64,000 bases of DNA from Nitrospirota bacterium. GTDB lineage: Bacteria; Nitrospirota; 9FT-COMBO-42-15; HDB-SIOI813. The notes under the pieces were generated by a model. The model saw only the letters and a list, made by a program, of their open reading frames with translations. It ran no database searches and was not told the DNA's origin. This document shows positions 1 through 64,000 of this stretch, piece by piece. The stretch is from contig JADLDG010000034.1 of assembly GCA_020846775.1 (NCBI GenBank), forward strand, positions 62,001 to 126,000. The letters are read 5' to 3'. The position numbers and the translations under genes were made by a program. Positions within the stretch are counted from its first letter, which is position 1. The number at the start of each line of letters is the position of its first letter.

Positions 1-302
1 ATAGAATAGATAGAAACGATAAATCCAAGGGCCCCGATCAGGGTAAGAAAGAATCCCGACAGGGGGTCGAGCCGCATATGAAACGGAAGGTCGGGGAGAC
101 CCAACAATATAATATAAGACTCTATTATCCCGGACCGCACCGTCCAGATACCGGCGATGAGAGCTAAAAACGAGGCGATGGATGTCAAAGAAAATACAGA
201 ATATACCAACATCCTCTGGTGCCGGAAAAAGAATAGTGCACATATCAACACTGAGAATAATATAAATAGAGATGTTGATATTAAAGTAAATGGTGAAATC
301 AT
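1..302 (-). CDS. Hydrogenase-4 component B-like membrane subunit, N-terminal part (runs off left edge)
   Basis: An open frame starts with ATG at 302 and stays open to the window edge, giving about 100 residues. It shows two or three hydrophobic membrane helices and the motif MRLDPLSGFF, followed by a helix ending in SIYS. This pattern is typical of the N-terminus of HyfB/NuoL/MrpD-type proton-translocating subunits, closest to HyfB of hydrogenase-4 or formate hydrogenlyase. It would sit in the inner membrane and couple electron transfer to ion pumping. Its start lies one base after the stop of the XRE-cupin gene, so the two are co-transcribed and probably translationally coupled. The family is recognised from a short N-terminal piece only, so another Nuo/Mrp-type antiporter subunit is possible. 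Confidence 0.68.
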   Translation of the reverse strand, partial: MISPFTLISTSLFILFSVLICALFFFRHQRMLVYSVFSLTSIASFLALIAGIWTVRSGIIESYIILLGLPDLPFHMRLDPLSGFFLTLIGALGFIVSIYS

Positions 303-303
303 A

Positions 304-849
304 TCAAGCCCCTGGAATCACCAACATGATTATTGCCTCTTTACTTCCGACATTCTCCCATTTGTGCGGCCTCGTTGAGTTAAAATAGACACTATCCCCC
401 TTACCAAGGGTGAATTCTTTACTGTCAAGGATGAACCTGACCTTACCGCTGATGAGGATTCCAAACTCCTCACCGTGATGTGAAGAATATGGGTGTTCAC
501 CGCTTTCTCCACCAACTTCGAGTGTTAGCATGAACGGTTCTATCTTTTTTTTACTCAACTGATGGGCAAGCGGCTGGATGATGGCCTTTGACCCCTGGCT
601 GTATATCTTCTTCCTCTCGGACTTTCTGATGACGACACTGTCTTCTCTGAAGGGATCATCGAAAAAATATGTAATGTGTACATTTAGGGCGTTGGCGATA
701 TTTTCCAGAGATGCAATGGAAGGTGAACCTTGTCCCAACTCAAGTTGAGAAAGGAAGCTGGCAGAGAGGCTGGTCTTCTCACCGAGGTCCCGAAGAGAAA
801 GTCTTGCATCCTCTCTGAGCTTCTTGATCTTGTTGCCGAGGTTAATCAT
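304..849 (-). CDS. XRE-family regulator with C-terminal cupin domain
   Basis: This 181-residue protein has an N-terminal helix-turn-helix of the Xre/Cro type (about residues 6-60, with LRDLGEKTSLSASFLSQLE) and a C-terminal cupin barrel (about 105-178) containing HHGEEFGILISG and a late PHKWEN motif. Such HTH-cupin regulators (PuuR/SutR type) bind DNA through the first domain and probably sense a small ligand or metal in the cupin. It is the first gene before a hydrogenase-4-like subunit, so it may control that operon. A palindrome overlapping its predicted promoter (888-906) is a natural autoregulatory operator. The ligand cannot be inferred. Confidence 0.88.
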   Translation of the reverse strand: MINLGNKIKKLREDARLSLRDLGEKTSLSASFLSQLELGQGSPSIASLENIANALNVHITYFFDDPFREDSVVIRKSERKKIYSQGSKAIIQPLAHQLSKKKIEPFMLTLEVGGESGEHPYSSHHGEEFGILISGKVRFILDSKEFTLGKGDSVYFNSTRPHKWENVGSKEAIIMLVIPGA

Positions 850-864
850 CTGATAGAGATGATT

Positions 865-893
865 TATTTACGCTTAATATTTACAATTGTCAA
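865..893 (-). promoter_or_regulatory. Sigma70-type promoter of the XRE-cupin/hydrogenase operon
   Basis: On the minus strand a perfect -35 TTGACA (893-888) is followed after 17 bases by TAAATA (870-865). The start codon of the regulator is at 849, giving a very short leader. Confidence 0.5.
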
Positions 894-906
894 GTTATAT
901 TTGACA
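888..906. promoter_or_regulatory. Inverted repeat, candidate operator of the XRE-cupin regulator
   Basis: TGTCAA, seven bases, then TTGACA form a perfect 6-bp inverted repeat. The left arm is also the minus-strand -35 box, so a dimer bound here would block the promoter. The right arm could be a plus-strand -35 box. Confidence 0.45.
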
Positions 907-988
907 CCGGTAATGTATCATAGCTCATATCATAAAAAGGAATGGTGTAGACTATGGAAATTTTCTAACAGACAGGCTTATAGATAGA

Positions 989-1132
989 ATGAGCCATGAA
1001 CTGGTGGGCGTTATAATAGATCTGAAAGATCTGGCCGCAAAGGTTCAGTTGAAAAACAGACTGGACGCAGGCGATCCTGTAGAGTATTTAACTCCATGCT
1101 TTAAAAAAGAGAGTTTTATTCGGCGATTATAA
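989..1132 (+). pseudogene. Possible C-terminal relic of a peptidase U32-like gene
   Basis: A 47-codon open frame encodes MSHELVGVIIDLKDL followed by LKNRLDAGDPVEYLTP. The second motif resembles the C-terminal barrel segment of U32-family peptidases (typically a V.V.NRF..GD.VE..TP pattern). No catalytic region is present upstream. The frame stays open for about 25 more codons upstream without an ATG and without further recognisable homology. I read it as the tail of a deleted gene. Its end overlaps the convergent HIRAN gene by 17 bases. The identification rests on one short motif. Confidence 0.33.
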
Positions 1133-1796
1133 TCTTCAGCAAAATAGAGTTAACCACGCCGTTAACATCAAAATTCTTGACCTGTACCTTAACATTATTT
1201 CCCTTTTCTAACGCTTCGGCAATGGTCTGCGAATGCACCCTCTTGATATATCCAATTTGTTCGCCATTGTATAAAACCTTAACAGCATAGGGATCGTAGA
1301 GGTTATCTGGCTCACGCTCAAGCTGAAGTTCTGCTCCGGCAGGAATTGACCTTAACTTGTGGTCTTCGGCATGGTAGACAAAACCGGCCAGTTCTGTTAA
1401 AAACTGATTTGGCCGCTTTACCTTATGTGGATCAATAAATTCAAAATTATCGGTGCGCAGCTTTCCACCGGTAATAGCAAGCAAATCAAAATCACTGATA
1501 TCAGAATTCCTGATTTCCCAGTAATTCAGCAAGTCAATGAAATCTGCCCGTGACCTGGCCGGTAAGCGCATTACAAACGGGTCAATGGCATTGAGAGAAT
1601 ATTCCTTGTCCAATTCAGGAAACGCCGGATATCCATTAAACCCCAGCCTCCTGGCCTCTTCCAGATCATGACCCGGAATATAACGAAAGGAATATTCTCC
1701 TGTTGACTTTTCCGTCAATTCAGCCACTATATACCGCTTGCTGTGGTCAGTCGCCTGCCATGACAAATAAATTGTTCGTTCTTCTAACGTAATCAT
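1116..1796 (-). CDS. HIRAN-domain protein
   Basis: The C-terminal 90 residues form a HIRAN domain, with AGFVYHAEDHK, then LEREPDNLYDPYAVKVLYNGEQIGYI. HIRAN domains bind 3' single-stranded DNA ends and occur in helicases such as HLTF/Rad5 or as stand-alone bacterial proteins near mobile DNA. The N-terminal 130 residues are not recognised. The frame can extend to 1835, but ATG at 1796 is preferred: it has an AGGCAGGA ribosome site and overlaps, as ATGA, the stop of a 44-codon gene just upstream. The gene lies next to a type III restriction system and an attC-like site, suggesting accessory or defence-linked cargo. No partner helicase is present. Confidence 0.75.
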   Translation of the reverse strand: MITLEERTIYLSWQATDHSKRYIVAELTEKSTGEYSFRYIPGHDLEEARRLGFNGYPAFPELDKEYSLNAIDPFVMRLPARSRADFIDLLNYWEIRNSDISDFDLLAITGGKLRTDNFEFIDPHKVKRPNQFLTELAGFVYHAEDHKLRSIPAGAELQLEREPDNLYDPYAVKVLYNGEQIGYIKRVHSQTIAEALEKGNNVKVQVKNFDVNGVVNSILLKIIIAE

Positions 1797-1927
1797 AATT
1801 GAAATTCCTGCCTTAATAAATCTCGGCGCATGCAAATGATGTTCATCATTCTATCACAAACGTCTAAAAGCGTTTCGATCTGCTGATAACACTGGTCATT
1901 GTCATCCCATTCATGCGTATTTATCAT
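1793..1927 (-). CDS. Small 44-aa protein translationally coupled to the HIRAN gene
   Basis: An ORF begins MINTHEWDDNDQCYQQ and ends with RRDLLRQEFQL. Its stop codon overlaps the ATG of the HIRAN gene (ATGA). The N-terminal third is acidic, and the rest could form an amphipathic helix with three cysteines and several methionines. No family is recognised. The 4-base overlap argues that it is translated, but the ribosome site before its ATG is weak. It could be a real small protein or only a leader that sets HIRAN translation. Confidence 0.5.
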   Translation of the reverse strand: MINTHEWDDNDQCYQQIETLLDVCDRMMNIICMRRDLLRQEFQL

Positions 1928-1973
1928 CCATATGCGCGCAAAGTGATCAACATTAATACATTAGTAGTTCATA

Positions 1974-2029
1974 TATCTACCAGGCTCACTGGCGCAACGT
2001 CAGGCGCGTCCGGTGCAGCGCCTTGTTAT
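1974..2029 (-). other. Integron attC-like recombination site (degenerate)
   Basis: Read on the minus strand, the sequence begins ATAACAAGGCGCTGCA directly at the res stop codon. It continues through CCGGACGCGCC and GCGCCAGTGAGCC to GGTAGATAT. AACAAGGCGCTGCA at the cassette end, a GC-rich imperfect palindrome, then GTGAGC and a GTT-like core is the layout of integron attC sites. The final core reads GTAGATA instead of GTTRRRY, so the site may be decayed. No integrase gene is in the window. Confidence 0.5.
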
Positions 2030-4719
2030 ATTTTCTCTTTGTATTCCCTGAAGCCATCAACCAATTGCCGGAATGAGGCGGGCTTGTATTTCTCAAAGCT
2101 CTCTTCGTCCACGTAAACAAAGTCATAGGTCACATTCGACTGCACCCGGTTGATGTCCTCGCACCATTGCCGCAGCCGCTCCATCTTGAGAGGAACGTCG
2201 AGGTCTTCCTGTCCCTTGGTCTCTACAATGACAATTCGTGTGGCGGATAGCTTAACCATAAAGTCCGGGTAATAGTTGGAGATGTCGCCATCCGCGTTCA
2301 CATAGTCCAGCTTGAAATGCACCGCCAGATAGTTTTTAGCGTAGGAAACCACATCGTCGCAGTCTTCAAGAAAACGGGCGAACAGCAGTTCAAACTGGCT
2401 GTCCCCGATGATGCGGTTAAAGACACTCTTTTTCGGGACGAGGTAGCCCTGATCCCTGGCCACAAAGGGGCGTGTCTGCCGCAGCTTGATGGTATCGCGG
2501 ATTTCGGCGTCGCCTTTGTCCTGCACGGTGAGAGCATTGATCGCCTTTTTGAAGGTCTCGATCAAGGTTTTGGTAGCAGCCAGTTCTGACAGATTGCGCA
2601 GGGTGTTGGGGCTTTCCAGGTCTACCGGCCGCCGGTCAAACAACTGGTCCTGAATAAACGCCTTGACCCTGCCATACAGCACATCATAGCCGCTGACCAG
2701 CCGCAAGTCCTTCATCATAGTCTGTGCGAAGTAGCCGATCACACTGCGATAATCGGCAATGCCCGCCGTGTCGAGGATGGTGGTATGCGTCACCTCGCCG
2801 GTGGTGATGTCCTTGAAGACAATCTCCCGCTGCTCCTCTTCGCTGAACTGCCGGTAGACCACTCGCTGATGCCCCTGCGCACCCACATCTATCGCGCCAA
2901 GGTTCTTGTATTCCCGGTAGACGCGGGGGGTCAGCACCGGGATTTCTATATCCAGCGCGTTGATATCTTTCTTCTCGTTCTCCTTATCAACCTCCACAAC
3001 CAGCGGCGTTTTAGCCTGCGTGCCTTCACCCATCGGCTTGCGCTCCAGCACCACGCCTTCCGCCTGGATGGATTCCACAAAATCCATAAAGGCATTCGTG
3101 CCGACCACGCTGACATATTCTTCCAGGCCGCCGTGGTACATCTTGCGCAAACCGCGACCCAGGGTTTGTTCCGGCAGGATGTTACTCTGGGCGGAATAGG
3201 CGCGCAGACCGACAATGGTGGTGACGTTGCGCACATCCCAGCCCTCTTTGAGAACCATCACCGAGATGATGGCCTTGTAGGGGCTGTCAATCCCATCAAT
3301 CGCGTTGGCTTGATCGCGCAGCTTGTTCAACTCTTCTTTGCTCTTGCCTGACGATGATTCAGAAATCTCGCCGTTGCTCTTGGTGTGAATCACCAGCACG
3401 GCGTCTTTCAGGTCGGGGTAGTGACCTTCGAGGTATTCGGCCACGTCGTCGCAGTTGCGGGTGTCGTCGGTCATCACGAACAGGATGGCTTTCTTGCCCA
3501 TCTTTTCATGTTCGGCATACGCCTTGCGCCACTCGATCACGCCCAGGTGAATATAGTCGGTGTACTTCTCGGTGTACCTGGCGCTCTGGCGCTCCACCAG
3601 TTTGGCGCGGCTGGGGGCGTCGGGCAGGACAGGATGCTTGACGACATTTTGTTTGATGGCCTCCACCAGCGGGTAATCGGCGATGGTCTGCACGAAAATC
3701 GCGCCGTTGTTGTACCTGGGCGTAGCGGTTACGTCCACTTGCAGAGAGAGCGCGGACCCTTTTTGCTTCAGCCGGTTGTGGATGTCCTCGATAGATTTGA
3801 ACCATGCCATGCGCGGATCGTGAATATGGTGCGCCTCGTCGTTGAGCACCACGAGCTCATCAATATCACGCACAATCATGCCCAAGTCCACCTTGGAGTC
3901 GGTGGTCGTGCCGCTGGGCCGCCTGCCGAGAAAATAATCCATCGTGTCTTCATCATCAGGCGATGCGGGAATGTCGTCTCCGGCATAGACGCGGTGGATA
4001 TTGGTCAGGAAGATATTGCCCGTGGGCCGAGTGATGCGCACGTCGTCCTGTACGTGCAGTGTCAGTTGAAAATCGTCTCGCCAGTTGCGTCCGTCCACGC
4101 CATTGTCCGGCAAGACCGGGTCGTCTTTCAAAAAGATACGCAGACCCTGAAAATCCTTATAGATGCGGTCCAGCACGATGATGTTGGGCGCAATCACCAG
4201 AAAGTTGCGCGCAAGCTGCGACTCCGGCTCATATAACTTGTGGTAAAAGCTCCATGCCAGCACCAGGCTAAGCACCTTCGTCTTGCCTGTGCCGGTCGCC
4301 ATTTTCACCACAAAGCGCCGCCAGGTCTCGTCAAACATTCCTGTGGAGACCGCTCCGCTACTGTCGAAGCGCATCAGGTCGTACTTGTCCTGCACTCCCA
4401 CCACGTCATAGAGGTATATAATCGTTTCCAGCGCCTCTCGCTGGGCAAAGTAATACTGGAACCCGGCCATTGTGCCGTCGGTCTGGGGCAGCAGGTGCGG
4501 GGTATTGAACCAGTAGTTGAGCAGGCTCTTGCTCGTGTTCGTTGCCCCCACGTAGCCGCTGTCCCGCCACTCCTTCACCTTCCGGCGCAGTTGCGGTACT
4601 AAGGGCGGCATCAGCTTTTCAGAACTGGACTCCCGCAGGGCTTCATCCGCCGGAAACCAGCGGATGGCCGGGTCGAGGATGGCGTGGGGCGATTCGGGAA
4701 AGTTGGGATGGAGCGCCAT
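2026..4719 (-). CDS. res: Type III restriction enzyme, Res (helicase-nuclease) subunit
   Basis: The 897-residue protein is an SF2 translocase with a C-terminal nuclease. Visible motifs are Walker A MATGTGKT (about 140-147), DEAH (about 294), TATPRY (motif III) and EQTLGRGLRKM (motif VI). Near the C-terminus DFM followed by VIVETKG is a PD-(D/E)xK-type nuclease core. In type III systems Res cuts DNA after translocation and needs the Mod methyltransferase for site recognition. The upstream mod gene here lacks its 5' half, so Res has probably lost its partner. The gene overlaps the KilA-N gene by one base (TAATG). Base composition is more GC-rich than in the chromosomal genes to the right, consistent with horizontal transfer. 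Confidence 0.93.
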   Translation of the reverse strand: MALHPNFPESPHAILDPAIRWFPADEALRESSSEKLMPPLVPQLRRKVKEWRDSGYVGATNTSKSLLNYWFNTPHLLPQTDGTMAGFQYYFAQREALETIIYLYDVVGVQDKYDLMRFDSSGAVSTGMFDETWRRFVVKMATGTGKTKVLSLVLAWSFYHKLYEPESQLARNFLVIAPNIIVLDRIYKDFQGLRIFLKDDPVLPDNGVDGRNWRDDFQLTLHVQDDVRITRPTGNIFLTNIHRVYAGDDIPASPDDEDTMDYFLGRRPSGTTTDSKVDLGMIVRDIDELVVLNDEAHHIHDPRMAWFKSIEDIHNRLKQKGSALSLQVDVTATPRYNNGAIFVQTIADYPLVEAIKQNVVKHPVLPDAPSRAKLVERQSARYTEKYTDYIHLGVIEWRKAYAEHEKMGKKAILFVMTDDTRNCDDVAEYLEGHYPDLKDAVLVIHTKSNGEISESSSGKSKEELNKLRDQANAIDGIDSPYKAIISVMVLKEGWDVRNVTTIVGLRAYSAQSNILPEQTLGRGLRKMYHGGLEEYVSVVGTNAFMDFVESIQAEGVVLERKPMGEGTQAKTPLVVEVDKENEKKDINALDIEIPVLTPRVYREYKNLGAIDVGAQGHQRVVYRQFSEEEQREIVFKDITTGEVTHTTILDTAGIADYRSVIGYFAQTMMKDLRLVSGYDVLYGRVKAFIQDQLFDRRPVDLESPNTLRNLSELAATKTLIETFKKAINALTVQDKGDAEIRDTIKLRQTRPFVARDQGYLVPKKSVFNRIIGDSQFELLFARFLEDCDDVVSYAKNYLAVHFKLDYVNADGDISNYYPDFMVKLSATRIVIVETKGQEDLDVPLKMERLRQWCEDINRVQSNVTYDFVYVDEESFEKYKPASFRQLVDGFREYKEKI

Positions 4720-5534
4720 TATTTGTTCCCCGCTTCAAGGCGCCTGATTCCTGTGTCGTTTGTCAGAAGCCTCATCTGCTGGATTGCGATCTGGTTCAAC
4801 TTGCAGAGCCGCTCTGCCTGTGGTGTCTTTTCCTGGATGAAAAGGGCATTGAGATTTTCCAGATTAGAGAGGCAAACGAGCTGCGACACATTCGCGTAGT
4901 CTCGAATATTGCCCTTCTGGCCCGGATGGCTGTCGCGCCATTGCTGGGCGGTCATGCCGAATAGAGCCATGTTCAGGACATCCGCCTCCGAGGCGTAGAT
5001 CAGGTCCGTCTGGCGCAGAGTGAGTTTCGGCGGGATCAAGTTCTCCTTGACGGCATCGGTATGAATCCGGTAGTTTATTTTGGTCAGATTCCGCCGGATA
5101 TCCCAGCCCAGTTGCTTCCGCTCTTCGTCCTTTAGGCGCTGGAACTCCATGATAAGGTACAGCTTAAACTGCGGGGATAACCACGAGGCAAATTCAAAGG
5201 CAATATCACGATGGGCAAATGTTCCCCCACCATAACGTCCTGATTTTGAGAAAAACCCGATGGCCTGTGTTGCATCAATCCATTTACGCGGCGTCAGATT
5301 AAAACTATTCAGACCAGCTTGGCTTTTAAAGGTTACGAATTCGTTACTGTTAAAACGCGGGTTGTGCAATTCCTCCCATATTCCTATGAACTCCAAGGTG
5401 TTGCGATTACGCATCCAGCTATAAATCATCGTATCATCACCAAAGTTTTTGACCATATCTGTCAACGAAATATAATCCTGTTCGTTTTTCTGATAATAGG
5501 CGATTGCTGCTCCGAGAACCGTTACTTTATCCAT
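4719..5534 (-). CDS. KilA-N domain protein inside the type III restriction locus
   Basis: The N-terminal 115 residues fit a KilA-N domain (YISLTDMVKNFGDDTMIYSWMRNRNTLEFIG, then HRDIAFEFASWLSPQFKLYLIMEFQRLK). This is a DNA-binding fold common in phages and in genes carried within restriction loci. The remainder is helical and unrecognised. The ORF may begin with GTG at 5549, but ATG at 5534 has a clear AAGGA site seven bases upstream and is preferred. It sits between mod and res and overlaps res by one base, so it is co-transcribed with res. Its role is not established; a regulator or accessory specificity factor is possible. Confidence 0.82.
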   Translation of the reverse strand: MDKVTVLGAAIAYYQKNEQDYISLTDMVKNFGDDTMIYSWMRNRNTLEFIGIWEELHNPRFNSNEFVTFKSQAGLNSFNLTPRKWIDATQAIGFFSKSGRYGGGTFAHRDIAFEFASWLSPQFKLYLIMEFQRLKDEERKQLGWDIRRNLTKINYRIHTDAVKENLIPPKLTLRQTDLIYASEADVLNMALFGMTAQQWRDSHPGQKGNIRDYANVSQLVCLSNLENLNALFIQEKTPQAERLCKLNQIAIQQMRLLTNDTGIRRLEAGNK

Positions 5535-5559
5535 TTTGTCATCCTTCACATGTTAATCC

Positions 5560-5583
5560 AAACCCCTCGAATTCGAGGGGTTT
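5560..5583. repeat. Perfect 24-bp palindrome upstream of the KilA-N gene
   Basis: The arm AAACCCCTCGAA is followed immediately by its exact reverse complement, centred on GAATTC, with no loop. It lies between the mod fragment and the KilA-N start and could be an operator for a dimeric regulator (perhaps KilA-N itself) or an RNA hairpin. There is no long T run, so it is not a classical terminator. Confidence 0.7.
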
Positions 5584-5618
5584 AAAATCCGGATTGTTCA
5601 GTACATGGATCTCCTCCA

Positions 5619-6992
5619 TTATTTCTTACCTCCCACGGTCACTTCAACAATGGTCATCGTGTCGTTGCCGAAGATGTCCACCACCTTGACCGCCATCTTG
5701 CGCCGCCCCGGAGGGCATTCGTGAAAGACGCTGGTCAGTTCCAGCGAGCGGTTCTTCCTGGTGCGGAAGGATTGCCACTCGTTTTCAAAGATGTAATCCC
5801 CGGTCCAGCGCTCTTCCCATTCGCCGCCCTGCCCTGAGCTTGTCGAAGGGTCGTTCTTCACGCGCACGATCTCGCGCTTGCTCTCAAAGTTGAAATCTAC
5901 CGACCAGTAATCAATCCAGTCTGTCCACTTTTTTGTGAGCACCTCGCGGCTGACGATGCCCTTAGCGTTCTTGCTCACCTTCACGATCTGCCCCTTCTCC
6001 ACCACTATCTTGCTGGCCTTGTCCTTGAGCGTCGCCTCCGCGTTGGCGATTGAATCCTGAGAATAAAAGACTGAAAAGTCGGTCAGCTCCACCGCCACAC
6101 TGTTCTTCTTGATGTGCGGCTTGACCTCGATAGCCGCTACATCGTGAAAGACCACCTGATTCTTTTCCACCGCCCGCTTGTCGAACACCTCGGCAGGGAT
6201 GTACTTGGGGGCGATGTCAATGCCCTTGGCGCGGGCTTCGTCCAGCACATTGGGAAAGAGCCCCATCTCGAATTCGAAACCCAGTATGTCCACGCGAGTG
6301 ATGTGCTTCTGACGGCATTCCAGAATCACCTCTTCCACGAACAGGCGCGTCACCGGCAGGTTGACCGGTCCCACCGCCACCAGCCGCCCGGCCTTCTTGC
6401 CATGGAAGGTGGCAAAGCCGTCGGTCTTTTCGGCGCGGTAGGCGCGCAGGATCAGGTCAACGAAAGCGGCTTCCTTTTCCGCCAGTTGCTTTTGCTGTTC
6501 CGCCTCGCGCAGGTTGGGGTTGACGCCGATGTAATGCTGGCGCTCGTACTTGCCCAGGTTGAGGATCTCAAAGGCGCGGTAGTCCTTGCCTTCGGCTTTC
6601 AACTGCCGCTGAACGCCGATCAGCCGCTTGCGAGTGGTGTGGATGGCAAACTTGCCCAGGTCGCTGACGATCCACTTGCGCCCCAATTTCTCAGCCACAG
6701 CGGCGGTGGTGCCGGAGCCGCAGAAGAAGTCTGCGACGAGATCACCTTCGTTGGAGGAAGCTTTGATGATCCGTTCGAGCAGGGCTTCGGGCTTTTGGGT
6801 GGCGTAGCCAGCAGCTTCCTTTGCCTGAGAGTTTATAGAGTTCAGGTCATCCCAAATGTCTTGCACGGGAACACCTGGCATCTCGTCAAGATAGCGTTTA
6901 TAGCGCGGTACGGCTCCTTCGCTCGGTTGAACAATCCTGCCCTCTTCGTATAGCTCCTGCATTCGTTTCTGGGAGTAACGCCAATCCCGTCC
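5619..6992 (-). pseudogene. mod: Type III DNA methyltransferase Mod, 5'-truncated
   Basis: The frame carries the 3' part of a beta-class N6-adenine methyltransferase. Visible are [12 protein letters not shown] (motif X region), DFFCGSGTT (motif I, AdoMet binding) and a long C-terminal region typical of Mod partners of this Res family. Catalytic motif IV (DPPY) and the target recognition part that should precede them are absent. Homology can be followed upstream of the first ATG (6962) through [13 protein letters not shown] and GRDWRY to about 6992, where it runs into the ychJ-like gene. It is therefore a deletion-truncated gene, not a short methyltransferase. Residues DPSTSSGQG near the C-terminus come from an inserted dispersed repeat. 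Confidence 0.82.
5831..5850. repeat. Dispersed repeat core inserted in frame in mod
   Basis: GCCCTGAGCTTGTCGAAGGG matches the core of a short repeat that, from general knowledge, recurs in many environmental bacterial genomes and is seen in proteins as PSTSSGQ. Here it encodes DPSTSSGQ within Mod without breaking the frame. No second copy was seen in this window. Confidence 0.5.
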
Positions 6993-7345
6993 TGCTTCCT
7001 GAACGAAGACAATTCCCGGTGTTCTTTTTTTATCCCATCATCTGTAAAGGTTACGATAAATTCAACCTGGCCGACTTCATCTGCGGGGCCGCCTTTCTTT
7101 GTTTCCAGGATCTCAAAGGCATGCCACTCTGCACTCTCTGCCCAGTCCCGGGTGCTTTTTTCGTCATAGTCCGACCGGAAATCGGGATGGAGGGATGTAA
7201 AGATATACCCCATCTCTTTTTTGACGTATGCGCTGTACCGAGAACGCATAAGTTGTTCAGCGGTTAATGCAGGCCGCTCTGCCTTTATCAAAGGCCGGCA
7301 GCATTCAGCATAAGCGATATTAGAACCGCAGGGGCAGAGATCCAT
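6985..7345 (-). pseudogene. YchJ-family SEC-C protein, 3'-truncated and fused out of frame into mod
   Basis: The N-terminus MDLCPCGSNIAYAECC is a SEC-C zinc motif. The following region (LMRSRYSAYVKKEMGYI, then HELSSFRK-like text ending [12 protein letters not shown]) is a YchJ/UPF0225 domain. The family normally continues with RW(F/Y)Y.DG, but here the frame enters mod sequence out of frame and adds about 47 meaningless residues before a stop at 6842. The family function is uncertain. The ribosome site AAGGAGTT before the ATG is intact. The 3' end was replaced when the restriction island was joined or rearranged. Confidence 0.8.
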
Positions 7346-7469
7346 GTTTAACTCCTTATAAAATAATGAATGCTTTCCATTCAGCCGTCGCCTGGAATTT
7401 GTTTTTTCGAGGGTATAGTAACAGGATGATTTTTGGGTGTCAACAGAGCATTACCAATCAAAAACTCCC

Positions 7470-7498
7470 TTGACACCTCAGATTTTGTAGATTAGGAT
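7470..7498 (+). promoter_or_regulatory. Candidate promoter for the PEP-CTERM gene
   Basis: TTGACA at 7470 and TAGGAT at 7493 are separated by 17 bases, about 105 bases upstream of the start codon. Confidence 0.4.
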
Positions 7499-7611
7499 AA
7501 CGCTGGTTTTTGATTTTCCTATAGAATTATTAACTCCCCTGTACTGGAAAAAGAATCGCAACTCTGATACATTTGTTGTGATTCAATCAAGATATAAGGA
7601 AGGATTTGATC

Positions 7612-8331
7612 ATGTTTAGAATATACCAAAAAATAATCTTAATCGTAATGACTTCCTTTCTTTCAACGGGCATGGCAACCGGACTCGCCTTTGGAAATTT
7701 GATTACCCTCACACTGGATGCCAAAGAAGATGCTGGTATATTCCCCGGGCAGGCGGCCTATCTCAGGTTCGTAGCAGAAAATGATGTAAATAATGTACTT
7801 CTTACAGTTTTACCGTCCACAAACCTGCCATTCACTTCCGCTTCCTATCATGACTATGCATTCAATCAGGGGCTCAGCAACTGGTTAATTGAATCTGCCG
7901 GAAACATATGGTCATCTGATCAAATTATAGGAGAATCTCTGACAGGTCTGCAGGCCGGGATCTACCGGATGTCCCCGTCAGGCGGGGCCTATCAATATGA
8001 TTCTTTTGGATGGAGCCCCGACACGGATGATCAGAAATGGCGGTGGGAAATGCATATCCAGGCTATAAACGGCCTGAATATAAATGATTATATACTCGGG
8101 TCCACCAACCCTTTTGACACCACGGACGCTGCCTTCAATGCAGCATCTGGAAGTTTTCTTGACGTTCATATGGATGAGGGAGGATCGTTGAGGTTTTGGA
8201 TCTGGGACGACAACTCTATTGACAATACCGGGTCGCTTTCTGTAAAAGTTACGGCCATTCCAGAACCAGCAACAATACTGCTCCTCAGCCTCGGTCTGGC
8301 AACTATTGCGGGAATCAGAAAATACTCCTAA
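7612..8331 (+). CDS. PEP-CTERM sorted exported protein
   Basis: The protein (239 residues from ATG 7612, which has AAGGAAGG eight bases upstream) starts with a signal peptide (about residues 1-27). It ends in a PEP-CTERM tail: IPEPATILLLSLGLATIAGIRKYS contains the PEP motif, a hydrophobic helix and a basic end. Such tails are recognised by exosortases and are typical of exopolysaccharide-producing Gram-negative bacteria. The middle part is unrecognised, rich in aromatic and Asp residues, and probably beta-structured. It faces an exopolysaccharide operon tail-to-tail, overlapping it by four bases. No exosortase gene is in the window. Confidence 0.85.
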   Translation: MFRIYQKIILIVMTSFLSTGMATGLAFGNLITLTLDAKEDAGIFPGQAAYLRFVAENDVNNVLLTVLPSTNLPFTSASYHDYAFNQGLSNWLIESAGNIWSSDQIIGESLTGLQAGIYRMSPSGGAYQYDSFGWSPDTDDQKWRWEMHIQAINGLNINDYILGSTNPFDTTDAAFNAASGSFLDVHMDEGGSLRFWIWDDNSIDNTGSLSVKVTAIPEPATILLLSLGLATIAGIRKYS

Positions 8332-9086
8332 AATCCCTTATAAATCTCCAATCCCCCATAGGCTCCACTCCCGAAGGTTGAATCTCGCTTTAACCCGCTG
8401 CGTACAGCAACAGAAGTCCTCCAGGATATTTGAAACAGCTCCAGAATCAAACCGCCCCCCTCCTGATGAAAATCTGAATTTCGACCATAGAACTGCTCCA
8501 CCCCGGCATTTAATGTATACATTTTATTGAAGTCCAGATTAGTTATCTGCTGTTTAATCCGCAGCCTTTCATAAACAAAATTGCTTGTGCCGCTGAAACT
8601 CGCACTGGCGTTCAAACTCGTTCTGCTGGAAAACCACGTGTCATATTCCCCCTGAAGTGTTCCAGCCACGCTGCTGCCTCTGACACTGGCACTTTGGTCA
8701 TCAGGGTTTAGCGTAGTATTCCTAAACTCTACACCCCCGAAAAATCCTATCATTGATTGACCCCATAATAGTTTGATTCCTGCAGCCGGTGATATGCCCG
8801 GCGAGTTCGCTTTAATCAGCCTGTCGCCTGAGTAATACTTATAAGTCAGGAAACTGGGAACTATCCTACCGGAGAAAGAAATCGTTTTATTAATACTTTG
8901 GGTCATGTCCATTCCCATGTACGAAAACCCCTGTCCGCGACCATCAATTTCACCGCCGGCAAATGTCGAAAATCCCGCAGCAAAAACAAAAGGACAACAG
9001 AAACAAGTTGCTAAAATAGAACCACATAGAATGCCCCTGAGGACGGCCCTGATTTGCCTGACAATAAAAGTGGTTTCACGCCTCAT
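8328..9086 (-). CDS. BcsS-like outer-membrane beta-barrel protein
   Basis: The 252-residue protein has a long basic N-region followed by a hydrophobic signal segment ending near FVFAAG. It then alternates short polar and aromatic strands (FAGGEIDGRGQGFSYMGMDM, ISPAAGIKLLWGQSMIGFFGGVE) and ends in F. The pattern resembles BcsS, a poorly understood barrel found with cellulose-type polysaccharide synthases. It is the third gene of an operon with a GH26-type hydrolase and a GT2 synthase, which supports a role at the outer membrane in polymer export or attachment. The BcsS assignment comes from pattern recall and is moderate. Confidence 0.6.
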   Translation of the reverse strand: MRRETTFIVRQIRAVLRGILCGSILATCFCCPFVFAAGFSTFAGGEIDGRGQGFSYMGMDMTQSINKTISFSGRIVPSFLTYKYYSGDRLIKANSPGISPAAGIKLLWGQSMIGFFGGVEFRNTTLNPDDQSASVRGSSVAGTLQGEYDTWFSSRTSLNASASFSGTSNFVYERLRIKQQITNLDFNKMYTLNAGVEQFYGRNSDFHQEGGGLILELFQISWRTSVAVRSGLKRDSTFGSGAYGGLEIYKGF

Positions 9087-9136
9087 TTCAAATCCTTTTT
9101 AGATCACTTTCACGCCCATTTGTCAGCCCACGGGGC

Positions 9137-10084
9137 TTATGAGGGTTCATTAGTAAAGGGGACCCAGTTCTTTTTAAAAGAGAATACACTATGCTGCGAA
9201 GATTCGATGCGCCAATCGCATTCCTTGTTGACATTAAACCACACAAGCGCCTTAGTTCGGCAGAATCTGTCCTTTAAAGTCTCAAAAGCCTCCTTGATCC
9301 ACACGCTTTTATCCCCGTCTTCTTCCGCACATCCCATTTCGGCAATCATGAACGACTTATCAGGGGCCAGTTGAATCAGCCGGTTATACCCATTCTGAAA
9401 AATCTCCCGGAAACTCTGCCAGCTTGACCATTCCCGACTCGTCCCCCAATTATAACCATCCAAACCCACCCAATCGACTTCCTCGCCTCCCGGAAAATAT
9501 TGCCCGATTTCATTACCGGCTTCTTCAGGCACTGAGTGAGCATATGGAGACCACACCCAGATTAATCTGTCATTCTGGGCCTCTCTGAAAATAGACCGGA
9601 TATAACGCCAGGTTTCGATATATTTTTCCGGCGTATTACCGTTGACTTTCCCACACCAGGGATACCAGTTACCATTCATTTCATGCATCGGTCTAAAAAA
9701 GATCGGGCTTTGAACCTTTTTCAGATCGAGCGCCCAGTTCCAGATATAACCATCATATTTCCCGCTCAGTATAGCTGAGAGGGAATATTCCGGTTGATCC
9801 TCAGGCCTTTTTTCGTCAGACAATTTCTCTGGCCACCAGGGCTCCCAGGTTATTATGGGAACAAATCCACACTGTATGACCTTATTAATTCCTGCAAGAT
9901 CCGGCCTTCCGTTTCCAGGCCCCCATGCTGTATAAAAAGAGAGGATCTGAATATTCTTCTCCAATACCAATTGATATTCAAGGGCCTTATGTGGAGCAGA
10001 ATGTAAATTATCCGGAAGATAAAGCCCCAGCCATGGTCCTGCAGCTTTAATTTCCAATGAGATTCTCTTTAACAACCTTCTCAT
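9137..10084 (-). CDS. GH26-type glycoside hydrolase (mannanase-like)
   Basis: The 315-residue enzyme shows the GH26 hallmarks: ITWEPWWP, then FFRPMHEMNGNWYPW with the acid/base glutamate at about E135, a WVWSP strand, and FMIAEMGCAE with the nucleophile at about E249. GH26 enzymes hydrolyse beta-1,4-mannan or related beta-glycans. The gene overlaps the upstream glycosyltransferase by 38 bases, so it probably trims the polymer made by that enzyme, as BcsZ does for cellulose. No signal peptide is visible at the N-terminus (MRRLLKRISLEIKAAG), which is unusual for an enzyme on an exported polymer. Confidence 0.85.
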   Translation of the reverse strand: MRRLLKRISLEIKAAGPWLGLYLPDNLHSAPHKALEYQLVLEKNIQILSFYTAWGPGNGRPDLAGINKVIQCGFVPIITWEPWWPEKLSDEKRPEDQPEYSLSAILSGKYDGYIWNWALDLKKVQSPIFFRPMHEMNGNWYPWCGKVNGNTPEKYIETWRYIRSIFREAQNDRLIWVWSPYAHSVPEEAGNEIGQYFPGGEEVDWVGLDGYNWGTSREWSSWQSFREIFQNGYNRLIQLAPDKSFMIAEMGCAEEDGDKSVWIKEAFETLKDRFCRTKALVWFNVNKECDWRIESSQHSVFSFKKNWVPFTNEPS

Positions 10085-11870
10085 GCGCCTGGACAGAATG
10101 TCCGACTGGTTCAGGAATTGGTCTGATTACCGGAATGTCCGGTTTTTCCAGGCTCCCCGTTCTCAGAACCTTAAGATGGAGCCTGCTAAAAAACTGATCC
10201 CTTCCAGCCGTATCCCAGAAAGTAAAAAATATAAGGACGGTAAGAGAAAGTATAACCGTAAAGCTCAGCTCCTTCGTCTGATAGAGGAAAGAAGGTGATC
10301 GTAACTCTTTTGACGTATCCTCATCCGGCCACTTATGTGTTCTAACCGCCGCCAGACAAATTCCGCTCATGGTCCATATAGACCAGACTGCCCAGACAGA
10401 ATTCAGCAGGTAAAAATCCCACCCTATATTTCGGGCAAAGAACCCATAACCAATTGAGAATAAAGCAAGAAGAATGACCCCCAATTGAGGAATCAACGTT
10501 ATCCAGGGAGTTTTGGATTTTGCTGGTCCAATGTGCTTGTCATTCACACGATACGCAGGCTTCTTTTTTCTGGAACGAATGGCAATCCATGCAGCCTGTA
10601 TAAAGACAGGGAAGAGTCCTGTCCACATCTGGAAGGGTTTCATGTAAGGGGTCGGATAGTTGAGTACCCCATAGGCCAGGGACATGGCAATAAAATAAAA
10701 AAACCTGTGAAGGACATATGAAGGCACTGGAGCAGACAAGACAAATTCCTGTGTGAGCAGTGCCAAAAAGGGGGTTATGAAAAAAAAGGGCATTATAAAA
10801 GCTGCAACTAAGTACACAAAGCCTAAATGAAAGTATTGAAGTTTTTGTTTAAAGGTCAATCCCTTGTGAAGAAAAGGGTTGTCCCAGAAGAGAATACGCA
10901 GGGAATCAGCAGCCCACTGTTTGCGCTGGTTGTAAACACCATAGATATCTATGGGAGCAGTGCCCTTGGTTAAAGGATAATTGTAATAGACTGACCGCCA
11001 GCCGCGTTCATGCAACAGCATAGAGGTATGGACATCTTCAACCAGATTCCATGTACTGAATCCACCTATATCCTGCAGGGCTGTCCTTCTGTATATAACA
11101 CCCGAACCACAGGAGAATGCTGCATTATCATTGTCTTTCCCGCTTTGCATAACGTTATAAAAAATACGGTCTGAATTGCCGAATGGGTCTGAGACGGGGA
11201 CTGTAAAATCCTGTTTGGTCTGAACGAATGCAATTTTCGGAATCTTGAAATAGCCGATCAGATGGTTGACAATCTGAGGGTGAGGAACCTGATCAGCATC
11301 CAATACAAGGATCAGGTCTCCATCAGTCCGCTGAAATGCATAGTTCAGGTTTCCTGCCTTGGCGTCACTGTGATCTTCTCTGGCAAAATAAATGCAGCCG
11401 CTTGCTTCTGCAAGTTTCTTATATTGCTCATTCTCTTTATCATCAAGAAGGTGTATACGTTTATTTTGGAAATCTATCTTAAGCGCTGCTTCTACCGTTT
11501 TCCTGACTAACTCAGCGGGTTCTCCGGCAACAGGAATAAATACATCAACAGAAAAGACCCCTTCTAAACCTACCCCTTCAGGGGCGTGGAATCTCAGAAA
11601 CCATGCATTAAAGGCGAAAAAGGAGAACAGTACCAATCCTGTTAATTCGGCAAGAAAAAATGGGAAAGAATAATACCAGGCATCCCAGTTGATGTGCTGC
11701 CAGTGCCAAACGAGGTAGATAACTCCGAGGGCTATGCTGACGATTGTCAATAATTGCCCGGCTACACGTCTCCTGCGATCTTCTTTTTCAAGATACCGAA
11801 GATGTTTTCCGGACCCCGAGACATCAGAGCACCATTTTTTGATTGCCCGAAAGATCCCGTTCGTCAACAT
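10047..11870 (-). CDS. Processive GT2 glycosyltransferase, cellulose synthase-like
   Basis: The 607-residue inner-membrane protein has N-terminal helices (about 38-95), then a GT2 domain. The domain shows LLDDKENEQ, the LDADQ motif (about 190), VEDVHTS and the processive-synthase motif QRKQW. More membrane helices follow. This is the BcsA/GT2 architecture that polymerises a beta-linked polysaccharide from nucleotide sugars and threads it through the membrane. No PilZ domain is visible after the helices, so control by cyclic-di-GMP through PilZ is not expected. It heads an operon with GH26 and BcsS-like genes; the GH26 partner hints at a mannan- or glucomannan-like product, which is inference. 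Confidence 0.88.
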   Translation of the reverse strand: MLTNGIFRAIKKWCSDVSGSGKHLRYLEKEDRRRRVAGQLLTIVSIALGVIYLVWHWQHINWDAWYYSFPFFLAELTGLVLFSFFAFNAWFLRFHAPEGVGLEGVFSVDVFIPVAGEPAELVRKTVEAALKIDFQNKRIHLLDDKENEQYKKLAEASGCIYFAREDHSDAKAGNLNYAFQRTDGDLILVLDADQVPHPQIVNHLIGYFKIPKIAFVQTKQDFTVPVSDPFGNSDRIFYNVMQSGKDNDNAAFSCGSGVIYRRTALQDIGGFSTWNLVEDVHTSMLLHERGWRSVYYNYPLTKGTAPIDIYGVYNQRKQWAADSLRILFWDNPFLHKGLTFKQKLQYFHLGFVYLVAAFIMPFFFITPFLALLTQEFVLSAPVPSYVLHRFFYFIAMSLAYGVLNYPTPYMKPFQMWTGLFPVFIQAAWIAIRSRKKKPAYRVNDKHIGPAKSKTPWITLIPQLGVILLALFSIGYGFFARNIGWDFYLLNSVWAVWSIWTMSGICLAAVRTHKWPDEDTSKELRSPSFLYQTKELSFTVILSLTVLIFFTFWDTAGRDQFFSRLHLKVLRTGSLEKPDIPVIRPIPEPVGHSVQAHEKVVKENLIGN

Positions 11871-12116
11871 GTCAAAATATGTTTTCTCATACGATAAGCA
11901 GCGGATAAAAGATTCTCACCTGAAATAGTCTCCCTGAAATCGCAGGAGGATGTACATCCCGTGATATTTAGTTTCTTACAAACAACAAGAGATAAGGATA
12001 TATACCATTCAAATGGAATTTAAAATATCAGAAGTCATGTAATTAATCAAGGCATTTAAGGAGCAGGAACTTAAGATGCAATGCGAGTATGTGTTTATTA
12101 AGCAGACCGGCAAACA

Positions 12117-13808
12117 TCAACCCTTGGGAGGTTTCTCAAGCATGGCTTTCGCAAGTTTTGCATCACGACCGTAAATATCATTTCTAAATTGCACCACCCC
12201 GTCTTCATCCATCCATGCAGTCCAGTATAGGATATGAACCGGTACAGGCGTCGACAACCAGACACTCTTTTCTTTTCCGCTTCCAATATCCTCCATTATA
12301 TTTTCATTTTTCCATTTAGGATCATTGCGAAGAATATATTCTGCAAGCTCAACAGGTTGCTGGATGCGGATGCATCCTGAGCTGAAGGTTCGCACGTTCT
12401 TTGCAAACAATTCCCTGGACGGCGTGTCGTGAAGATAAACATTGAACTTGTTTGGAAACATAAACTTAATCCTGCCAAGTGCATTATCGGGACCGGGGTC
12501 CTGCCTGAACCTGTAGGGAAAGTTTCTGGTATTTATTCTTTTCCAGTCTACATTATCCGGTTCAATTACCTTTGAATCAGCGCCATAACCCTGAAATACA
12601 CTCATATTGTTCTTTGTCAGATAAGCAGGGTCCTTTCGGATTGATGGCACTATATCTCTTACGGCTAAACTCGCAGGTACATACCAGTATGGATTAAGTA
12701 CAAGGTAGGTCATGCTGCCGGTAAACACAGGGGTCCGTCTATACTCTTTGCCCACTATAACCCGCATATTCATGATGAGCTCATCATTTTCAAATACATC
12801 TAATTCAAAGTTGGCTATGTTGACAAGGATAAAGCGCATCCCTAAATCATTAGGCAGCCACCGCCACCGTTCCATGTTCAATTCGATCTGTTGAATGCGC
12901 TTTTTAACAGGGACATTCAAGGCGGCCAGGGTTTTGATTCCAACAACTCCGTCTAAGTCCAGCCCATGCCTCTTCTGAAATCTTAGAACCCCCTCTTCTA
13001 AGGCATCATCAAAAAGATCTCCGTTGTCCTGATAAGACTGGTCTATATCCCCTGCAATTATAAGCCTTTGCCGCAGCATAAATATGCGTTCACCTCGATC
13101 TCCTTTTTTCATAACAGGGCCTGAAGGCAAGGTTGGCCAGCCGCCTTGCGAAGATATTCTTTTATAAACAGCCAGGATCATTTGCAGACCTGCATATCCT
13201 GACTGAACAGGCAAAAGCCCCTTCAATGACTTCTCAACCTGCCTTGAATCAAGAGCACTTTGAAGTACCTCCGTAAGATCAATTTCCTTTTGTGCAGCAT
13301 TCCATTTCGGGTCCAGGGTCTCGGGGTTTATGCTTCCTGCCCATAAATGGGAGCCATAAACAAGAAATGCGTCAGAAAGGAGTAGATCAAGGTCTACCAG
13401 CTTGTAAGGGTTGAGAGGCAGCTTTTTCCCGTAATCTTTCCTAACCTCACTCAACATTTTCTCCAGCTTTTTTAAATGATAATTTTCCGGCCGGAGCCCC
13501 TCTTGTCCTGCTTCACTGATCATCCTGACAAGGTCATCCGCCTGAGAGTAAAGCAGTCCGTTTTCATCAGTCCATGCCGGCTTGTAGTTCCTTTTTTCAT
13601 AAAAAAGCGGTAATATTGTCGAAGAACATATGACATCATCTCCAATAACTATCTCCGGAGGAACACCACCGGCCTCAATTCGATTTCGCAGAATCTCACT
13701 CAACTGCCCTGAATTATCCACGGCATAGGAATCTGATATTCCCGCAATCCCGGGATAAAGCCCTATATATAGAACTATGTTTATAATTATCCAGAAACGT
13801 AACCTCAT
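12117..13808 (-). CDS. L,D-transpeptidase, YcbB/LdtD type
   Basis: The protein has an N-terminal signal/anchor (from MRLRFWIIINIVLYIGL), a scaffold domain, a peptidoglycan-binding domain (LRFQKRHGLDLDGVVGIKTLAALN) and a C-terminal YkuD catalytic domain. The catalytic stretch is HDTPSRELF, then TFSSGCIRI with the active-site cysteine. The SSGC variant is as in E. coli YcbB. It makes 3-3 cross-links in peptidoglycan in the periplasm. The frame opens at 13928, but ATG 13808 puts the signal sequence at the N-terminus and leaves a 111-bp divergent promoter region. It is divergent from a DUF882 gene, the same pairing as ycbB-ycbK. Confidence 0.9.
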   Translation of the reverse strand: MRLRFWIIINIVLYIGLYPGIAGISDSYAVDNSGQLSEILRNRIEAGGVPPEIVIGDDVICSSTILPLFYEKRNYKPAWTDENGLLYSQADDLVRMISEAGQEGLRPENYHLKKLEKMLSEVRKDYGKKLPLNPYKLVDLDLLLSDAFLVYGSHLWAGSINPETLDPKWNAAQKEIDLTEVLQSALDSRQVEKSLKGLLPVQSGYAGLQMILAVYKRISSQGGWPTLPSGPVMKKGDRGERIFMLRQRLIIAGDIDQSYQDNGDLFDDALEEGVLRFQKRHGLDLDGVVGIKTLAALNVPVKKRIQQIELNMERWRWLPNDLGMRFILVNIANFELDVFENDELIMNMRVIVGKEYRRTPVFTGSMTYLVLNPYWYVPASLAVRDIVPSIRKDPAYLTKNNMSVFQGYGADSKVIEPDNVDWKRINTRNFPYRFRQDPGPDNALGRIKFMFPNKFNVYLHDTPSRELFAKNVRTFSSGCIRIQQPVELAEYILRNDPKWKNENIMEDIGSGKEKSVWLSTPVPVHILYWTAWMDEDGVVQFRNDIYGRDAKLAKAMLEKPPKG

Positions 13809-13882
13809 TTTAATATGATATAACAACTCTTCCGGGCTTTCAAATCCGGAGCTGATATACTGCTGGTTTGTTTTGCCCCGGT

Positions 13883-13912
13883 TTGACCAATACACTTCTT
13901 TTCTGTTATTAT
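13883..13912 (+). promoter_or_regulatory. Candidate promoter of the DUF882 gene, giving a near-leaderless mRNA
   Basis: TTGACC (13883) and TATTAT (13907) are 18 bases apart. The ATG at 13920 is only seven bases after the -10 box, so transcription would start at or next to the start codon. Confidence 0.35.
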
Positions 13913-13919
13913 CTTCAGC

Positions 13920-14477
13920 ATGCTTCATCAGTTTCTGGATCGCAGGACATTTTTGAAGGCTTCATTGGTCGGGGCATTTCTCCTCTTCAGCGGCTCGGCC
14001 TTTCCGGAAAAGCTGTATGCAGCCAAACCGATTGAGAGTAATCTCCAGCTCTACAATATCCATACGAAGGAACGTCTGGATGTCTGTTACCGGGACCCAT
14101 CGGGAAATTATGACCCTGAGGCGCTTAACAAACTGAATTACTTCTTACGCTGTCACCATACCCAGGAGGTGATCCAAATGGATAAACGGGTCATAGAGTT
14201 TATTAATAAGGTGGATAAGCAATTTGGAGGCGGCAATGAGATTCACATAATCTCCGGTTTCCGGTCTCCTGAGTACAATAATCTGCTTATCCAGGAGGGT
14301 CGAAATGTCGCAAAAAACAGCCTTCACTTACTGGGCAAGGCGATTGATATTCAATTTCCCAATATTCCATTAAATGACGTTAGGCAAGCCGCCCTTAATC
14401 TAAGACTTGGTGGTGTAGGTTATTACCCTGATTCCGGCTTTGTTCATATAGACTCAGGAAGATTCAGGTCCTGGTGA
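13920..14477 (+). CDS. DUF882/YcbK-family murein endopeptidase-like protein, Tat signal
   Basis: The 185-residue protein starts with a twin-arginine signal (DRRTFLKASLVGAFLLF). It continues into a DUF882 domain of the peptidase M15 fold, with the zinc-site pattern SGFRSPEYN, SLHLLGKAIDIQF (HxxGxAxD) and a final GFVHIDSGRFRSW. It is expected to act on peptidoglycan cross-links in the periplasm. E. coli MepK (YcbK) cleaves 3-3 bonds and its gene neighbours ycbB, matching the divergent L,D-transpeptidase here. No ribosome site precedes the ATG, consistent with a leaderless transcript. Confidence 0.9.
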   Translation: MLHQFLDRRTFLKASLVGAFLLFSGSAFPEKLYAAKPIESNLQLYNIHTKERLDVCYRDPSGNYDPEALNKLNYFLRCHHTQEVIQMDKRVIEFINKVDKQFGGGNEIHIISGFRSPEYNNLLIQEGRNVAKNSLHLLGKAIDIQFPNIPLNDVRQAALNLRLGGVGYYPDSGFVHIDSGRFRSW

Positions 14478-14504
14478 GAACAGACTTTTTCTGAAAATCA
14501 TTTA

Positions 14505-14531
14505 TTGACGTAAGTCCAAGGTCAGTATAGT
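14505..14531 (+). promoter_or_regulatory. Candidate promoter of pyk
   Basis: TTGACG (14505) and TATAGT (14526) are separated by 15 bases, 64 bases upstream of the GTG start. Confidence 0.4.
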
Positions 14532-14594
14532 ACCCGCTTTCGCTTTCATACCGGGGATGCAAATGCAGGGGTGATTACATAATAAGGTGAGGGC

Positions 14595-16058
14595 GTGAAA
14601 TTACCTAACCACAAAACCAAGATAGTATGCACAATCGGGCCGGCCTCCCGTTCAGAAACCGTCCTTGAGGAATTGATGATGCGCGGCATGAATGTCGCCA
14701 GACTCAATTTTTCTCATGGCACTGTCGAGGGACACCGGGAAGACATAAGGCGTATACGTTTGACCGCATCAAAATCAGGCCGATCATGCATGATCCTCGC
14801 CGATCTCCCCGGCCCCAAAATCCGTATTGGCAAACTGGCTGGCGATTCGCTGTTGCTTAAAAAAGGCGACCGGACGACTCTGACCACAAAGGATGTTCCT
14901 GGTACTGCTGAACGCATCCCGGTTAATTATACGAGATTACCGGAGAGTGTTTCTCAGGGCAGCGTTATCTACCTGAATGACGGGTTTATTCAATTACAGG
15001 TTGAGGAGATTACCACAGATGAGGTTGTCTGCAAGGTTGTTATAGGCGGACCATTACTCTCCCATAAGGGATTGAACCTTCCGGGTGCAAAAATATTCAT
15101 AGAAACAGTAACAGACAGAGATCTCCAGTTTGTTGATTTTGCCTTGAAAGAGGGGGTTGATGCATTCGGCGTATCATTTGTAGAAAAGGCAGATGATATC
15201 CATAAGGTCAGGGACTTTGCGAGGGAAAGAGGCAAGCCGGTCCACGTGGTCGCAAAAATCGAGAGGCTGGAGGCAATCGGGAATATTGATGAAATCCTTG
15301 ATGCAGCAGACGCAATTATGATAGCCCGTGGAGATCTGGGTGTCCAGATTCCGGTACAGGATGTCCCTGCTGTCCAGAAAAAGCTTATTCGTAAAGCCAA
15401 TCTGATGGGACGTCCGGTGATCACTGCTACGCAGATGCTGTTATCCATGACAGAGAATATCCGCCCGACCCGGGCAGAGACATCGGATGTGGCAAACGCT
15501 ATCCTTGACGGCACTGACGCAGTAATGCTGTCTGAAGAAACGAGCATCGGGAAATACCCTGTTGAGTCAGTAGACATGATGGCCAGAATAGCATTATCCA
15601 TTGAACGGGAGGCACGGGGCTCCGACCTGCGTGAATACTACAGGGTCCGGCTTGGAAATAGACAGTCGCACATAGCGGATGTCATTTCGTTTAGTGTGGT
15701 TGAAGCAGTTCAGGCCCTCGACGTTCGCTGCATCATTACACCCACTCAAAATGGAAACACTCCCCGAAGTATCTCCAGGTTCAAACCCGATTGCTGGACA
15801 CTTGCCTTCAGCAGAAGCGAAGAGACTCAGAGATTTCTTAATCTTTCTTCTGGGGTTTTTCCTGTCTTGATGGGTAATGACAACGATTATTCGCATGAGG
15901 GGATTATGAGGTTCATTGGAGAATCGGGATTAGTGGTTGAAAATGACAACATAATAGTAGCAGAGGATATATCACAAGACAGCGTTGACGGCACAGACTC
16001 AATTAGAATAATCCGGTTCAAACAGGTTAAGGATGGGAATAGTGGAGGAAATAAGTGA
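14595..16058 (+). CDS. pyk: Pyruvate kinase
   Basis: The 487-residue enzyme starts with KTKIVCTIGPASRS and carries RLNFSHG, DLPGPKIRIG, the active-site region VAKIERLEAI and MIARGDLGVQIP, and the K+/Mg site TATQMLLSM. It converts phosphoenolpyruvate and ADP to pyruvate and ATP. The start is GTG with an AGGTGAGG ribosome site. The stop codon overlaps a GTG start of a 28-codon pfkB fragment that has an excellent ribosome site, so pyk once headed an operon whose next gene is now destroyed. Confidence 0.97.
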   Translation: MKLPNHKTKIVCTIGPASRSETVLEELMMRGMNVARLNFSHGTVEGHREDIRRIRLTASKSGRSCMILADLPGPKIRIGKLAGDSLLLKKGDRTTLTTKDVPGTAERIPVNYTRLPESVSQGSVIYLNDGFIQLQVEEITTDEVVCKVVIGGPLLSHKGLNLPGAKIFIETVTDRDLQFVDFALKEGVDAFGVSFVEKADDIHKVRDFARERGKPVHVVAKIERLEAIGNIDEILDAADAIMIARGDLGVQIPVQDVPAVQKKLIRKANLMGRPVITATQMLLSMTENIRPTRAETSDVANAILDGTDAVMLSEETSIGKYPVESVDMMARIALSIEREARGSDLREYYRVRLGNRQSHIADVISFSVVEAVQALDVRCIITPTQNGNTPRSISRFKPDCWTLAFSRSEETQRFLNLSSGVFPVLMGNDNDYSHEGIMRFIGESGLVVENDNIIVAEDISQDSVDGTDSIRIIRFKQVKDGNSGGNK

Positions 16059-16141
16059 AAACAATTATTACTCTGACGATGAACGCTGCAATTGACAAGA
16101 GTTCCAGCATGGAACATGTCATTGCAGAACATAAACTGTAA
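16055..16141 (+). pseudogene. pfkB-family 5' fragment
   Basis: After a perfect GGAGG site and a GTG that overlaps the pyk stop, 28 codons encode KTIITLTMNAAIDKSSS and then EHKL before a stop. This matches the N-terminus of 1-phosphofructokinase/PfkB proteins (IxTLTxNPAIDKS), with the usual Pro replaced by Ala. The rest of the roughly 310-residue kinase is missing. Confidence 0.7.
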
Positions 16142-16240
16142 TGGCATGCCTTCACAGATAGCGGGATTACGCCGCTGGGGGTCCCAGGAGACTCAAGACA
16201 TCTGGTCGTGACAGACAGTGATGAACATGATGAAGGATGA
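16142..16240 (+). pseudogene. 2-oxoacid:ferredoxin oxidoreductase alpha-subunit C-terminal fragment
   Basis: Directly after the pfkB fragment and in the same frame, codons encode HAFTDSGITPLGVPG, then SDEHDEG before a stop. KorA-type alpha subunits carry a (Y/F)T(D/E)SGI(S/T)P...PG...(D)SDEHDE pattern near the C-terminus. Only this piece remains. Confidence 0.5.
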
Positions 16241-16407
16241 AAGAATCTGTCAACATGCTCTCCAAAGAACAGAAAATTGCACAGGTTGCCAGGCTGGTAA
16301 AGACCGAAACCGGATATGAGCTCACGCAAAGCATTAACAGATACGACAGAAGGCCATTCACTCTGGTAGACATACTTCAGCCCTGCGTAACATTTAACAA
16401 GCTGTAG
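16237..16407 (+). pseudogene. 2-oxoacid:ferredoxin oxidoreductase beta-subunit C-terminal fragment
   Basis: A 56-codon frame starts with ATG overlapping the previous stop and ends FTLVDILQPCVTFNKL. The terminal motif VDxLQPCVTFN is characteristic of KorB/2-oxoglutarate ferredoxin oxidoreductase beta subunits, about 240 residues into a roughly 290-residue protein. The upstream 35 codons are not clearly KorB. It is a relic joined to the KorA piece. Confidence 0.55.
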
Positions 16408-16410
16408 TAC

Positions 16411-17985
16411 TCAGGAAATTAAATCACTCGCGCGCACAGCCTTAATAGCATCAGCAGCCGAACTTACTATACCGCCTGTATACCCGGAACCTTCGCCTAT
16501 AGGGTACAGGTTTTTTACATTTACTGACTCATATTTATTAGTGCGTTTAATTCTAACCGGGGAGGACGTTCGTGTCTCTGCACCTAACAATATTGCGTGC
16601 CCTGATACAAACAGTGGATAATCCTCTTCCCAACTTTTAAATGCATTTAAAAGAGCTTCTGAAATAAAGCCTGGAAAGATGGCTCTCATATCAGCAGCAA
16701 CGGCCCCCATCTTAAACGAATTTCTATTTAAATTAACAGAGATCTTGCCGGATAAAAAATCTAACAGATTCTGCGCAGGTACATCCCATCTTCCTCCTCC
16801 TGCATTAAAGGCCTTTTGCTCTATATCCCTCTGGAACACTATACCAGCCAATGGATCTGTTGATTTATAGTCATCGGTATGACAGGTTACAACAAGGGCT
16901 GAATTTGAAAATTCTAAAGACCTGGTAGAATAGCTCATGCCGTTAACAACCATCATACCATTCTCAGATGATGCATTTATTACCTCACCTCCGGGGCACA
17001 TGCAGAATGTATAAACCCCGCGTCCTGCCTTCCTATTGGTGTAGTTTAATGAATAGGCAGCAGCGCCTATACCGGGGAAATCCTTATACTTATTTCCATA
17101 CCTTATAAGATTAACAGCATCAGCAGGATGCTCTATTCTTACTCCCACTAAGACAGGCTTCTGCTCAATAGCAATGCCTCTTTTGTGAAACATCTTAAAT
17201 GAGTCCCGGGCAGAATGCCCCATAGCAAGATAGAGAGTTGAAGTATGATATTCCTTCTCCCCGTTTATTACCACACCCGAGACTTTATCGCCTGATATCA
17301 GGATGTCAGTTACTCTTGAGCCATAATGTATCTCGCCGCCTCTTTCAAGGATATAGTCCCTTATATTACGAACGATTCTGCACAAAACGTCTGTCCCGAG
17401 ATGGGGCTTTCTTACGTAGCCAATCTCTTCAGGGGCGCCAAATTTAATAAAGGTATCCAGCACCCGGTTTATATATTTTGAATTATTCGTCCTGGAAAAC
17501 AGCTTGCCATCAGAGTATAAGCCCGCGCCCCCTTCACCAAACTGAATATTTGATTCAGTGTCCAACACCCTTTCTCTATTAAATCTTTGAACATCAATGT
17601 GGCGGTCTTCAATTTTCTTGCCCATTTCAAATATCAGAGGTTTAATCCCATATTCAATAAGCTCGAGGGCTGCGAACATCCCTGCAGGACCAAAACCTGC
17701 TATTACCGGCCTCTCTTTGCTGTTTATTGGGGTCTTCCTTTCTGTTCTTATCTCTGCAATTGATTCTGGTGATTCCGGGTATACAGGAAGGTTTTCCTTG
17801 TTGTCGAAGAGATCATGAGTAGTGACTACTATTGAAAGCTGGTAATAGAACTGATCTTTACAACTTGTATCAAGTGATTTATTCAGGATTTTTACGAACC
17901 TTATATCCTGTTCGCTAATCTTCAGCCTTTGTGAAGCGGCCCTTAGATATTCATCCATACCGTCTTTTTCAACGGGTATCCGCAA
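16411..17985 (-). CDS. FAD-dependent dehydrogenase, COG2509 family
   Basis: The 524-residue protein has an N-terminal helper domain (about 1-85), a dinucleotide-binding motif PVIAGFGPAGMFAALEL, the FAD-contact region FGEGGAGLYSDGKL and a C-terminal GEGSGYTGGIVSSAADAIKA. This layout is that of the uncharacterised COG2509 NAD(FAD)-utilising dehydrogenases. Substrate is unknown. The start is uncertain: the homologous N-terminus appears to extend upstream of the TTG at 17985 (LDLIISSL), but no ATG or GTG lies between it and the stop codon about 24 bases upstream. It uses TTG, CTG or a rarer codon, or has lost its start. Confidence 0.85.
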   Translation of the reverse strand: MRIPVEKDGMDEYLRAASQRLKISEQDIRFVKILNKSLDTSCKDQFYYQLSIVVTTHDLFDNKENLPVYPESPESIAEIRTERKTPINSKERPVIAGFGPAGMFAALELIEYGIKPLIFEMGKKIEDRHIDVQRFNRERVLDTESNIQFGEGGAGLYSDGKLFSRTNNSKYINRVLDTFIKFGAPEEIGYVRKPHLGTDVLCRIVRNIRDYILERGGEIHYGSRVTDILISGDKVSGVVINGEKEYHTSTLYLAMGHSARDSFKMFHKRGIAIEQKPVLVGVRIEHPADAVNLIRYGNKYKDFPGIGAAAYSLNYTNRKAGRGVYTFCMCPGGEVINASSENGMMVVNGMSYSTRSLEFSNSALVVTCHTDDYKSTDPLAGIVFQRDIEQKAFNAGGGRWDVPAQNLLDFLSGKISVNLNRNSFKMGAVAADMRAIFPGFISEALLNAFKSWEEDYPLFVSGHAILLGAETRTSSPVRIKRTNKYESVNVKNLYPIGEGSGYTGGIVSSAADAIKAVRASDLIS

Positions 17986-18080
17986 ACTGCTTATTATTAA
18001 ATCCAGGAAACTCCCCTATCTCTATTAGTTATTAATGCGGCAATTAAAATGATGATATAATTTATATGCAGACACCGCAA

Positions 18081-18118
18081 GGGGGAGGGAAAATGATCTT
18101 GCTTCTTTACATCCCCCT
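18081..18118 (+). promoter_or_regulatory. Hairpin that can hide the leader ribosome site
   Basis: GGGGGA at 18081 is complementary to TCCCCC at 18111, with GCA and TGC extending the stem around a bulge. Pairing would cover the strong GGGGGAGGG ribosome site of the 15-codon leader ORF. Confidence 0.35.
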
Positions 18119-18140
18119 GCATAACGTGTTAGTTTTATAG
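18093..18140 (+). CDS. 15-codon leader ORF upstream of the VOC gene
   Basis: ATG at 18093 is preceded by GGGGGAGGG at ideal distance and opens 15 codons, mostly hydrophobic (MILLLYIPLHNVLVL). They end two bases before the ATG of the VOC gene. The next gene lacks its own ribosome site, so its translation probably depends on ribosomes finishing this leader. The peptide itself may have no function. Confidence 0.4.
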   Translation: MILLLYIPLHNVLVL

Positions 18141-18142
18141 AA

Positions 18143-18538
18143 ATGATTAAAAAACTGCTGCACACACGAATGCGTGTTAATGACATGGATGAGACCCTGC
18201 GCTTTTATGTTGATGTCCTGGGACTAACTATCGAGAATCGCAAACGTTCCCCGCGCGGATCAGAGCTGGTCTTTCTAACTGTTCCAAACAGTGAAGAGGT
18301 TATAGAGATATGTTCATTTCCTGCGGGTGGAAAAGTCGAGGTGCCGGAGGACCTTGTGCATCTGGCCTTCGAAGTGGACGACCTCGATCAGATGATCATT
18401 CACTTCAGGGAGAAGGGCGTCCCGATTACCGATGGCCCGACAGTTACATCATCAGGCACCCGGCTCTGTTTTATCGAGGCACCGGATAAGTACGAGGTCG
18501 AATTGATCGAACGGCCAGGGAAGAGTGTACCGATTTAA
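18143..18538 (+). CDS. VOC/glyoxalase I-like protein
   Basis: The 131-residue protein is one vicinal-oxygen-chelate module pair: LLHTRMRVNDMDETLRFYVDVLGL opens the first beta-alpha-beta unit, HLAFEVDDLDQMI the second, and KYEVELIERP closes it. The metal ligands of lactoylglutathione lyase (H near 7, E near 60, H near 73, E near 123) are all compatible with GloA. It is close in length to GloA (about 130). GloA isomerises the methylglyoxal-glutathione hemithioacetal, and proximity to glycolytic genes fits, but other VOC enzymes cannot be excluded. Confidence 0.8.
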   Translation: MIKKLLHTRMRVNDMDETLRFYVDVLGLTIENRKRSPRGSELVFLTVPNSEEVIEICSFPAGGKVEVPEDLVHLAFEVDDLDQMIIHFREKGVPITDGPTVTSSGTRLCFIEAPDKYEVELIERPGKSVPI

Positions 18539-18547
18539 GGTTCATAA

Positions 18548-19006
18548 TCAGGGCGCAGCGTAAAAATGTTCCGCGAAAGATTTGCGAAAATCCTGATGGC
18601 AGCCGTAGCACGCCTTTTGAAGTTCCTGGAAAGCGGCAATTACCGCCAAACCATCCTGCTTTGCGGCTGCCTGCCCCAGAGACTTCGCAGCTTCGTGCGT
18701 CACATCGTCATACCCTTTGAATTTGCCCATGCTGCTGCCCATAAATCCCATGATGCGCGCCTTTTCCGACATTGGCGGTTGCGGATGGTCTGCAATCAAT
18801 GGCGCAGTTTTCTCTACTAATGCCCAGTCCTCCCGTGAAATGCCATCGGTTACGACCTGCATATTGCTTCCGAGATCTTTCATGATACCGCGCAGAGCGA
18901 GCTGTTTTGTTGACTGCTGACCGGTTTCGGCCACTGTCACGCTGTTTGCCGTAATTAAGAACAGTCCTGCGGCCAGGATTAATGTTTTAATACTTTTTGC
19001 TTTCAT
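18548..19006 (-). CDS. Cytochrome c'-like monohaem protein
   Basis: From ATG 19006, preceded by AAGGAGGAAAG, the protein has 152 residues with a cleavable signal peptide (to about AETG). One haem site, ACYGCHQDFR, lies close to the C-terminus. A helical body with the haem motif near the end is the cytochrome c' (class II) pattern. It would be periplasmic, carrying electrons or binding NO or other gases. A longer frame to 19144 overlaps the ATPase gene and lacks a sensible signal. It follows the exporter ATPase by 19 bases on the same strand and may be the last gene of that operon. Confidence 0.82.
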   Translation of the reverse strand: MKAKSIKTLILAAGLFLITANSVTVAETGQQSTKQLALRGIMKDLGSNMQVVTDGISREDWALVEKTAPLIADHPQPPMSEKARIMGFMGSSMGKFKGYDDVTHEAAKSLGQAAAKQDGLAVIAAFQELQKACYGCHQDFRKSFAEHFYAAP

Positions 19007-19025
19007 CGCTTCTTTCCTCCTTGAG

Positions 19026-19757
19026 TTAATTTGTGTTTTCACTGATCTCCCGCCCTTCTCCCTCTTCCTCTTCGGTGCGGCCGTCACGGATGTGGTAGAT
19101 TCGCTTGAAAGTCGGGATGATCTTCTCATCATGCGTGACGACAATAATGGCGGTCTCGTATTGCCGGGCCATTTGATTGAGAATGCGGATCACAGATAAT
19201 GCACGCTCACTGTCTAGAGGCGCTGTTGGTTCATCGGCAAGTATTATCGGCGGCCGGTTGACCAAAGCCCGGGCAATAGCCACCCGCTGTTGTTCGCCGC
19301 CGGAGAGCTGCGACGGCATTGCCCTCGCACGATGTGCCACACCCAGCGCTTCGAGCAGTTCGATGGCCCGCTGACGGGATTCGCTATTGGATCTTCCGGC
19401 CAGCATAGGCAGCAATGCAACGTTGTCGGTAACGTCGAGAAACGGGATCAGGTACGGTGATTGAAAGACAAATCCGATCTTGTCACGACGCAGTGCCCGC
19501 AGGTCGCGGATCTTCCACCCTTTATCGTAGATCACTACGCCACCCAGGGTTATATGCCCGTCAGTCGGTTCGATTACAGCACCAAGACATTTCAGCAGGG
19601 TACTTTTGCCGGAACCCGAAGGACCTACCAGCCCTACTACTTCGCCGGGAGCGACCTGCATATCCACACCCTTGAGGGCGTCAACGGCTGTCTCACCCTC
19701 TCCATAGCGTTTCCGCAATCCCCTGATTAGAATCCCTGTTGTATGAATATCAGCCAC
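19026..19757 (-). CDS. ABC transporter ATPase, MacB/LolD/DevA type
   Basis: From GTG 19757 the product is about 243 residues with Walker A GPSGSGKST, Q-loop FVFQSPYLIP, signature LSGGEQQRVAIARAL, Walker B IILADEP and a late H (VVTHDEKI). The replacement of the usual DEPT...LD by DEPTAPLD is minor. The class is that of ATPases paired with FtsX-type permeases. The GTG start overlaps the permease stop codon by eight bases and avoids a 21-residue extension of unrelated residues. It powers the exporter encoded by the two preceding genes. Confidence 0.92.
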   Translation of the reverse strand: MADIHTTGILIRGLRKRYGEGETAVDALKGVDMQVAPGEVVGLVGPSGSGKSTLLKCLGAVIEPTDGHITLGGVVIYDKGWKIRDLRALRRDKIGFVFQSPYLIPFLDVTDNVALLPMLAGRSNSESRQRAIELLEALGVAHRARAMPSQLSGGEQQRVAIARALVNRPPIILADEPTAPLDSERALSVIRILNQMARQYETAIIVVTHDEKIIPTFKRIYHIRDGRTEEEEGEGREISENTN

Positions 19758-20952
19758 CGATAGCCTCCGCCGGGTCCACCCTGAGTGCAGCACGGATGGC
19801 CAGTATACTTGCCAGGGCACAAATTACCACAACTGCGGCGAAGCCCTGTACAGCATCCCATGGTTCGAGCAGGACATATTTCGGGAATATCGGCGCCCAG
19901 AAAGTAGCAGAGATCTTCCCGACTACAAAACCGATTATTCCAAGACCTATCGCCTGCTGAAGTATCATCATAGCAATTGTACGATTCCTGGTGCCAATAA
20001 GCTTAAGCACCGCAATCTCACGGATTTTTCCCAATGTCAGTGTGTATATTATGAACGCAACAATGGCAGCGCTGACTATGGCAAGTATAACAAGAAACAT
20101 ACCGATCTGCCTGGACGATGTAGCGATCAACTTTCCTACCAGGATTCCCTCCATCTGATCACGGGTGTAGACCTGGAGCCTCATCCAGCGTCGGATGGGG
20201 TCTGCCACCTCCTCTGAAGTGTAGCCTGGAGCGATCTGCACAAGCACGGCATTAACATATGGATTGGTGCTCTGAGAGGCAATCACCGCATCTGTCAGGC
20301 CCGGCGCTGCCGGGTTATTGAAGGCAGGGTTTGCCTCAGTGCGTCGGCGCTGCCCGATGATGGCGTCGTTGTCCTTAAGAAACTGGGCCGCCTGCGCATC
20401 CTTCAGCGGGATGAACACCATCGGGTCACCGCTGGAAGACACCATGCGCCTGGTAAGCCCGACGACCGTGTAGAGGTCACGACGGATCTGGATGCGGTCA
20501 CCGGTTTTGAATCCCGTTGAAATATCGGCCACGGCCTCATAGTGTCCACGCGTTATATGTCGTCCGGAAACAAGATAGGGGGGCTGTCCCGGTTCGCCGG
20601 GGCCGCCTGGCACGACTCCGACTACCATGGAGCGTACATCTGTCTCTCCCCGGCGCACCTGCATAGTCAGGTATGTGATGTTTGCTGCGCGCGCCACACC
20701 GGATATTCCGAGAATGCTGCGATAGATATCGTCATTCAGACTGGACGATTCAGCGTACGGACCCAGGGTGTCTTTTTGAACTACCCACAGGTCAGCTCCA
20801 CTGTTGTCGAGAAGCGCTTTGGCATCGTCTATCATACCACGGTAGACTCCGGCCATGGTCAGGGTCACTCCGATCAGCAACCCCAGCCCCACACCTGTGA
20901 AGACGAACTTTCCCCAGGAATGCATTATATCCCGTCCGGCGAGATTTATCAT
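19750..20952 (-). CDS. ABC transporter permease, FtsX/DevC type
   Basis: The 400-residue permease has one N-terminal helix (WGKFVFTGVGLGLLIGVTL), a large periplasmic MacB-PCD-like region (about 45-270) and three C-terminal helices. This is the four-helix FtsX/MacB architecture. The C-terminal text KIREIAVLKLIGTRNRTIAMMIL is a typical FtsX motif. It works with the adjacent ATPase and HlyD-like adaptor as a tripartite exporter, probably with a TolC-type outer channel encoded elsewhere. The start overlaps the adaptor stop (ATGA). Substrate unknown. Confidence 0.9.
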   Translation of the reverse strand: MINLAGRDIMHSWGKFVFTGVGLGLLIGVTLTMAGVYRGMIDDAKALLDNSGADLWVVQKDTLGPYAESSSLNDDIYRSILGISGVARAANITYLTMQVRRGETDVRSMVVGVVPGGPGEPGQPPYLVSGRHITRGHYEAVADISTGFKTGDRIQIRRDLYTVVGLTRRMVSSSGDPMVFIPLKDAQAAQFLKDNDAIIGQRRRTEANPAFNNPAAPGLTDAVIASQSTNPYVNAVLVQIAPGYTSEEVADPIRRWMRLQVYTRDQMEGILVGKLIATSSRQIGMFLVILAIVSAAIVAFIIYTLTLGKIREIAVLKLIGTRNRTIAMMILQQAIGLGIIGFVVGKISATFWAPIFPKYVLLEPWDAVQGFAAVVVICALASILAIRAALRVDPAEAIGG

Positions 20953-22145
20953 AATGTCACTCCTGGAAGTCGCTCTACAACTTTGATGCGGCTGCCGGCT
21001 TTCAGTGCCTTATGGCTATAAACCACCACGCGATCGCCGGCACTCAATCCTTCAAGAATCTGCATCCGGCCATCCAGGTCTGTCGCACCAACCCTGACAG
21101 GGGCGAAGCGCAGACCACCGTCTTCTACAATCCAGACACCAATACTTCCGTTAACCCGCTGCATACTCGCATTAGGTACTATTGGCGAGGACGGTATCTC
21201 CGGCAGGGCAACGGAGACCTCAGCCAATTCACCAAGAGGCGGCAGCGGCACCGGCAACGTATCAAACACTACTTTTGCCAATACCTCCTCAGTCACGGAA
21301 TCGGCCAGAGGTTCTACCAGAAGCACTTTTCCGGACATGACCTGTCCAGCCTGCGAGCGAAGCACGATACGGGCAGGAAGTCCGGATCGCAGACCAGAGG
21401 AGTTAAGCTGATTGAAACGAACATTGATCCACAGAGACTTTGGATTGATCACTTCCACAACAGGCTGCCCTGCTACCACAGTAGAACCTGGATCAGCATA
21501 ACGTGCAGTAACCAATCCATCCACATGTGAGACCAGACGGAGATTGGTGCGCTGCTTGACAATACCAGCCCGGTCAGCCAGGCCGCGTGCCAATTCCTGA
21601 CGTGCAGCATCCAGATTTGCACGTGCTGAAGCGAGACCGGCCTCAGCCACCTGTCGTTCCTGTCGCCGGGCCTCAAGCGCCTCCTCGCTTACTGATTGTG
21701 AGAGCATCAGTTTTTCATAACGCTGCGTCTGGGCGTCGGCATATGTAAAACGGGCCGTGTTGTCGCGTACCTGGGCTTCTGCTGCCAGCACTGAAGCCTC
21801 TGCCTGCTTAAGAGCGGCATCCTGTGCAGTTACGCGGTCGTCGAGATCCACCGGATCCATTTCACCAAGTAATTGACCGGCACGGATCCTGTCGCCAATA
21901 TTAACGTTTACCTGTTTAACCCTTCCTGAGATCGTAGGACCTATCCTGTAGGTATACTTGGATTCAATCGTACCAATGCCGAAAAGGGCCGGGGAAATGG
22001 AACGGTTTTCAACAGTAGTTACAGTCACAGGCACCGGGGCAAGCGGCCCTGAACGGAGAGCTACATATATTAACATTGCAAGCAGCGAAACTATCACTGC
22101 AATCAAGGCCAGTTTTTGTGCACTTATCGGCATTTTCATCATCAT
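20949..22145 (-). CDS. HlyD/AcrA-family periplasmic adaptor
   Basis: The 398-residue protein has an N-terminal membrane anchor (LALIAVIVSLLAMLIYVAL). It then has a lipoyl half-motif (SGRVKQVNVNIGDRIRAGQLLGEMD), a coiled-coil hairpin (about 90-190), the second half-motif (DGLVTARYADPGSTVVAGQPVVEV) and a beta-barrel end. This is the membrane-fusion protein of a tripartite pump. It overlaps tetR and the permease by ATGA junctions, so the whole set is translationally coupled. Confidence 0.93.
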   Translation of the reverse strand: MMMKMPISAQKLALIAVIVSLLAMLIYVALRSGPLAPVPVTVTTVENRSISPALFGIGTIESKYTYRIGPTISGRVKQVNVNIGDRIRAGQLLGEMDPVDLDDRVTAQDAALKQAEASVLAAEAQVRDNTARFTYADAQTQRYEKLMLSQSVSEEALEARRQERQVAEAGLASARANLDAARQELARGLADRAGIVKQRTNLRLVSHVDGLVTARYADPGSTVVAGQPVVEVINPKSLWINVRFNQLNSSGLRSGLPARIVLRSQAGQVMSGKVLLVEPLADSVTEEVLAKVVFDTLPVPLPPLGELAEVSVALPEIPSSPIVPNASMQRVNGSIGVWIVEDGGLRFAPVRVGATDLDGRMQILEGLSAGDRVVVYSHKALKAGSRIKVVERLPGVTL

Positions 22146-22747
22146 ATCCCCCCAATACCACGGCTAAATATGGCGAACACCCCCGGGGCTTCAGCCCGCA
22201 TGCGATGGAAATCCCCGGTCAGCAGAGACTGCATGACCAGGCCCTGCAACATCCCGATAAACAGAGAGACAGCGGCCATTGTATCAACATCCTGAGACAG
22301 TTCTCCCTGCGATTTACCTTTTTCGATCAGTATCCCCAGACGCTCACCGTAACGTATGAGCAGTGTTTGTACTATGCGCCTGGCAGGCGTGTCTTCTGCA
22401 TGCTGCAGTTCACCAAACAGGATCCTTGGGACCCCCGGATGCCTTACTACGAAATCAATATGAGTCATGAACATGGCTTCCAAAGCTGCAAGAGGGGACG
22501 CGGCTGCCTGTACTGCCTTCTCTGTCCGGGCTGACAGCCGCGCTGCTACCCACTCCATCACCGCCTGCCAGATTGAGTCTTTACTCGGAAAGTGGCGGAA
22601 TATTGCCCCCTGTGTCAGATTCATTCGTTTGGCAATGGCCGCGGTAGTAATGTCATTAGGATTCTGTTCAGCGGCCAGTTCGACCACGGCCTCTACTGTT
22701 ACTGCCCGACGTTCATCCGCCCGAAGGTGCTTAGAGTTTGCCTGCAT
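22142..22747 (-). CDS. TetR-family repressor of the exporter operon
   Basis: The N-terminal 50 residues form the TetR helix-turn-helix (ITTAAIAKRMNLTQGAIFRHFPSKDSIW) and the rest is a helical ligand-binding domain. ATG 22747 is preferred over the ATG 12 bases upstream because GGAGG precedes it by six bases. It is the first gene of the operon tetR-adaptor-permease-ATPase. A near-perfect 20-bp palindrome covers the region between promoter and ribosome site, so autoregulation and induction by the pumped compound are likely. Confidence 0.93.
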   Translation of the reverse strand: MQANSKHLRADERRAVTVEAVVELAAEQNPNDITTAAIAKRMNLTQGAIFRHFPSKDSIWQAVMEWVAARLSARTEKAVQAAASPLAALEAMFMTHIDFVVRHPGVPRILFGELQHAEDTPARRIVQTLLIRYGERLGILIEKGKSQGELSQDVDTMAAVSLFIGMLQGLVMQSLLTGDFHRMRAEAPGVFAIFSRGIGGI

Positions 22748-22759
22748 ATATACCTCCAT

Positions 22760-22779
22760 GATAGTAATTACTTACTATC
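22760..22779. promoter_or_regulatory. TetR operator (20-bp inverted repeat)
   Basis: The arm GATAGTAA at 22760 is mirrored by TTACTATC ending at 22779, with two mismatched positions near the centre. It lies immediately downstream of the predicted -10 box and just upstream of the ribosome site, a standard position for TetR-type repression. Confidence 0.7.
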
Positions 22780-22805
22780 TTATAACGCATATCACACTAT
22801 GTCAA
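22777..22805 (-). promoter_or_regulatory. Promoter of the tetR-exporter operon
   Basis: Minus-strand TTGACA (22805-22800), 17 bases, then TAAGAT (22782-22777). The -10 box touches the palindromic operator. Confidence 0.65.
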
Positions 22806-22854
22806 GTATAAGCAAAACTTCATCCGAAAACAGCGCCTTCCCATTGCGTCCCGC

Positions 22855-22950
22855 TGTCATCCCGAACCATGTGCTGAACTCGTTTCAGTATTGTTCAGGG
22901 ATCTCCTGACCCTGCTGCATTAGTGATCCTGAAATAAATTCAGGATGACA
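22855..22950. repeat. MITE/REP-like palindromic element
   Basis: The 96-bp element is bounded by inverted ends TGTCATCC and GGATGACA, which extend with interruptions to 13 positions. Inside are a perfect hairpin ATCCTGAA-ATAAA-TTCAGGAT (22926-22946) and a second CTGAA...TTCAG hairpin. This is a type of non-coding dispersed repeat known in many environmental genomes. It fills the gap between tetR and the psiE-like gene, where no coding frame is convincing. Confidence 0.65.
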
Positions 22951-23071
22951 TGACTGACATTTTCATTGTTAAGTAATCTCGTCTCCTCAATATCAGGATA
23001 TATTTCATTTTGCTTTGGTTTGTGTTAATTTGATATTAATTTTTCATTAAACATACAAGGAGGATTCGGTT

Positions 23072-23527
23072 ATGGAAGAGGGCGAAGAGAATAAGTCCGC
23101 TTTATTAAAAAGTCTTAACTTTATGTTTAACATAGCCGACCATGTCATACTTGTAATCATAGCAGTGGGTATAATCTACCTGGCCGCACGTCTGATATTC
23201 GACGCCTATTACGATGCCCTCATGTTATGGACCGCGCACACCATACCGCACCTCTTAAGTGAAATGATGTTTGCGCTGATCACCATGGAACTTTTCAGGC
23301 AGGTGTGGCGTCAGATAAATAAGCACGAGTTTTCACTTAATCCGTACCTTTATATCGGTTTTATCGCAAGTATCAGAGGGCTGCTGCTTACTCAGATGGC
23401 AATCTCCATGGATGATGTCCTGTGGGATCAGGGAACCATCCAGATGGTGGTCCACGGGGTCATACTCCTGATCCTGGTCGTTTGCTATATCTTGTACAAT
23501 AAGCAGAAGTTACCTGAAAAAAGTTAA
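23072..23527 (+). CDS. PsiE-family membrane protein
   Basis: The 151-residue protein has four membrane helices (about 22-45, 58-78, 92-108, 120-142) with charged loops, consistent with the phosphate-starvation-inducible PsiE family. The ribosome site AAGGAGGA is strong. The function of PsiE proteins is unknown. The next gene, a haem lipoprotein 64 bases on, may be in the same transcript. Confidence 0.7.
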   Translation: MEEGEENKSALLKSLNFMFNIADHVILVIIAVGIIYLAARLIFDAYYDALMLWTAHTIPHLLSEMMFALITMELFRQVWRQINKHEFSLNPYLYIGFIASIRGLLLTQMAISMDDVLWDQGTIQMVVHGVILLILVVCYILYNKQKLPEKS

Positions 23528-23591
23528 GCATCCCTGGTGGGAGTTTTAAGCAATAAAACGGGCTTGAAACCTAATTTTGAGATGACTTATA

Positions 23592-23939
23592 ATGAAAATA
23601 ATCGGTGACCTGCAAAATAGATTATGGTTTCAAAGAGGAATGACCACTGTCTTCTTCTTGGGTATGACTTTTCTTGCCGTTACCCTTCTTGCGACTGGTT
23701 GCGATAATCCGCAACCAGTCCCTGAGCCCGACTCTCCTCCGGCTCTCCTCTACAAGGAAAAATGTAATATATGCCACCCTGCTTACCATCCACAAACACA
23801 TACATCTCTCGGATGGAAAAAGGTCATTCCAAGAATGGAGAAAAATGCGGAGGCCACGGGCATGGGGACTCTTTTATCTGAAGAGGAGAGGTCAATAATA
23901 CTCAACTATCTGGTTAAGCATTCAAGAAAAGGATACTAA
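23592..23939 (+). CDS. Monohaem c-type cytochrome lipoprotein
   Basis: The 115-residue product has an N-terminal hydrophobic segment ending in a lipobox (LLATGC), a Pro-rich linker and one haem site CNICHP. The C-terminal helix pattern (LSEEERSIILNYLVKH) is typical of small class I cytochromes c. It would be lipid-anchored in the periplasm as an electron carrier. The cytochrome maturation cluster at 34.8-45.2 kb would attach its haem. Confidence 0.8.
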   Translation: MKIIGDLQNRLWFQRGMTTVFFLGMTFLAVTLLATGCDNPQPVPEPDSPPALLYKEKCNICHPAYHPQTHTSLGWKKVIPRMEKNAEATGMGTLLSEEERSIILNYLVKHSRKGY

Positions 23940-24069
23940 CTTATCTGACTTTATTTGAAATATATTTGACATATCCGAGGCATTCTCCCCTTGATTTATT
24001 CCCGCACAAATGATAATATTTGCCCTCATTACTCCCCATAATAAATGGGGGAAAGCAAGAGGGTATAAT

Positions 24070-25233
24070 ATGAATATTCATGAATTTCAGGCAAAGTCAC
24101 TTTTTTCGCAGTACGGAATACCGGTTCCTTTTGGTAAGGCTGTATATTCTGTAGATGAGGCTGTGCAATGTGCCGAGGAAATCAAGTCGGAGGTAGTCGT
24201 TATCAAGGCACAGATCCATGCAGGAGGAAGGGGAAAGGCCGGAGGCGTTAAACTTGCCAAAGACAAGAAGGATGTAGGACAGATCGCAGGAGAAATCCTC
24301 GGGAAGGTACTTGTAACTCATCAGACTGGACCTGAGGGAAGGTGCGTAAGAAAGCTGTTAGTTGAAGAGGGCGTCAATATTGAGAAGGAGCTTTACCTTA
24401 GCCTTCTGGTTGACCGCACCTACAGCCGTCCTGTCTTTATCACTAGCCTTGAAGGTGGTATGGAGATAGAAGAGGTTGCAGCTAAGACACCCGAGAAGGT
24501 CATTAAGGAATATATTGACCCTTGTGTCGGATTCCAGCAGTTCAATGGGCGCAATATGGCATTCAAACTTGGATTGACGCCGGATGTTATTAAACAATTT
24601 GTTTCTATGGCAGGCAGACTATACAAACTCTTTGTGGATAAGGGGGCTTCATTGGTAGAGATAAACCCGCTTGTCATCACCAAGGATAACAGGCTAATTG
24701 CTCTGGATGCAAAAATAAGTTTTGATGATAATGCACTATTCAGGAACGAAGATGTAAAGGCGTTCCGTGACCTTGATGAGGAAGAGGAACTTGAGATAGA
24801 GGCGTCCAAACATGGACTGAATTATGTAAAGTTAGACGGCGCAATTGGCTGTATGGTAAACGGGGCCGGACTTGCTATGGCAACTATGGACGTTATCAAA
24901 CTCGCAGGAAGCGAACCTGCAAACTTTCTTGACGTAGGAGGCGGTGCATCTAAAGAAACGGTAAAGCACGCATTTCAGATACTCCTGGCAGATAACAATG
25001 TTAAAGGTGTGTTCGTCAACATATTCGGCGGTATAGTGCGCTGTGAAAGGATCGCCGGTGGTATCCTTGAAGCGGCAAAAGATGTGAAACTAACGGTGCC
25101 ACTTGTTGTAAGGCTTGACGGGACAAATGCAACGGAAGGACTCGAAATGCTTCGCAGTTCCGGTTTGAACCTTGAAGTCGCTTCAAACATATGGGAAGGT
25201 GCACAGAAGATAGTAAAGTTGGTAAGTAACTAA
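24070..25233 (+). CDS. sucC: Succinyl-CoA synthetase beta subunit
   Basis: From ATG 24070, six bases after AGAGGG, the product is 387 residues starting [12 protein letters not shown], the usual SucC start. It has the ATP-grasp region ([21 protein letters not shown]), the metal site VEINPL and the C-terminal CoA-ligase part ending [17 protein letters not shown]. With SucD it interconverts succinyl-CoA and succinate with ADP or GDP phosphorylation. The 20 extra residues of the longer frame (from 24010) are not family-like. Confidence 0.97.
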
Positions 25234-25281
25234 ATTAGCAGCGCAGATATTAATGGGCGGCGCAGCGGGGGTGAAACATTC

Positions 25282-26154
25282 ATGAGCATTCTGGTTAATA
25301 AATCTACGAGATTAATGGTTCAGGGAATCACAGGCAAGGAAGGGTCGTTCCACACCAGTGCATGCCTGGAATATGGGACTAATATAGTTGCAGGAGTTAC
25401 CCCAGGCAAGGGTGGAATTGATTTTGAGGGTGTACCTGTATTCAATACTGTCAGTGAGGCGGTGTCGGAAACTAAACCCAACGTGTCTATGATCTTTGTC
25501 CCTCCGGGATTTGCTGGAGATGCGATAATGGAATCTGTTGATGCAGGGATTCCGCTTGTAGTCTGTATTACGGAGGGGATTCCTGTGAACGATATGGTAC
25601 AGGTAAAGAGATTCATGGCAGGTAAGAACAGCAGACTTATCGGACCTAATTGCCCCGGCATCATAACCCCTGAAGAATGCAAAATTGGAATAATGCCCGG
25701 CTTCATCCATAAAAAGGGAAGGGTTGGCGTGATATCAAGGAGCGGCACACTCACTTATGAGGCAGTGTGGCAGGTCACAAAGGCGGGACTTGGGCAGTCA
25801 ACATGCATCGGCATAGGCGGAGACCCTGTCAACGGCACAAACTTCATAGACCTTCTGGAAATGTTCGAAAAAGACAAGGAGACAGATGCGGTAGTGATGA
25901 TAGGAGAGATCGGAGGAGATGCTGAGGAGCGTGCAGCAGATTTTATTAAGAGCAATGTATCAAAACCTGTCATAGGTTTTATTGCAGGGATAACAGCCCC
26001 CCCTGGAAGGCGTATGGGTCACGCAGGCGCAATTATCTCCGGCGGTAAAGGGACTGCATCGGAGAAAATGGCAGCTATGGAGAAGGCAGGTATCAATGTT
26101 GTAAGAAATCCGGCCCTGTTGGGTCAGTCCGTAGCAGAGGCCCTTAAAAAATAG
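25282..26154 (+). CDS. sucD: Succinyl-CoA synthetase alpha subunit
   Basis: The 290-residue subunit starts [17 protein letters not shown], binds CoA through a Rossmann domain ([11 protein letters not shown]) and carries the phosphohistidine loop [10 protein letters not shown] (H about 247). Length matches the family. It follows sucC by 48 bases and completes the heterodimer, which acts in the TCA cycle in either direction. Confidence 0.97.
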
Positions 26155-26240
26155 TCGTAATAACAAGCCCTTTACTGTTTATTGCAGCATATTTTTCAAC
26201 AGCTAATCAACATATTTCCCCCACCTTTTTCACCATAAAT

Positions 26241-26288
26241 CCACAAAATAGCGGGCATAGATCGAAAAAAACTCACAACATATAGATA
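26241..26288 (+). promoter_or_regulatory. Candidate tandem NrdR boxes
   Basis: CCACAAAATAGCGGGC (26241) and TCACAACATATAGATA (26273) each agree with the NrdR box ACACWATATATWGTGT at about ten or eleven of 16 positions. They are offset by 32 bases, the roughly three-turn spacing that NrdR sites require. They sit just upstream of the -35 box, and NrdR is encoded at 59.4 kb. Confidence 0.42.
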
Positions 26289-26295
26289 TTTCTCC

Positions 26296-26324
26296 TTGAC
26301 AAAGATTTTATATAGATGTAGACT
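26296..26324 (+). promoter_or_regulatory. Promoter of nrdJ
   Basis: TTGACA (26296), 17 bases, TAGACT (26319). Confidence 0.5.
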
Positions 26325-26484
26325 TATTTCGTTTTTACGATTTAACTTTATCAACTAATCTTGCACACCTCCGTAGAAGCATAATTTCTGAAAAAGGTGT
26401 AAAATCATAATAGATATTTGAGATTTACGAAGCTATAACTATTATTCAATAATTATTAAAATTTAACCTTACAGGAGGACTCTT

Positions 26485-28788
26485 ATGCCCACAAGAGAGG
26501 TTTTAACCCCGACATTTTCCCAGAACGCAATCAAAGTCCTTGAGAAACGCTACCTTGCGAAAAATGACAAAGGACAGGTGATGGAAACACCTGCAGAGAT
26601 GTTCAGGAGGGTAGCAAGGAATATTGCCCAGGCAGACTTCATATATGACAATAATGCTGATGCTGCAAGGAGTGAGGAGATATTCTATCAGTTAATGACT
26701 AAAAAAGAATTTCTGCCAAACTCTCCTACACTTATGAATGCAGGGAGGGAGCTTCAGCAATTATCAGCATGTTTTGTCCTTCCAATAGAGGATTCTATGG
26801 AAGGTATTTTTGAATCAGTAAAGCAGGCTGCGATCATACACAAGTCAGGCGGGGGAACAGGTTTTTCATTCTCAAGGCTGAGACCAAAAAACGATGTGGT
26901 TCGTACAACTGGCGGTGTTGCCTCAGGGCCTATCTCTTTCATGAAAGTCTTTAATCATGCAACTGAGGCCGTGAAACAGGGGGGTACAAGACGCGGGGCG
27001 AACATGGGTATCCTGAGGGTAGATCATCCGGATATACTCGAATTTATAGATTGCAAGATTAATGAGAGTGATGTGACTAACTTCAATATAAGTGTCGCCA
27101 TAACAGACAGGTTCATGGAGGCTGTAGCGAAAGACGAGTTGTATGACCTTCTTAGTCCAAGGACCGGAGAGCCGGTATCGAAACTTCGGGCCAGGGAGGT
27201 ATTCGATAAGATTGCCAATAATGCCTGGAAGAATGGTGAACCCGGGCTTTTTTTCATTGATACGACCAACAGGACCAATCCGACCCCGCATGCAGGCGGT
27301 ATAGAGGCCACTAACCCGTGCGGTGAACAGCCCCTTATCCCGTATGAGTCATGTAACCTCGGAAGTATAAACCTTGAAGTTCATGTCACACATATGGATG
27401 GTCGTGCTGTAGTTGACTGGGAAAAGCTTGAAAGGACTATCCGCACCTCTGTCCACTTTCTTGACAATGTAATTGACATGAACCACTACCCTATCAAGAA
27501 GATTGAAGAGGTGACAAAGGCAAACCGCAAGATCGGACTCGGCGTGATGGGTTTTGCCAGGATGCTCTACAAGCTCGGAATTCCTTATGATTCTTCAAAA
27601 GGGATAGACTGCGCACGTAATGTAATGCAGTTTATCAGGGATATAGGCCACAGTGAGTCGGAGAGGATGTCAGAGAGGCGCGGGGTATTCCCTAACTGGA
27701 AAGGCTCTGTCTACGAAAAGCAGGGCAGGAGGCTCAGGAATGCCTATATCACAACAGTAGCCCCGACAGGGACACTTAGTATGATTGCAGACACGTCAGG
27801 AGGGTGCGAACCTGAATTCAGCCTTATCTGGTACAAAAATGTCATGGGTGGAGAACACCTCCCGTATGCACAGGAGACATTTATAGACATAGCCAGGTCT
27901 GAGGGCTTCTGGAGCGAAGAACTTCTTGATAAGATCATAGCCAACCATGGCTCTGTAAGAGGGCTTACCGAAGTGCCGGCAATGTGGCAGGCCATATTTG
28001 CCACGGCCCATGACATTTCCTCTGAATGGCACGTAAGGATGCAGGCTGCTTTTCAGGAATATACAGACAGCGCAGTCTCAAAGACCATTAATATGCCTGT
28101 AACAGCCACCGTAGATGATGTAAAAGATGCTTACATCCTCGCATATAAACTAGGGTGTAAGGGAATAACTGTCTACAGGGATGGCAGCAGATCAGAGCAG
28201 GTAATGAATGTTGGCAAGAGCCAGGACAAGAGTAAAGCAGATCCAAACATTAAACAGACCCCGGAAATTGAAAAACAGGTGCCAGGTAAGGACAACAGGC
28301 CATCTCATCCCACTATAGAGCCGCGGCCAAGACCAAAGACCATCACAGGCGTTACAAATAAGATGAAGACATCCTGCGGCGACCTCTATGTTACAGTGAA
28401 TGAAGATGAAAACGGAAGACCATTTGAGGTTTTCTGCAATATGGGCAAGGCAGGCGGGTGTGAAGCCTCCCAGAATGAGGCTATTGGAAGACTTATATCC
28501 CTTGCATTCAGGAGCGGTGTGTCGCCGCAATCAATAATCAGACAGTTGATTGGTATCAGGTGTAACCAGCCCTATGGCCTTGGTAAAAACATAATCCACT
28601 CGTGCGCAGATGCAATTTCCAAGGCAGTTCTTGAGTACATGATAACTAAACAGGGAGATACGGACAAAGAAATGAGCGTCGAGTTCGACAGGCGCATTGG
28701 CTCCGCATGCCCGGACTGCGGCTGCGAGATGGAATTTTCTGAAGGGTGTGAGAAGTGTCATTTCTGCGGACATAGTAAGTGCTATTAA
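26485..28788 (+). CDS. nrdJ: Adenosylcobalamin-dependent ribonucleotide reductase, class II
   Basis: The 767-residue enzyme reduces ribonucleotides to deoxyribonucleotides with a B12-generated thiyl radical and works with or without oxygen. Visible are the N-terminal NSPTLMNAGRELQQLSACFV, the active-site region NPCGEQPLIPYESCNLGSIN (Cys/Glu radical site) and the MIADTSGGCEPEFSLIW region. A TSCPD domain follows (KTSCGDLYVTV, then GGCEASQNEAIGRL), and a zinc-ribbon/redox tail with CPDCGCEMEFSEGCEKC closes the protein. The start has AGGAGG six bases upstream. No NrdA/B or NrdD is in the window. Confidence 0.97.
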   Translation: MPTREVLTPTFSQNAIKVLEKRYLAKNDKGQVMETPAEMFRRVARNIAQADFIYDNNADAARSEEIFYQLMTKKEFLPNSPTLMNAGRELQQLSACFVLPIEDSMEGIFESVKQAAIIHKSGGGTGFSFSRLRPKNDVVRTTGGVASGPISFMKVFNHATEAVKQGGTRRGANMGILRVDHPDILEFIDCKINESDVTNFNISVAITDRFMEAVAKDELYDLLSPRTGEPVSKLRAREVFDKIANNAWKNGEPGLFFIDTTNRTNPTPHAGGIEATNPCGEQPLIPYESCNLGSINLEVHVTHMDGRAVVDWEKLERTIRTSVHFLDNVIDMNHYPIKKIEEVTKANRKIGLGVMGFARMLYKLGIPYDSSKGIDCARNVMQFIRDIGHSESERMSERRGVFPNWKGSVYEKQGRRLRNAYITTVAPTGTLSMIADTSGGCEPEFSLIWYKNVMGGEHLPYAQETFIDIARSEGFWSEELLDKIIANHGSVRGLTEVPAMWQAIFATAHDISSEWHVRMQAAFQEYTDSAVSKTINMPVTATVDDVKDAYILAYKLGCKGITVYRDGSRSEQVMNVGKSQDKSKADPNIKQTPEIEKQVPGKDNRPSHPTIEPRPRPKTITGVTNKMKTSCGDLYVTVNEDENGRPFEVFCNMGKAGGCEASQNEAIGRLISLAFRSGVSPQSIIRQLIGIRCNQPYGLGKNIIHSCADAISKAVLEYMITKQGDTDKEMSVEFDRRIGSACPDCGCEMEFSEGCEKCHFCGHSKCY

Positions 28789-28859
28789 ATTAGTCAATAT
28801 ATGTTACAACAAAGCATGCAGACTTGACACCCCTTATCCTCAGGGGCTATTCTGATGAT

Positions 28860-29696
28860 ATGCTGTACACGGATCACAGCCGTACATTTGCAAACAACAA
28901 GTATGTTTATCCAGTACTTTCGAGGAGGTCAAAGGGAATATCGGTAGGCATAAACCTGAATCCTGACAGGGTGTGCAACTTTAACTGTGTCTATTGTCAG
29001 GTGGACCGAACCCGCCAAATCCAGCATGCAAAGGTAGACATAAAACGTATTGGCTCCGAGTTGAAGGAGACTATTGATTCGGTTATCTCAAAGAGGCTGT
29101 TTACAATGTCTCCCTTTGACAAGACGCCGCTTGAATTAAGACACCTTTCAGATATCGCACTCTCGGGAGATGCCGAGCCGACTACCTTTACAAACTTCTA
29201 TGAAGTTGTTGAGGAAATAATAAGGATAAAGGAGAATGACCTGAAGCTTGTGCTGATCACAAACGCCTCGTGCCTTAACCGTTTACGGGTACAGGAAGCA
29301 ATAGACTTAATGTACAGCTACAATGGCGAGGTTTGGGCAAAACTTGACGCAGGCAGTGAGAATTACTTTCACAAGATATCTCAAAGTCATATCCCATTGA
29401 ATGATATCCTTGGAAATATAATTATGACTGCAAGGAAGCACCCGGTTGTTATACAGAGCTGCTTTAACAGGCTTGCAGGCACTCTGCCATCTCATGATGA
29501 AATAAGTTTGTATTGCAGCAGACTTAAAGAAATCCTCGATTACGGCGGGATGATACGACTCGTGCAGTTATACACAGTAGCACGCCCTCCTGCTGAAGAA
29601 TTCGTCACTCATCTATCAGAGAATGAATTGAATTTAATTGCTCAGAAGGTAAGGGAAACAACAGGCCTTCCTGCAGAGGTCTTTCCTTCCAGTTAA
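28860..29696 (+). CDS. Radical SAM protein
   Basis: The protein carries the 4Fe-4S/AdoMet motif CNFNCVYCQ about 42 residues from ATG 28860. It then has LSGDAEPTTFTNF, consistent with the SAM-binding GE/GD motif, and a TIM-barrel pattern. The opening MLYTDHSRTFANNKYVYPVLSRRSKGISVGIN resembles uncharacterised radical SAM proteins that begin with a DHSR...YVYPVVSRR block. A longer frame from TTG 28824 is possible, but family similarity begins at the ATG. Substrate unknown. It follows nrdJ by 71 bases. Confidence 0.85.
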   Translation: MLYTDHSRTFANNKYVYPVLSRRSKGISVGINLNPDRVCNFNCVYCQVDRTRQIQHAKVDIKRIGSELKETIDSVISKRLFTMSPFDKTPLELRHLSDIALSGDAEPTTFTNFYEVVEEIIRIKENDLKLVLITNASCLNRLRVQEAIDLMYSYNGEVWAKLDAGSENYFHKISQSHIPLNDILGNIIMTARKHPVVIQSCFNRLAGTLPSHDEISLYCSRLKEILDYGGMIRLVQLYTVARPPAEEFVTHLSENELNLIAQKVRETTGLPAEVFPSS

Positions 29697-30145
29697 TTCC
29701 CAACCTCGATCTTCAATAAAACCTTTACCCCCGAATCACCCCTGATATCGTCTTCCCAAACATAACCAATAGCCCCGGCAGTCTGGCTGATCGCCTGGAT
29801 AATCTCGCTGGGCGTACCCTTAGCTGTAGGCGGAGTCACCCCTTCCTGAAAAAACTTCTTTATCCAGTATGCCTTATATCCATCAACACTGCTGCTTATA
29901 ACTTTCTCAATAAACCTTTTCTTTATTGCCTCATCCCTTTGCTCCATAGGTTTGATCTTCACGCCGCCCTCTGATGTTTTTTCCCCAAGATAAATGTGTT
30001 TTACTGCAGATGCAGAGATTGAGTTCATTGGAAAATATGGATGTGCAATTATGGCAATTTCCCTCGCATTGGCGCTGGCAAATAAAGTGCCTGAAAATAG
30101 TAATGTGATAACCACCATCACAAAACCGAATTTAGCATATTTCAT
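29693..30145 (-). CDS. Small PstS-like periplasmic binding-domain protein
   Basis: The 150-residue protein has a signal peptide ending near ASA. A domain follows with SASAVKHIYLGEK, GYKAYWIKKFF and AISQTAGAIGYVWEDD, the pattern of the short PBP-like proteins related to the phosphate-binding PstS. At 150 residues it covers only about half of a PstS. It overlaps the radical SAM stop codon by four bases convergently. It lies 54 bases downstream of a porin gene on the same strand, so the two may act together in anion uptake. The ligand is not established. Confidence 0.72.
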   Translation of the reverse strand: MKYAKFGFVMVVITLLFSGTLFASANAREIAIIAHPYFPMNSISASAVKHIYLGEKTSEGGVKIKPMEQRDEAIKKRFIEKVISSSVDGYKAYWIKKFFQEGVTPPTAKGTPSEIIQAISQTAGAIGYVWEDDIRGDSGVKVLLKIEVGN

Positions 30146-30199
30146 TTATACCCTCCTGTTTAAAGAATCTGATATCTCAGACATGAAACATCAGATTCA

Positions 30200-31300
30200 C
30201 TAAAACGCAAGCGCCCACTGTACAGCATATTCACTCCAATCTGAATCTTTATTATTAATGGCATTCTTTTCATTAATGATATCCCTGTACTCAACTTTTA
30301 CAGAGCTCCTGTAGTTGATGTTGTAGCGGAGACCTGCGGTCAGCTTCTCAGTATCAACGGCCCCAAGCGAAATAACATAAGGGTCATTATCTTTTACCTG
30401 CAGGTTCTCGTACATAACATACGGCACCCACTTGTCTGTAACTGCGTAGGTGACTAAACCGTAGTATGCTCTGGAATCATACTTCTTGCTATCCTGTTCG
30501 TTCTTATTTTCAATTGTAAAATATTCACCTGAAAGGTTAAGATTACCTGTTGAGTAAATTAAAAACCCCCCGAATATGGTCTGGTCTGCATTAACGGAGA
30601 CAGGTAATGCAGCTGAGTCGTCACTCATTACTTTTGCTATATGACCTGAGACACCAACCTTCAGCCCATCCACGACTGCCGGTGATATGGCTGCATTAAA
30701 AGCCACAGCCTTTCCTATATTATTATCAGAAGTATTATTAGGATACAGGACATTGGTTTCTCCCTCTTTCGGTCCTGTAATCTTTGACCCATTCCCGATC
30801 ATAAGATCATATGTAACAGCGCCAATTCCTGTCTTGACACGACCTACCAGGTCTGCCCCTACAACGTGCGTAGGAAGGATACCTCCGTGGTCATCGAACT
30901 TAAGGAAGACCGGCCTTTTTATTGTCGGCTGAAGCTGAACACCATGATGATATGCAGTATTCCAGAACCCAAGAGGTGCATGAAATCTGCCTACTCGAAG
31001 TTTCACCTCATCACTAAAGGTATACCCAATAGTGAGCCTCTCCAAGTCCACCTCATCTCCGTTTTCAACTATCATCTCAAACAATATGTCAATGTCATCA
31101 ATGGACTGAGCTAAATAAAGGTCAAGGGTACCAAAGTTAAAGTCTCCATTTCTATACTCTTTGTCTTTGCGATTATTGCCCTCACTACTTTTTGTGAATG
31201 AAACATCTGCAAATCCATTCAGCTCAAATGCATAGCTGGCAGATATACCCGCAATACAAATGGCTGTAAAAAATGACAGCACCTGCAAAATCCTTTTCAT
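30200..31300 (-). CDS. Outer-membrane porin-like beta-barrel protein
   Basis: The 366-residue protein has a signal peptide (to about SYAFEL). It then shows many alternating strands (VKLRVGRFHAPLGFWNTAYHHG, INLSGEYFTIENK type) and ends in a terminal Phe (WALAF), the outer-membrane assembly signal. The text GRFHAPLGFWN...QP is common in phosphate-selective or general porins of Desulfobacterota and Nitrospirota. It forms a pore in the outer membrane. Its start has a GGGAGGGGG ribosome site. Specificity is unknown. Confidence 0.82.
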   Translation of the reverse strand: MKRILQVLSFFTAICIAGISASYAFELNGFADVSFTKSSEGNNRKDKEYRNGDFNFGTLDLYLAQSIDDIDILFEMIVENGDEVDLERLTIGYTFSDEVKLRVGRFHAPLGFWNTAYHHGVQLQPTIKRPVFLKFDDHGGILPTHVVGADLVGRVKTGIGAVTYDLMIGNGSKITGPKEGETNVLYPNNTSDNNIGKAVAFNAAISPAVVDGLKVGVSGHIAKVMSDDSAALPVSVNADQTIFGGFLIYSTGNLNLSGEYFTIENKNEQDSKKYDSRAYYGLVTYAVTDKWVPYVMYENLQVKDNDPYVISLGAVDTEKLTAGLRYNINYRSSVKVEYRDIINEKNAINNKDSDWSEYAVQWALAF

Positions 31301-31402
31301 TCTTATACCCCCTCCCTTTTAATCATAAATGGACTGACAGAATTTACGTTGATGAGGAATCATTGAAGTCTGATAATATGTGTATTTCTTGTAGCACAAT
31401 AA

Positions 31403-31436
31403 GCATAATAGTTGCAACAATAAAATATTATTATGC
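31403..31436. promoter_or_regulatory. Inverted repeat in the porin promoter region
   Basis: GCATAATA, 18 bases, then TATTATGC, with a second palindrome GTTGCAAC inside (31411-31418). It lies between the yyaL-like stop and the porin start and could be an operator. No T run supports a terminator. Confidence 0.4.
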
Positions 31437-31452
31437 ATAATACCCAACTGCC

Positions 31453-33513
31453 TCACAAAAACTGCCGGTCTGCCTCTTCAGGTTCTGTAATGGGCTCACT
31501 ACAAGTAAAATCCTTACATACATAGACAGTGACCATCCCATTCTTTTGACCCTTACCTTTGGAAAACTGAGGCAGGCATTTATTATCTCCGGCTGTCTCA
31601 TCCACTATATATATGACCATGTCAGGGATATATGCATTACCTATTTTCCTCAGCATCATCTTTGTACTTTCACTGTCTTTATTTCCAACAATCGTAACCT
31701 CCGTTGCACCTGCAATACAAAACATGGCAGAGGAAAGTATTGAAGCATAATTGAAGGGGGCTGATTTAGCCTCGTTGTAATAAAGTCGTAAAACCTCTTC
31801 CGCCTGTGCCTTATACTCGCTATTGTCTCTGTATGCTGAAAGCCTCAGCAGATTCATGGCGGCAACTCCATTGCCTGATGGTATTGATTGATCAGTGCCT
31901 GTTTTAAGCCTGTGAAAAAGCCTGTCAGGATCAGCCTCCGCACTATAGAACCCGCCGTTGTCAGCATCACTGAATATCTCAATCATGGAGTTCGTCAATT
32001 CCCCTGCCCATTTCAGATACCTGTCATCAAAGGTTACCTCAAACATATCAATCAGAGCAGATGCAAGAAAAGCATAGTCATCCAGATTGCCATTGATCTT
32101 TGCTGCCCCATCCTTCCAGACATGAAGCAGCCTGGCCCCGGGTAACCAGAGATTGGACATTAGAAAATCAACCGATTTCACGGCCGCATCAAGATACTGT
32201 CCCCGGCCAGTCGTCCTGAAGGCATCAATAAAGGCCGATATTGCCAGCCCATTCCAGCTTGCCAGGATCTTTGAATCTTTAAAAGGCCTCACTCTGCCCC
32301 CTCTGTGTGCGAGGAGTTTTTTCCTGCCTTCCGCAATTATTTTCAGCAGTTCGTCATCCGGCCTGTCGAATTCATGAGCAATGGCCTTGAATCCCCTGTC
32401 AATATGCAATATATTCTTTCCGTCATAGTTACCCTCATCCGTTACCCCATAATATCTCATCACAATTTCCTGATCCTTACCAAGGACGGCAACCATCTCG
32501 TCCCTGGACCACACATAATATTTCCCTTCATCACCTTCGCTGTCAGCATCCTCGGATGAGTAGAACCCTCCATCAGGATGATACATGTCGCGAAGGAGAT
32601 ATTGAAGGGTCTCTTCAGCAATCCGCAGGTAAAAAGGGTCCCTGGTAACTTTAAAGACATCCAGATAAACCCTTGAAAGTATAGCGTTGTCATACAACAT
32701 TTTCTCAAAATGAGGAATCAGCCATCTTTCATCAACCGAGTAGCGGTGAAATCCGCCGCCCAGCTGGTCGTATATGCCGCCCTCCGCCATATGGCGCAGT
32801 GAGTCTTCTATCACCTCAAGTGCAGGGTTTTCTTTACTTCTTTTGTAGTATTTAAGCAGTAACGATAGCTGTAATCCCCCTGGAAACTTCGGGGCTGAAC
32901 CAAAGCCGCCATGTGATGGATCATAGTCCCGGAGAATGGTCGCGGCTGCATTTACCACCTCGGAAATATTCATACCATTAACAGCAGACATCTTTTTATT
33001 AAGCCTGTTTAACGCCCCCTTCAAATCTTCGATTGTATTTTCCAATGCCCATTTCCTATCCCTGTATGCTTCAGATACTGCGGCAAGGACATCAGGGAAC
33101 GCCTGCTGTCCATATCTTTCTACAGGCGGAAAGTATGTACCCCCGAAGAATGGCTTCCTCTCTGGTGTGAGAAAGACCGTCAGCGGCCATCCGCCTCCCC
33201 TGCCAAGGATTTGTACTGCATACTGATATATTTCATCTATGTCAGGCATCTCTTCCCTGTCAACCTTAATACTCACAAAATCCCTGTTCATTAATTCCGC
33301 TATCTCTGCATTCTCGAACGACTCTCTCTCCATTACATGACACCAGTGGCATGCGGAATATCCTATGCTCAGGAGGATTGGTTTACCTTCTGCTTCGGCC
33401 TTCTGAAAGGCCTCATCTCCCCACGGATACCAGTCTACTGGATTATGGGCATGTTGAAGAAGATACGGGCTTGTTTCATTGATCAGCCTGTTTGTGTATT
33501 TATGTTGAGCCAT
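31453..33513 (-). CDS. YyaL-family thioredoxin-fold/six-hairpin protein (DUF255)
   Basis: The 686-residue protein starts with a DUF255 thioredoxin-like domain with [10 protein letters not shown] (about 53-62). It continues into a long (alpha/alpha)6-barrel-like domain that resembles N-acylglucosamine epimerase or cellobiose epimerases ([26 protein letters not shown], then [14 protein letters not shown]). The family is widespread (human SPATA20), but its reaction is unknown. No signal peptide, so cytoplasmic. Confidence 0.9.
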
Positions 33514-33522
33514 AGATTGCCT

Positions 33523-34530
33523 TTATGCCTCCATTCCTGAATATTTCTCAAACAACCTTAACATAAGGGCAAGAAGCAATGGCCCCAGGAAAACCCCTAA
33601 AAGACCAAAAGCCGACATGCCCCCGACTATCCCGATAAATGAGAGGACAACATGAAAACCAAGCCTCTTGCTTATAAAATAGGGTCTCAGGATATTATCT
33701 ATCATACCAACTGCAAGCAGGCCCCATATAATGAGAAAGACCCCTTTACCTATCATACCATAATAGATGAGATAGATGGCAGCAGGACCCCATACAAGGG
33801 CAGTCCCTGCAAACGGGATGATCGCCAGGATGAACATGACAGCGCCAAACAGCACCGGCGCAGGAAGACCTGTGATCCAGAAGCCGAATCCACCCAGAAC
33901 ACCCTGCAGCATTGCAGTAAAGATAACACCATATATAACAGCGCTGATGACTCCGCCGGTTTCTCTGACGAACACGTCAATATCTTCAGCCGGTATAAGT
34001 GCGGAATTTCTGAGCTTTTCTATGAAACTCTCTCCGTCACGGAAGATAAAATATAATATCATGACAGTAAAAGCCATCTGAAAGATGACAGACAGGGCAT
34101 TGCCGCCTACAGATCCGGCATAACTGACCAAGACCTTACCAACGTCGTCAACACTTGCTATTAATTTCTGCCTCAAACTGTCGTCATGAAAAGGGATAAG
34201 ATGTGATAACCGGTTAAGGATCAGAGGCATCTGTGGGTAGATCTTTTCATAAACATTAGTTATCTGTGTCACAAGAGACATCAACAGAAACGCAGAAGGG
34301 ACAAGAAAAAAAAGGAGCACACCGACGACAGCGATAAGAGAACTCAGCGAACCTCTGCCTCCAAGCCAGTAACGAATCTTTTTATTTACAGGCCAAAAGG
34401 TCACTCCTGCAATAGCCGCCCAAATGATAGACTCATAAAACGGCTTAAAGACTTCGTGTGCACCATATAATATGAGGACTACAATGGCAACAAATATTAT
34501 AAGGGCAATTCTTTTACGGCTTATCTTCAC
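33523..34530 (-). CDS. AI-2E family transporter-like permease
   Basis: The 335-residue integral membrane protein begins with paired helices (IALIIFVAIVVLILYGA), has a soluble loop (about 95-150) and continues with five or more helices. It ends with the typical FISKRLGFHVVLSFIGIVGGMSAFGLLGVFLGPLLLALML block. It belongs to the YdiK/PerM/TqsA family of permeases, some of which export autoinducer-2 or act as Na+/H+ antiporters. Substrate cannot be inferred. It lies ten bases upstream of the yyaL-like gene. Confidence 0.9.
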   Translation of the reverse strand: MKISRKRIALIIFVAIVVLILYGAHEVFKPFYESIIWAAIAGVTFWPVNKKIRYWLGGRGSLSSLIAVVGVLLFFLVPSAFLLMSLVTQITNVYEKIYPQMPLILNRLSHLIPFHDDSLRQKLIASVDDVGKVLVSYAGSVGGNALSVIFQMAFTVMILYFIFRDGESFIEKLRNSALIPAEDIDVFVRETGGVISAVIYGVIFTAMLQGVLGGFGFWITGLPAPVLFGAVMFILAIIPFAGTALVWGPAAIYLIYYGMIGKGVFLIIWGLLAVGMIDNILRPYFISKRLGFHVVLSFIGIVGGMSAFGLLGVFLGPLLLALMLRLFEKYSGMEA

Positions 34531-34711
34531 GGAACCTCCTTATGATGTCAAAAGTAGGGTAGCAGATGCAATTTGAAATTACAATTACTTGTCCCGTTGA
34601 TCCCAGGCATCACAAAAGGTCAAGAATATCCGGAATGATAGGAGGAAAAGACAGGAGACGATATATTCGAGTAATCTCTTATTACAATATTTTGCATCAT
34701 GTCTCTTTATC

Positions 34712-34740
34712 TTGACAATAGATATGGCATGGTTTATGCT
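34712..34740 (+). promoter_or_regulatory. Promoter of the cytochrome c biogenesis cluster
   Basis: TTGACA (34712), 17 bases, TATGCT (34735), 50 bases upstream of the resB start. The rest of the 259-bp gap shows no gene. Confidence 0.45.
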
Positions 34741-34789
34741 CCCTTTAATGTTTTCTTTGCTCTATATAAAAGGCGTATAGTATACATAC

Positions 34790-36139
34790 GTGAGGACAAT
34801 ATATAACTTCTTCAGTTCTATCAAATTAGCTATTGCGATCTTTCTCATATTAGCCTCAGGTTCGATTGCAGGGACGCTGATTGAACAGAATTTAAGTCCG
34901 GAACAATACATAACACGCTACGGTGAAAATTGGTACAAATGGATACATGCCGTCAGCCTGTCAGATGTTTACCATAGCTGGTGGTTCTCTGGCATGCTTG
35001 TTCTTCTTGCAGTAAACCTTGCCGTCTGCTTCTCAAAGAGAGTCCCTTCAATCTGGCGTGCATATTCGTCAGTAGACTGTGATTTTACCCATAATCTTGT
35101 CCTGAACTTTAAGCATAACACTATTATTCCATTTCAGGGTGATATGGATGATGCAGGAAGGAAAGTAGAAGCGTCCCTGAAAGGGAGAAAATATAAACTC
35201 TGGCTTGGGAAAAAATATGGAAACATCTCCATGTTTGCTTCAAAGGGGGCCATTGGCAGATTGGGACCTGTCATCAGTCATATCAGCATATTCCTTATTC
35301 TTATCGGGGCTGCTTTAAGCAGCGCAATAGGTTTCAGAGGCTACATTCCTGTTTTTGAAGGGGTACCTGTACGTGTCCCTGAGGGCAACTTCACTATTAT
35401 CCTTAACAAATTCTGGATTGACTACTATGAAAATGGTATGATTAAAGATTACTTCAGCAGCCTGTCAATTTTAGATAAAGGGGAAATTGTACTGACCAAG
35501 ACAATACAGGTAAATGATCCACTGCAGTACAAGGGCTTCCGGTTCTATCAAAGCAGTTACGGAACTGCACGGGACCGCGCAGACAAGCTTTTCATGCGCA
35601 TCACTGACAGGGAAAATGGAGGCACTGTAGCCGATGCCGCTCTGGATTTCAGAAAGGAAAAAGAAATCAAGGGGACAGACCTGAGATTATATGCAAGTAA
35701 TTTCACTGGCAATTTTGAATCTGATTCCGGCAACAAAGAAATATTTGCCAAATCTGCCAAATCCGAAGATCATGAAAATCCTGCGGTGCAGATTGATATT
35801 TATGAAGGTGGAAAATTAATATCAAGCCCCTGGATATTCTATAAATTCCCTGATATGTTTCCTGTTAAGGGTTCAAAATACAACTTCATCCTTTCAGGTT
35901 ATACATCACCTCATTATTCCGGCCTTCAGATAGCCAAAGATCCTGGCGTTAACATAGTCTGGGCTGGAAGCGGCCTGCTTATGCTTGGGCTTTATTTATC
36001 TTTTTTCATATTTCACTGGAGGATCTGGATCATGATAGAACCATATGAAGAGAACGCCCTGATCTATATAGGTGGAATAGCGAACAAAGATACGCTTGGC
36101 TTTGAAAAAGAAATGGAAAGCATATTGAGACATTTATGA
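34790..36139 (+). CDS. resB: ResB/Ccs1-family cytochrome c biogenesis protein
   Basis: The 449-residue protein has the ResB pattern: helices near 13-30 and 62-80, a third (SHISIFLILIGAALSSAIG) near 170, a large periplasmic domain, and a last helix (LLMLGLYLSFFIFHWRIWI). GSIAGTLIEQNLSPEQY and QSSYG are family marks. ResB works with CcsA/ResC in System II to move haem across the membrane and attach it to apocytochromes. No ccsA-type partner follows; a System I set does. The start is GTG with a weak ribosome site. Confidence 0.9.
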   Translation: MRTIYNFFSSIKLAIAIFLILASGSIAGTLIEQNLSPEQYITRYGENWYKWIHAVSLSDVYHSWWFSGMLVLLAVNLAVCFSKRVPSIWRAYSSVDCDFTHNLVLNFKHNTIIPFQGDMDDAGRKVEASLKGRKYKLWLGKKYGNISMFASKGAIGRLGPVISHISIFLILIGAALSSAIGFRGYIPVFEGVPVRVPEGNFTIILNKFWIDYYENGMIKDYFSSLSILDKGEIVLTKTIQVNDPLQYKGFRFYQSSYGTARDRADKLFMRITDRENGGTVADAALDFRKEKEIKGTDLRLYASNFTGNFESDSGNKEIFAKSAKSEDHENPAVQIDIYEGGKLISSPWIFYKFPDMFPVKGSKYNFILSGYTSPHYSGLQIAKDPGVNIVWAGSGLLMLGLYLSFFIFHWRIWIMIEPYEENALIYIGGIANKDTLGFEKEMESILRHL

Positions 36140-36188
36140 AAAACTTTATACTAATTAATTCCGGACAATTTACCAGGGAGGCTAAGTA

Positions 36189-36929
36189 ATGGATTATTCC
36201 AATATCTCTATCTTTGTCGCATTTTCAGCAGGCTTTCTTTCTTTTGTTTCTCCCTGTGTCCTACCCCTCGTACCTTCTTTTGTTACCTACATAACAGGTC
36301 TGACATTCGAAGATATTACATCTGCCAAAGATAAATCAAAGGTAAGGTATATAACAATCACAAATTCACTTGCCTTCATTGGAGGGTTTTCTTCTGTTTT
36401 TGTACTTCTCGGTGCATCAGCAACATTTTTAGGAGAGACATTACTTGCTTATCAGAACATTATTCAGAAAATCGGAGGAGTACTTATCGTACTTTTGGGG
36501 CTGTACATAATGGGGGTCATCAAATTAAACTTCCTGTCCTCTCAGAAAAAATTCCATATAGAAAACAAACCAGCCGGATTTATAGGTTCTTTCCTTGTTG
36601 GGATGGCATTCGCTGCAGGATGGACACCATGTGTCGGTCCTATATTAGGCTCCATTCTCCTTTATGCAAGTACTACAGGTTCAATGGCAAAGGGGATGGG
36701 ACTCCTGGCAGTATACTCTCTCGGACTTGGCGTGCCTTTTTTTATTTCAGCCCTGGCCATCAACACATTCATAGCAACCTTTAAGGTTGTGACCCGATAC
36801 ATGAAATGGATAAACATCATTAGCGGGGCCTTCCTGATATTGATAGGTATAATGATATTTACTGACTCTTTTTCATTCATTTCTACATGGTTTCAAAAAT
36901 ATGGAATAGGGTGGAGTATTGAATTATAA
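36189..36929 (+). CDS. ccdA: CcdA thiol-disulfide membrane protein
   Basis: The 246-residue protein has six helices with the reactive cysteines in SFVSPCVLPLVPS and GWTPCVGPILGS. This is the CcdA/DsbD transmembrane core. It carries reducing power from cytoplasmic thioredoxin to periplasmic CcmG/ResA, which keeps apocytochrome CxxCH cysteines reduced. It lies after resB and in the same direction as the ccm genes; the ccmG-like gene of the cluster is its natural partner. Confidence 0.95.
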   Translation: MDYSNISIFVAFSAGFLSFVSPCVLPLVPSFVTYITGLTFEDITSAKDKSKVRYITITNSLAFIGGFSSVFVLLGASATFLGETLLAYQNIIQKIGGVLIVLLGLYIMGVIKLNFLSSQKKFHIENKPAGFIGSFLVGMAFAAGWTPCVGPILGSILLYASTTGSMAKGMGLLAVYSLGLGVPFFISALAINTFIATFKVVTRYMKWINIISGAFLILIGIMIFTDSFSFISTWFQKYGIGWSIEL

Positions 36930-37019
36930 AGCCAGGATTAACCAATAATAGATCTGTTTGATTTTTTAATATTAAATATTTGTTTTTTGATTTATAATAT
37001 TTAAATTTTTATCATCCTT

Positions 37020-38189
37020 ATGCCAAACTACGACGTCATAGTAGCAGGTTCCGGACCTGCCGGTGCCACGACTGCACACAGGCTTGCAAAGGCAGGACTA
37101 AGTGTCCTGATCCTTGAAAAGGACGAGCTTCCGAGATACAAACCATGCGGCGGAGGCATTTCTTTAAAGATAAACCGCATCCTTGACATAGATATTAAAG
37201 ATTTTGTCGAGGCAACGGTCAGCGGCGCCTACTTCAGTTATGGTCAGAAAGAGAGCACCCTGCTTATGTCTGAACAACCGGTGGCGTATATGGTAATGCG
37301 CGACAAGCTTGACGCTCACATAACCTATGAAGCTGTAAAGGCGGGGGCATCCCTTCTTACAGGTAAAAAGGTAGAAGGTATTGCTGCTGCAAAAGATGGA
37401 TATGAGGTCTTTACAAAGAATGAGGTCTTTACATGCCGGTATGTAGTCGGGGCTGATGGCGTCAACGGGGCTGCAAGAAGGTTTATGTATCCAAATACCA
37501 TTCGTACTATAGCCGCATCAATAGAGGCAGAGATAGAGGTCGAACAGTCTGTCATTGACAAGCATTCCAATTATGTACATATTGATTTCGGGGTCATACC
37601 TTATGGTTATGCATGGGTCTTTCCAAAAAAAAACATGTTATCTGTCGGTATAGCCGGATTTAAAGGTGTAGTTAAAAGACCCAAAGATTTTTTTGATAAA
37701 TTTATTAAAGGACATGACACACTGTCCGGTATAACTGGCTTTAAATATAAAGGATATCCACTGCCGCTATTCAGAAAGCAGCAGGTCCTTACAAAGGGTG
37801 GGGTCATACTGACAGGAGATGCAGGTAATCTGGTAGACCCATTTTTTGGCGAGGGGATCTATTATGCCATCAGGAGTGCACAGCTTGCATCTTCCGTTAT
37901 TTATGACAGTATCCGCAATGGGAGCAGCGATCTCGGCAGATACGATAAGCTTCTGAGCAACGAGTTCTATCCTGAGTTCAGGGCTGCCCAGAAAGTCTCT
38001 CTATTCGTTTATTCGTGCCCAAGAATTTGGTATGACATCCTGACAGAGAGGCCTGAGCTCGCAGAAAAATATTTCAATGTCCTGCGCGGCAACAACAGTT
38101 ATGAAAACTTTTTAAAGGAACTAAAGTCCATCGGCGGCTCACTTGTGAAGACAGCGATCAAGAAGAGCATCGTACGTTTATTTAATTAG
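37020..38189 (+). CDS. Geranylgeranyl reductase-family flavoprotein
   Basis: The 389-residue protein has the FAD-binding DVIVAGSGPAGATTAHRLAKAGLSVLILEKD, the family motif PRYKPCGGGIS, and the second FAD segment LTGDAGNLVDPFFGEGIYYAIRSAQLA. These place it in the geranylgeranyl-reductase-related oxidoreductases, which saturate polyprenyl chains of quinones or lipids. The gene lies inside the cytochrome biogenesis cluster, two bases before ccmA. A role in quinone or haem side-chain chemistry is an inference from this position. Confidence 0.85.
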   Translation: MPNYDVIVAGSGPAGATTAHRLAKAGLSVLILEKDELPRYKPCGGGISLKINRILDIDIKDFVEATVSGAYFSYGQKESTLLMSEQPVAYMVMRDKLDAHITYEAVKAGASLLTGKKVEGIAAAKDGYEVFTKNEVFTCRYVVGADGVNGAARRFMYPNTIRTIAASIEAEIEVEQSVIDKHSNYVHIDFGVIPYGYAWVFPKKNMLSVGIAGFKGVVKRPKDFFDKFIKGHDTLSGITGFKYKGYPLPLFRKQQVLTKGGVILTGDAGNLVDPFFGEGIYYAIRSAQLASSVIYDSIRNGSSDLGRYDKLLSNEFYPEFRAAQKVSLFVYSCPRIWYDILTERPELAEKYFNVLRGNNSYENFLKELKSIGGSLVKTAIKKSIVRLFN

Positions 38190-38191
38190 TA

Positions 38192-38872
38192 ATGATGAAA
38201 GCCATACAGTGTATTTCCATTTCCAAGTCATACCGGCATTACGAGGTACTTAAAGAGATAACCCTTGAAATCAACTCAGGTGAATGCTATGCAATGTTCG
38301 GCCCAAATGGGGCAGGAAAAACAACCCTTCTCAGGATACTGGCCACTGTCCACCGTCCTTCAGCCGGTCAATTCTTAATGGCAGGTTACGATGGAGTCCG
38401 GGAGAAAATTAAGGTACGGGAGGCCGTCTTCCTTATCGCTCACGGATCATATCTGTATGACGACCTGAATGCTATCGAAAATATCCGCTTTGCCATAGGG
38501 CTCCGCGGGAAAAACCGGCCGGACCAGGAGATAAAGCTTGCCCTTGACCGTGTGGGGATTGGCGCCTTCTCAGAACTCAAGACCCGTTACTTTTCTGCAG
38601 GGATGAAGAAGCGTTTGTCTATTGCAAAATCAATGCTCACAAACCCAAAGATACTTTTAATGGACGAACCTTACGCCTCTCTGGATGAGAAGGGGCAGCA
38701 AATGGTCAATCATTATCTTCGGGAGGTAACAGAATCAGGTGGTACTGTTTTTATGACTACCCACGACCGGGCCAGAACTGCTGAGGTAGCTCACCGGGTC
38801 GGTGTCCTCACCCAGGGAAGTCTCAGGGAAATACCGGCACTACAGTTAAAAGAGTCCCATGATATTTTTTAG
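38192..38872 (+). CDS. ccmA: CcmA, ATPase of the CcmABC complex
   Basis: The 226-residue ATPase has Walker A GPNGAGKTT, an LSIAKSML core in the signature region (FSAGMKKRLSIAKSM) and Walker B ILLMDEPYASLD. FSAGMKKR instead of LSGGQ is common in CcmA. It releases holo-CcmE from CcmC in System I. It overlaps ccmB by 14 bases. Confidence 0.93.
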   Translation: MMKAIQCISISKSYRHYEVLKEITLEINSGECYAMFGPNGAGKTTLLRILATVHRPSAGQFLMAGYDGVREKIKVREAVFLIAHGSYLYDDLNAIENIRFAIGLRGKNRPDQEIKLALDRVGIGAFSELKTRYFSAGMKKRLSIAKSMLTNPKILLMDEPYASLDEKGQQMVNHYLREVTESGGTVFMTTHDRARTAEVAHRVGVLTQGSLREIPALQLKESHDIF

Positions 38873-39536
38873 AGTTATCCGATGGATCGTATGGAAAGAC
38901 CTTTTAAGTGAGATCAGGAGCCGTGAGAATATCTCATCCATGTTCTTTTTTGCACTCATTATCATCCTGATCTTCAGCTTAAGCCTTTCAATGGATACAG
39001 AGATGGTAAAAGAGATGATACCAGGGATCCTCTGGATTGCCTTCAGTTTTACCGGGATCATCGGCCTTGGAAAGTCTTTCCTCGTAGAGACGCAGAACGA
39101 CTGTATGGAGAACCTGCTGATGGCCCCAATCCCGAAAGGGGCTGTCTACCTTGGGAAACTTCTGGGAAATTTTCTCTTCATGCTGGTGGTCGAGATCATA
39201 ATCTTTCCCCTGTTCGTTATTTTTTTTAATCTCGACATTTTTGGACAGATCCCCATGATTATGTTAATATGTTTCCTCGGCACACTGGGTCTGGCGGCCA
39301 TGGGAACCCTGCTATCGGCCATGACGGTTCAAATCAAGGCGCGTGAAGTGATGTTCCCTCTGATGCTCCTCCCCCTCGTTGTTCCGGTGATTATCGGTGC
39401 AGTTGAGGCTACAAAGGGGGCAATAAATGCCGACCCGCTGAAACTGTATCAGCAATGGATCCAGTTACTGGCAGTATTCGACCTTGTTTTTCTGATCGTG
39501 TCGTACTGGCTGTTTGAATTTATCCTGGAGGATTAG
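38859..39536 (+). CDS. ccmB: CcmB, membrane subunit of the CcmABC complex
   Basis: The 225-residue protein has six predicted helices and the family opening VWKDLLSEIRSRENIS, with LAAMGTLLSAMTVQIKAREVMFPLMLLPLVVPVII in the second half. It is the permease-like partner of CcmA. It lies between ccmA (overlap) and ccmC (gap five bases). Confidence 0.93.
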   Translation: MIFFRVIRWIVWKDLLSEIRSRENISSMFFFALIIILIFSLSLSMDTEMVKEMIPGILWIAFSFTGIIGLGKSFLVETQNDCMENLLMAPIPKGAVYLGKLLGNFLFMLVVEIIIFPLFVIFFNLDIFGQIPMIMLICFLGTLGLAAMGTLLSAMTVQIKAREVMFPLMLLPLVVPVIIGAVEATKGAINADPLKLYQQWIQLLAVFDLVFLIVSYWLFEFILED

Positions 39537-39541
39537 GTATT

Positions 39542-40249
39542 ATGCACAAATTGATAAAATGGATGCGGCGTCTCGAGGGCTGGTTTGGACTTGCCGCAGG
39601 CATTTTCTTAATAGTTGGATTGTATATGGCTCTGGTTACATCCCCACCGGATTACTATCAGGGGGAAGTCGTAAGGATCATGTATATTCATGTCCCCTTT
39701 GCCCAGACTTCACTCCTTGCTTATCTTGTCCTCTTCATAGGAAGCCTCTGGTATCTTTGGAAGAAGGACCCTGTAGTTGACAATCTCAACCATGCAGCTG
39801 CCGGTGTGGGGGCATTTTTCACAATCGGGGAACTGTTAACCGGTTCCATATGGGGGAAACCGGCATGGAATACCTGGTGGACATGGGACGCCCGGCTGAC
39901 CTCGGCCCTTGTCCTTCTCCTGATCCTGATGGCCTATCTGATGCTTCGTATGTTTATGGATGATCATGTGAAAGAGGCCAGATATGCCGCTATCGTGGCC
40001 ATTATAGGTTTTGTGGATCTCCCTATTGTCTATTTCTCAGTTGAGTGGTGGAGGACCATTCACCAGCCGCTCTCAGTTTCTCAAAGGGGATTGGCCATCT
40101 CACAGGAAATCTTAATACCATTGATTGTCATGACTATCGGATTCTATCTGCTCTTTACGTATATGGTCATGGTCCGGACCAGAATGCTCTATCTGGGACA
40201 CCTCCTTGAAGCCAAGAAAGGAAGGCTTCTAAGCCAGGCGCACCTATGA
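39542..40249 (+). CDS. ccmC: CcmC, haem-handling protein of the CcmABC complex
   Basis: The 235-residue protein has six helices and the WWD-type motif WGKPAWNTWWTWDARLTS. Flanking histidines occur in MYIHVP and the WRTIHQP loop. CcmC places haem on CcmE at the periplasmic face. It overlaps the following OB-fold gene as ATGA. Confidence 0.95.
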   Translation: MHKLIKWMRRLEGWFGLAAGIFLIVGLYMALVTSPPDYYQGEVVRIMYIHVPFAQTSLLAYLVLFIGSLWYLWKKDPVVDNLNHAAAGVGAFFTIGELLTGSIWGKPAWNTWWTWDARLTSALVLLLILMAYLMLRMFMDDHVKEARYAAIVAIIGFVDLPIVYFSVEWWRTIHQPLSVSQRGLAISQEILIPLIVMTIGFYLLFTYMVMVRTRMLYLGHLLEAKKGRLLSQAHL

Positions 40250-40764
40250 GCAGGGGAATGTCTTCGTTCTACATTCGATGGGGGGTTTTACTCCTCGTCA
40301 CATCCATGATCGCATTTCTGGGGTTCCAAAGATATCAAAGGGATGTGGCCAGTCTGACCCCTGATCAACTATTGGAAAACCCGACACCTGATAAAACAAG
40401 GGTAATGGGGATTATCCAGGGAGGTACCCTGACAAGGGAACATGACAGTAACAGGGCTTATTTTCTTCTTCAGGGGGAAAATAAGACATTGCCGGTCAGG
40501 TATGAGGGACATGACACTGATACGCTGAGGGATCTCAAAGTCATAGTAGTTACCGGACATATAAATTCCGTTACAGCAGAGTTCGACGGGGAATCTGTTT
40601 CACTCATTCCAAATTACGGCTTTGTGACAGTCGCCTATTTGTTAGGTATCCTGCCGACCCTCTTCTTCCTCTTCCTGATGGAGCGAAAACTTCGTCTACT
40701 GTATACAGAGGTAAAAGAAGCCAAACTTTATGAACCGGAGGCAATAGACTTTGACAAAGAGTAA
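40246..40764 (+). CDS. Two-helix OB-fold protein with CcmD-like tail
   Basis: This 172-residue protein occupies the place of ccmD between ccmC and ccmE. It begins with a helix (WGVLLLVTSMIAFLGF). A beta-rich region of about 75 residues follows (VMGIIQGGTLTRE, YFLLQGENKTLPVRYEG, VIVVTGHINS) that resembles the CcmE OB-fold but has no HxxxY haem motif. It ends with NYGFVTVAYLLGILPTL, a second helix and a charged tail (MERKLRLLYTEVKEAKL) that looks like CcmD. A fusion or CcmE-derived equivalent of CcmD is the best reading; the family is not recognised with certainty. It overlaps ccmC by four bases and ccmE by 14. Confidence 0.6.
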   Translation: MSRGMSSFYIRWGVLLLVTSMIAFLGFQRYQRDVASLTPDQLLENPTPDKTRVMGIIQGGTLTREHDSNRAYFLLQGENKTLPVRYEGHDTDTLRDLKVIVVTGHINSVTAEFDGESVSLIPNYGFVTVAYLLGILPTLFFLFLMERKLRLLYTEVKEAKLYEPEAIDFDKE

Positions 40765-41203
40765 AAAAATCGGCATAGGTATTAGCATTCTGATTATTGC
40801 CGGGGCTATAGGATATCTGGCTCTGGGGAACTTCGGGGAAAATCTGATCTATTTTTACACCCCGTCGGAAGTCCGCTCCCTCTCCCCTGATTATTACGGA
40901 AAAAAAGTGCGTGTAGGCGGGATGGTCGTAAATGGAAGTCTTAAGGTTGTCCCCAATACGCTCCGTATGAACTTTGAGTTGACTGACGGGGCTGAAACGA
41001 TACCGGTTACATTTGAAGGGGTACCTCCTGATCTGTTCAAAGAAGGGACCGGTGCCGTGGTTGAGGGTTACTGGGATTCCGGCAATGTCTTTAAATCCAA
41101 CATGATCATGGCCAAGCATTCAGAAGACTACATGCCTATAGAGATGAAACGGGCCGGCGTGGAAATGCCAAAGAAGGACATGATAAAATCGTTGCAACCA
41201 TAG
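40751..41203 (+). CDS. ccmE: CcmE, periplasmic haem chaperone
   Basis: The 150-residue protein has an N-terminal anchor helix (GIGISILIIAGAIGYLAL), an OB-fold (VRVGGMVVNGSLKV, ELTDGAETIPVTFEGVPPDLF) and the haem-binding AKHSEDYMP, with H about 123 and Y about 127. The histidine binds haem covalently before transfer to CcmF. It is translationally overlapped with the preceding gene. Confidence 0.95.
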   Translation: MTKSKKIGIGISILIIAGAIGYLALGNFGENLIYFYTPSEVRSLSPDYYGKKVRVGGMVVNGSLKVVPNTLRMNFELTDGAETIPVTFEGVPPDLFKEGTGAVVEGYWDSGNVFKSNMIMAKHSEDYMPIEMKRAGVEMPKKDMIKSLQP

Positions 41204-41233
41204 ACAATTTATGACACCATGGAAGTATAAAGT

Positions 41234-43186
41234 ATGATAATAGAAATTGGTTATTTCGCAGTTATTGCTGCACTCGTGGTCTCCATTGCCGGAATTCTCG
41301 CTCCATTGATCGGCCTTAAAACAGGAAATCCGGCATGGATCCGGGCCGGACGCCAGGCCGTAACCGCTAATTTTATCCTGATTTCATTAGGATGCGGTTC
41401 ACTTATATACTCCTTTCTGTTACGTGACTTCTCGGTAAAATATGTTGTCATGAATTCTAACAGCCGGTTGCCGGTCTTTTATACTGTAGCTGCACTGTGG
41501 GGTGGACATGAGGGATCTCTCCTTTTCTGGGCATGGATACTGGCTGCCTTCGCAACCCTGGCTGCCTGGATACACTGGAAGTCTCACCCGGAAACCATGC
41601 CCTACCTGCTGGCGATTGAGTCATCTCTGACAGTCGGATTTCTGGCGCTAATCATCTTCTTGTCGAGCCCTTTTGAACGCGTCTTTCCAGCCCTTGCCGA
41701 GGGGATGGACTTAAACCCCCTGCTTCAGGACCCAGGCATGGTTTTTCATCCCCCGTTTCTTTACCTCGGCTACGTCGGTTTCTCCATACCATTTTCATTT
41801 GCCCTGGCGGCCCTGCTTTCCGGCAGGTTGGGAGAAGAATGGATACGTGCAACCCATCGCTGGACCCTATTTTCATGGATCATGTTGACATTCGGGATTA
41901 TTATGGGAGGCTACTGGGCCTATTATGAATTGGGATGGGGAGGCTACTGGGCCTGGGACCCTGTGGAGAATGCCTCATTTATGCCATGGCTGGTCGGGAC
42001 GGCATTTCTGCACTCCGTCATGGTGCAGGAGAAACGAAAGATGTTCAAGGTGTGGAACCTCTTTCTGATTATTGTCACCTTCTCTTTATCACTCTTAGGG
42101 ACTTTTCTTGTCCGAAGCGGCATTCTCTCATCTGTCCATGCATTTGCAAACGATCCGGGACGGGGGGTTTATATCCTGATCTTCATGTCTACAGTGCTTA
42201 TACTTTCGTTCGGCATTCTTATAATACGTTCTAATAAGCTTAAGGTCAAAATCGAGATGGACTCCGTCATCTCGCGGGAGTCAGCATATCTGTTCAATAA
42301 CCTGTTTTTTCTGATAGCAACTGCCACTGTCTTCCTCGGGACGCTTTACCCCCTCCTCGTTGACACACTGTACGGGACAAAGGTGACAGTCGGCGCTCCT
42401 TACTACAACAAGGTTTTTCTGCCGATTGTTCTGATTATCCTTATACTTATGGGAATAGCCCCGATGATAGCCTGGCGTAAGGCATCAATGGAAAACCTCC
42501 GGAAGAACTTCCTGGTTCCAGTGATAGCCGCCCTGGCTGGTACGGTGATCTCCGCCATAATTGGCATCCGGCAGATTTATCCCCTGGCAGCAGCTTTCAT
42601 CGTCTTTTTTGTCGCGGCAACCATCATATCTGACCTGTATAAAAACAGCTCCTACTGGGCAAGCCACTCCGGGACCAGTCTGCTGACCGGTATTTGGAAG
42701 GCATGGTATCATAATCAGAGGCGTTACGGTGGACTGGTAACCCATATAGGTGTCCTGGTGATGATACTCGGGATAATAGGATCATCTGCATACAAATTGG
42801 AAAAAACGATTATTTTGAAACCCGGAGATGAGTTTTCACTCGGACACTACTCCTATAAGTTTCAGGGACTCCAGGATGTTCAGGGGATCAACTGGGAGGG
42901 TGCGGAGGCCCTTTTCAACGTCTATGAGGGAAATAACTTCATAGCAGAGATGCGGCCTCAAAAAAGGCGTTATTCAGGCGGGTCTCAAATGCCGACCACC
43001 GAGGCTGCTATTTATCCTCGTCACATGGGCGATCTCTACCTGTCCATGACTGATATAACGCAGGATGGATGGATCACAGTAATGGCCTTCCAGAACCCCC
43101 TGATCCACTGGATATGGTATGGCGGTGGAATAATGGGACTTGGAGTCGTTCTGATTCTCTTCAAGAGAAAAAGGAGGGAATCGTAA
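41234..43186 (+). CDS. ccmF: CcmF, cytochrome c haem lyase subunit
   Basis: The 650-residue polytopic membrane protein carries the conserved GWGGYWAWDPVENASFMPWL block (the WWD domain) and about 14 helices, with a periplasmic region before the last helix. It takes haem from CcmE and ligates it to the CxxCH of apocytochromes together with CcmH/I. The start ATG has a GGAAG ribosome site. Its TAA overlaps the ATG of ccmG (TAATG). Confidence 0.96.
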   Translation: MIIEIGYFAVIAALVVSIAGILAPLIGLKTGNPAWIRAGRQAVTANFILISLGCGSLIYSFLLRDFSVKYVVMNSNSRLPVFYTVAALWGGHEGSLLFWAWILAAFATLAAWIHWKSHPETMPYLLAIESSLTVGFLALIIFLSSPFERVFPALAEGMDLNPLLQDPGMVFHPPFLYLGYVGFSIPFSFALAALLSGRLGEEWIRATHRWTLFSWIMLTFGIIMGGYWAYYELGWGGYWAWDPVENASFMPWLVGTAFLHSVMVQEKRKMFKVWNLFLIIVTFSLSLLGTFLVRSGILSSVHAFANDPGRGVYILIFMSTVLILSFGILIIRSNKLKVKIEMDSVISRESAYLFNNLFFLIATATVFLGTLYPLLVDTLYGTKVTVGAPYYNKVFLPIVLIILILMGIAPMIAWRKASMENLRKNFLVPVIAALAGTVISAIIGIRQIYPLAAAFIVFFVAATIISDLYKNSSYWASHSGTSLLTGIWKAWYHNQRRYGGLVTHIGVLVMILGIIGSSAYKLEKTIILKPGDEFSLGHYSYKFQGLQDVQGINWEGAEALFNVYEGNNFIAEMRPQKRRYSGGSQMPTTEAAIYPRHMGDLYLSMTDITQDGWITVMAFQNPLIHWIWYGGGIMGLGVVLILFKRKRRES

Positions 43187-43731
43187 TGAAAGGGTGGCAT
43201 GTCGCAACTATAGTTGCGCTCATCGGAATAATCGGGCTCTTTTACGCAGGACTTGGTCGTGATCCAAGAAACATCCCCACTGTCCTTGTTGGAACAGCGG
43301 CCCCATCCTTCTCAGGTCCGAATGTACAGAGCGGAGAAATCCTTTCATTTGACTCATACAAAGGAAAGATTATTGTTCTTAATTTCTGGGCCTCCTGGTG
43401 TCAGGAATGCCGGCTGGAGCATCAGAACCTGCTGGCAATTAACGGAGAATTCAGGAATTATCCTGACTTTGTAATGCTCGGGATAGATTACCAGGATCAG
43501 CCCGGGGACGCTAATGGTTTTCTCAATTCCTTCGGTAGTTCATATCCTCACATAAGGGACATCAAGGGTACCATTGCGATTGATTATGGGGTTTATGGTG
43601 TCCCTGAAACGTTTATTATAGACAGCAAGGGGATCATACGTTTCAAATATGTAGGACCAATCATTGGACCGGTCTATTCTCAGGTGACGGAGAAAATCAT
43701 CCGGCCACTGTTAGAGGGTAAGGAGCTTTAA
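43186..43731 (+). CDS. ccmG: CcmG/DsbE-like thiol reductase
   Basis: The true start is ATG 43186, which overlaps the ccmF stop and follows AAAGGAGG. The 181-residue product has an N-terminal anchor and a thioredoxin fold with the redox motif WCQECR (C72, C75) and the cis-Pro region GVPETFII. It reduces apocytochrome disulfides in the periplasm using electrons from CcdA. A longer frame starting at 43069 overlaps ccmF and is not needed. Confidence 0.95.
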   Translation: MKGWHVATIVALIGIIGLFYAGLGRDPRNIPTVLVGTAAPSFSGPNVQSGEILSFDSYKGKIIVLNFWASWCQECRLEHQNLLAINGEFRNYPDFVMLGIDYQDQPGDANGFLNSFGSSYPHIRDIKGTIAIDYGVYGVPETFIIDSKGIIRFKYVGPIIGPVYSQVTEKIIRPLLEGKEL

Positions 43732-43736
43732 AGATT

Positions 43737-44210
43737 ATGATAAAAGCTATATGGGTCATATCCTTTCTACTATTTTTTACGCATGCAGGCATTCTTCCGG
43801 CAGAGATACGGGATGAAACCTCTCTCGATGCAAGGACCCGGGATGTGTCAAAGACACTGAGGTGTACGGTTTGCCAGAATGAATCTATCTGGGACTCCAA
43901 GGCCGACCTGGCAAAGCAGATGCGTGAGGTAGTCCGTGAGCGCCTTGCACAGGGACAAAGCGAGGAAGAGATTCAGGCTTACTTCCGGAGCCGGTATGGA
44001 GACTATATCCTGCTTGAGCCCAGAAAATCGGGGATGAACTGGCTTCTTTGGGCTGGCCCTTTCGTCCTCTTTGCTGTTGGAGGATTAATCCTCTACCTGG
44101 TTGTGCGCCGCTGGGTCGCTCAGACACCAACTACACGCATGGAAGATCTCCCTCCCCTTGATGATGAACATAAGAAGCGAATCGAGGAGGAGTTAAAATC
44201 TTTCGAATAG
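43737..44210 (+). CDS. ccmH: CcmH, apocytochrome c thiol oxidoreductase
   Basis: The 157-residue protein has a signal peptide, the CcmH motif LRCTVCQNESIWDS with its two cysteines, and the conserved QAYFRSRYGDYILLEPR. A helix (LLWAGPFVLFAVGGLILYLVV) then anchors it. It presents reduced apocytochrome to CcmF. The ccmI-like gene follows after 25 bases. Confidence 0.95.
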   Translation: MIKAIWVISFLLFFTHAGILPAEIRDETSLDARTRDVSKTLRCTVCQNESIWDSKADLAKQMREVVRERLAQGQSEEEIQAYFRSRYGDYILLEPRKSGMNWLLWAGPFVLFAVGGLILYLVVRRWVAQTPTTRMEDLPPLDDEHKKRIEEELKSFE

Positions 44211-44235
44211 TATTATTAGAGGAGGTTGACTTAAT

Positions 44236-45177
44236 ATGTTCGTCGTCATAGCTGCGGTAATAGTAATAGTCGCAGTGTTGTTTATTGCCTGGCCGCTCTT
44301 CCGTAAGGGTTCAAGTCCGCTCTCTCAAGGGATGGATACTGCCGGCAGAGAGGAATCCATTGACCTTGAAACGGAAAAACAGAATATCCTCGAATCTCTC
44401 ACAGACCTCGAGTCTGACCGGCAGGGAGGCAAGCTCACACAGGCTGACTATGAACGTCTTAAAGACATTGATGAACACCGTCTGGCTGGAATCCTTGATA
44501 TGATTGACAGCGCTGCTGCTGCAGCAAAAATATCTGCAAGGCATCAGACAGGTACAGGCTCCACAGAACAGGCACCCCGCTTCCGGACTATGAACATAGC
44601 GGGCTTCCTCCTCTTGACCGCCCTTGTGATAGGCGGCTCCTCCGGAATTTACTATTACCAGAATGTCAAGACTCAGAATCAAAATCAGGAAGCCATGATG
44701 GAAAATCAGGGGGATCCCTCTATGGATGGCGCGGCCAATCCTCTTGAGATGGTAGCACAACTGGAGCGCAAACTGAGACAAAATCCGGATGATCTGCAGG
44801 GGCAGATAATGGCCGGCCGTTCCTACATGACAATTGATCGTCCTGAAGATGCACGGAAGGCATGGAACAAGGTAATCGAACTCGATCCTGCCAATGTTGA
44901 GGCTCACTATAGTCTGGGCTATCTCCTGATCCAGACCGCTGACGCCGGAACCCCGCAAAACTTTGAAAAGGCCATAGGTCATCTCGATGCAGCGCTATTG
45001 CTCTCCCCTGGACTGCCGGCTGCACTTTACTACAAAGGGCTTGCCCTCACCCACCTGAAAAAGTATGATGAGGCGGAAAGCAACTGGAACAGCGCCCTTC
45101 ATGGCCTTCCACCAGGCAGCGAAGATGCGGAATTCGTAAAGGATGCCCTTAGAAAACTAAAGAACGGAAAGCGGTAG
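44236..45177 (+). CDS. ccmI: CcmI/CycH-like TPR protein
   Basis: The 313-residue protein opens with a helix (VVIAAVIVIVAVLFIAWPLF) and a short coiled-coil-like cytoplasmic loop. A second helix near 120-138 follows, then periplasmic TPR repeats (GRSYMTIDRPEDARKAWNKVIELDPANVEAHYSLGYLL). This is the CcmI design, in which the TPR part captures the C-terminal helix of apocytochromes. Its stop abuts the ATG of the next gene. Confidence 0.88.
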   Translation: MFVVIAAVIVIVAVLFIAWPLFRKGSSPLSQGMDTAGREESIDLETEKQNILESLTDLESDRQGGKLTQADYERLKDIDEHRLAGILDMIDSAAAAAKISARHQTGTGSTEQAPRFRTMNIAGFLLLTALVIGGSSGIYYYQNVKTQNQNQEAMMENQGDPSMDGAANPLEMVAQLERKLRQNPDDLQGQIMAGRSYMTIDRPEDARKAWNKVIELDPANVEAHYSLGYLLIQTADAGTPQNFEKAIGHLDAALLLSPGLPAALYYKGLALTHLKKYDEAESNWNSALHGLPPGSEDAEFVKDALRKLKNGKR

Positions 45178-46308
45178 ATGTTTACATCCGGATTCAAAAT
45201 CTTCAGGGTACTGGGGATACCCATTTACATCAACTACACCTGGTTTATCGTCTTCTCCCTTGTGGTATACACACTGGCAGTGAGCTACTTCCCTTATCTT
45301 GGTCCGTACTATGAGCCGTCTGTCAGGTGGATTATGGCATTTATTGCGGCGATACTACTCTTTTCATCCATTCTTCTCCACGAACTGTCTCATTCTTATG
45401 TAGCGCAGAGACAGGGTATAAAGATTAAGAGCATAACACTGTTTGTCTTCGGCGGCATAGCCCAGATGGTTGGAGAGAGCCGCTCACCCGGAGGCGAGAT
45501 GAAGATAGCTGCGGCAGGCCCTGCCTTAAGCCTGTTTATCTCGGGTATATTCTGGACAATAGTATTCGTATTCAAACGCGGCATGGCAACATCACCTGTA
45601 CTGGCAATCTCTTATTTTCTTGCGTACACCAACATGATACTTGCTGTATTCAATCTTATACCGGGCTTCCCTCTGGATGGCGGAAGGATGCTCAGGGCAT
45701 TCATATGGAAACGTTCCAACAATCTGAATAAAGCAACACTTATCACGAGCCGGATTGGCAAGGGGTTTGCTCTCCTGCTGATAGTCGGAGGACTATGGAA
45801 TATCCTTCAGGGGGTGTTTATCAGCGGACTGTGGATGATATTCGTAGGGATGTTCCTGCAGCAGGCTGCAGATCAGGGCTACAGACAGACAGTCCTTAAC
45901 CGCACACTGTCATCAGTCAAGATCCGGGATATTATGGTCTCGCCGGCTATAGTAGTTAATAACGATGTGACCCTGGACCACATTGTCAATGATTTCTTCT
46001 TCCGTTATCGTTATAACAGTTTTCCGGTTGTTTCCGGAGATGTTTTAGCCGGTATCATATCTTTTCATGACATAAAGCTTGTAGAAAAAGAAAAGTGGCC
46101 TTATACTATTGTGCAGGATATAATGCACAAGGAGATTAACGCCTTTACTATCTCACCTGAGAGCGGAGCGCTTGAAGCCCTTGATAAGATGATTGACACA
46201 CACAGCGGCAGGCTTGTAGTGACTGAGAACGGACATATTGCCGGCATGATAAGTCAGCGTGATATTATGCATATGCTGAAGATGAAGGCAGACCTGGGGA
46301 CAGCATAA
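45178..46308 (+). CDS. Site-2 protease-type zinc metalloprotease with CBS pair
   Basis: The 376-residue protein is an M50B intramembrane protease with HELSH in LLHELSHSYVAQRQG (about 68-72) and the distal LDGG ligand (PGFPLDGGRMLRAF). A cytoplasmic pair of CBS domains follows (IMVSPAIVV...FPVVSG, IMHKEINAFTISPE...GRLVVTENGHIAGMISQRDIM). CBS pairs usually sense adenine nucleotides, so cleavage may respond to energy state. The substrate is unknown. It starts directly after the ccmI-like gene with no gap but belongs functionally to another process. Confidence 0.92.
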   Translation: MFTSGFKIFRVLGIPIYINYTWFIVFSLVVYTLAVSYFPYLGPYYEPSVRWIMAFIAAILLFSSILLHELSHSYVAQRQGIKIKSITLFVFGGIAQMVGESRSPGGEMKIAAAGPALSLFISGIFWTIVFVFKRGMATSPVLAISYFLAYTNMILAVFNLIPGFPLDGGRMLRAFIWKRSNNLNKATLITSRIGKGFALLLIVGGLWNILQGVFISGLWMIFVGMFLQQAADQGYRQTVLNRTLSSVKIRDIMVSPAIVVNNDVTLDHIVNDFFFRYRYNSFPVVSGDVLAGIISFHDIKLVEKEKWPYTIVQDIMHKEINAFTISPESGALEALDKMIDTHSGRLVVTENGHIAGMISQRDIMHMLKMKADLGTA

Positions 46309-46354
46309 TTCCCGGCCTGTCATTTTTTTAGTCATCCTGGAGGTAGTTCTTCAA

Positions 46355-47842
46355 GTGAAAAAAAAACTGACCATTCTATATTGCACGCCTGAAGTCACCC
46401 CATTCTCAAAGACAGGCGGACTTGGAGATGTTGCCGGAAGCCTGCCCAGGGCACTTTCTTCTGCAGGCTGTGATGTCCGGATTATTACACCCAAATATGC
46501 AGGGATCAGCGACTCAACATATAAGTTAAAGAAGGTAATAGACAACATACCTGTAAGAATCGGAACCCGGGAGGAAGCAGGAGGCCTTTATGAAGGGAAA
46601 CTACCCGGCAGCAAGGTACCTGTCTATTTCGTAAGCAGCAGCAAATACTTCCTCAGAAAAGACCTCTACCAGGAAAATGGCAAGGACTATGATGACAACC
46701 TTGAGCGGTTCTCCTTTTTCTCAATGATGGCGCTGCATTCTATGGGATATATGGGATGTCAGCCTGACATTATACACTGCAATGACTGGCAGACTGCGTT
46801 AATACCAGTATATTTAAAGACAGTAATGAAGGCAATGGATATTGGTACCCTTTTTACAATCCATAACATCGGATATCAGGGCCTGTTTAAAAGGGAACAA
46901 CTCCCCATAACAGGTCTTGACTGGAAACTTTTCAATATCAAAGGCCTTGAATATTTTGGACAGATAAATTTACTTAAAGGAGGCATCATCTATTCCGATA
47001 TTGTAACCACAGTTAGTCCTTCATACAGCAGGGAGATCCAAACTGAAGAGTATGGCTGCGGACTCGAGGGGGTGCTTCAGGAACGGAGAAAGGACCTCTA
47101 CGGTATAATTAATGGCGTTGATTATGATGAGTGGGATCCTTCACAAGACAATCACATATCTGTAAATTACAGCATCAAGACAATCGGGCGCAAGAAAGAG
47201 TGCAAGAAAGAACTGCAGAAGAAGTGCGGTCTGCCGGTTAAAGACAAGCCATTGATAGGTATGGTATCGAGATTAGACGACCATAAGGGTTACGACATCC
47301 TTGCAGAAATAATGGATGAATTAATGCAGCTTGATGTCCAGATGGTAATGCTGGGCACAGGAAAGGCAAAATATCAGGATCTGTTCAAGAAGTATGAAAA
47401 GAAATATCCTGACAAGCTCTCTCTTAATCTTTTTTTTGATAATACATTAGCACACATGATAGAGGCCGGCTCAGATTTATTCCTTATACCTTCAAAATAT
47501 GAGCCATGCGGACTCAGTCAGCTCTATAGTTTAAAATACGGAACTATACCGGTAGCGCATAAGACAGGCGGCCTTTCAGATACGATAACTGACTTTGTCC
47601 CTTCGGCTGTCGCAGATAATAAAGCTACAGGTTTTTTGTTCAGCCACTACAGCCCTGATGATCTGTTAAAGGCTGTACTGCTGTCACTGTATGTATATGA
47701 AGATAAGGCAACATGGAAAAAACTCGTCACAACCGGAATGAAAGCGGATTATTCATGGACACAACCTGCCAGGGAATATATCAGGCTCTATGAAAAATTG
47801 ATAATCCAGGTACCCAAACACAAAAAAGGAGGATTTATATGA
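46355..47842 (+). CDS. glgA: Glycogen synthase, ADP-glucose type
   Basis: The 495-residue enzyme starts at GTG 46355 with a GGAGGT site 12 bases upstream. It has the GT5 N-terminus TPEVTPFSKTGGLGDVAGSLPRAL (the KTGGL loop binds ADP-glucose), a C-terminal Rossmann domain and the FLIPSKYEPCGLSQLYSLKYGTIPVAHKTGGL nucleotide-sugar region. It extends alpha-1,4-glucan. Its stop overlaps the phosphofructokinase start as ATGA. Confidence 0.96.
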   Translation: MKKKLTILYCTPEVTPFSKTGGLGDVAGSLPRALSSAGCDVRIITPKYAGISDSTYKLKKVIDNIPVRIGTREEAGGLYEGKLPGSKVPVYFVSSSKYFLRKDLYQENGKDYDDNLERFSFFSMMALHSMGYMGCQPDIIHCNDWQTALIPVYLKTVMKAMDIGTLFTIHNIGYQGLFKREQLPITGLDWKLFNIKGLEYFGQINLLKGGIIYSDIVTTVSPSYSREIQTEEYGCGLEGVLQERRKDLYGIINGVDYDEWDPSQDNHISVNYSIKTIGRKKECKKELQKKCGLPVKDKPLIGMVSRLDDHKGYDILAEIMDELMQLDVQMVMLGTGKAKYQDLFKKYEKKYPDKLSLNLFFDNTLAHMIEAGSDLFLIPSKYEPCGLSQLYSLKYGTIPVAHKTGGLSDTITDFVPSAVADNKATGFLFSHYSPDDLLKAVLLSLYVYEDKATWKKLVTTGMKADYSWTQPAREYIRLYEKLIIQVPKHKKGGFI

Positions 47843-48867
47843 ACATAGGCATTCTCACGGGTGGAGGTGATTGTCCAGGGCTTAACTCGGTTATCAGGGC
47901 AGTCGTAAGAAAGACATCTCAGCTGGGACATCATGTAATAGGAATCAGGGACGGTTGGAAGGGCCTGATTGAACTTAACTATACGGAGCTTAACAAGGAG
48001 TCTGTCTCAGGGATACTCCATCTGGGCGGCACAATACTTGGGACATCAAGGACAAATCCCTTTGCCAAAGAAGGCGCTCCGCAGAAGGTTATTGATAACA
48101 TGAAAAAATTAGGGCTGGATGCCCTGGTTGCCATCGGCGGCGATGATACCCTGGGTGTAGCCTATAAACTCTATGGCATGGGCATCAACACCATAGGTGT
48201 GCCCAAGACCATAGATAATGACCTTTCAGCCACTGATTTTACATTCGGTTTCGACTCTGCTGTAAACATAGTCATGAATGCCCTCGACAATCTTCATAGT
48301 ACGGCAGAATCACACCACAGGGTATTAGTGGTAGAGGTAATGGGAAGACATGCAGGATGGATTGCCACATACGGGGGACTTGCCGGCGGAGCTGACTACA
48401 TACTTATTCCTGAGAATCCGTTCACTATTGATGAAGTATGTGATAGCATAAAGAGGAGGCAGGCATCCGGACGTAAATTCAGTATTATCGTTGCTGCGGA
48501 GGGGGCATTACTGGAAAAATCAGAAGAAGTAATCACTAAGGATGCCAAGAAAGATGCCTTCGGACATGTTATGCTCGGCGGTATAGGGAAGTTTTTATGT
48601 ACGGAAATTGAAAAAAAGACAGGCGCTGAGTGCAGGGATGTAGTCCTCGGACACCTACAGCGCGGTGGAAGCCCGACTGCGTTTGACAGGATTCTGGCCA
48701 CGCGTTATGGGATTGCTGCAGTTGATCTTATAGAAAAAAAGGATTTTGGAAAGATGGTGGCGCTGAGGGGGAACCAGATAGTGGCAGTCAGCCTTGAAGA
48801 AGGTGTGCAGAGGGCAAAGACTGTAGATATGGACATCTACGATATTGCTAAGACATTTTTCGGCTGA
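47839..48867 (+). CDS. 6-phosphofructokinase, predicted pyrophosphate-dependent
   Basis: The 342-residue protein is a PfkA-type kinase (GILTGGGDCPGLNSVIRAV, then TIDND, EVMGRHAGW, LGHLQRGGSPTAFDR). Two residues that decide the phosphoryl donor are of the pyrophosphate type. The donor loop reads GGDDT (about 100-104) where ATP enzymes have GGDGS, and PKTIDND (about 122-128) has Lys where ATP enzymes have Gly. The reaction would be reversible fructose-6-phosphate phosphorylation with PPi. It lies between glgA and acylphosphatase and overlaps both by a few bases. Confidence 0.93.
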   Translation: MNIGILTGGGDCPGLNSVIRAVVRKTSQLGHHVIGIRDGWKGLIELNYTELNKESVSGILHLGGTILGTSRTNPFAKEGAPQKVIDNMKKLGLDALVAIGGDDTLGVAYKLYGMGINTIGVPKTIDNDLSATDFTFGFDSAVNIVMNALDNLHSTAESHHRVLVVEVMGRHAGWIATYGGLAGGADYILIPENPFTIDEVCDSIKRRQASGRKFSIIVAAEGALLEKSEEVITKDAKKDAFGHVMLGGIGKFLCTEIEKKTGAECRDVVLGHLQRGGSPTAFDRILATRYGIAAVDLIEKKDFGKMVALRGNQIVAVSLEEGVQRAKTVDMDIYDIAKTFFG

Positions 48868-49148
48868 TGAAGAGCAGGGTGCACCTATTCATAAATGGCA
48901 CCGTACAGGGTGTCAACTACAGAGACTCAGCCAGACAGGTTGCACAATCCTTAGGAATAACCGGTTATGTAAGAAACCTGCATGACGGACGCGTAGAGTT
49001 AGTAGCTGAGGGAGAAAAAGATTCTGTTGATACCTTAATCAAGTGGTGCCGTAAGGGCCCTCCTGCGGCATTAGTCGTCTCAATTGATATAGAATACGAA
49101 AACCACAAAGATGAATTTGATCTGTTCTGTGTGAAGAGATCAAATTAA
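48867..49148 (+). CDS. acyP: Acylphosphatase
   Basis: The 93-residue protein matches the small acylphosphatase fold, with FINGTVQGVNYRDSARQVAQ holding the catalytic Arg (about 19). GYVRNLHDGRVELVAEG holds the catalytic Asn (about 38). It hydrolyses acyl phosphates such as 1,3-bisphosphoglycerate. It overlaps the phosphofructokinase stop by one base (TGATG), so it is in the same operon. Confidence 0.95.
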   Translation: MKSRVHLFINGTVQGVNYRDSARQVAQSLGITGYVRNLHDGRVELVAEGEKDSVDTLIKWCRKGPPAALVVSIDIEYENHKDEFDLFCVKRSN

Positions 49149-49167
49149 ATATTATGGGAGTCATTAC

Positions 49168-51357
49168 TTGAGAAAAATTAATTTCGCTATGGCATTGCAT
49201 TTTCACCAGCCGGTTGACAACTTTGACAGCGTGTTTAAAGAGGCATATGAAAAAAGTTATAAGCCATTCATAGATGTCCTTGAAAAGTATCCGAATATAA
49301 AGGTTACCCTGCACTACTCAGGAAGCCTGCTTGAATGGATAGAGTCCAATCGGCCTGAGCTCGTAAAGAGAATCGGTGACCTGGCAGCAGGCGGTCAGGC
49401 AGAGATTATGACCGGAGGATTCTATGAACCAATATTATGCGTAATACCCCGTCGCGACGCTGTTGGTCAGATCAGCATGCTGACGGAATATATAAAAAAC
49501 AAATTCCACTCTGAGGCTGAAGGATTGTGGCTTACAGAAAGGATATGGGAGCCTCATCTGCCGAGCCTGCTGCATGATTCCGGCATTAAGTATCTGATTA
49601 TAGACGATATCCATTTCCGTTATGCCGGACTTTCTGAAAGCGAGCTCCATGGCTATTATTCAACAGAGGACGAAGGCAAGGTGGTTTTCCTGTTTCCATC
49701 CAGTGAGAAGCTGCGGTATTCAATCCCTTTCAGAGAAGTAGATGAAACTGTAGATTATCTTAAAAGTGTTGCAACTGAAGAGGGTGATCGTATTCTTGTA
49801 TATGGTGACGATGGAGAGAAATTCGGTCTGTGGCCGGACACATATAACTGGGTATATAATGAGAGGTGGCTTGAACGTTTTTTTGAAGCCCTAAGCAGGG
49901 AATCTTCATGGATAAACCTCACGACTGTAGGTGAGGCTTTAAAAAAGATCCGGCCCAGCGGACGGGTATACATACCAACTGCATCCTACAGGGAAATGAT
50001 GGAATGGGCGCTGCCGAGTGAAAGCGGAGTTCATTTTTTAAATGTTCTTCAGGAGATACGAAACAACGGTAAAGAAGGTTATTATGCACCGTTCATCCGC
50101 GGAGGCTTCTGGCGTAATTTCCTTGAAAAGTACCCTGAATCCAACAACATGCATAAGAAGATGCTGAGGGTCAGCAATAAGGTTTCAGAAATCACAAATG
50201 GCAGTGGTAAACCTTTAAGCCCAGGCGATATCGGAAGGAGCGTTGCAAGGAATGGGGATGGCCTTCCTCCTGACATTTACGAGGCATACATGGAGTTATG
50301 GCGAGGTCAGGTAAATTGCCCATACTGGCACGGAATCTTCGGCGGGTTATACCTGGGACATCTAAGATCAGCAGTTTACAGGCATCTCATCAGGGCAGAA
50401 CGTATCGCAGATGATTCAAGACATGGACAAACCAACTGGATAGAATCTGAAATTTATGATTTCGATTGCGATGGGAGTGATGAGATATTAGTAACTAATC
50501 CGGCTATTTCCCTGGTCGTTGACTCCCATAAAGGGGGGATGATTACTGAATTTGACTACAGGCCTGCATCATTTAATATTCTCAATACACTTGCAAGAAG
50601 ACCTGAAGTCTATCACCAAAAAATACTTTCATCGAATGATCATGGGCACAGTGAGGGCGCTCCTTCATCCATACACGATATATCAAGATTTAAAGAAGCT
50701 GACCTCCATCTTCATCTGCATTATGACAGTTACCGCAGGGGTATGTTGATAGATCACTTATTCTGCAGGGATACCTCACTGGAGTCTGTAATGCAGAACA
50801 GACATACGGATATTGGAAGATTTCCATATGCCCATTATAACTCTTCAGTACAGGATGTCAGGAATGGGAAAAATATCATTCTTGAGGGAGATGGGATTAT
50901 AGATGGAGCGAAGATATCTATAACAAAGAATATAAGAATGGAGGATGCAAGTCCTGATCTTGAGATCAATTATTCGATAAAGCATGCATCAGGTGGGCCT
51001 CTGGAAATATGGTTCGGCCCTGAATTCAATTTTTCCATGCTTGACGGAAGAACGGACATCTGCAGGTATTACACTGAAGGCGGTTATATCGAAGATGCAC
51101 GTCAGTCAAGCAGAGGCGAGATCAAGGATGTTTCATCCTTCGGAATAGAAAACAAACTAATATCAACCAAAATCGGACTCTCCTTCTCTGAATCCTGCAC
51201 GCTCTGGAGATTTCCAGTTGAGACAGTCTCCCAGTCTGAAAGTGGCTTTGAGAAAGAATACCAGAGTTCTGTACTAATCCCAAACTGGAAATTCAAACTG
51301 GAAGAAGGCGGTGTGTGGAGTGTCACGATAAGACTTACCCTGCGGGAGATTCAATAA
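49168..51357 (+). CDS. GH57 alpha-glucan-active enzyme
   Basis: The 729-residue protein starts at TTG 49168 (GGGAG eight bases upstream). It has the GH57 motifs FHQP (MALHFHQPVDN), TGGFYEP, WLTERIWEPHLP with the catalytic Glu, and YGDDGEKFGLWP with the catalytic Asp. C-terminal DUF1925/1926-like domains follow, as in 4-alpha-glucanotransferases and alpha-amylases of this family. It likely degrades or rearranges glycogen. The gene follows glgA, the phosphofructokinase and acylphosphatase on the same strand, forming a storage-glucan module. Confidence 0.92.
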   Translation: MRKINFAMALHFHQPVDNFDSVFKEAYEKSYKPFIDVLEKYPNIKVTLHYSGSLLEWIESNRPELVKRIGDLAAGGQAEIMTGGFYEPILCVIPRRDAVGQISMLTEYIKNKFHSEAEGLWLTERIWEPHLPSLLHDSGIKYLIIDDIHFRYAGLSESELHGYYSTEDEGKVVFLFPSSEKLRYSIPFREVDETVDYLKSVATEEGDRILVYGDDGEKFGLWPDTYNWVYNERWLERFFEALSRESSWINLTTVGEALKKIRPSGRVYIPTASYREMMEWALPSESGVHFLNVLQEIRNNGKEGYYAPFIRGGFWRNFLEKYPESNNMHKKMLRVSNKVSEITNGSGKPLSPGDIGRSVARNGDGLPPDIYEAYMELWRGQVNCPYWHGIFGGLYLGHLRSAVYRHLIRAERIADDSRHGQTNWIESEIYDFDCDGSDEILVTNPAISLVVDSHKGGMITEFDYRPASFNILNTLARRPEVYHQKILSSNDHGHSEGAPSSIHDISRFKEADLHLHLHYDSYRRGMLIDHLFCRDTSLESVMQNRHTDIGRFPYAHYNSSVQDVRNGKNIILEGDGIIDGAKISITKNIRMEDASPDLEINYSIKHASGGPLEIWFGPEFNFSMLDGRTDICRYYTEGGYIEDARQSSRGEIKDVSSFGIENKLISTKIGLSFSESCTLWRFPVETVSQSESGFEKEYQSSVLIPNWKFKLEEGGVWSVTIRLTLREIQ

Positions 51358-51385
51358 TATTTGTTACAACGGTTACCTCAGTCAT

Positions 51386-52552
51386 TTATGAACCCCTTGT
51401 CTGAGAGAGAAGAGCGTTCTTTGTATATCGGACCGACGGATTCCACAAAAGCCATTCTTTAATACCGAGGTCATTTGCAGCCCTGATCTGGGCCCTGACC
51501 TCTTCAGCTCCGTATGATGGATAGCCAAGAGAAAAATCCTGCAGCCAGGGCCTGATCTTATCCCGTATCATTGCTTCGTCCTGTGACTGGTCTACTGATT
51601 TCCTTATTGCATCCCTTAAAGAGAGTTTAATTATATCGTATGGAGCATTGTTCGGGTTCTGGTACCCATAGGACCCCTTCCAGTAATGTGACGGATATAT
51701 CATTGGTGATATATAATCAACCCTGTCTATCAACTCCTTGAAATTCTGCCCTATACCAACATCATCCCTCAGAGTGGTAAGGCCGAATACATCAACGGAC
51801 AGCTTTACTTTATAGGGTGAGAGCCTCCTGCCCGCCTCCTCCACAAAAGACGAGATAACCGAAACAGCCTTATCCTCATCATGTCCCTCAGGATACAGTA
51901 TATCTTTCAGTGGACCATCGCTGGGAAACCTTATGTAGTCAAATTGTATCTCATCAAAACCTCGGCGGGCCGCATCTTCTGCAAGGCTGAGGTTATAATC
52001 CCACACTTCTTTAGAATAAGGGCTGGTAAATGCATCACCCTTGTAATCCCTCCACAGACCATTCGTAGCCTTGTTTTTTATGGCTAAATCTGGCCGTTTT
52101 TCTGCCAGGTAGGTATCCTTGAAGAGGACAATACGGGCAATTTTGTATATATTGTGTCTCTTACACTCCACTATTACACCATCCAAGTTTCTTATCCTCT
52201 TCTGTATTGACCCTGAAGACCTGGCAAGAGGGACATCCGCGTCGTAAGCAATTCTACCATCCGTCTCTTTCAGGTCAATGACAATGGTATTAAGTTCAGT
52301 ATCGTCAATTAGTTTAATAAGATCAGGAAAGTATCTCCTGTCTCCTGTTATCCAGCTTGTAACATGAATCCCCTTAACCTCAGGCTTTTCAACCCTTAGG
52401 GAAGCAGGATACGGCAGCGTTCTGACAGAGTTCTGTTCCTGTAACTCCATTGGACGACTTGATGTGATATAGTGAGAATCAGGTAAATATTCGGAAACTG
52501 CAAAGGCGAAGGATATTAATAATGACGCCCCTAAGATCAGATAATTCCACAT
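51386..52552 (-). CDS. DUF4015 putative glycoside hydrolase
   Basis: The 388-residue protein has an N-terminal hydrophobic signal or anchor (YLILGASLLISFAFAVS). A TIM-barrel-like domain follows with GIHVTSW, VIDLKETDGRI, FDEIQFDYIRFPSDG and VDYISPMIYPSHY, the DUF4015 pattern related to GH13/GH66-type folds. The Asp in QFDYIRFP and Glu/Asp of the strands are candidate catalytic residues. It is likely periplasmic. The substrate is unknown. It lies downstream of the rpsR gene on the same strand but 119 bases away. Confidence 0.85.
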   Translation of the reverse strand: MWNYLILGASLLISFAFAVSEYLPDSHYITSSRPMELQEQNSVRTLPYPASLRVEKPEVKGIHVTSWITGDRRYFPDLIKLIDDTELNTIVIDLKETDGRIAYDADVPLARSSGSIQKRIRNLDGVIVECKRHNIYKIARIVLFKDTYLAEKRPDLAIKNKATNGLWRDYKGDAFTSPYSKEVWDYNLSLAEDAARRGFDEIQFDYIRFPSDGPLKDILYPEGHDEDKAVSVISSFVEEAGRRLSPYKVKLSVDVFGLTTLRDDVGIGQNFKELIDRVDYISPMIYPSHYWKGSYGYQNPNNAPYDIIKLSLRDAIRKSVDQSQDEAMIRDKIRPWLQDFSLGYPSYGAEEVRAQIRAANDLGIKEWLLWNPSVRYTKNALLSQTRGS

Positions 52553-52671
52553 TGACTTCAGTCCTCAGACGACTAACGTGATGAAACAGGGCGAAGTGTG
52601 ATTGCCTTTCTGTCTTCATCGGCTAATCATACTGAAGTCTGAAGTCGCTACGGGTATTGATCTCCTTCTTA

Positions 52672-52944
52672 CTAACCTCTCTCAGTAAAAGGTATTAGAG
52701 CAATATTTCGGGCACGCTTTATAGCGGTGTTAAGCTCCCTCTGATGCGCTGCGCACACTCCGGATATCCGACGCGGCATAATTTTCCCTCTGTCAGAGAT
52801 ATAACCCCGCAACGTTTGTAAGTCTTTATAGTCTATCACAGGGACCTTATCAGTGCAAAACCTGCAGACCTTGCGTCTGTAATAAGGTTTAAACTCCCTG
52901 TCTTCCCGATCACCACGATCACTTCGATCACGACGTTCTGCCAT
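52672..52944 (-). CDS. rpsR: Ribosomal protein S18
   Basis: The 90-residue protein has a basic, Asp/Arg-rich N-terminal extension, then [10 protein letters not shown] and the S18 core with [48 protein letters not shown]. It binds 16S rRNA with S6. A CRFC pair is present, a possible zinc-binding remnant; the other two cysteines are not obvious apart from the one in GVCAAHQ. Confidence 0.97.
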
Positions 52945-52961
52945 TATTTCTCCTTTTCATA

Positions 52962-53402
52962 TTAAAATGGTGTTTCATCATCTACAACATCATTAAATGC
53001 TCCGCCCGAACCGGACCCGCCCCCCTCTTCGGTTACATAATCATGAGGGACAGAACCCTGGCGTTTTGGCATAAATTGAACACTCTGAGCCACAACTTCC
53101 ATTCTGCTTCTCTTCTGACCGTCTTCTGTCTCCCAACGCCTTTGCTGCAATCTCCCGTCAATAAGGACCGAATCCCCCTTATTAACATACTGACTGCAAC
53201 TCTCTGCCTGTTTTCCAAATACTACAATGTCTATATAACATACTTCATCCTTTATATCCCCTCCCTGCTTGAAACGGCGGTTCACAGCAAGTGAAAAGTT
53301 TGCAACAGCAGTCCCATTAGGGGTATAACGGATCTCAGGGTCCTTGGTAAGATTCCCCAGGAGAATTACCTTGTTGAATCCGCTCATTGAACTTCCCTCC
53401 AT
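52962..53402 (-). CDS. ssb: Single-stranded DNA-binding protein
   Basis: The 146-residue protein has an OB-fold opening FNKVILLGNLTKDPEIRYTPNGTAVANFSLAVNRRF, a Gly-rich linker and the acidic C-terminus DDETPF that recruits partner proteins. A start at MSGFN (residue 5) is also plausible. It lies between rpsF and rpsR in the standard rpsF-ssb-rpsR operon. Confidence 0.97.
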   Translation of the reverse strand: MEGSSMSGFNKVILLGNLTKDPEIRYTPNGTAVANFSLAVNRRFKQGGDIKDEVCYIDIVVFGKQAESCSQYVNKGDSVLIDGRLQQRRWETEDGQKRSRMEVVAQSVQFMPKRQGSVPHDYVTEEGGGSGSGGAFNDVVDDETPF

Positions 53403-53421
53403 TCATACGTGCAGAGTGCAG

Positions 53422-53456
53422 AATGCGGAATTGAAATTCATTCCCGATTCCGCATT
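53422..53456. repeat. Inverted repeat between rpsF and ssb
   Basis: AATGCGGAAT and ATTCCGCATT form a perfect 10-bp inverted repeat 15 bases apart, followed by another GTTCCGCATT copy. It is transcribed between rpsF and ssb and may form an RNA hairpin or be a dispersed repeat. Confidence 0.6.
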
Positions 53457-53468
53457 CCTGGTTCCGCA

Positions 53469-53837
53469 TTAAACAGTGCTTCCTTCTTCTTTTTCTATGG
53501 CAGTTTTTTCAGCAGAGGCTGCGGCCTCCTTCTTCTTTAACTGCTCTATCTCCTTCTTATTTAATTTAACAGTAAGGAATTTTATAACATTATCATCAAT
53601 CCTGTAGTTCCTCTCAAGCTCGGCATTAATGTCACCCTTTCCCTGGAATCGAAGGAGTATATAGACCCCCCTCTTTTCCTTTGCTACCTCATAGGCAAGT
53701 TTTTTCTTCCCCCAGTTTTCAGTAGCAAGAAGCTCGGCGCCCTGTTTTACGATGCCTTCCATCTTGCCTGCTATCTTCTGGATATCCTCGTCGCTGACTG
53801 AGGACTTCAGGATAAATATAGACTCATATATGTTCAA
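53469..53837 (-). CDS. rpsF: Ribosomal protein S6
   Basis: The 122-residue protein starts MNIYESIFILKSSVSDEDIQK with the S6 fold and the conserved ENWGKKKLAYEVAKEKRGVYILLRF. An acidic and Lys-rich tail (KKKEAAASAEKTAIEKEEGSTV) follows the roughly 95-residue core. It binds 16S rRNA with S18 and, in many bacteria, the S6:S18 pair represses its own operon. Confidence 0.97.
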   Translation of the reverse strand: MNIYESIFILKSSVSDEDIQKIAGKMEGIVKQGAELLATENWGKKKLAYEVAKEKRGVYILLRFQGKGDINAELERNYRIDDNVIKFLTVKLNKKEIEQLKKKEAAASAEKTAIEKEEGSTV

Positions 53838-53866
53838 TGTTTTTTCACCTCCTTCCGGGTTAAATA

Positions 53867-53888
53867 GCCCTGTTTAAAAAAACAGAGC
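53867..53888 (-). promoter_or_regulatory. Hairpin in the rpsF leader
   Basis: On the minus strand GCTCTGTTT, TTTT, AAACAGGGC can form a 9-bp stem with one G-U pair, 29 bases upstream of the start codon. A CCCGG just before the ribosome site might belong to an S6:S18 recognition element, which uses an unpaired CCG; this is tentative. Confidence 0.4.
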
Positions 53889-53933
53889 AAGGAGAACTGG
53901 TATGATTATACTTTTATAATACGTCTGTATTAA

Positions 53934-54953
53934 TTAAGCAGCTCTTATTACCCTCTCCTTCTGTATATTTTCCTTTGGCTGAGAAGAGAGCATCTCTATA
54001 ACCCTTGGCGGGCATTTGTCAGCACATATTGTACAACCTATACATTTGACCGGATCAACCAAATGCAGCTGTTTTGATTCACCTGTTATCGCATCAACCG
54101 GACATACCTTCTTGCATATAAGACAGCCTATGCATTCTTCATGAATAAACGCAACCTCTCTGACAGGAATAAGGTCAGATATAATATTCGTCGGACACAC
54201 TGGGACACACAGCCCGCATCCGGTACATTTGTCATAATCTATGCGGGCGAGGAAGCTGTCAATTGTTATAGCATCATATGGACATACCTTATCGCACTTG
54301 TTGCAGGCGATACATCCGACGCTGCATACCTTCTTTGTATCAGCGCCTTTATCCAGCGACCGGCAGAAGATATGCACATCTTTATTTTCAGGAACAAGTT
54401 CAAGAAGATTCTTAGGACATGGAGGAATACACAATCCGCACCCTGTGCATTTATCATCTATGATAACCGGGAGTCCGTTCTTGCTCATATACATTGCATC
54501 AAAGGGGCATGCCTTCACACAGCTTGCAAGACCCAGACAACCGTAAACACAGCTCTTTGACCCGCCTGATATGAGGACAGCGGCGTTGCAATCCTGTATG
54601 CCATGATACTCAAATTTCTCTGCAGCCTCCTGTTGTCCGCCCAGGCAGTAGACCCGGGCAAGCATTCGCTCCGGCATCTCCGGGGCATCAACACCCATTA
54701 CGGCAGAGATCTTCTTTGCTATTGATGCACCGCCTGGCGGACACCCGCTGACAGGGGCCTTGCCTTCAGCAACAGCCATTGCAAAGCCCATACATCCGGG
54801 ATAACCGCATGCCCCGCAATTTGCATGAGGCAGAAAACTATCAATCTCGGCTACCTTAGGGTCAATTTCAACGGCAAATTTCCTTGCAGCAATCCCAAGC
54901 CCCAGACTTGCCAGTGCACCCATTGCACCCATTGTAATGATAGCCTCTAACAT
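53934..54953 (-). CDS. rnfB: RnfB, iron-sulfur subunit of the Rnf complex
   Basis: The 339-residue protein has an N-terminal helix, the RnfB motif NCGACGYPGCMGFA for one 4Fe-4S cluster, then multiple ferredoxin-type CxxCxxCxxxCP motifs. I count six such groups in the C-terminal half (for example CTGCGLCIPPCP, CTGCGLCVPVCP, CIGCLICKKVCP, CIGCTICADKCP). E. coli-type RnfB has about 190 residues and two of these. The extended version is common in anaerobes. It is the electron entry subunit on the cytoplasmic face and is the last gene of rnfCDGEAB. Confidence 0.95.
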   Translation of the reverse strand: MLEAIITMGAMGALASLGLGIAARKFAVEIDPKVAEIDSFLPHANCGACGYPGCMGFAMAVAEGKAPVSGCPPGGASIAKKISAVMGVDAPEMPERMLARVYCLGGQQEAAEKFEYHGIQDCNAAVLISGGSKSCVYGCLGLASCVKACPFDAMYMSKNGLPVIIDDKCTGCGLCIPPCPKNLLELVPENKDVHIFCRSLDKGADTKKVCSVGCIACNKCDKVCPYDAITIDSFLARIDYDKCTGCGLCVPVCPTNIISDLIPVREVAFIHEECIGCLICKKVCPVDAITGESKQLHLVDPVKCIGCTICADKCPPRVIEMLSSQPKENIQKERVIRAA

Positions 54954-55047
54954 ATTAAACTTCTCCCGATTTCATGATATAGCGTTAACGATTTGAACCT
55001 TTAACCATATATTATAAACTATTCCGTGTTATCAGGGCAACTTCTTT

Positions 55048-55635
55048 CTACTTCACCAATCCCGCAAATCCCAGAAATGCAAGAGACATCAGACCTGCAG
55101 TAACAAGTGAGATTGGCGTACCCTGTAACACGTTTGGAATTCTTGAATGAACCGTGTGTTCGCGTATTCCAGCCATTAACAAAAGTGCAACAGTAAACCC
55201 TATAGAAGCACCTACTGCAAAGAAAAGCATTGGAAAGAAGTCCATATCCTTCTGAACAACAAGCAATGCTACACCCAGAACTGCACAATTTGTCGTAATT
55301 AATGGGAGAAAAATACCCAGTGAATTATATAGTGCCGGGCTTGTCTTACGGATAACCATCTCCACGAATTGCACCAGTGTCGCAATGACAAGAATAAACA
55401 CTATTGTTCTAAGGAACACAAGATCAAACGGTACCAGCACAAACTTTTCTATCAGCCATGAACAAAGGGCTGCCAGCGTCATTACGAAAATCACAGCCAT
55501 TCCCATGCCTATGCTTGTCTCAATCTTCGAGGAAACACCGAGGAATGGACATATGCCGAGAAATCGCGCCAATACGAAGTTTGTTACAAAGATTGTACTG
55601 ACCAGTATGAGTAATATTTCAACTACATTGTCCAT
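55048..55635 (-). CDS. rnfA: RnfA, membrane subunit of the Rnf complex
   Basis: The 195-residue protein has six helices and the family text FVTNFVLARFLGICPFLGVSSKIETSIGMGMAVIFVMT. It forms, with RnfE, the membrane core that binds a buried iron-sulfur cluster between the subunits (Cys in CPFLG). It starts two bases after the rnfE stop. Confidence 0.96.
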   Translation of the reverse strand: MDNVVEILLILVSTIFVTNFVLARFLGICPFLGVSSKIETSIGMGMAVIFVMTLAALCSWLIEKFVLVPFDLVFLRTIVFILVIATLVQFVEMVIRKTSPALYNSLGIFLPLITTNCAVLGVALLVVQKDMDFFPMLFFAVGASIGFTVALLLMAGIREHTVHSRIPNVLQGTPISLVTAGLMSLAFLGFAGLVK

Positions 55636-55637
55636 CC

Positions 55638-56336
55638 CTATTTCCTTCCCTTCCTCTTCTCTTCTATCATATTCGCGAAAGCAACTAAGATGCCCAGGCC
55701 GATAAATGCGCCAGGTGGTAATATCATTACTATCATAGGTTGATACTCATAGTGAAATAATCCCATGATACCCGTAAGTACAGGAATATCAAACCATGTC
55801 CCATTACCAAGTATCTCTCTTACAGATCCGAGTAAAATCAGAACAAGTGTAAATCCCATCCCCATACCAAGTCCGTCTGCAGCCGACCTGATAATCGTAT
55901 TCTTTGATGCAAATGCCTCTGCCCTGGCAAGAACGATACAATTCACTACAATAAGCGGAATGAATATACCTAAGGCATCATGCAGCTCAGGAGTAAACGC
56001 AGCCATCATAAGGTCAATTATTGTAACAAAGGATGCTATAACAATAATGAAGGCCGGTATCCTTATCATGTCGGGGATCACTTTTCTCAACACTGAGATC
56101 ATAATATTAGAGCCGACAAGGACCAGCATAGTCGCGGCCCCCATGCCGACACCATTCGTTGCCGACGTGGTTACGGCCAGGGTGGGACACGTACCAAGGA
56201 CAAGACGGAACAGCGGTATCTCTTCCCACAAACCCCTGATAAAATCACCGCTAATTTCTTTTACATTGATAACTGATGAGCCGCTGATCTGCTGAACATC
56301 AGCAATCTCAGTAGACATCGCATCCCTATCCGCCAT
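55638..56336 (-). CDS. rnfE: RnfE, membrane subunit of the Rnf complex
   Basis: The 232-residue protein has six helices and the conserved LVLGTCPTLAVTTSATNGVGMG, whose Cys pairs with that of RnfA. It overlaps rnfG by 11 bases. Confidence 0.95.
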   Translation of the reverse strand: MADRDAMSTEIADVQQISGSSVINVKEISGDFIRGLWEEIPLFRLVLGTCPTLAVTTSATNGVGMGAATMLVLVGSNIMISVLRKVIPDMIRIPAFIIVIASFVTIIDLMMAAFTPELHDALGIFIPLIVVNCIVLARAEAFASKNTIIRSAADGLGMGMGFTLVLILLGSVREILGNGTWFDIPVLTGIMGLFHYEYQPMIVMILPPGAFIGLGILVAFANMIEEKRKGRK

Positions 56337-56904
56337 TACTATGCTCCCTTTCGTAAATTTCCAACCCCTTTTTTACAGCGTTGACAACCGCCCGCGGGGA
56401 TATGGTGGCACCACTGAACTGATCTATTTCTCCACCATCTTTCTTCACTGCAAGCCTTTGACCATCGTCAAGGGATCGCCCTTTAAACTGGTTCCTCCAC
56501 TCTTCCTTCTGAATCCTGTTTCCTAAACCAGGTGTCTCTTTATGGCTTATGATCTCAATTCCGGATATCCTGTCATCAGACCCAATGCCCATCAATATAG
56601 ATATATCTCCTGCATAACCATCAGGGGCAATTACCTGAAATGCAGTACCAACCGGCTTATCATCCATTTTACCTTTATAAAATTTTATCTTGACATCTCT
56701 GCCCTTCTTGTCCTGACCAACAACAACATCTGCAGCCTCCTTGTCAATGTCATTGTTGAATGCAGGCAGGACAGCCTTAAGGGCGCTGATTGTTTTAATG
56801 CGTTCCTGTTCCGCAATCGGGCCTTTCGTAATATCATCAACCTTGGCCAAAGCCGCGGCTGCAATCAAACAAAAAAGTGTCAGAACTATTATGAGTCGCG
56901 CCAT
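56326..56904 (-). CDS. rnfG: RnfG, flavoprotein subunit of the Rnf complex
   Basis: The 192-residue subunit has an N-terminal anchor and a periplasmic FMN-binding domain. FMN attachment is predicted in SGATIS (DQFSGATISPRAV), where the Thr is the covalent FMN site. GHKETPGLGN-like text (SHKETPGLGNRI) is the other family mark. It starts seven bases after rnfD. Confidence 0.95.
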   Translation of the reverse strand: MARLIIVLTLFCLIAAAALAKVDDITKGPIAEQERIKTISALKAVLPAFNNDIDKEAADVVVGQDKKGRDVKIKFYKGKMDDKPVGTAFQVIAPDGYAGDISILMGIGSDDRISGIEIISHKETPGLGNRIQKEEWRNQFKGRSLDDGQRLAVKKDGGEIDQFSGATISPRAVVNAVKKGLEIYEREHSNGG

Positions 56905-56911
56905 ATTTCTT

Positions 56912-57955
56912 CTACCTGCTACCTGCCTTTATTGCACCATACCTCACCGGCCGCAAGTATCTGTCAATCAGAGGTGATACTATATTCATCAATACAATTG
57001 CAAAGGAGACACCTTCAGGATACCCGCCCCACATCCTGATTATTACAGTTATGAGGCCGCAGCCAAAACCAAAGAGCAATTGCCCCTTCAGTGTCACTGG
57101 ACATGTTACCATATCAGTAGCCATAAAAAAAGCCCCGATGATCAGACTGCCAGTAAACAGATGAAAGACAGGATTAACATATTTGGACGGGTCTATCATC
57201 CAGAATATACCGCTGAATATCATAACTGTACCTATCATACTGACCGGTATGTGCCATGTTATATACTGTTTGTAAATAAGATACGCGGCGCCAATAAGGA
57301 GGGCTATCGCCGACACCTCTCCTATAGACCCACCTAAATTCCCTATAAACGCATCCCAGATATTAAGCTCTGCTGCCTTGCCTATACCCTTGCCTGTCAG
57401 CCTGGCCACCTGCAGTTTTCCGAGCGGTGTAGCGCCGGTACTGGCATCTATACCTGAAAAGAGTGGGCTTGGCATCGGCCAGGTTGTCATTTGAAGCGGA
57501 AAGGCTATGAGAAGAAACACCCTCGACATGAGGGCAGGATTGAAGGGGTTAAATCCAAGTCCTCCGTAAAGCTGTTTACATATTATTATTGCAAAAAAAC
57601 CACCTATCACTGACACCCACCACGGGGAACCGGGTGGCAAGGTCAACCCAATGAGAAGACCTGTGACTGCAGCGCTTCCATCTGTAACCGTACTCTTTAC
57701 CCCGCTCAGTTTCTGATAAATTGCCTCCGCAGCCATTGTGGAACATACTGATACTATCAGGACATAGAGTGCACTCAGTCCAAAGAAGTAAAGCCCTGCC
57801 AGTGATGCAGGCGCCAATGAGAGGACAACAGTCCACATAATTCTCTCAATGGAGTCCGGGCTGAGCTGATGCGGTGATGACGTTAGAATGAGCTTTGGGA
57901 CAGGCTCTTCTGATTTCCCCTTTTTATCTTCCTGTTCTACCGCTGCCTCTGCCAT
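56912..57955 (-). CDS. rnfD: RnfD, membrane flavoprotein subunit of the Rnf complex
   Basis: The 347-residue subunit has about eight to ten helices and the FMN site STGATPLGKLQ. The C-terminal part has the NPVFHLFTGSLIIGAFFMATDMVT block typical of RnfD/NqrB. It shares with RnfG the covalent FMN electron route and probably helps in ion translocation. Confidence 0.95.
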   Translation of the reverse strand: MAEAAVEQEDKKGKSEEPVPKLILTSSPHQLSPDSIERIMWTVVLSLAPASLAGLYFFGLSALYVLIVSVCSTMAAEAIYQKLSGVKSTVTDGSAAVTGLLIGLTLPPGSPWWVSVIGGFFAIIICKQLYGGLGFNPFNPALMSRVFLLIAFPLQMTTWPMPSPLFSGIDASTGATPLGKLQVARLTGKGIGKAAELNIWDAFIGNLGGSIGEVSAIALLIGAAYLIYKQYITWHIPVSMIGTVMIFSGIFWMIDPSKYVNPVFHLFTGSLIIGAFFMATDMVTCPVTLKGQLLFGFGCGLITVIIRMWGGYPEGVSFAIVLMNIVSPLIDRYLRPVRYGAIKAGSR

Positions 57956-57981
57956 TTCAATCTATTTAAGCGGCTGCATTA

Positions 57982-59301
57982 TTATGCAACCTTGCTCTTT
58001 GCCTTTCTCATCTCTGCTTTAATGTAGCGGATTTGCTGCACTATCGGCCTTCTCGAAGGACAGACATATGTACAGCAGCCGCATTCAATACAATCCAGCA
58101 CATGATACTCCTCTGCATCCTTAGGTTTGCCAGCCTCTCCGAGGATGCTGTACATATTTGGCAATAAACGGATCGGACATGCCTGCACACACCTTCCGCA
58201 CCTGATGCAAGCACGAAAGTCCTCCAAAACCACATCACCTTTTGGTATAATTAGTATCCCTGATGTCCCTTTGAGTATTGGTACAAGCATGGAATACTGG
58301 GCAATTCCCATCATCGGTCCGCCGAAAAGTATCTTGCCCGGCTCACCGGCAAGCCCTCCACACTCAGCTATCACATGCTCAAGCAGGGTCCCTACCGGTA
58401 TCCTGAAATTACCCCGTCTGTTTATCCCATTACCGGTAACTGTTACAATGCGTTCAACAAGAGGAACTCCATACCTGACTGCGTTATAAACAGCAGCGGC
58501 AGTCCCGACATTCTGAACTACAATACCTACATCCATAGGAAGCCCCCCTGAAGGGACCTCTTTGCCTGTTACACTCTTTATAAGCTGCTTCTCAGCCCCC
58601 TGAGGATACTTCTTCTCCAAAGAAATCACCTTTATATTTGTACCAGTTGCAGACTGATTAATTGCCTTAATTGCTCCAGGCTTGTCATTTTCAATACCAA
58701 TATATCCGTCTCTTACACCCATTATGTGCATAAGAATCTTCATCCCTTCGATCACTTCCATTGATTTCTCAACCATAAGCCTGTCATCAGAGGTCAGGAA
58801 GGGTTCGCACTCTGCACCATTGAGTATAACTGCTGTAATTTTTTTCTCTTGCGGAGGGCTTAATTTGACATGAGTCGGGAATGTAGCACCACCCATCCCC
58901 ACAATCCCGGCTCCGAGTATGATACCTTTCAAGTCCTTAGGGTCTGCGTTAAGGTAGTTACTGTTTTCTTTCAGGGAATCAATGAGTTCATCTTTTCCGT
59001 CAGACTCGATCACGATTGAGTTAGACTGATTTCCTGACGGGTGTGGAAACCTGCCTATGGCCACAACTTTACCGGAGACAGGGCTGTGGACCGGGGAGGA
59101 GACAAAACCCTTAGCCTCCCCCACCTTCTGATATTTTTTAACGAGATCACCTATCTTTACAAGAGATTCACACGGGGCGCCTATATGCTGTGACAATGGG
59201 ATCACGACCTTGGAAGGCGGCTTTATTTCTGAGATAGGGATGGAAGATGTCTCACTCTTCCTATCTATTGGATGTATACCTTCTCCGGCTATTGTCCACA
59301 T
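57982..59301 (-). CDS. rnfC: RnfC, NADH-binding subunit of the Rnf complex
   Basis: The 439-residue subunit has a Gly-rich flavin/NADH region (GAGIVGMGGATFPTHVKL) and two ferredoxin-type motifs near the C-terminus (CIRCGRCVQACP and CIECGCCTYVCPSRRP). It is the NADH dehydrogenase module. Gene order C-D-G-E-A-B is the common Rnf order, and the complex exchanges electrons between ferredoxin and NAD while moving Na+ or H+. Membrane contact is through the other subunits. Confidence 0.95.
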   Translation of the reverse strand: MWTIAGEGIHPIDRKSETSSIPISEIKPPSKVVIPLSQHIGAPCESLVKIGDLVKKYQKVGEAKGFVSSPVHSPVSGKVVAIGRFPHPSGNQSNSIVIESDGKDELIDSLKENSNYLNADPKDLKGIILGAGIVGMGGATFPTHVKLSPPQEKKITAVILNGAECEPFLTSDDRLMVEKSMEVIEGMKILMHIMGVRDGYIGIENDKPGAIKAINQSATGTNIKVISLEKKYPQGAEKQLIKSVTGKEVPSGGLPMDVGIVVQNVGTAAAVYNAVRYGVPLVERIVTVTGNGINRRGNFRIPVGTLLEHVIAECGGLAGEPGKILFGGPMMGIAQYSMLVPILKGTSGILIIPKGDVVLEDFRACIRCGRCVQACPIRLLPNMYSILGEAGKPKDAEEYHVLDCIECGCCTYVCPSRRPIVQQIRYIKAEMRKAKSKVA

Positions 59302-59374
59302 AACTAAAAAAAACTGTATTTGTCAGGCATCATTAGAATACTCATACTTGCCGCCTGATATTTGCTTCCTATTG

Positions 59375-59842
59375 TCAACCCTTTTTATTCCTGTCCTTAA
59401 GGATGTCGCTCAACTCTTCCATGAACTGATTTATATCCTTAAACTCTCTGTAGACCGAGGCAAACCGCACATAAGCTACTTCATCAAGACCATGAAGCTC
59501 CCTCATCACTTCTTCCCCTATCATTGTACTCGGCAGCTCTTTTTCTCCGCTCTCCTGAACCTTTTTCTCTATCCTGGAGACCGAGTCTTCGAGGGCATCC
59601 ATGCCTACTGGTCTCTTCTCACAGGCCTTTTTAAGACCCGACAGGATCTTGTTCCTGTCAAACACCTCACGCCGGCCATCTTTTTTTACTACAACCGGAA
59701 GGACATCTTCAACATGCTCGTAAGTGGTAAATCTCCTCCTGCACCTGAGGCACTCCCTCCTGCGCCGGATAGAACTCCCTTCCTTACCCTCTCTTGAATC
59801 AACTACCTTATCCTCAATATGTCCGCAGAAGGGACATTTCAT
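59375..59842 (-). CDS. nrdR: NrdR transcriptional repressor
   Basis: The 155-residue protein has the zinc ribbon [42 protein letters not shown] and a C-terminal ATP-cone. It senses dATP/ATP and represses ribonucleotide reductase genes by binding tandem NrdR boxes. Candidate boxes lie upstream of nrdJ in this window. It follows glyA by 12 bases. Confidence 0.97.
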
Positions 59843-59854
59843 AAAAACTCCTTA

Positions 59855-61087
59855 TCAATATACCGGAAACATCTTGCACAAATCTCCTACAGCGCTTCGC
59901 ACTTCACTATAGACCTTCTCGTCTCCAATATTGCTGAGAACCTTGTCTATAAACCCTGCTATCTTATCCATCTCCCCTTCTTTCATACCTCTTGTTGTTA
60001 CTGCCGGCGTGCCTATCCTGACACCGCTCGTTACCATCGGAGGTTTATCATCAAAGGGAACGGCATTCTTATTTAACGTTATTCCTGATACATCCAACGC
60101 TGTCTCTGCATCTTTGCCTGTAAGGCCCTTATTTCTTAGATCAACAAGCATCAGGTGATTGTCTGTTCCACCTGATACAAGGTTGTATCCCCTTTTAACC
60201 AGGCCTTCAGCAAGACACCTTGCGTTTTTTACAACCTGCTCCTGATAACCCTTGAATTCTGGTGAAAGCGCCTCCTTGAAGGCAACTGCCTTGGCAGCTA
60301 TAACATGCATCAGGGGCCCTCCCTGAATCCCGGGGAATATACTCTTGTCAATCAACTTTGCATGCTCTGCCCTGCACATAATCATCCCGCCCCTTGGACC
60401 CCTTAATGTCTTATGTGTAGTTGTAGTAACAAAATCACTATGGGGGAAAGGGCTTGGATGAACTCCTGCTGCTACCAGGCCTGCAATATGTGCAATGTCT
60501 GCCAGCGTATAGGCGCCTGCTTCTTTGGCTATAGCCTGGAATGCCTGAAAATCAATGGTCCTTGCATAGGCGCTTGCACCTATAACTATTATCTTAGGCC
60601 TTCTTTCTATTGCAAGTCTTCTAACTTCATCGTAATCAATTGTCCCTGTCTCCCGTCCAACCCCATAGCTGACAACATTATAGAAGATGCCGGAGAAATT
60701 TACCTTACTTCCATGTGTCAAATGCCCGCCATGTGCAAGGTCCATCCCCACGATCGTATCACCTGGTTTTAGGACGGCAAAATATACGGCCATATTGGCC
60801 TGTGACCCTGAGTGAGGTTGAACATTTACATGTTCAGCGCCGAAAATAGTCTTCGCCCTTGAGATGGCAAGGTCTTCCACGACATCCACATATTCACACC
60901 CGCCGTAATACCGTTTATGCGGATAACCCTCGGCATATTTATTAGTCATCACACAGCCCTGTGCTTCAAGCACTGCCTTGCTTGCATAATTCTCTGATGC
61001 AATAAGGAGTATATGGTTATTCTCCCTCCTTATCTCATTCTGAATCGCCTCAAAGACCTCAGGATCCTTATTTCGTAAATCCGACAT
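59855..61087 (-). CDS. glyA: Serine hydroxymethyltransferase
   Basis: The 410-residue PLP enzyme has the lysine motif [20 protein letters not shown]-type N-terminal text ([30 protein letters not shown]) and [14 protein letters not shown]. It interconverts serine and glycine with tetrahydrofolate one-carbon transfer. It lies in the operon rpiB-glyA-nrdR, which links nucleotide precursors to their regulator. Confidence 0.98.
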
Positions 61088-61101
61088 CCTAATATTCCTC
61101 T

Positions 61102-61566
61102 CTATCCATTCTTTCTTCTGTTGAATATACCCTTTTCTATTTCGCTTATCTTATCCAGTCTCCGCTGATGCCTGCCGCCCTCAAAATCTGTCGTGAGCCA
61201 CGCACCCACCATCAGCAGGGCCACTTCCATATCCAATACCCTGCCTCCAAGAACCAGGATATTTGCATCATTATGTAATCTGCTCATCCTCGCAGTAAAC
61301 AAATCATGGCATAAGGCTGCCCTGACACCAGGAAACTTATTAGCTACAATTGACATCCCGATGCCTGTGCCGCAGGATAATATCCCCCTCTCTGCAACAC
61401 CTTTAGAGACAGCATCTGCAACCTTAATCCCGTAGTCAGGATAATCTACTGATTCAGGATTATCCACACCGTAATCTGTTACCTCTAATCCCTTCTCCTT
61501 AAGTAATTCAACTATCTTTTCCTTAAGGCTGCAACCCCCATGATCCGATGCAATCGCTATTTTCAT
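61102..61566 (-). CDS. rpiB: Ribose-5-phosphate isomerase B
   Basis: The 154-residue protein has the RpiB motifs [35 protein letters not shown] (active-site Cys) and [12 protein letters not shown]. It interconverts ribose-5-phosphate and ribulose-5-phosphate. It leads the operon before glyA with a 14-base gap. Confidence 0.96.
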
Positions 61567-61616
61567 TTTTAATGACAGGTATCCCTTTTTTTCCTAACAG
61601 GAGATTAGGGTCATTA

Positions 61617-61646
61617 ATACTACCCTATACCGTTATTTAACGTCAA
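61617..61646 (-). promoter_or_regulatory. Promoter of rpiB-glyA-nrdR
   Basis: Minus-strand TTGACG (61646-61641), 18 bases, TAGTAT (61622-61617); the start codon is about 50 bases downstream. Confidence 0.45.
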
Positions 61647-61663
61647 GTGAATTTTTGGAGTGA

Positions 61664-62527
61664 TTATCGCGCTGATGGTTTCCTGGCAGCAACCACCCTG
61701 AATACCATAGGCAGGGCTATCTTGTCTCCGCATTTATACTTACTTACAGCATTCATGATCTCGACGTCAACAACCTCTTTTTGCTCCTTCGTAAGTCTTG
61801 CAAACAGGGGCTGGAGCGGGGCGGCCATATCTTTTAAATTGGCAAGGTATTCTTCTGCCGAATCAAAAAAAGACTCGCCTGAGACTTCCTCATCTGCCAG
61901 ACCTGACAGTCCGGCGGAACCCGCCATCCCAAGGAGGTCACCTTGTTTTGCAAGCCTGAATATGCCAGGCTGATCCGGTGCAGGAGTTGGTATTTCAACG
62001 AACTTCTTCAACACCTCTACCGGTATCCTGACAAATGGATTCTTGTCCGGAGTAGACCATACTGCAGCCGATAGATAACCTCCGTTTTTCAACACCCTTG
62101 ATATCTCATTCAATGCAGCATGGACATCAGGTAAAAACATAAGGCAAAAACGGCTGATAACAGCATCAAATGAGGCGGTCTCATAAGGCAGTGAAGATAC
62201 ATCATTTGCGTGAAATGAAATATTCTTTACCCCTGCCCCTTCTGCCTTCCTCCTGGCTGCTGCCAGCATGTTCGACGACAGATCAAGCCCTACTACCGCC
62301 CCCCTGTCGCCAACAGCCTGTGCTGCAAGTATTGACGGGCATCCCGTGCCGCACCCAAGATCAAGCACTTGTTGACCAGGGGAAATCCTCGCGTCTCCAA
62401 TCAAACGGTAGCTGACAAAAGACATACTCTGTTCAAGGTTCTTATCCCATTTCTCCCACGCCGGCGCTACGCGGTCCCAGTTCTGGCGCTGTGTTTCTAT
62501 GAATTTTTTTGTATCATCAGATGACAT
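61664..62527 (-). CDS. Class I SAM-dependent methyltransferase
   Basis: The 287-residue protein has AdoMet motif I VLDLGCGTGCPSILAA, an acidic GLDLS motif II, and FDAVISRFCLMFLPD (motif post I/II). The fold resembles UbiE/methyltransferase 11. A GGAGG-like site precedes the ATG. The substrate is unknown. A quinone or small-molecule methyltransferase is likely, but nothing in the context decides it. Confidence 0.85.
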   Translation of the reverse strand: MSSDDTKKFIETQRQNWDRVAPAWEKWDKNLEQSMSFVSYRLIGDARISPGQQVLDLGCGTGCPSILAAQAVGDRGAVVGLDLSSNMLAAARRKAEGAGVKNISFHANDVSSLPYETASFDAVISRFCLMFLPDVHAALNEISRVLKNGGYLSAAVWSTPDKNPFVRIPVEVLKKFVEIPTPAPDQPGIFRLAKQGDLLGMAGSAGLSGLADEEVSGESFFDSAEEYLANLKDMAAPLQPLFARLTKEQKEVVDVEIMNAVSKYKCGDKIALPMVFRVVAARKPSAR

Positions 62528-62549
62528 AGTCTACCTCCATAATCCCCCA

Positions 62550-64000
62550 TTATTCGACAGAGAAGTATACATCATTCGGACTTGCCGTTGTTGACAACTG
62601 AGTGTTGCGGTAATCTGTCCAGATGACGTATGCCTTTCCATCTGCCACAGATATGCCCGGTTTCTCATGCCATGCCAGTCCACTAACACTATCTCCTGCA
62701 TCATCATTAACTATCCGGTTGGTTGTAAAACCTGTACCGTCACTGCTCTTTGCAAAATATATATCTTTTACCCCATTTCGCCAATCATCCCATACAACAT
62801 AGATATTGGAATCATCAGCAGCGATTGCAGGATATGCTGCACCGCCGAAGAAACCTGAGCTGACGCTATCAGTAACAGACAGTGTCGTATTTATCAGCGA
62901 GAGTGTCCCCCCGTCTACAATTGCAAGGTCAATGTCGTACGAATTAATTACCTCACTCACAAATTTAGGTTCAGTTATCAGTGCCCTCTGCCATACGATA
63001 TATACCTCGCAAACAGGATCTCCTGGTGTATTACAAACAGGATCAACCGCTATTGATGGAACCCTTGCATTGTAGCCAGATGTCAATCCAATATCCAGTG
63101 AAACCCCTGGAATCCCACTGCTAATCTTTTTGAGCTTTATGCGGGTCGGGATGGATGGAAACTGCACTAGTTCTTCACCCAGGTCTTCCCATACGACATA
63201 GGCAGAACCAGCCGGGTCCATAGCTACTGACGGCCGTCTCCCTGCTAATGAAAGATACGCCCCGGCAGAAAAGGTGCTCCCAAGATTAATGCTCCAGGCA
63301 TAATATATGGCCGGATAATTATCGCCACTATAATCCCTGTGCTCCCATGTTATATATATTTCATCAGAGTTTATAGCAATAGATGGAGAGGTATCGTAAT
63401 CAAGGTTTCCTGTTGTATCGGCGTTGATCTTCTTTATTGACTCAAAACCAGAGACTCTGTCATATTTTCTGAACAGGATATCAGCGTCACCCTGCCCCCT
63501 GTCCTCCCATGTAATATATATATTTCCGGAGCTATCTGCGGCTATTGCCGGCGAGAACTGCTCTCCCAGTGACGAGCTGTCAACAAGTACCGGCAAATCA
63601 AAACTACTGCCGCCATTAATGCTCCTGGTAAAATAAGCCTTGTACAAGCCCGACGAATTATCAGACCATACGACATAGACCCTTACAGTCCCTGTATCTG
63701 CATCTTTAAATACCGCAATATTTTTTTGTCCTGAGGAGTATGTGTTCGCCCTTGATATTCCAGGGTTATAATTGGCGGTTAATCTCATGTTCGCATTAAA
63801 GGTTGTCAGGAAGGCTATAGCGCTTGCAGATGTGCCGGTTGTATCAGCAGCCCGTATAACAACCTTCTCAGGCGCTGCTGCAGCATCCGCTGGCGCTGTA
63901 TATTTACCGTCACTATCTATTGTGCCAACCACATTTTCATTGCCGCCGGGGATGCCGTTTACGCTCCATGCAGCCGCTGTCCCTGCAGGAGTAACAGAAA
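62550..64000 (-). CDS. Large exported repeat protein with Ig-like and sialidase-type repeats, C-terminal part (runs off right edge)
   Basis: The frame is open beyond the window (no start), so only about 483 residues are seen. At the right edge lies a bacterial Ig-like segment (AWSVNGIPGGN, VGTIDSDGKYTAPA). Eight or so sialidase/BNR-like blades follow (pattern IAVDSSGNIYITWED, VAMDPAGSAYVVWED, with repeated VVW/ITWED), as in repeat beta-propellers. The C-terminal end, AYVIWTDYRNTQLST, is another blade. It is likely a secreted surface protein. The ATG at 63932 is internal to the domain and should not be taken as the start. Confidence 0.75.
   Translation of the reverse strand, partial: SVTPAGTAAAWSVNGIPGGNENVVGTIDSDGKYTAPADAAAAPEKVVIRAADTTGTSASAIAFLTTFNANMRLTANYNPGISRANTYSSGQKNIAVFKDADTGTVRVYVVWSDNSSGLYKAYFTRSINGGSSFDLPVLVDSSSLGEQFSPAIAADSSGNIYITWEDRGQGDADILFRKYDRVSGFESIKKINADTTGNLDYDTSPSIAINSDEIYITWEHRDYSGDNYPAIYYAWSINLGSTFSAGAYLSLAGRRPSVAMDPAGSAYVVWEDLGEELVQFPSIPTRIKLKKISSGIPGVSLDIGLTSGYNARVPSIAVDPVCNTPGDPVCEVYIVWQRALITEPKFVSEVINSYDIDLAIVDGGTLSLINTTLSVTDSVSSGFFGGAAYPAIAADDSNIYVVWDDWRNGVKDIYFAKSSDGTGFTTNRIVNDDAGDSVSGLAWHEKPGISVADGKAYVIWTDYRNTQLSTTASPNDVYFSVE

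Follow-up and report, generated by a model that had tools for sequence, protein, structure and literature searches.

In the 64,000-nucleotide stretch of Nitrospirota DNA analysed here (the window), the place of ccmD is taken by a gene for a 172-aa protein which, judged from its sequence, is very probably a natural fusion of a haem-dead CcmE paralogue with CcmD, replacing CcmD itself. This identity is argued from the fold, the CcmD character of the tail at family level, the position, the conservation, the mutual exclusion with free ccmD and the retention of docking residues. The ORF list and its translation place the gene, with an ATG start, at 40246-40764 of the forward strand, between ccmC, with which it shares 4 bp (ATGA), and ccmE, with which it shares 14 bp (the TTG start of ccmE is at 40751). 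Because of these overlaps a separate ccmD would not fit between the two genes, and the gene lies exactly in the ccmD slot, as an earlier note on this DNA had proposed. The System I ccm operon in the window has ccmABC, ccmE, ccmF, ccmG, and ccmH, and its features are the following:

38192..38872, + strand: ccmA (ABC ATPase)
38859..39536, + strand: ccmB
39542..40249, + strand: ccmC (TIGR01191 above cut-off)
40246..40764, + strand: probable fused gene, CcmE-like OB domain and CcmD-like tail, 172 aa, in the ccmD slot (ORF, Pfam, AlphaFold2, Foldseek)
40252..40347, + strand: N-terminal helix, residues 3-34, CcmE-type membrane anchor with conserved FYxRW at its start (AlphaFold2, family alignment)
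40393..40608, + strand: CcmE-type OB domain, residues ~50-121, without HxxxY (Pfam, AlphaFold2, Foldseek)
40519..40533, + strand: D92-T-L-R95-D96, equivalents of E. coli CcmE D101/R104/E105, the CcmC-docking patch (alignment; roles from PMC6204919)
40612..40623, + strand: NYGF motif, residues 123-126, at the point where CcmE would start its haem-binding tail (alignment)
40615..40728, + strand: CcmD-like TM helix and basic cytoplasmic tail, residues 124-161 (AlphaFold2, family-level CcmD matches)
40751..41203, + strand: genuine ccmE, TTG start, HSEDY haem site
41234..43186, + strand: ccmF
43069..43731, + strand: ccmG/DsbE thioredoxin, true start probably internal to the ORF as listed
43737..44210, + strand: ccmH
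44236..45177, + strand: TPR protein, CcmI-like (TPR_CcmH_CycH at its Pfam cut-off)

The gene after the fusion encodes a true CcmE (Pfam 4.2e-31) with the haem motif KHSEDY. Directly upstream of the System I genes are found a ResB (System II) gene (34790-36139) and a CcdA-type gene (36189-36929), the latter separated from ccmA by a gene of the geranylgeranyl-reductase family (37020-38189). The cluster in the window comprises in this way parts of both cytochrome c systems (ResB of System II and the ccm genes of System I), and CcdA has also been seen near ccm in a number of loci from relatives.

The relationship of the first half with CcmE is seen in both sequence and predicted structure. The Pfam CcmE family covers residues 37-118 of the protein (3.2e-10, 40.7 bits against a cut-off of 24.6) and matches all 38 members of the homologue alignment A2, and the PDB-sequence match is also to CcmE; the cut-off of the NCBIfam CcmE equivalog is missed (30.2 bits vs 171). 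An AlphaFold2 model built on the 38-sequence alignment (pLDDT 83.5, pTM 0.63) contains a helix at residues 3-34, a beta barrel with strands at 51-120 and a single long helix at 124-161. In the PDB, Foldseek matches it best to the CcmE chain of the E. coli CcmABCDE complex (8ce8_E, E 5.9e-7), and later matches include OB domains of lysyl-tRNA synthetases and CcmE NMR structures. The OB fold that the earlier note had expected, a CcmE-like region without HxxxY, is therefore predicted by Pfam, model and Foldseek alike. The protein shares with the System I haem chaperone CcmE (PF03100) the N-terminal anchor, the OB barrel and the positions R61, G64, G97, D/E101, R104, and E/D105, but it lacks the HxxxY tail and K129 and, instead of the single anchor and free periplasmic C-terminus of CcmE, it ends in a second TM helix (124-161 in the model). 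This helix is presumably oriented N-out, with the basic tail ERKLRLLYTEVK in the cytoplasm, as suggested by the charge and by the CcmE-like half. In 62 fused OB domains, the position of D101 is D/E in 62/62, that of R104 is R in 62/62, that of E105 is E/D in 61/62 and R61 is present in 62/62, while H130, K129, and Y134 are gone in all 62; the R73 position is Gly or Thr in about half of the family. In an OB tree, of few columns and in which the root of the duplication is not placed, the fused domains that were sampled cluster in one clade (100/100) that no sampled CcmE enters, and the CcmE proteins of fusion genomes form one group (99/95). This supports a single origin for these fused domains.

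The tail resembles CcmD (PF04995, TIGR03141; CcmD_alt PF20077/TIGR04391) in its ccmC-ccmE slot, in a periplasmic Tyr before the helix (GGYAF in CcmD vs NYGF), in its one TM helix and in its basic cytoplasmic tail. On the other hand, CcmD is a protein of ~50-80 aa (under about 100 aa, vs 172 aa in the fusion) with a short amphipathic N-terminal helix, where the fusion carries an anchored OB domain. The tail of the window protein has no direct CcmD match in Pfam or NCBIfam, and CcmD homology is therefore argued through the family. When 55 tails were compared with NCBIfam, TIGR03141 CcmD was the most frequent match (14/55, best 3.4e-5), followed among the CcmD models by CcmD_alt (two tails, 4.1e-4) and CcmD_like_Wolb (one tail); Pfam CcmD matches 17/55, and in full fusions all the CcmD matches are under the curated cut-offs. 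Unrelated TM families also match the tails (ExcA seven, NdhL six), single-helix matches being weak, so that more weight is given to the genome scan, the f7 gene, hhalign and mutual exclusion. In fact, in a six-frame scan of 396 genomes the match of TIGR03141 lies within the tail of the fusion for G184 (2.5e-4) and G270 (8.1e-4). In family f7, which is without the fusion, a free gene for 53 aa (VKSNYEFIAAAYGATAVIL...) lies between ccmC and ccmE; its product scores highest outside the family (19-21 bits) when the tail profile is run against 9473 ORFs, and it matches both CcmD_alt (2.5e-5, at cut-off) and CcmD (1.8e-4). By its sequence, this unfused gene is an intermediate that links the fused tails with CcmD. 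Finally, hhalign of tail and CcmD puts NYGF on GGYAF in the expected register (P 0.003), aligning the near-invariant Tyr124 with CcmD Y17. A home-made CcmD profile, which ranked some tails first among non-CcmD ORFs and scattered others, gave a weak ranking that is not counted as proof. The weakness of single-helix similarity and the lack of a direct match in the window would also fit a CcmE paralogue that gained an unrelated second helix, CcmD having been lost as in archaea, which function without it (PMC9084895). Nevertheless, tails are matched by three CcmD models, in two genomes the scan with the CcmD model lands on the tail, the f7 gene connects tail and CcmD, and the fusion occupies precisely the slot of ccmD; this alternative is considered improbable. 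The second helix with charged tail noticed earlier is thus CcmD-like, though its homology shows in relatives rather than in the window sequence by itself.

The fusion and the stand-alone CcmD are mutually exclusive in the phylum. In the window's genome no separate small ccmD was detected with PF04995 (best E 0.61), TIGR04391 (best 1.78) or TIGR03141 (none at 1e-3). A family profile built from 30 homologues and searched against 396 Nitrospirota genomes gave full-length fusion matches of 118-242 bits in 49 genomes from 11 families, whereas true CcmE scored 43-53 bits and covered only positions of about 9-115, so that the two groups are cleanly separated; the architecture sought at the ccmC-ccmE junction is in this way found well beyond the window. 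In the TIGR03141 six-frame scan of the same 396 genomes, stand-alone CcmD is above cut-off in 66, all of families f2 and f9, and no genome has both (49 vs 66). With this zero overlap and the CcmD matches of the family tails, the replacement of ccmD by a CcmD-CcmE fusion, as first suggested from the window, is well supported. The fusion lies directly after ccmC in all of the first-collected cases (35/35, 34 loci plus the window) and mostly overlaps or abuts ccmE, with inserts in a few. A scan of 85k species, which hangs on one motif, yielded 38 loci, including Candidatus Manganitrophus and several Nitrospirales, and all belong to Nitrospirota or a lineage within it except two labelled Nitrospinota; one of the latter, L077, is perhaps the same as G380, which is placed in the window's own phylum.

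Conservation extends to the reading frame and to the surface by which CcmE is reported to meet CcmC. Between the window fusion and that of the congener G001, changes at the three codon positions number 41/23/87, with dN 0.21 and dS ~2 (dN/dS about 0.1), which indicates purifying selection. A decaying ccmE duplicate without function would explain the loss of the haem-binding residues, but hardly this ratio within the genus or the invariant residues across 11 families, and its probability is negligible. E. coli CcmE docks on CcmC via R73, D101, and E105, and R104 covaries with CcmC Q49 (PMC6204919). In fusion genomes, the real CcmE retains H130/Y134 wherever data exist (56/56) and D101/E105 in 57/57, and CcmC retains D47/Q50/R55 (57/57). 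By contrast, R73 of the real CcmE is found in 0/57 fusion genomes vs 23/23 elsewhere, and the Q49 position of CcmC is Tyr in 55/57 vs Gln in 18/24 elsewhere. Since the fused OB domains and the accompanying CcmE each form one clade, these co-changes equal about one event each; the loss of R73 and the change of Q49 are clade-wide, and their correlation with the fusion is suggestive only and not independent evidence. Position M118 of CcmC, for which coevolution with CcmD Y17 has been reported, carries Thr or Ala where the fusion is present and varies in other genomes as well; it was set aside as uninformative.

The best explanation of the whole, which we hold to be somewhat more probable than not, is that a fusion replacing CcmD acts as a tethered placeholder at CcmC; the placeholder and release mechanism as such is put forward tentatively. 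In E. coli, CcmD binds only CcmC and its Y17 adjoins the CcmC WWD loop (PMC9616876), and CcmD is required for the release of holo-CcmE (PMC9084895, PMC3601427); its role in this release and its contact with CcmE have been treated in several works (PMC9616876, PMC12077264, PMC3601427). The CcmD half of the fusion would bind CcmC as CcmD does. The barrel is predicted to end about three residues before the Y17 equivalent, where CcmE would carry H130, and this short join together with the closeness of Y17 to the WWD loop suggests that the dead barrel is located at, or close to, the face of CcmC on which CcmE docks. There it might serve as a placeholder that the real CcmE must displace to get its haem, and the return of the barrel might help to eject holo-CcmE, in the release step needing CcmD in E. 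coli. More broadly, the sequences could reflect a clade-wide variant of System I in which CcmD bears a haem-dead CcmE decoy that competes for CcmC and so controls when the chaperone is loaded and released, CcmC and CcmE having changed to match; this proposal is of the same tentative kind. Against the placeholder reading counts the E. coli cryo-EM work, where CcmE is seen only on CcmB and not on CcmC (PMC10457321), the docking site of CcmE being therefore itself debated. The Gly or Thr that about half of the family has at the R73 position of the OB domain also speaks against it.

Other functions can be conceived for the same fusion. The OB barrel could stay permanently on CcmC and recruit the real CcmE by OB-OB contact, CcmE no longer docking directly; this adapter is close to the tethering of the complex to haem-loaded CcmE imagined in the earlier note. 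The absence of R73, a reported CcmC contact, from CcmE of fusion genomes and the Tyr at CcmC Q49 would agree with it, as would a CcmE-CcmD:flag complex of ~25 kDa reported in E. coli (PMC12077264). Nevertheless, with CcmE D101 and E105 and CcmC D47/Q50/R55 all kept, the direct docking patch is not lost, and the OB-OB contact is purely putative; the adapter is thus rather unlikely, though less so than the remaining alternative, and it is the chief competitor of the placeholder. As the OB domain keeps CcmE's own CcmC-docking residues, an occupant or competitor of the CcmE site on CcmC seems no worse a fit than a bridge to holo-CcmE, and a placeholder alternating with CcmE is preferred over the adapter because of the need for CcmD in holo-CcmE release and the predicted position of the barrel. 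The remaining alternative is a haem relay, in which the barrel or Tyr124 would transiently bind haem and hand it to CcmE. It draws on the alignment of Tyr124 with CcmD Y17, a residue which in E. coli crosslinks haem when changed to Cys (PMC12077264), but the covalent ligand H130 is gone together with K129 and Y134 in 62/62 and NMR work detected no pocket for haem on the core of CcmE (PMC6204919), which makes a relay quite unlikely.

The gene is a new architecture built from two known families, outside CcmE by its haem motif and anchor and outside CcmD by its size. A CcmE/CcmD fusion was not found described in the open-access papers searched, whereas CcmH-CcmI fusions are, which is not proof of novelty. 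No CcmD variants appear in a 2011 review (PMC3601427), ccmD was called universal in bacteria using this pathway in 2022 (PMC9084895) and the role of CcmD in holo-CcmE release was still termed enigmatic in 2018 (PMC6204919). E. coli CcmH, a natural CcmH-CcmI fusion, likewise unites two parts of System I that are otherwise encoded separately, although other components are involved, and in the present case the CcmE half is without its haem-binding residue and an intact second CcmE is retained. That many Nitrospirota carry the fusion, among them relatives of manganese oxidisers, is fusion evidence for CcmD working beside CcmE on CcmC, and it offers a handle on haem release onto cytochromes c, namely whether a tethered CcmE mimic speeds the release of the loaded chaperone.

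Some minor observations concern the searches and the loci. A single-sequence scan of genome contigs with the window protein gave no match, whereas the alignment-based scan succeeded, and a plasmid tblastn returned ordinary CcmE only and no fusion. In the first search of relatives, matches outside the genus had scores in the CcmE range, and two loci read fully proved to be ordinary CcmE. CcmE was not found in G002-G009 of family f1, the window's family (eight sampled genomes beyond G001, one from a congener and seven from other genera, several incomplete), and hence in the window's genus the ccm operon may have a patchy distribution or have been acquired. A more distant type of CcmE-family gene occurs in L048, L049, L050, L051, and L053 (families f20, f26, f13, f21, and f41), where CcmC was undetected using the window's ccmC as query. 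A weak CcmD match in G080 was set aside, being far from the ccm locus of that genome. In the G080 locus (L016:2479-3606, - strand), a transposase-like (integrase-type) ORF, named from its sequence appearance, lies between the fusion and ccmE, and the gene pair is therefore not always tightly linked. Another such case is G178 (L027:1640-2700), where ~1 kb separates the fusion from ccmE and holds a small GIY-YIG-like ORF (1918-2247, also named from appearance) and repeat-like text, with no ccm gene.
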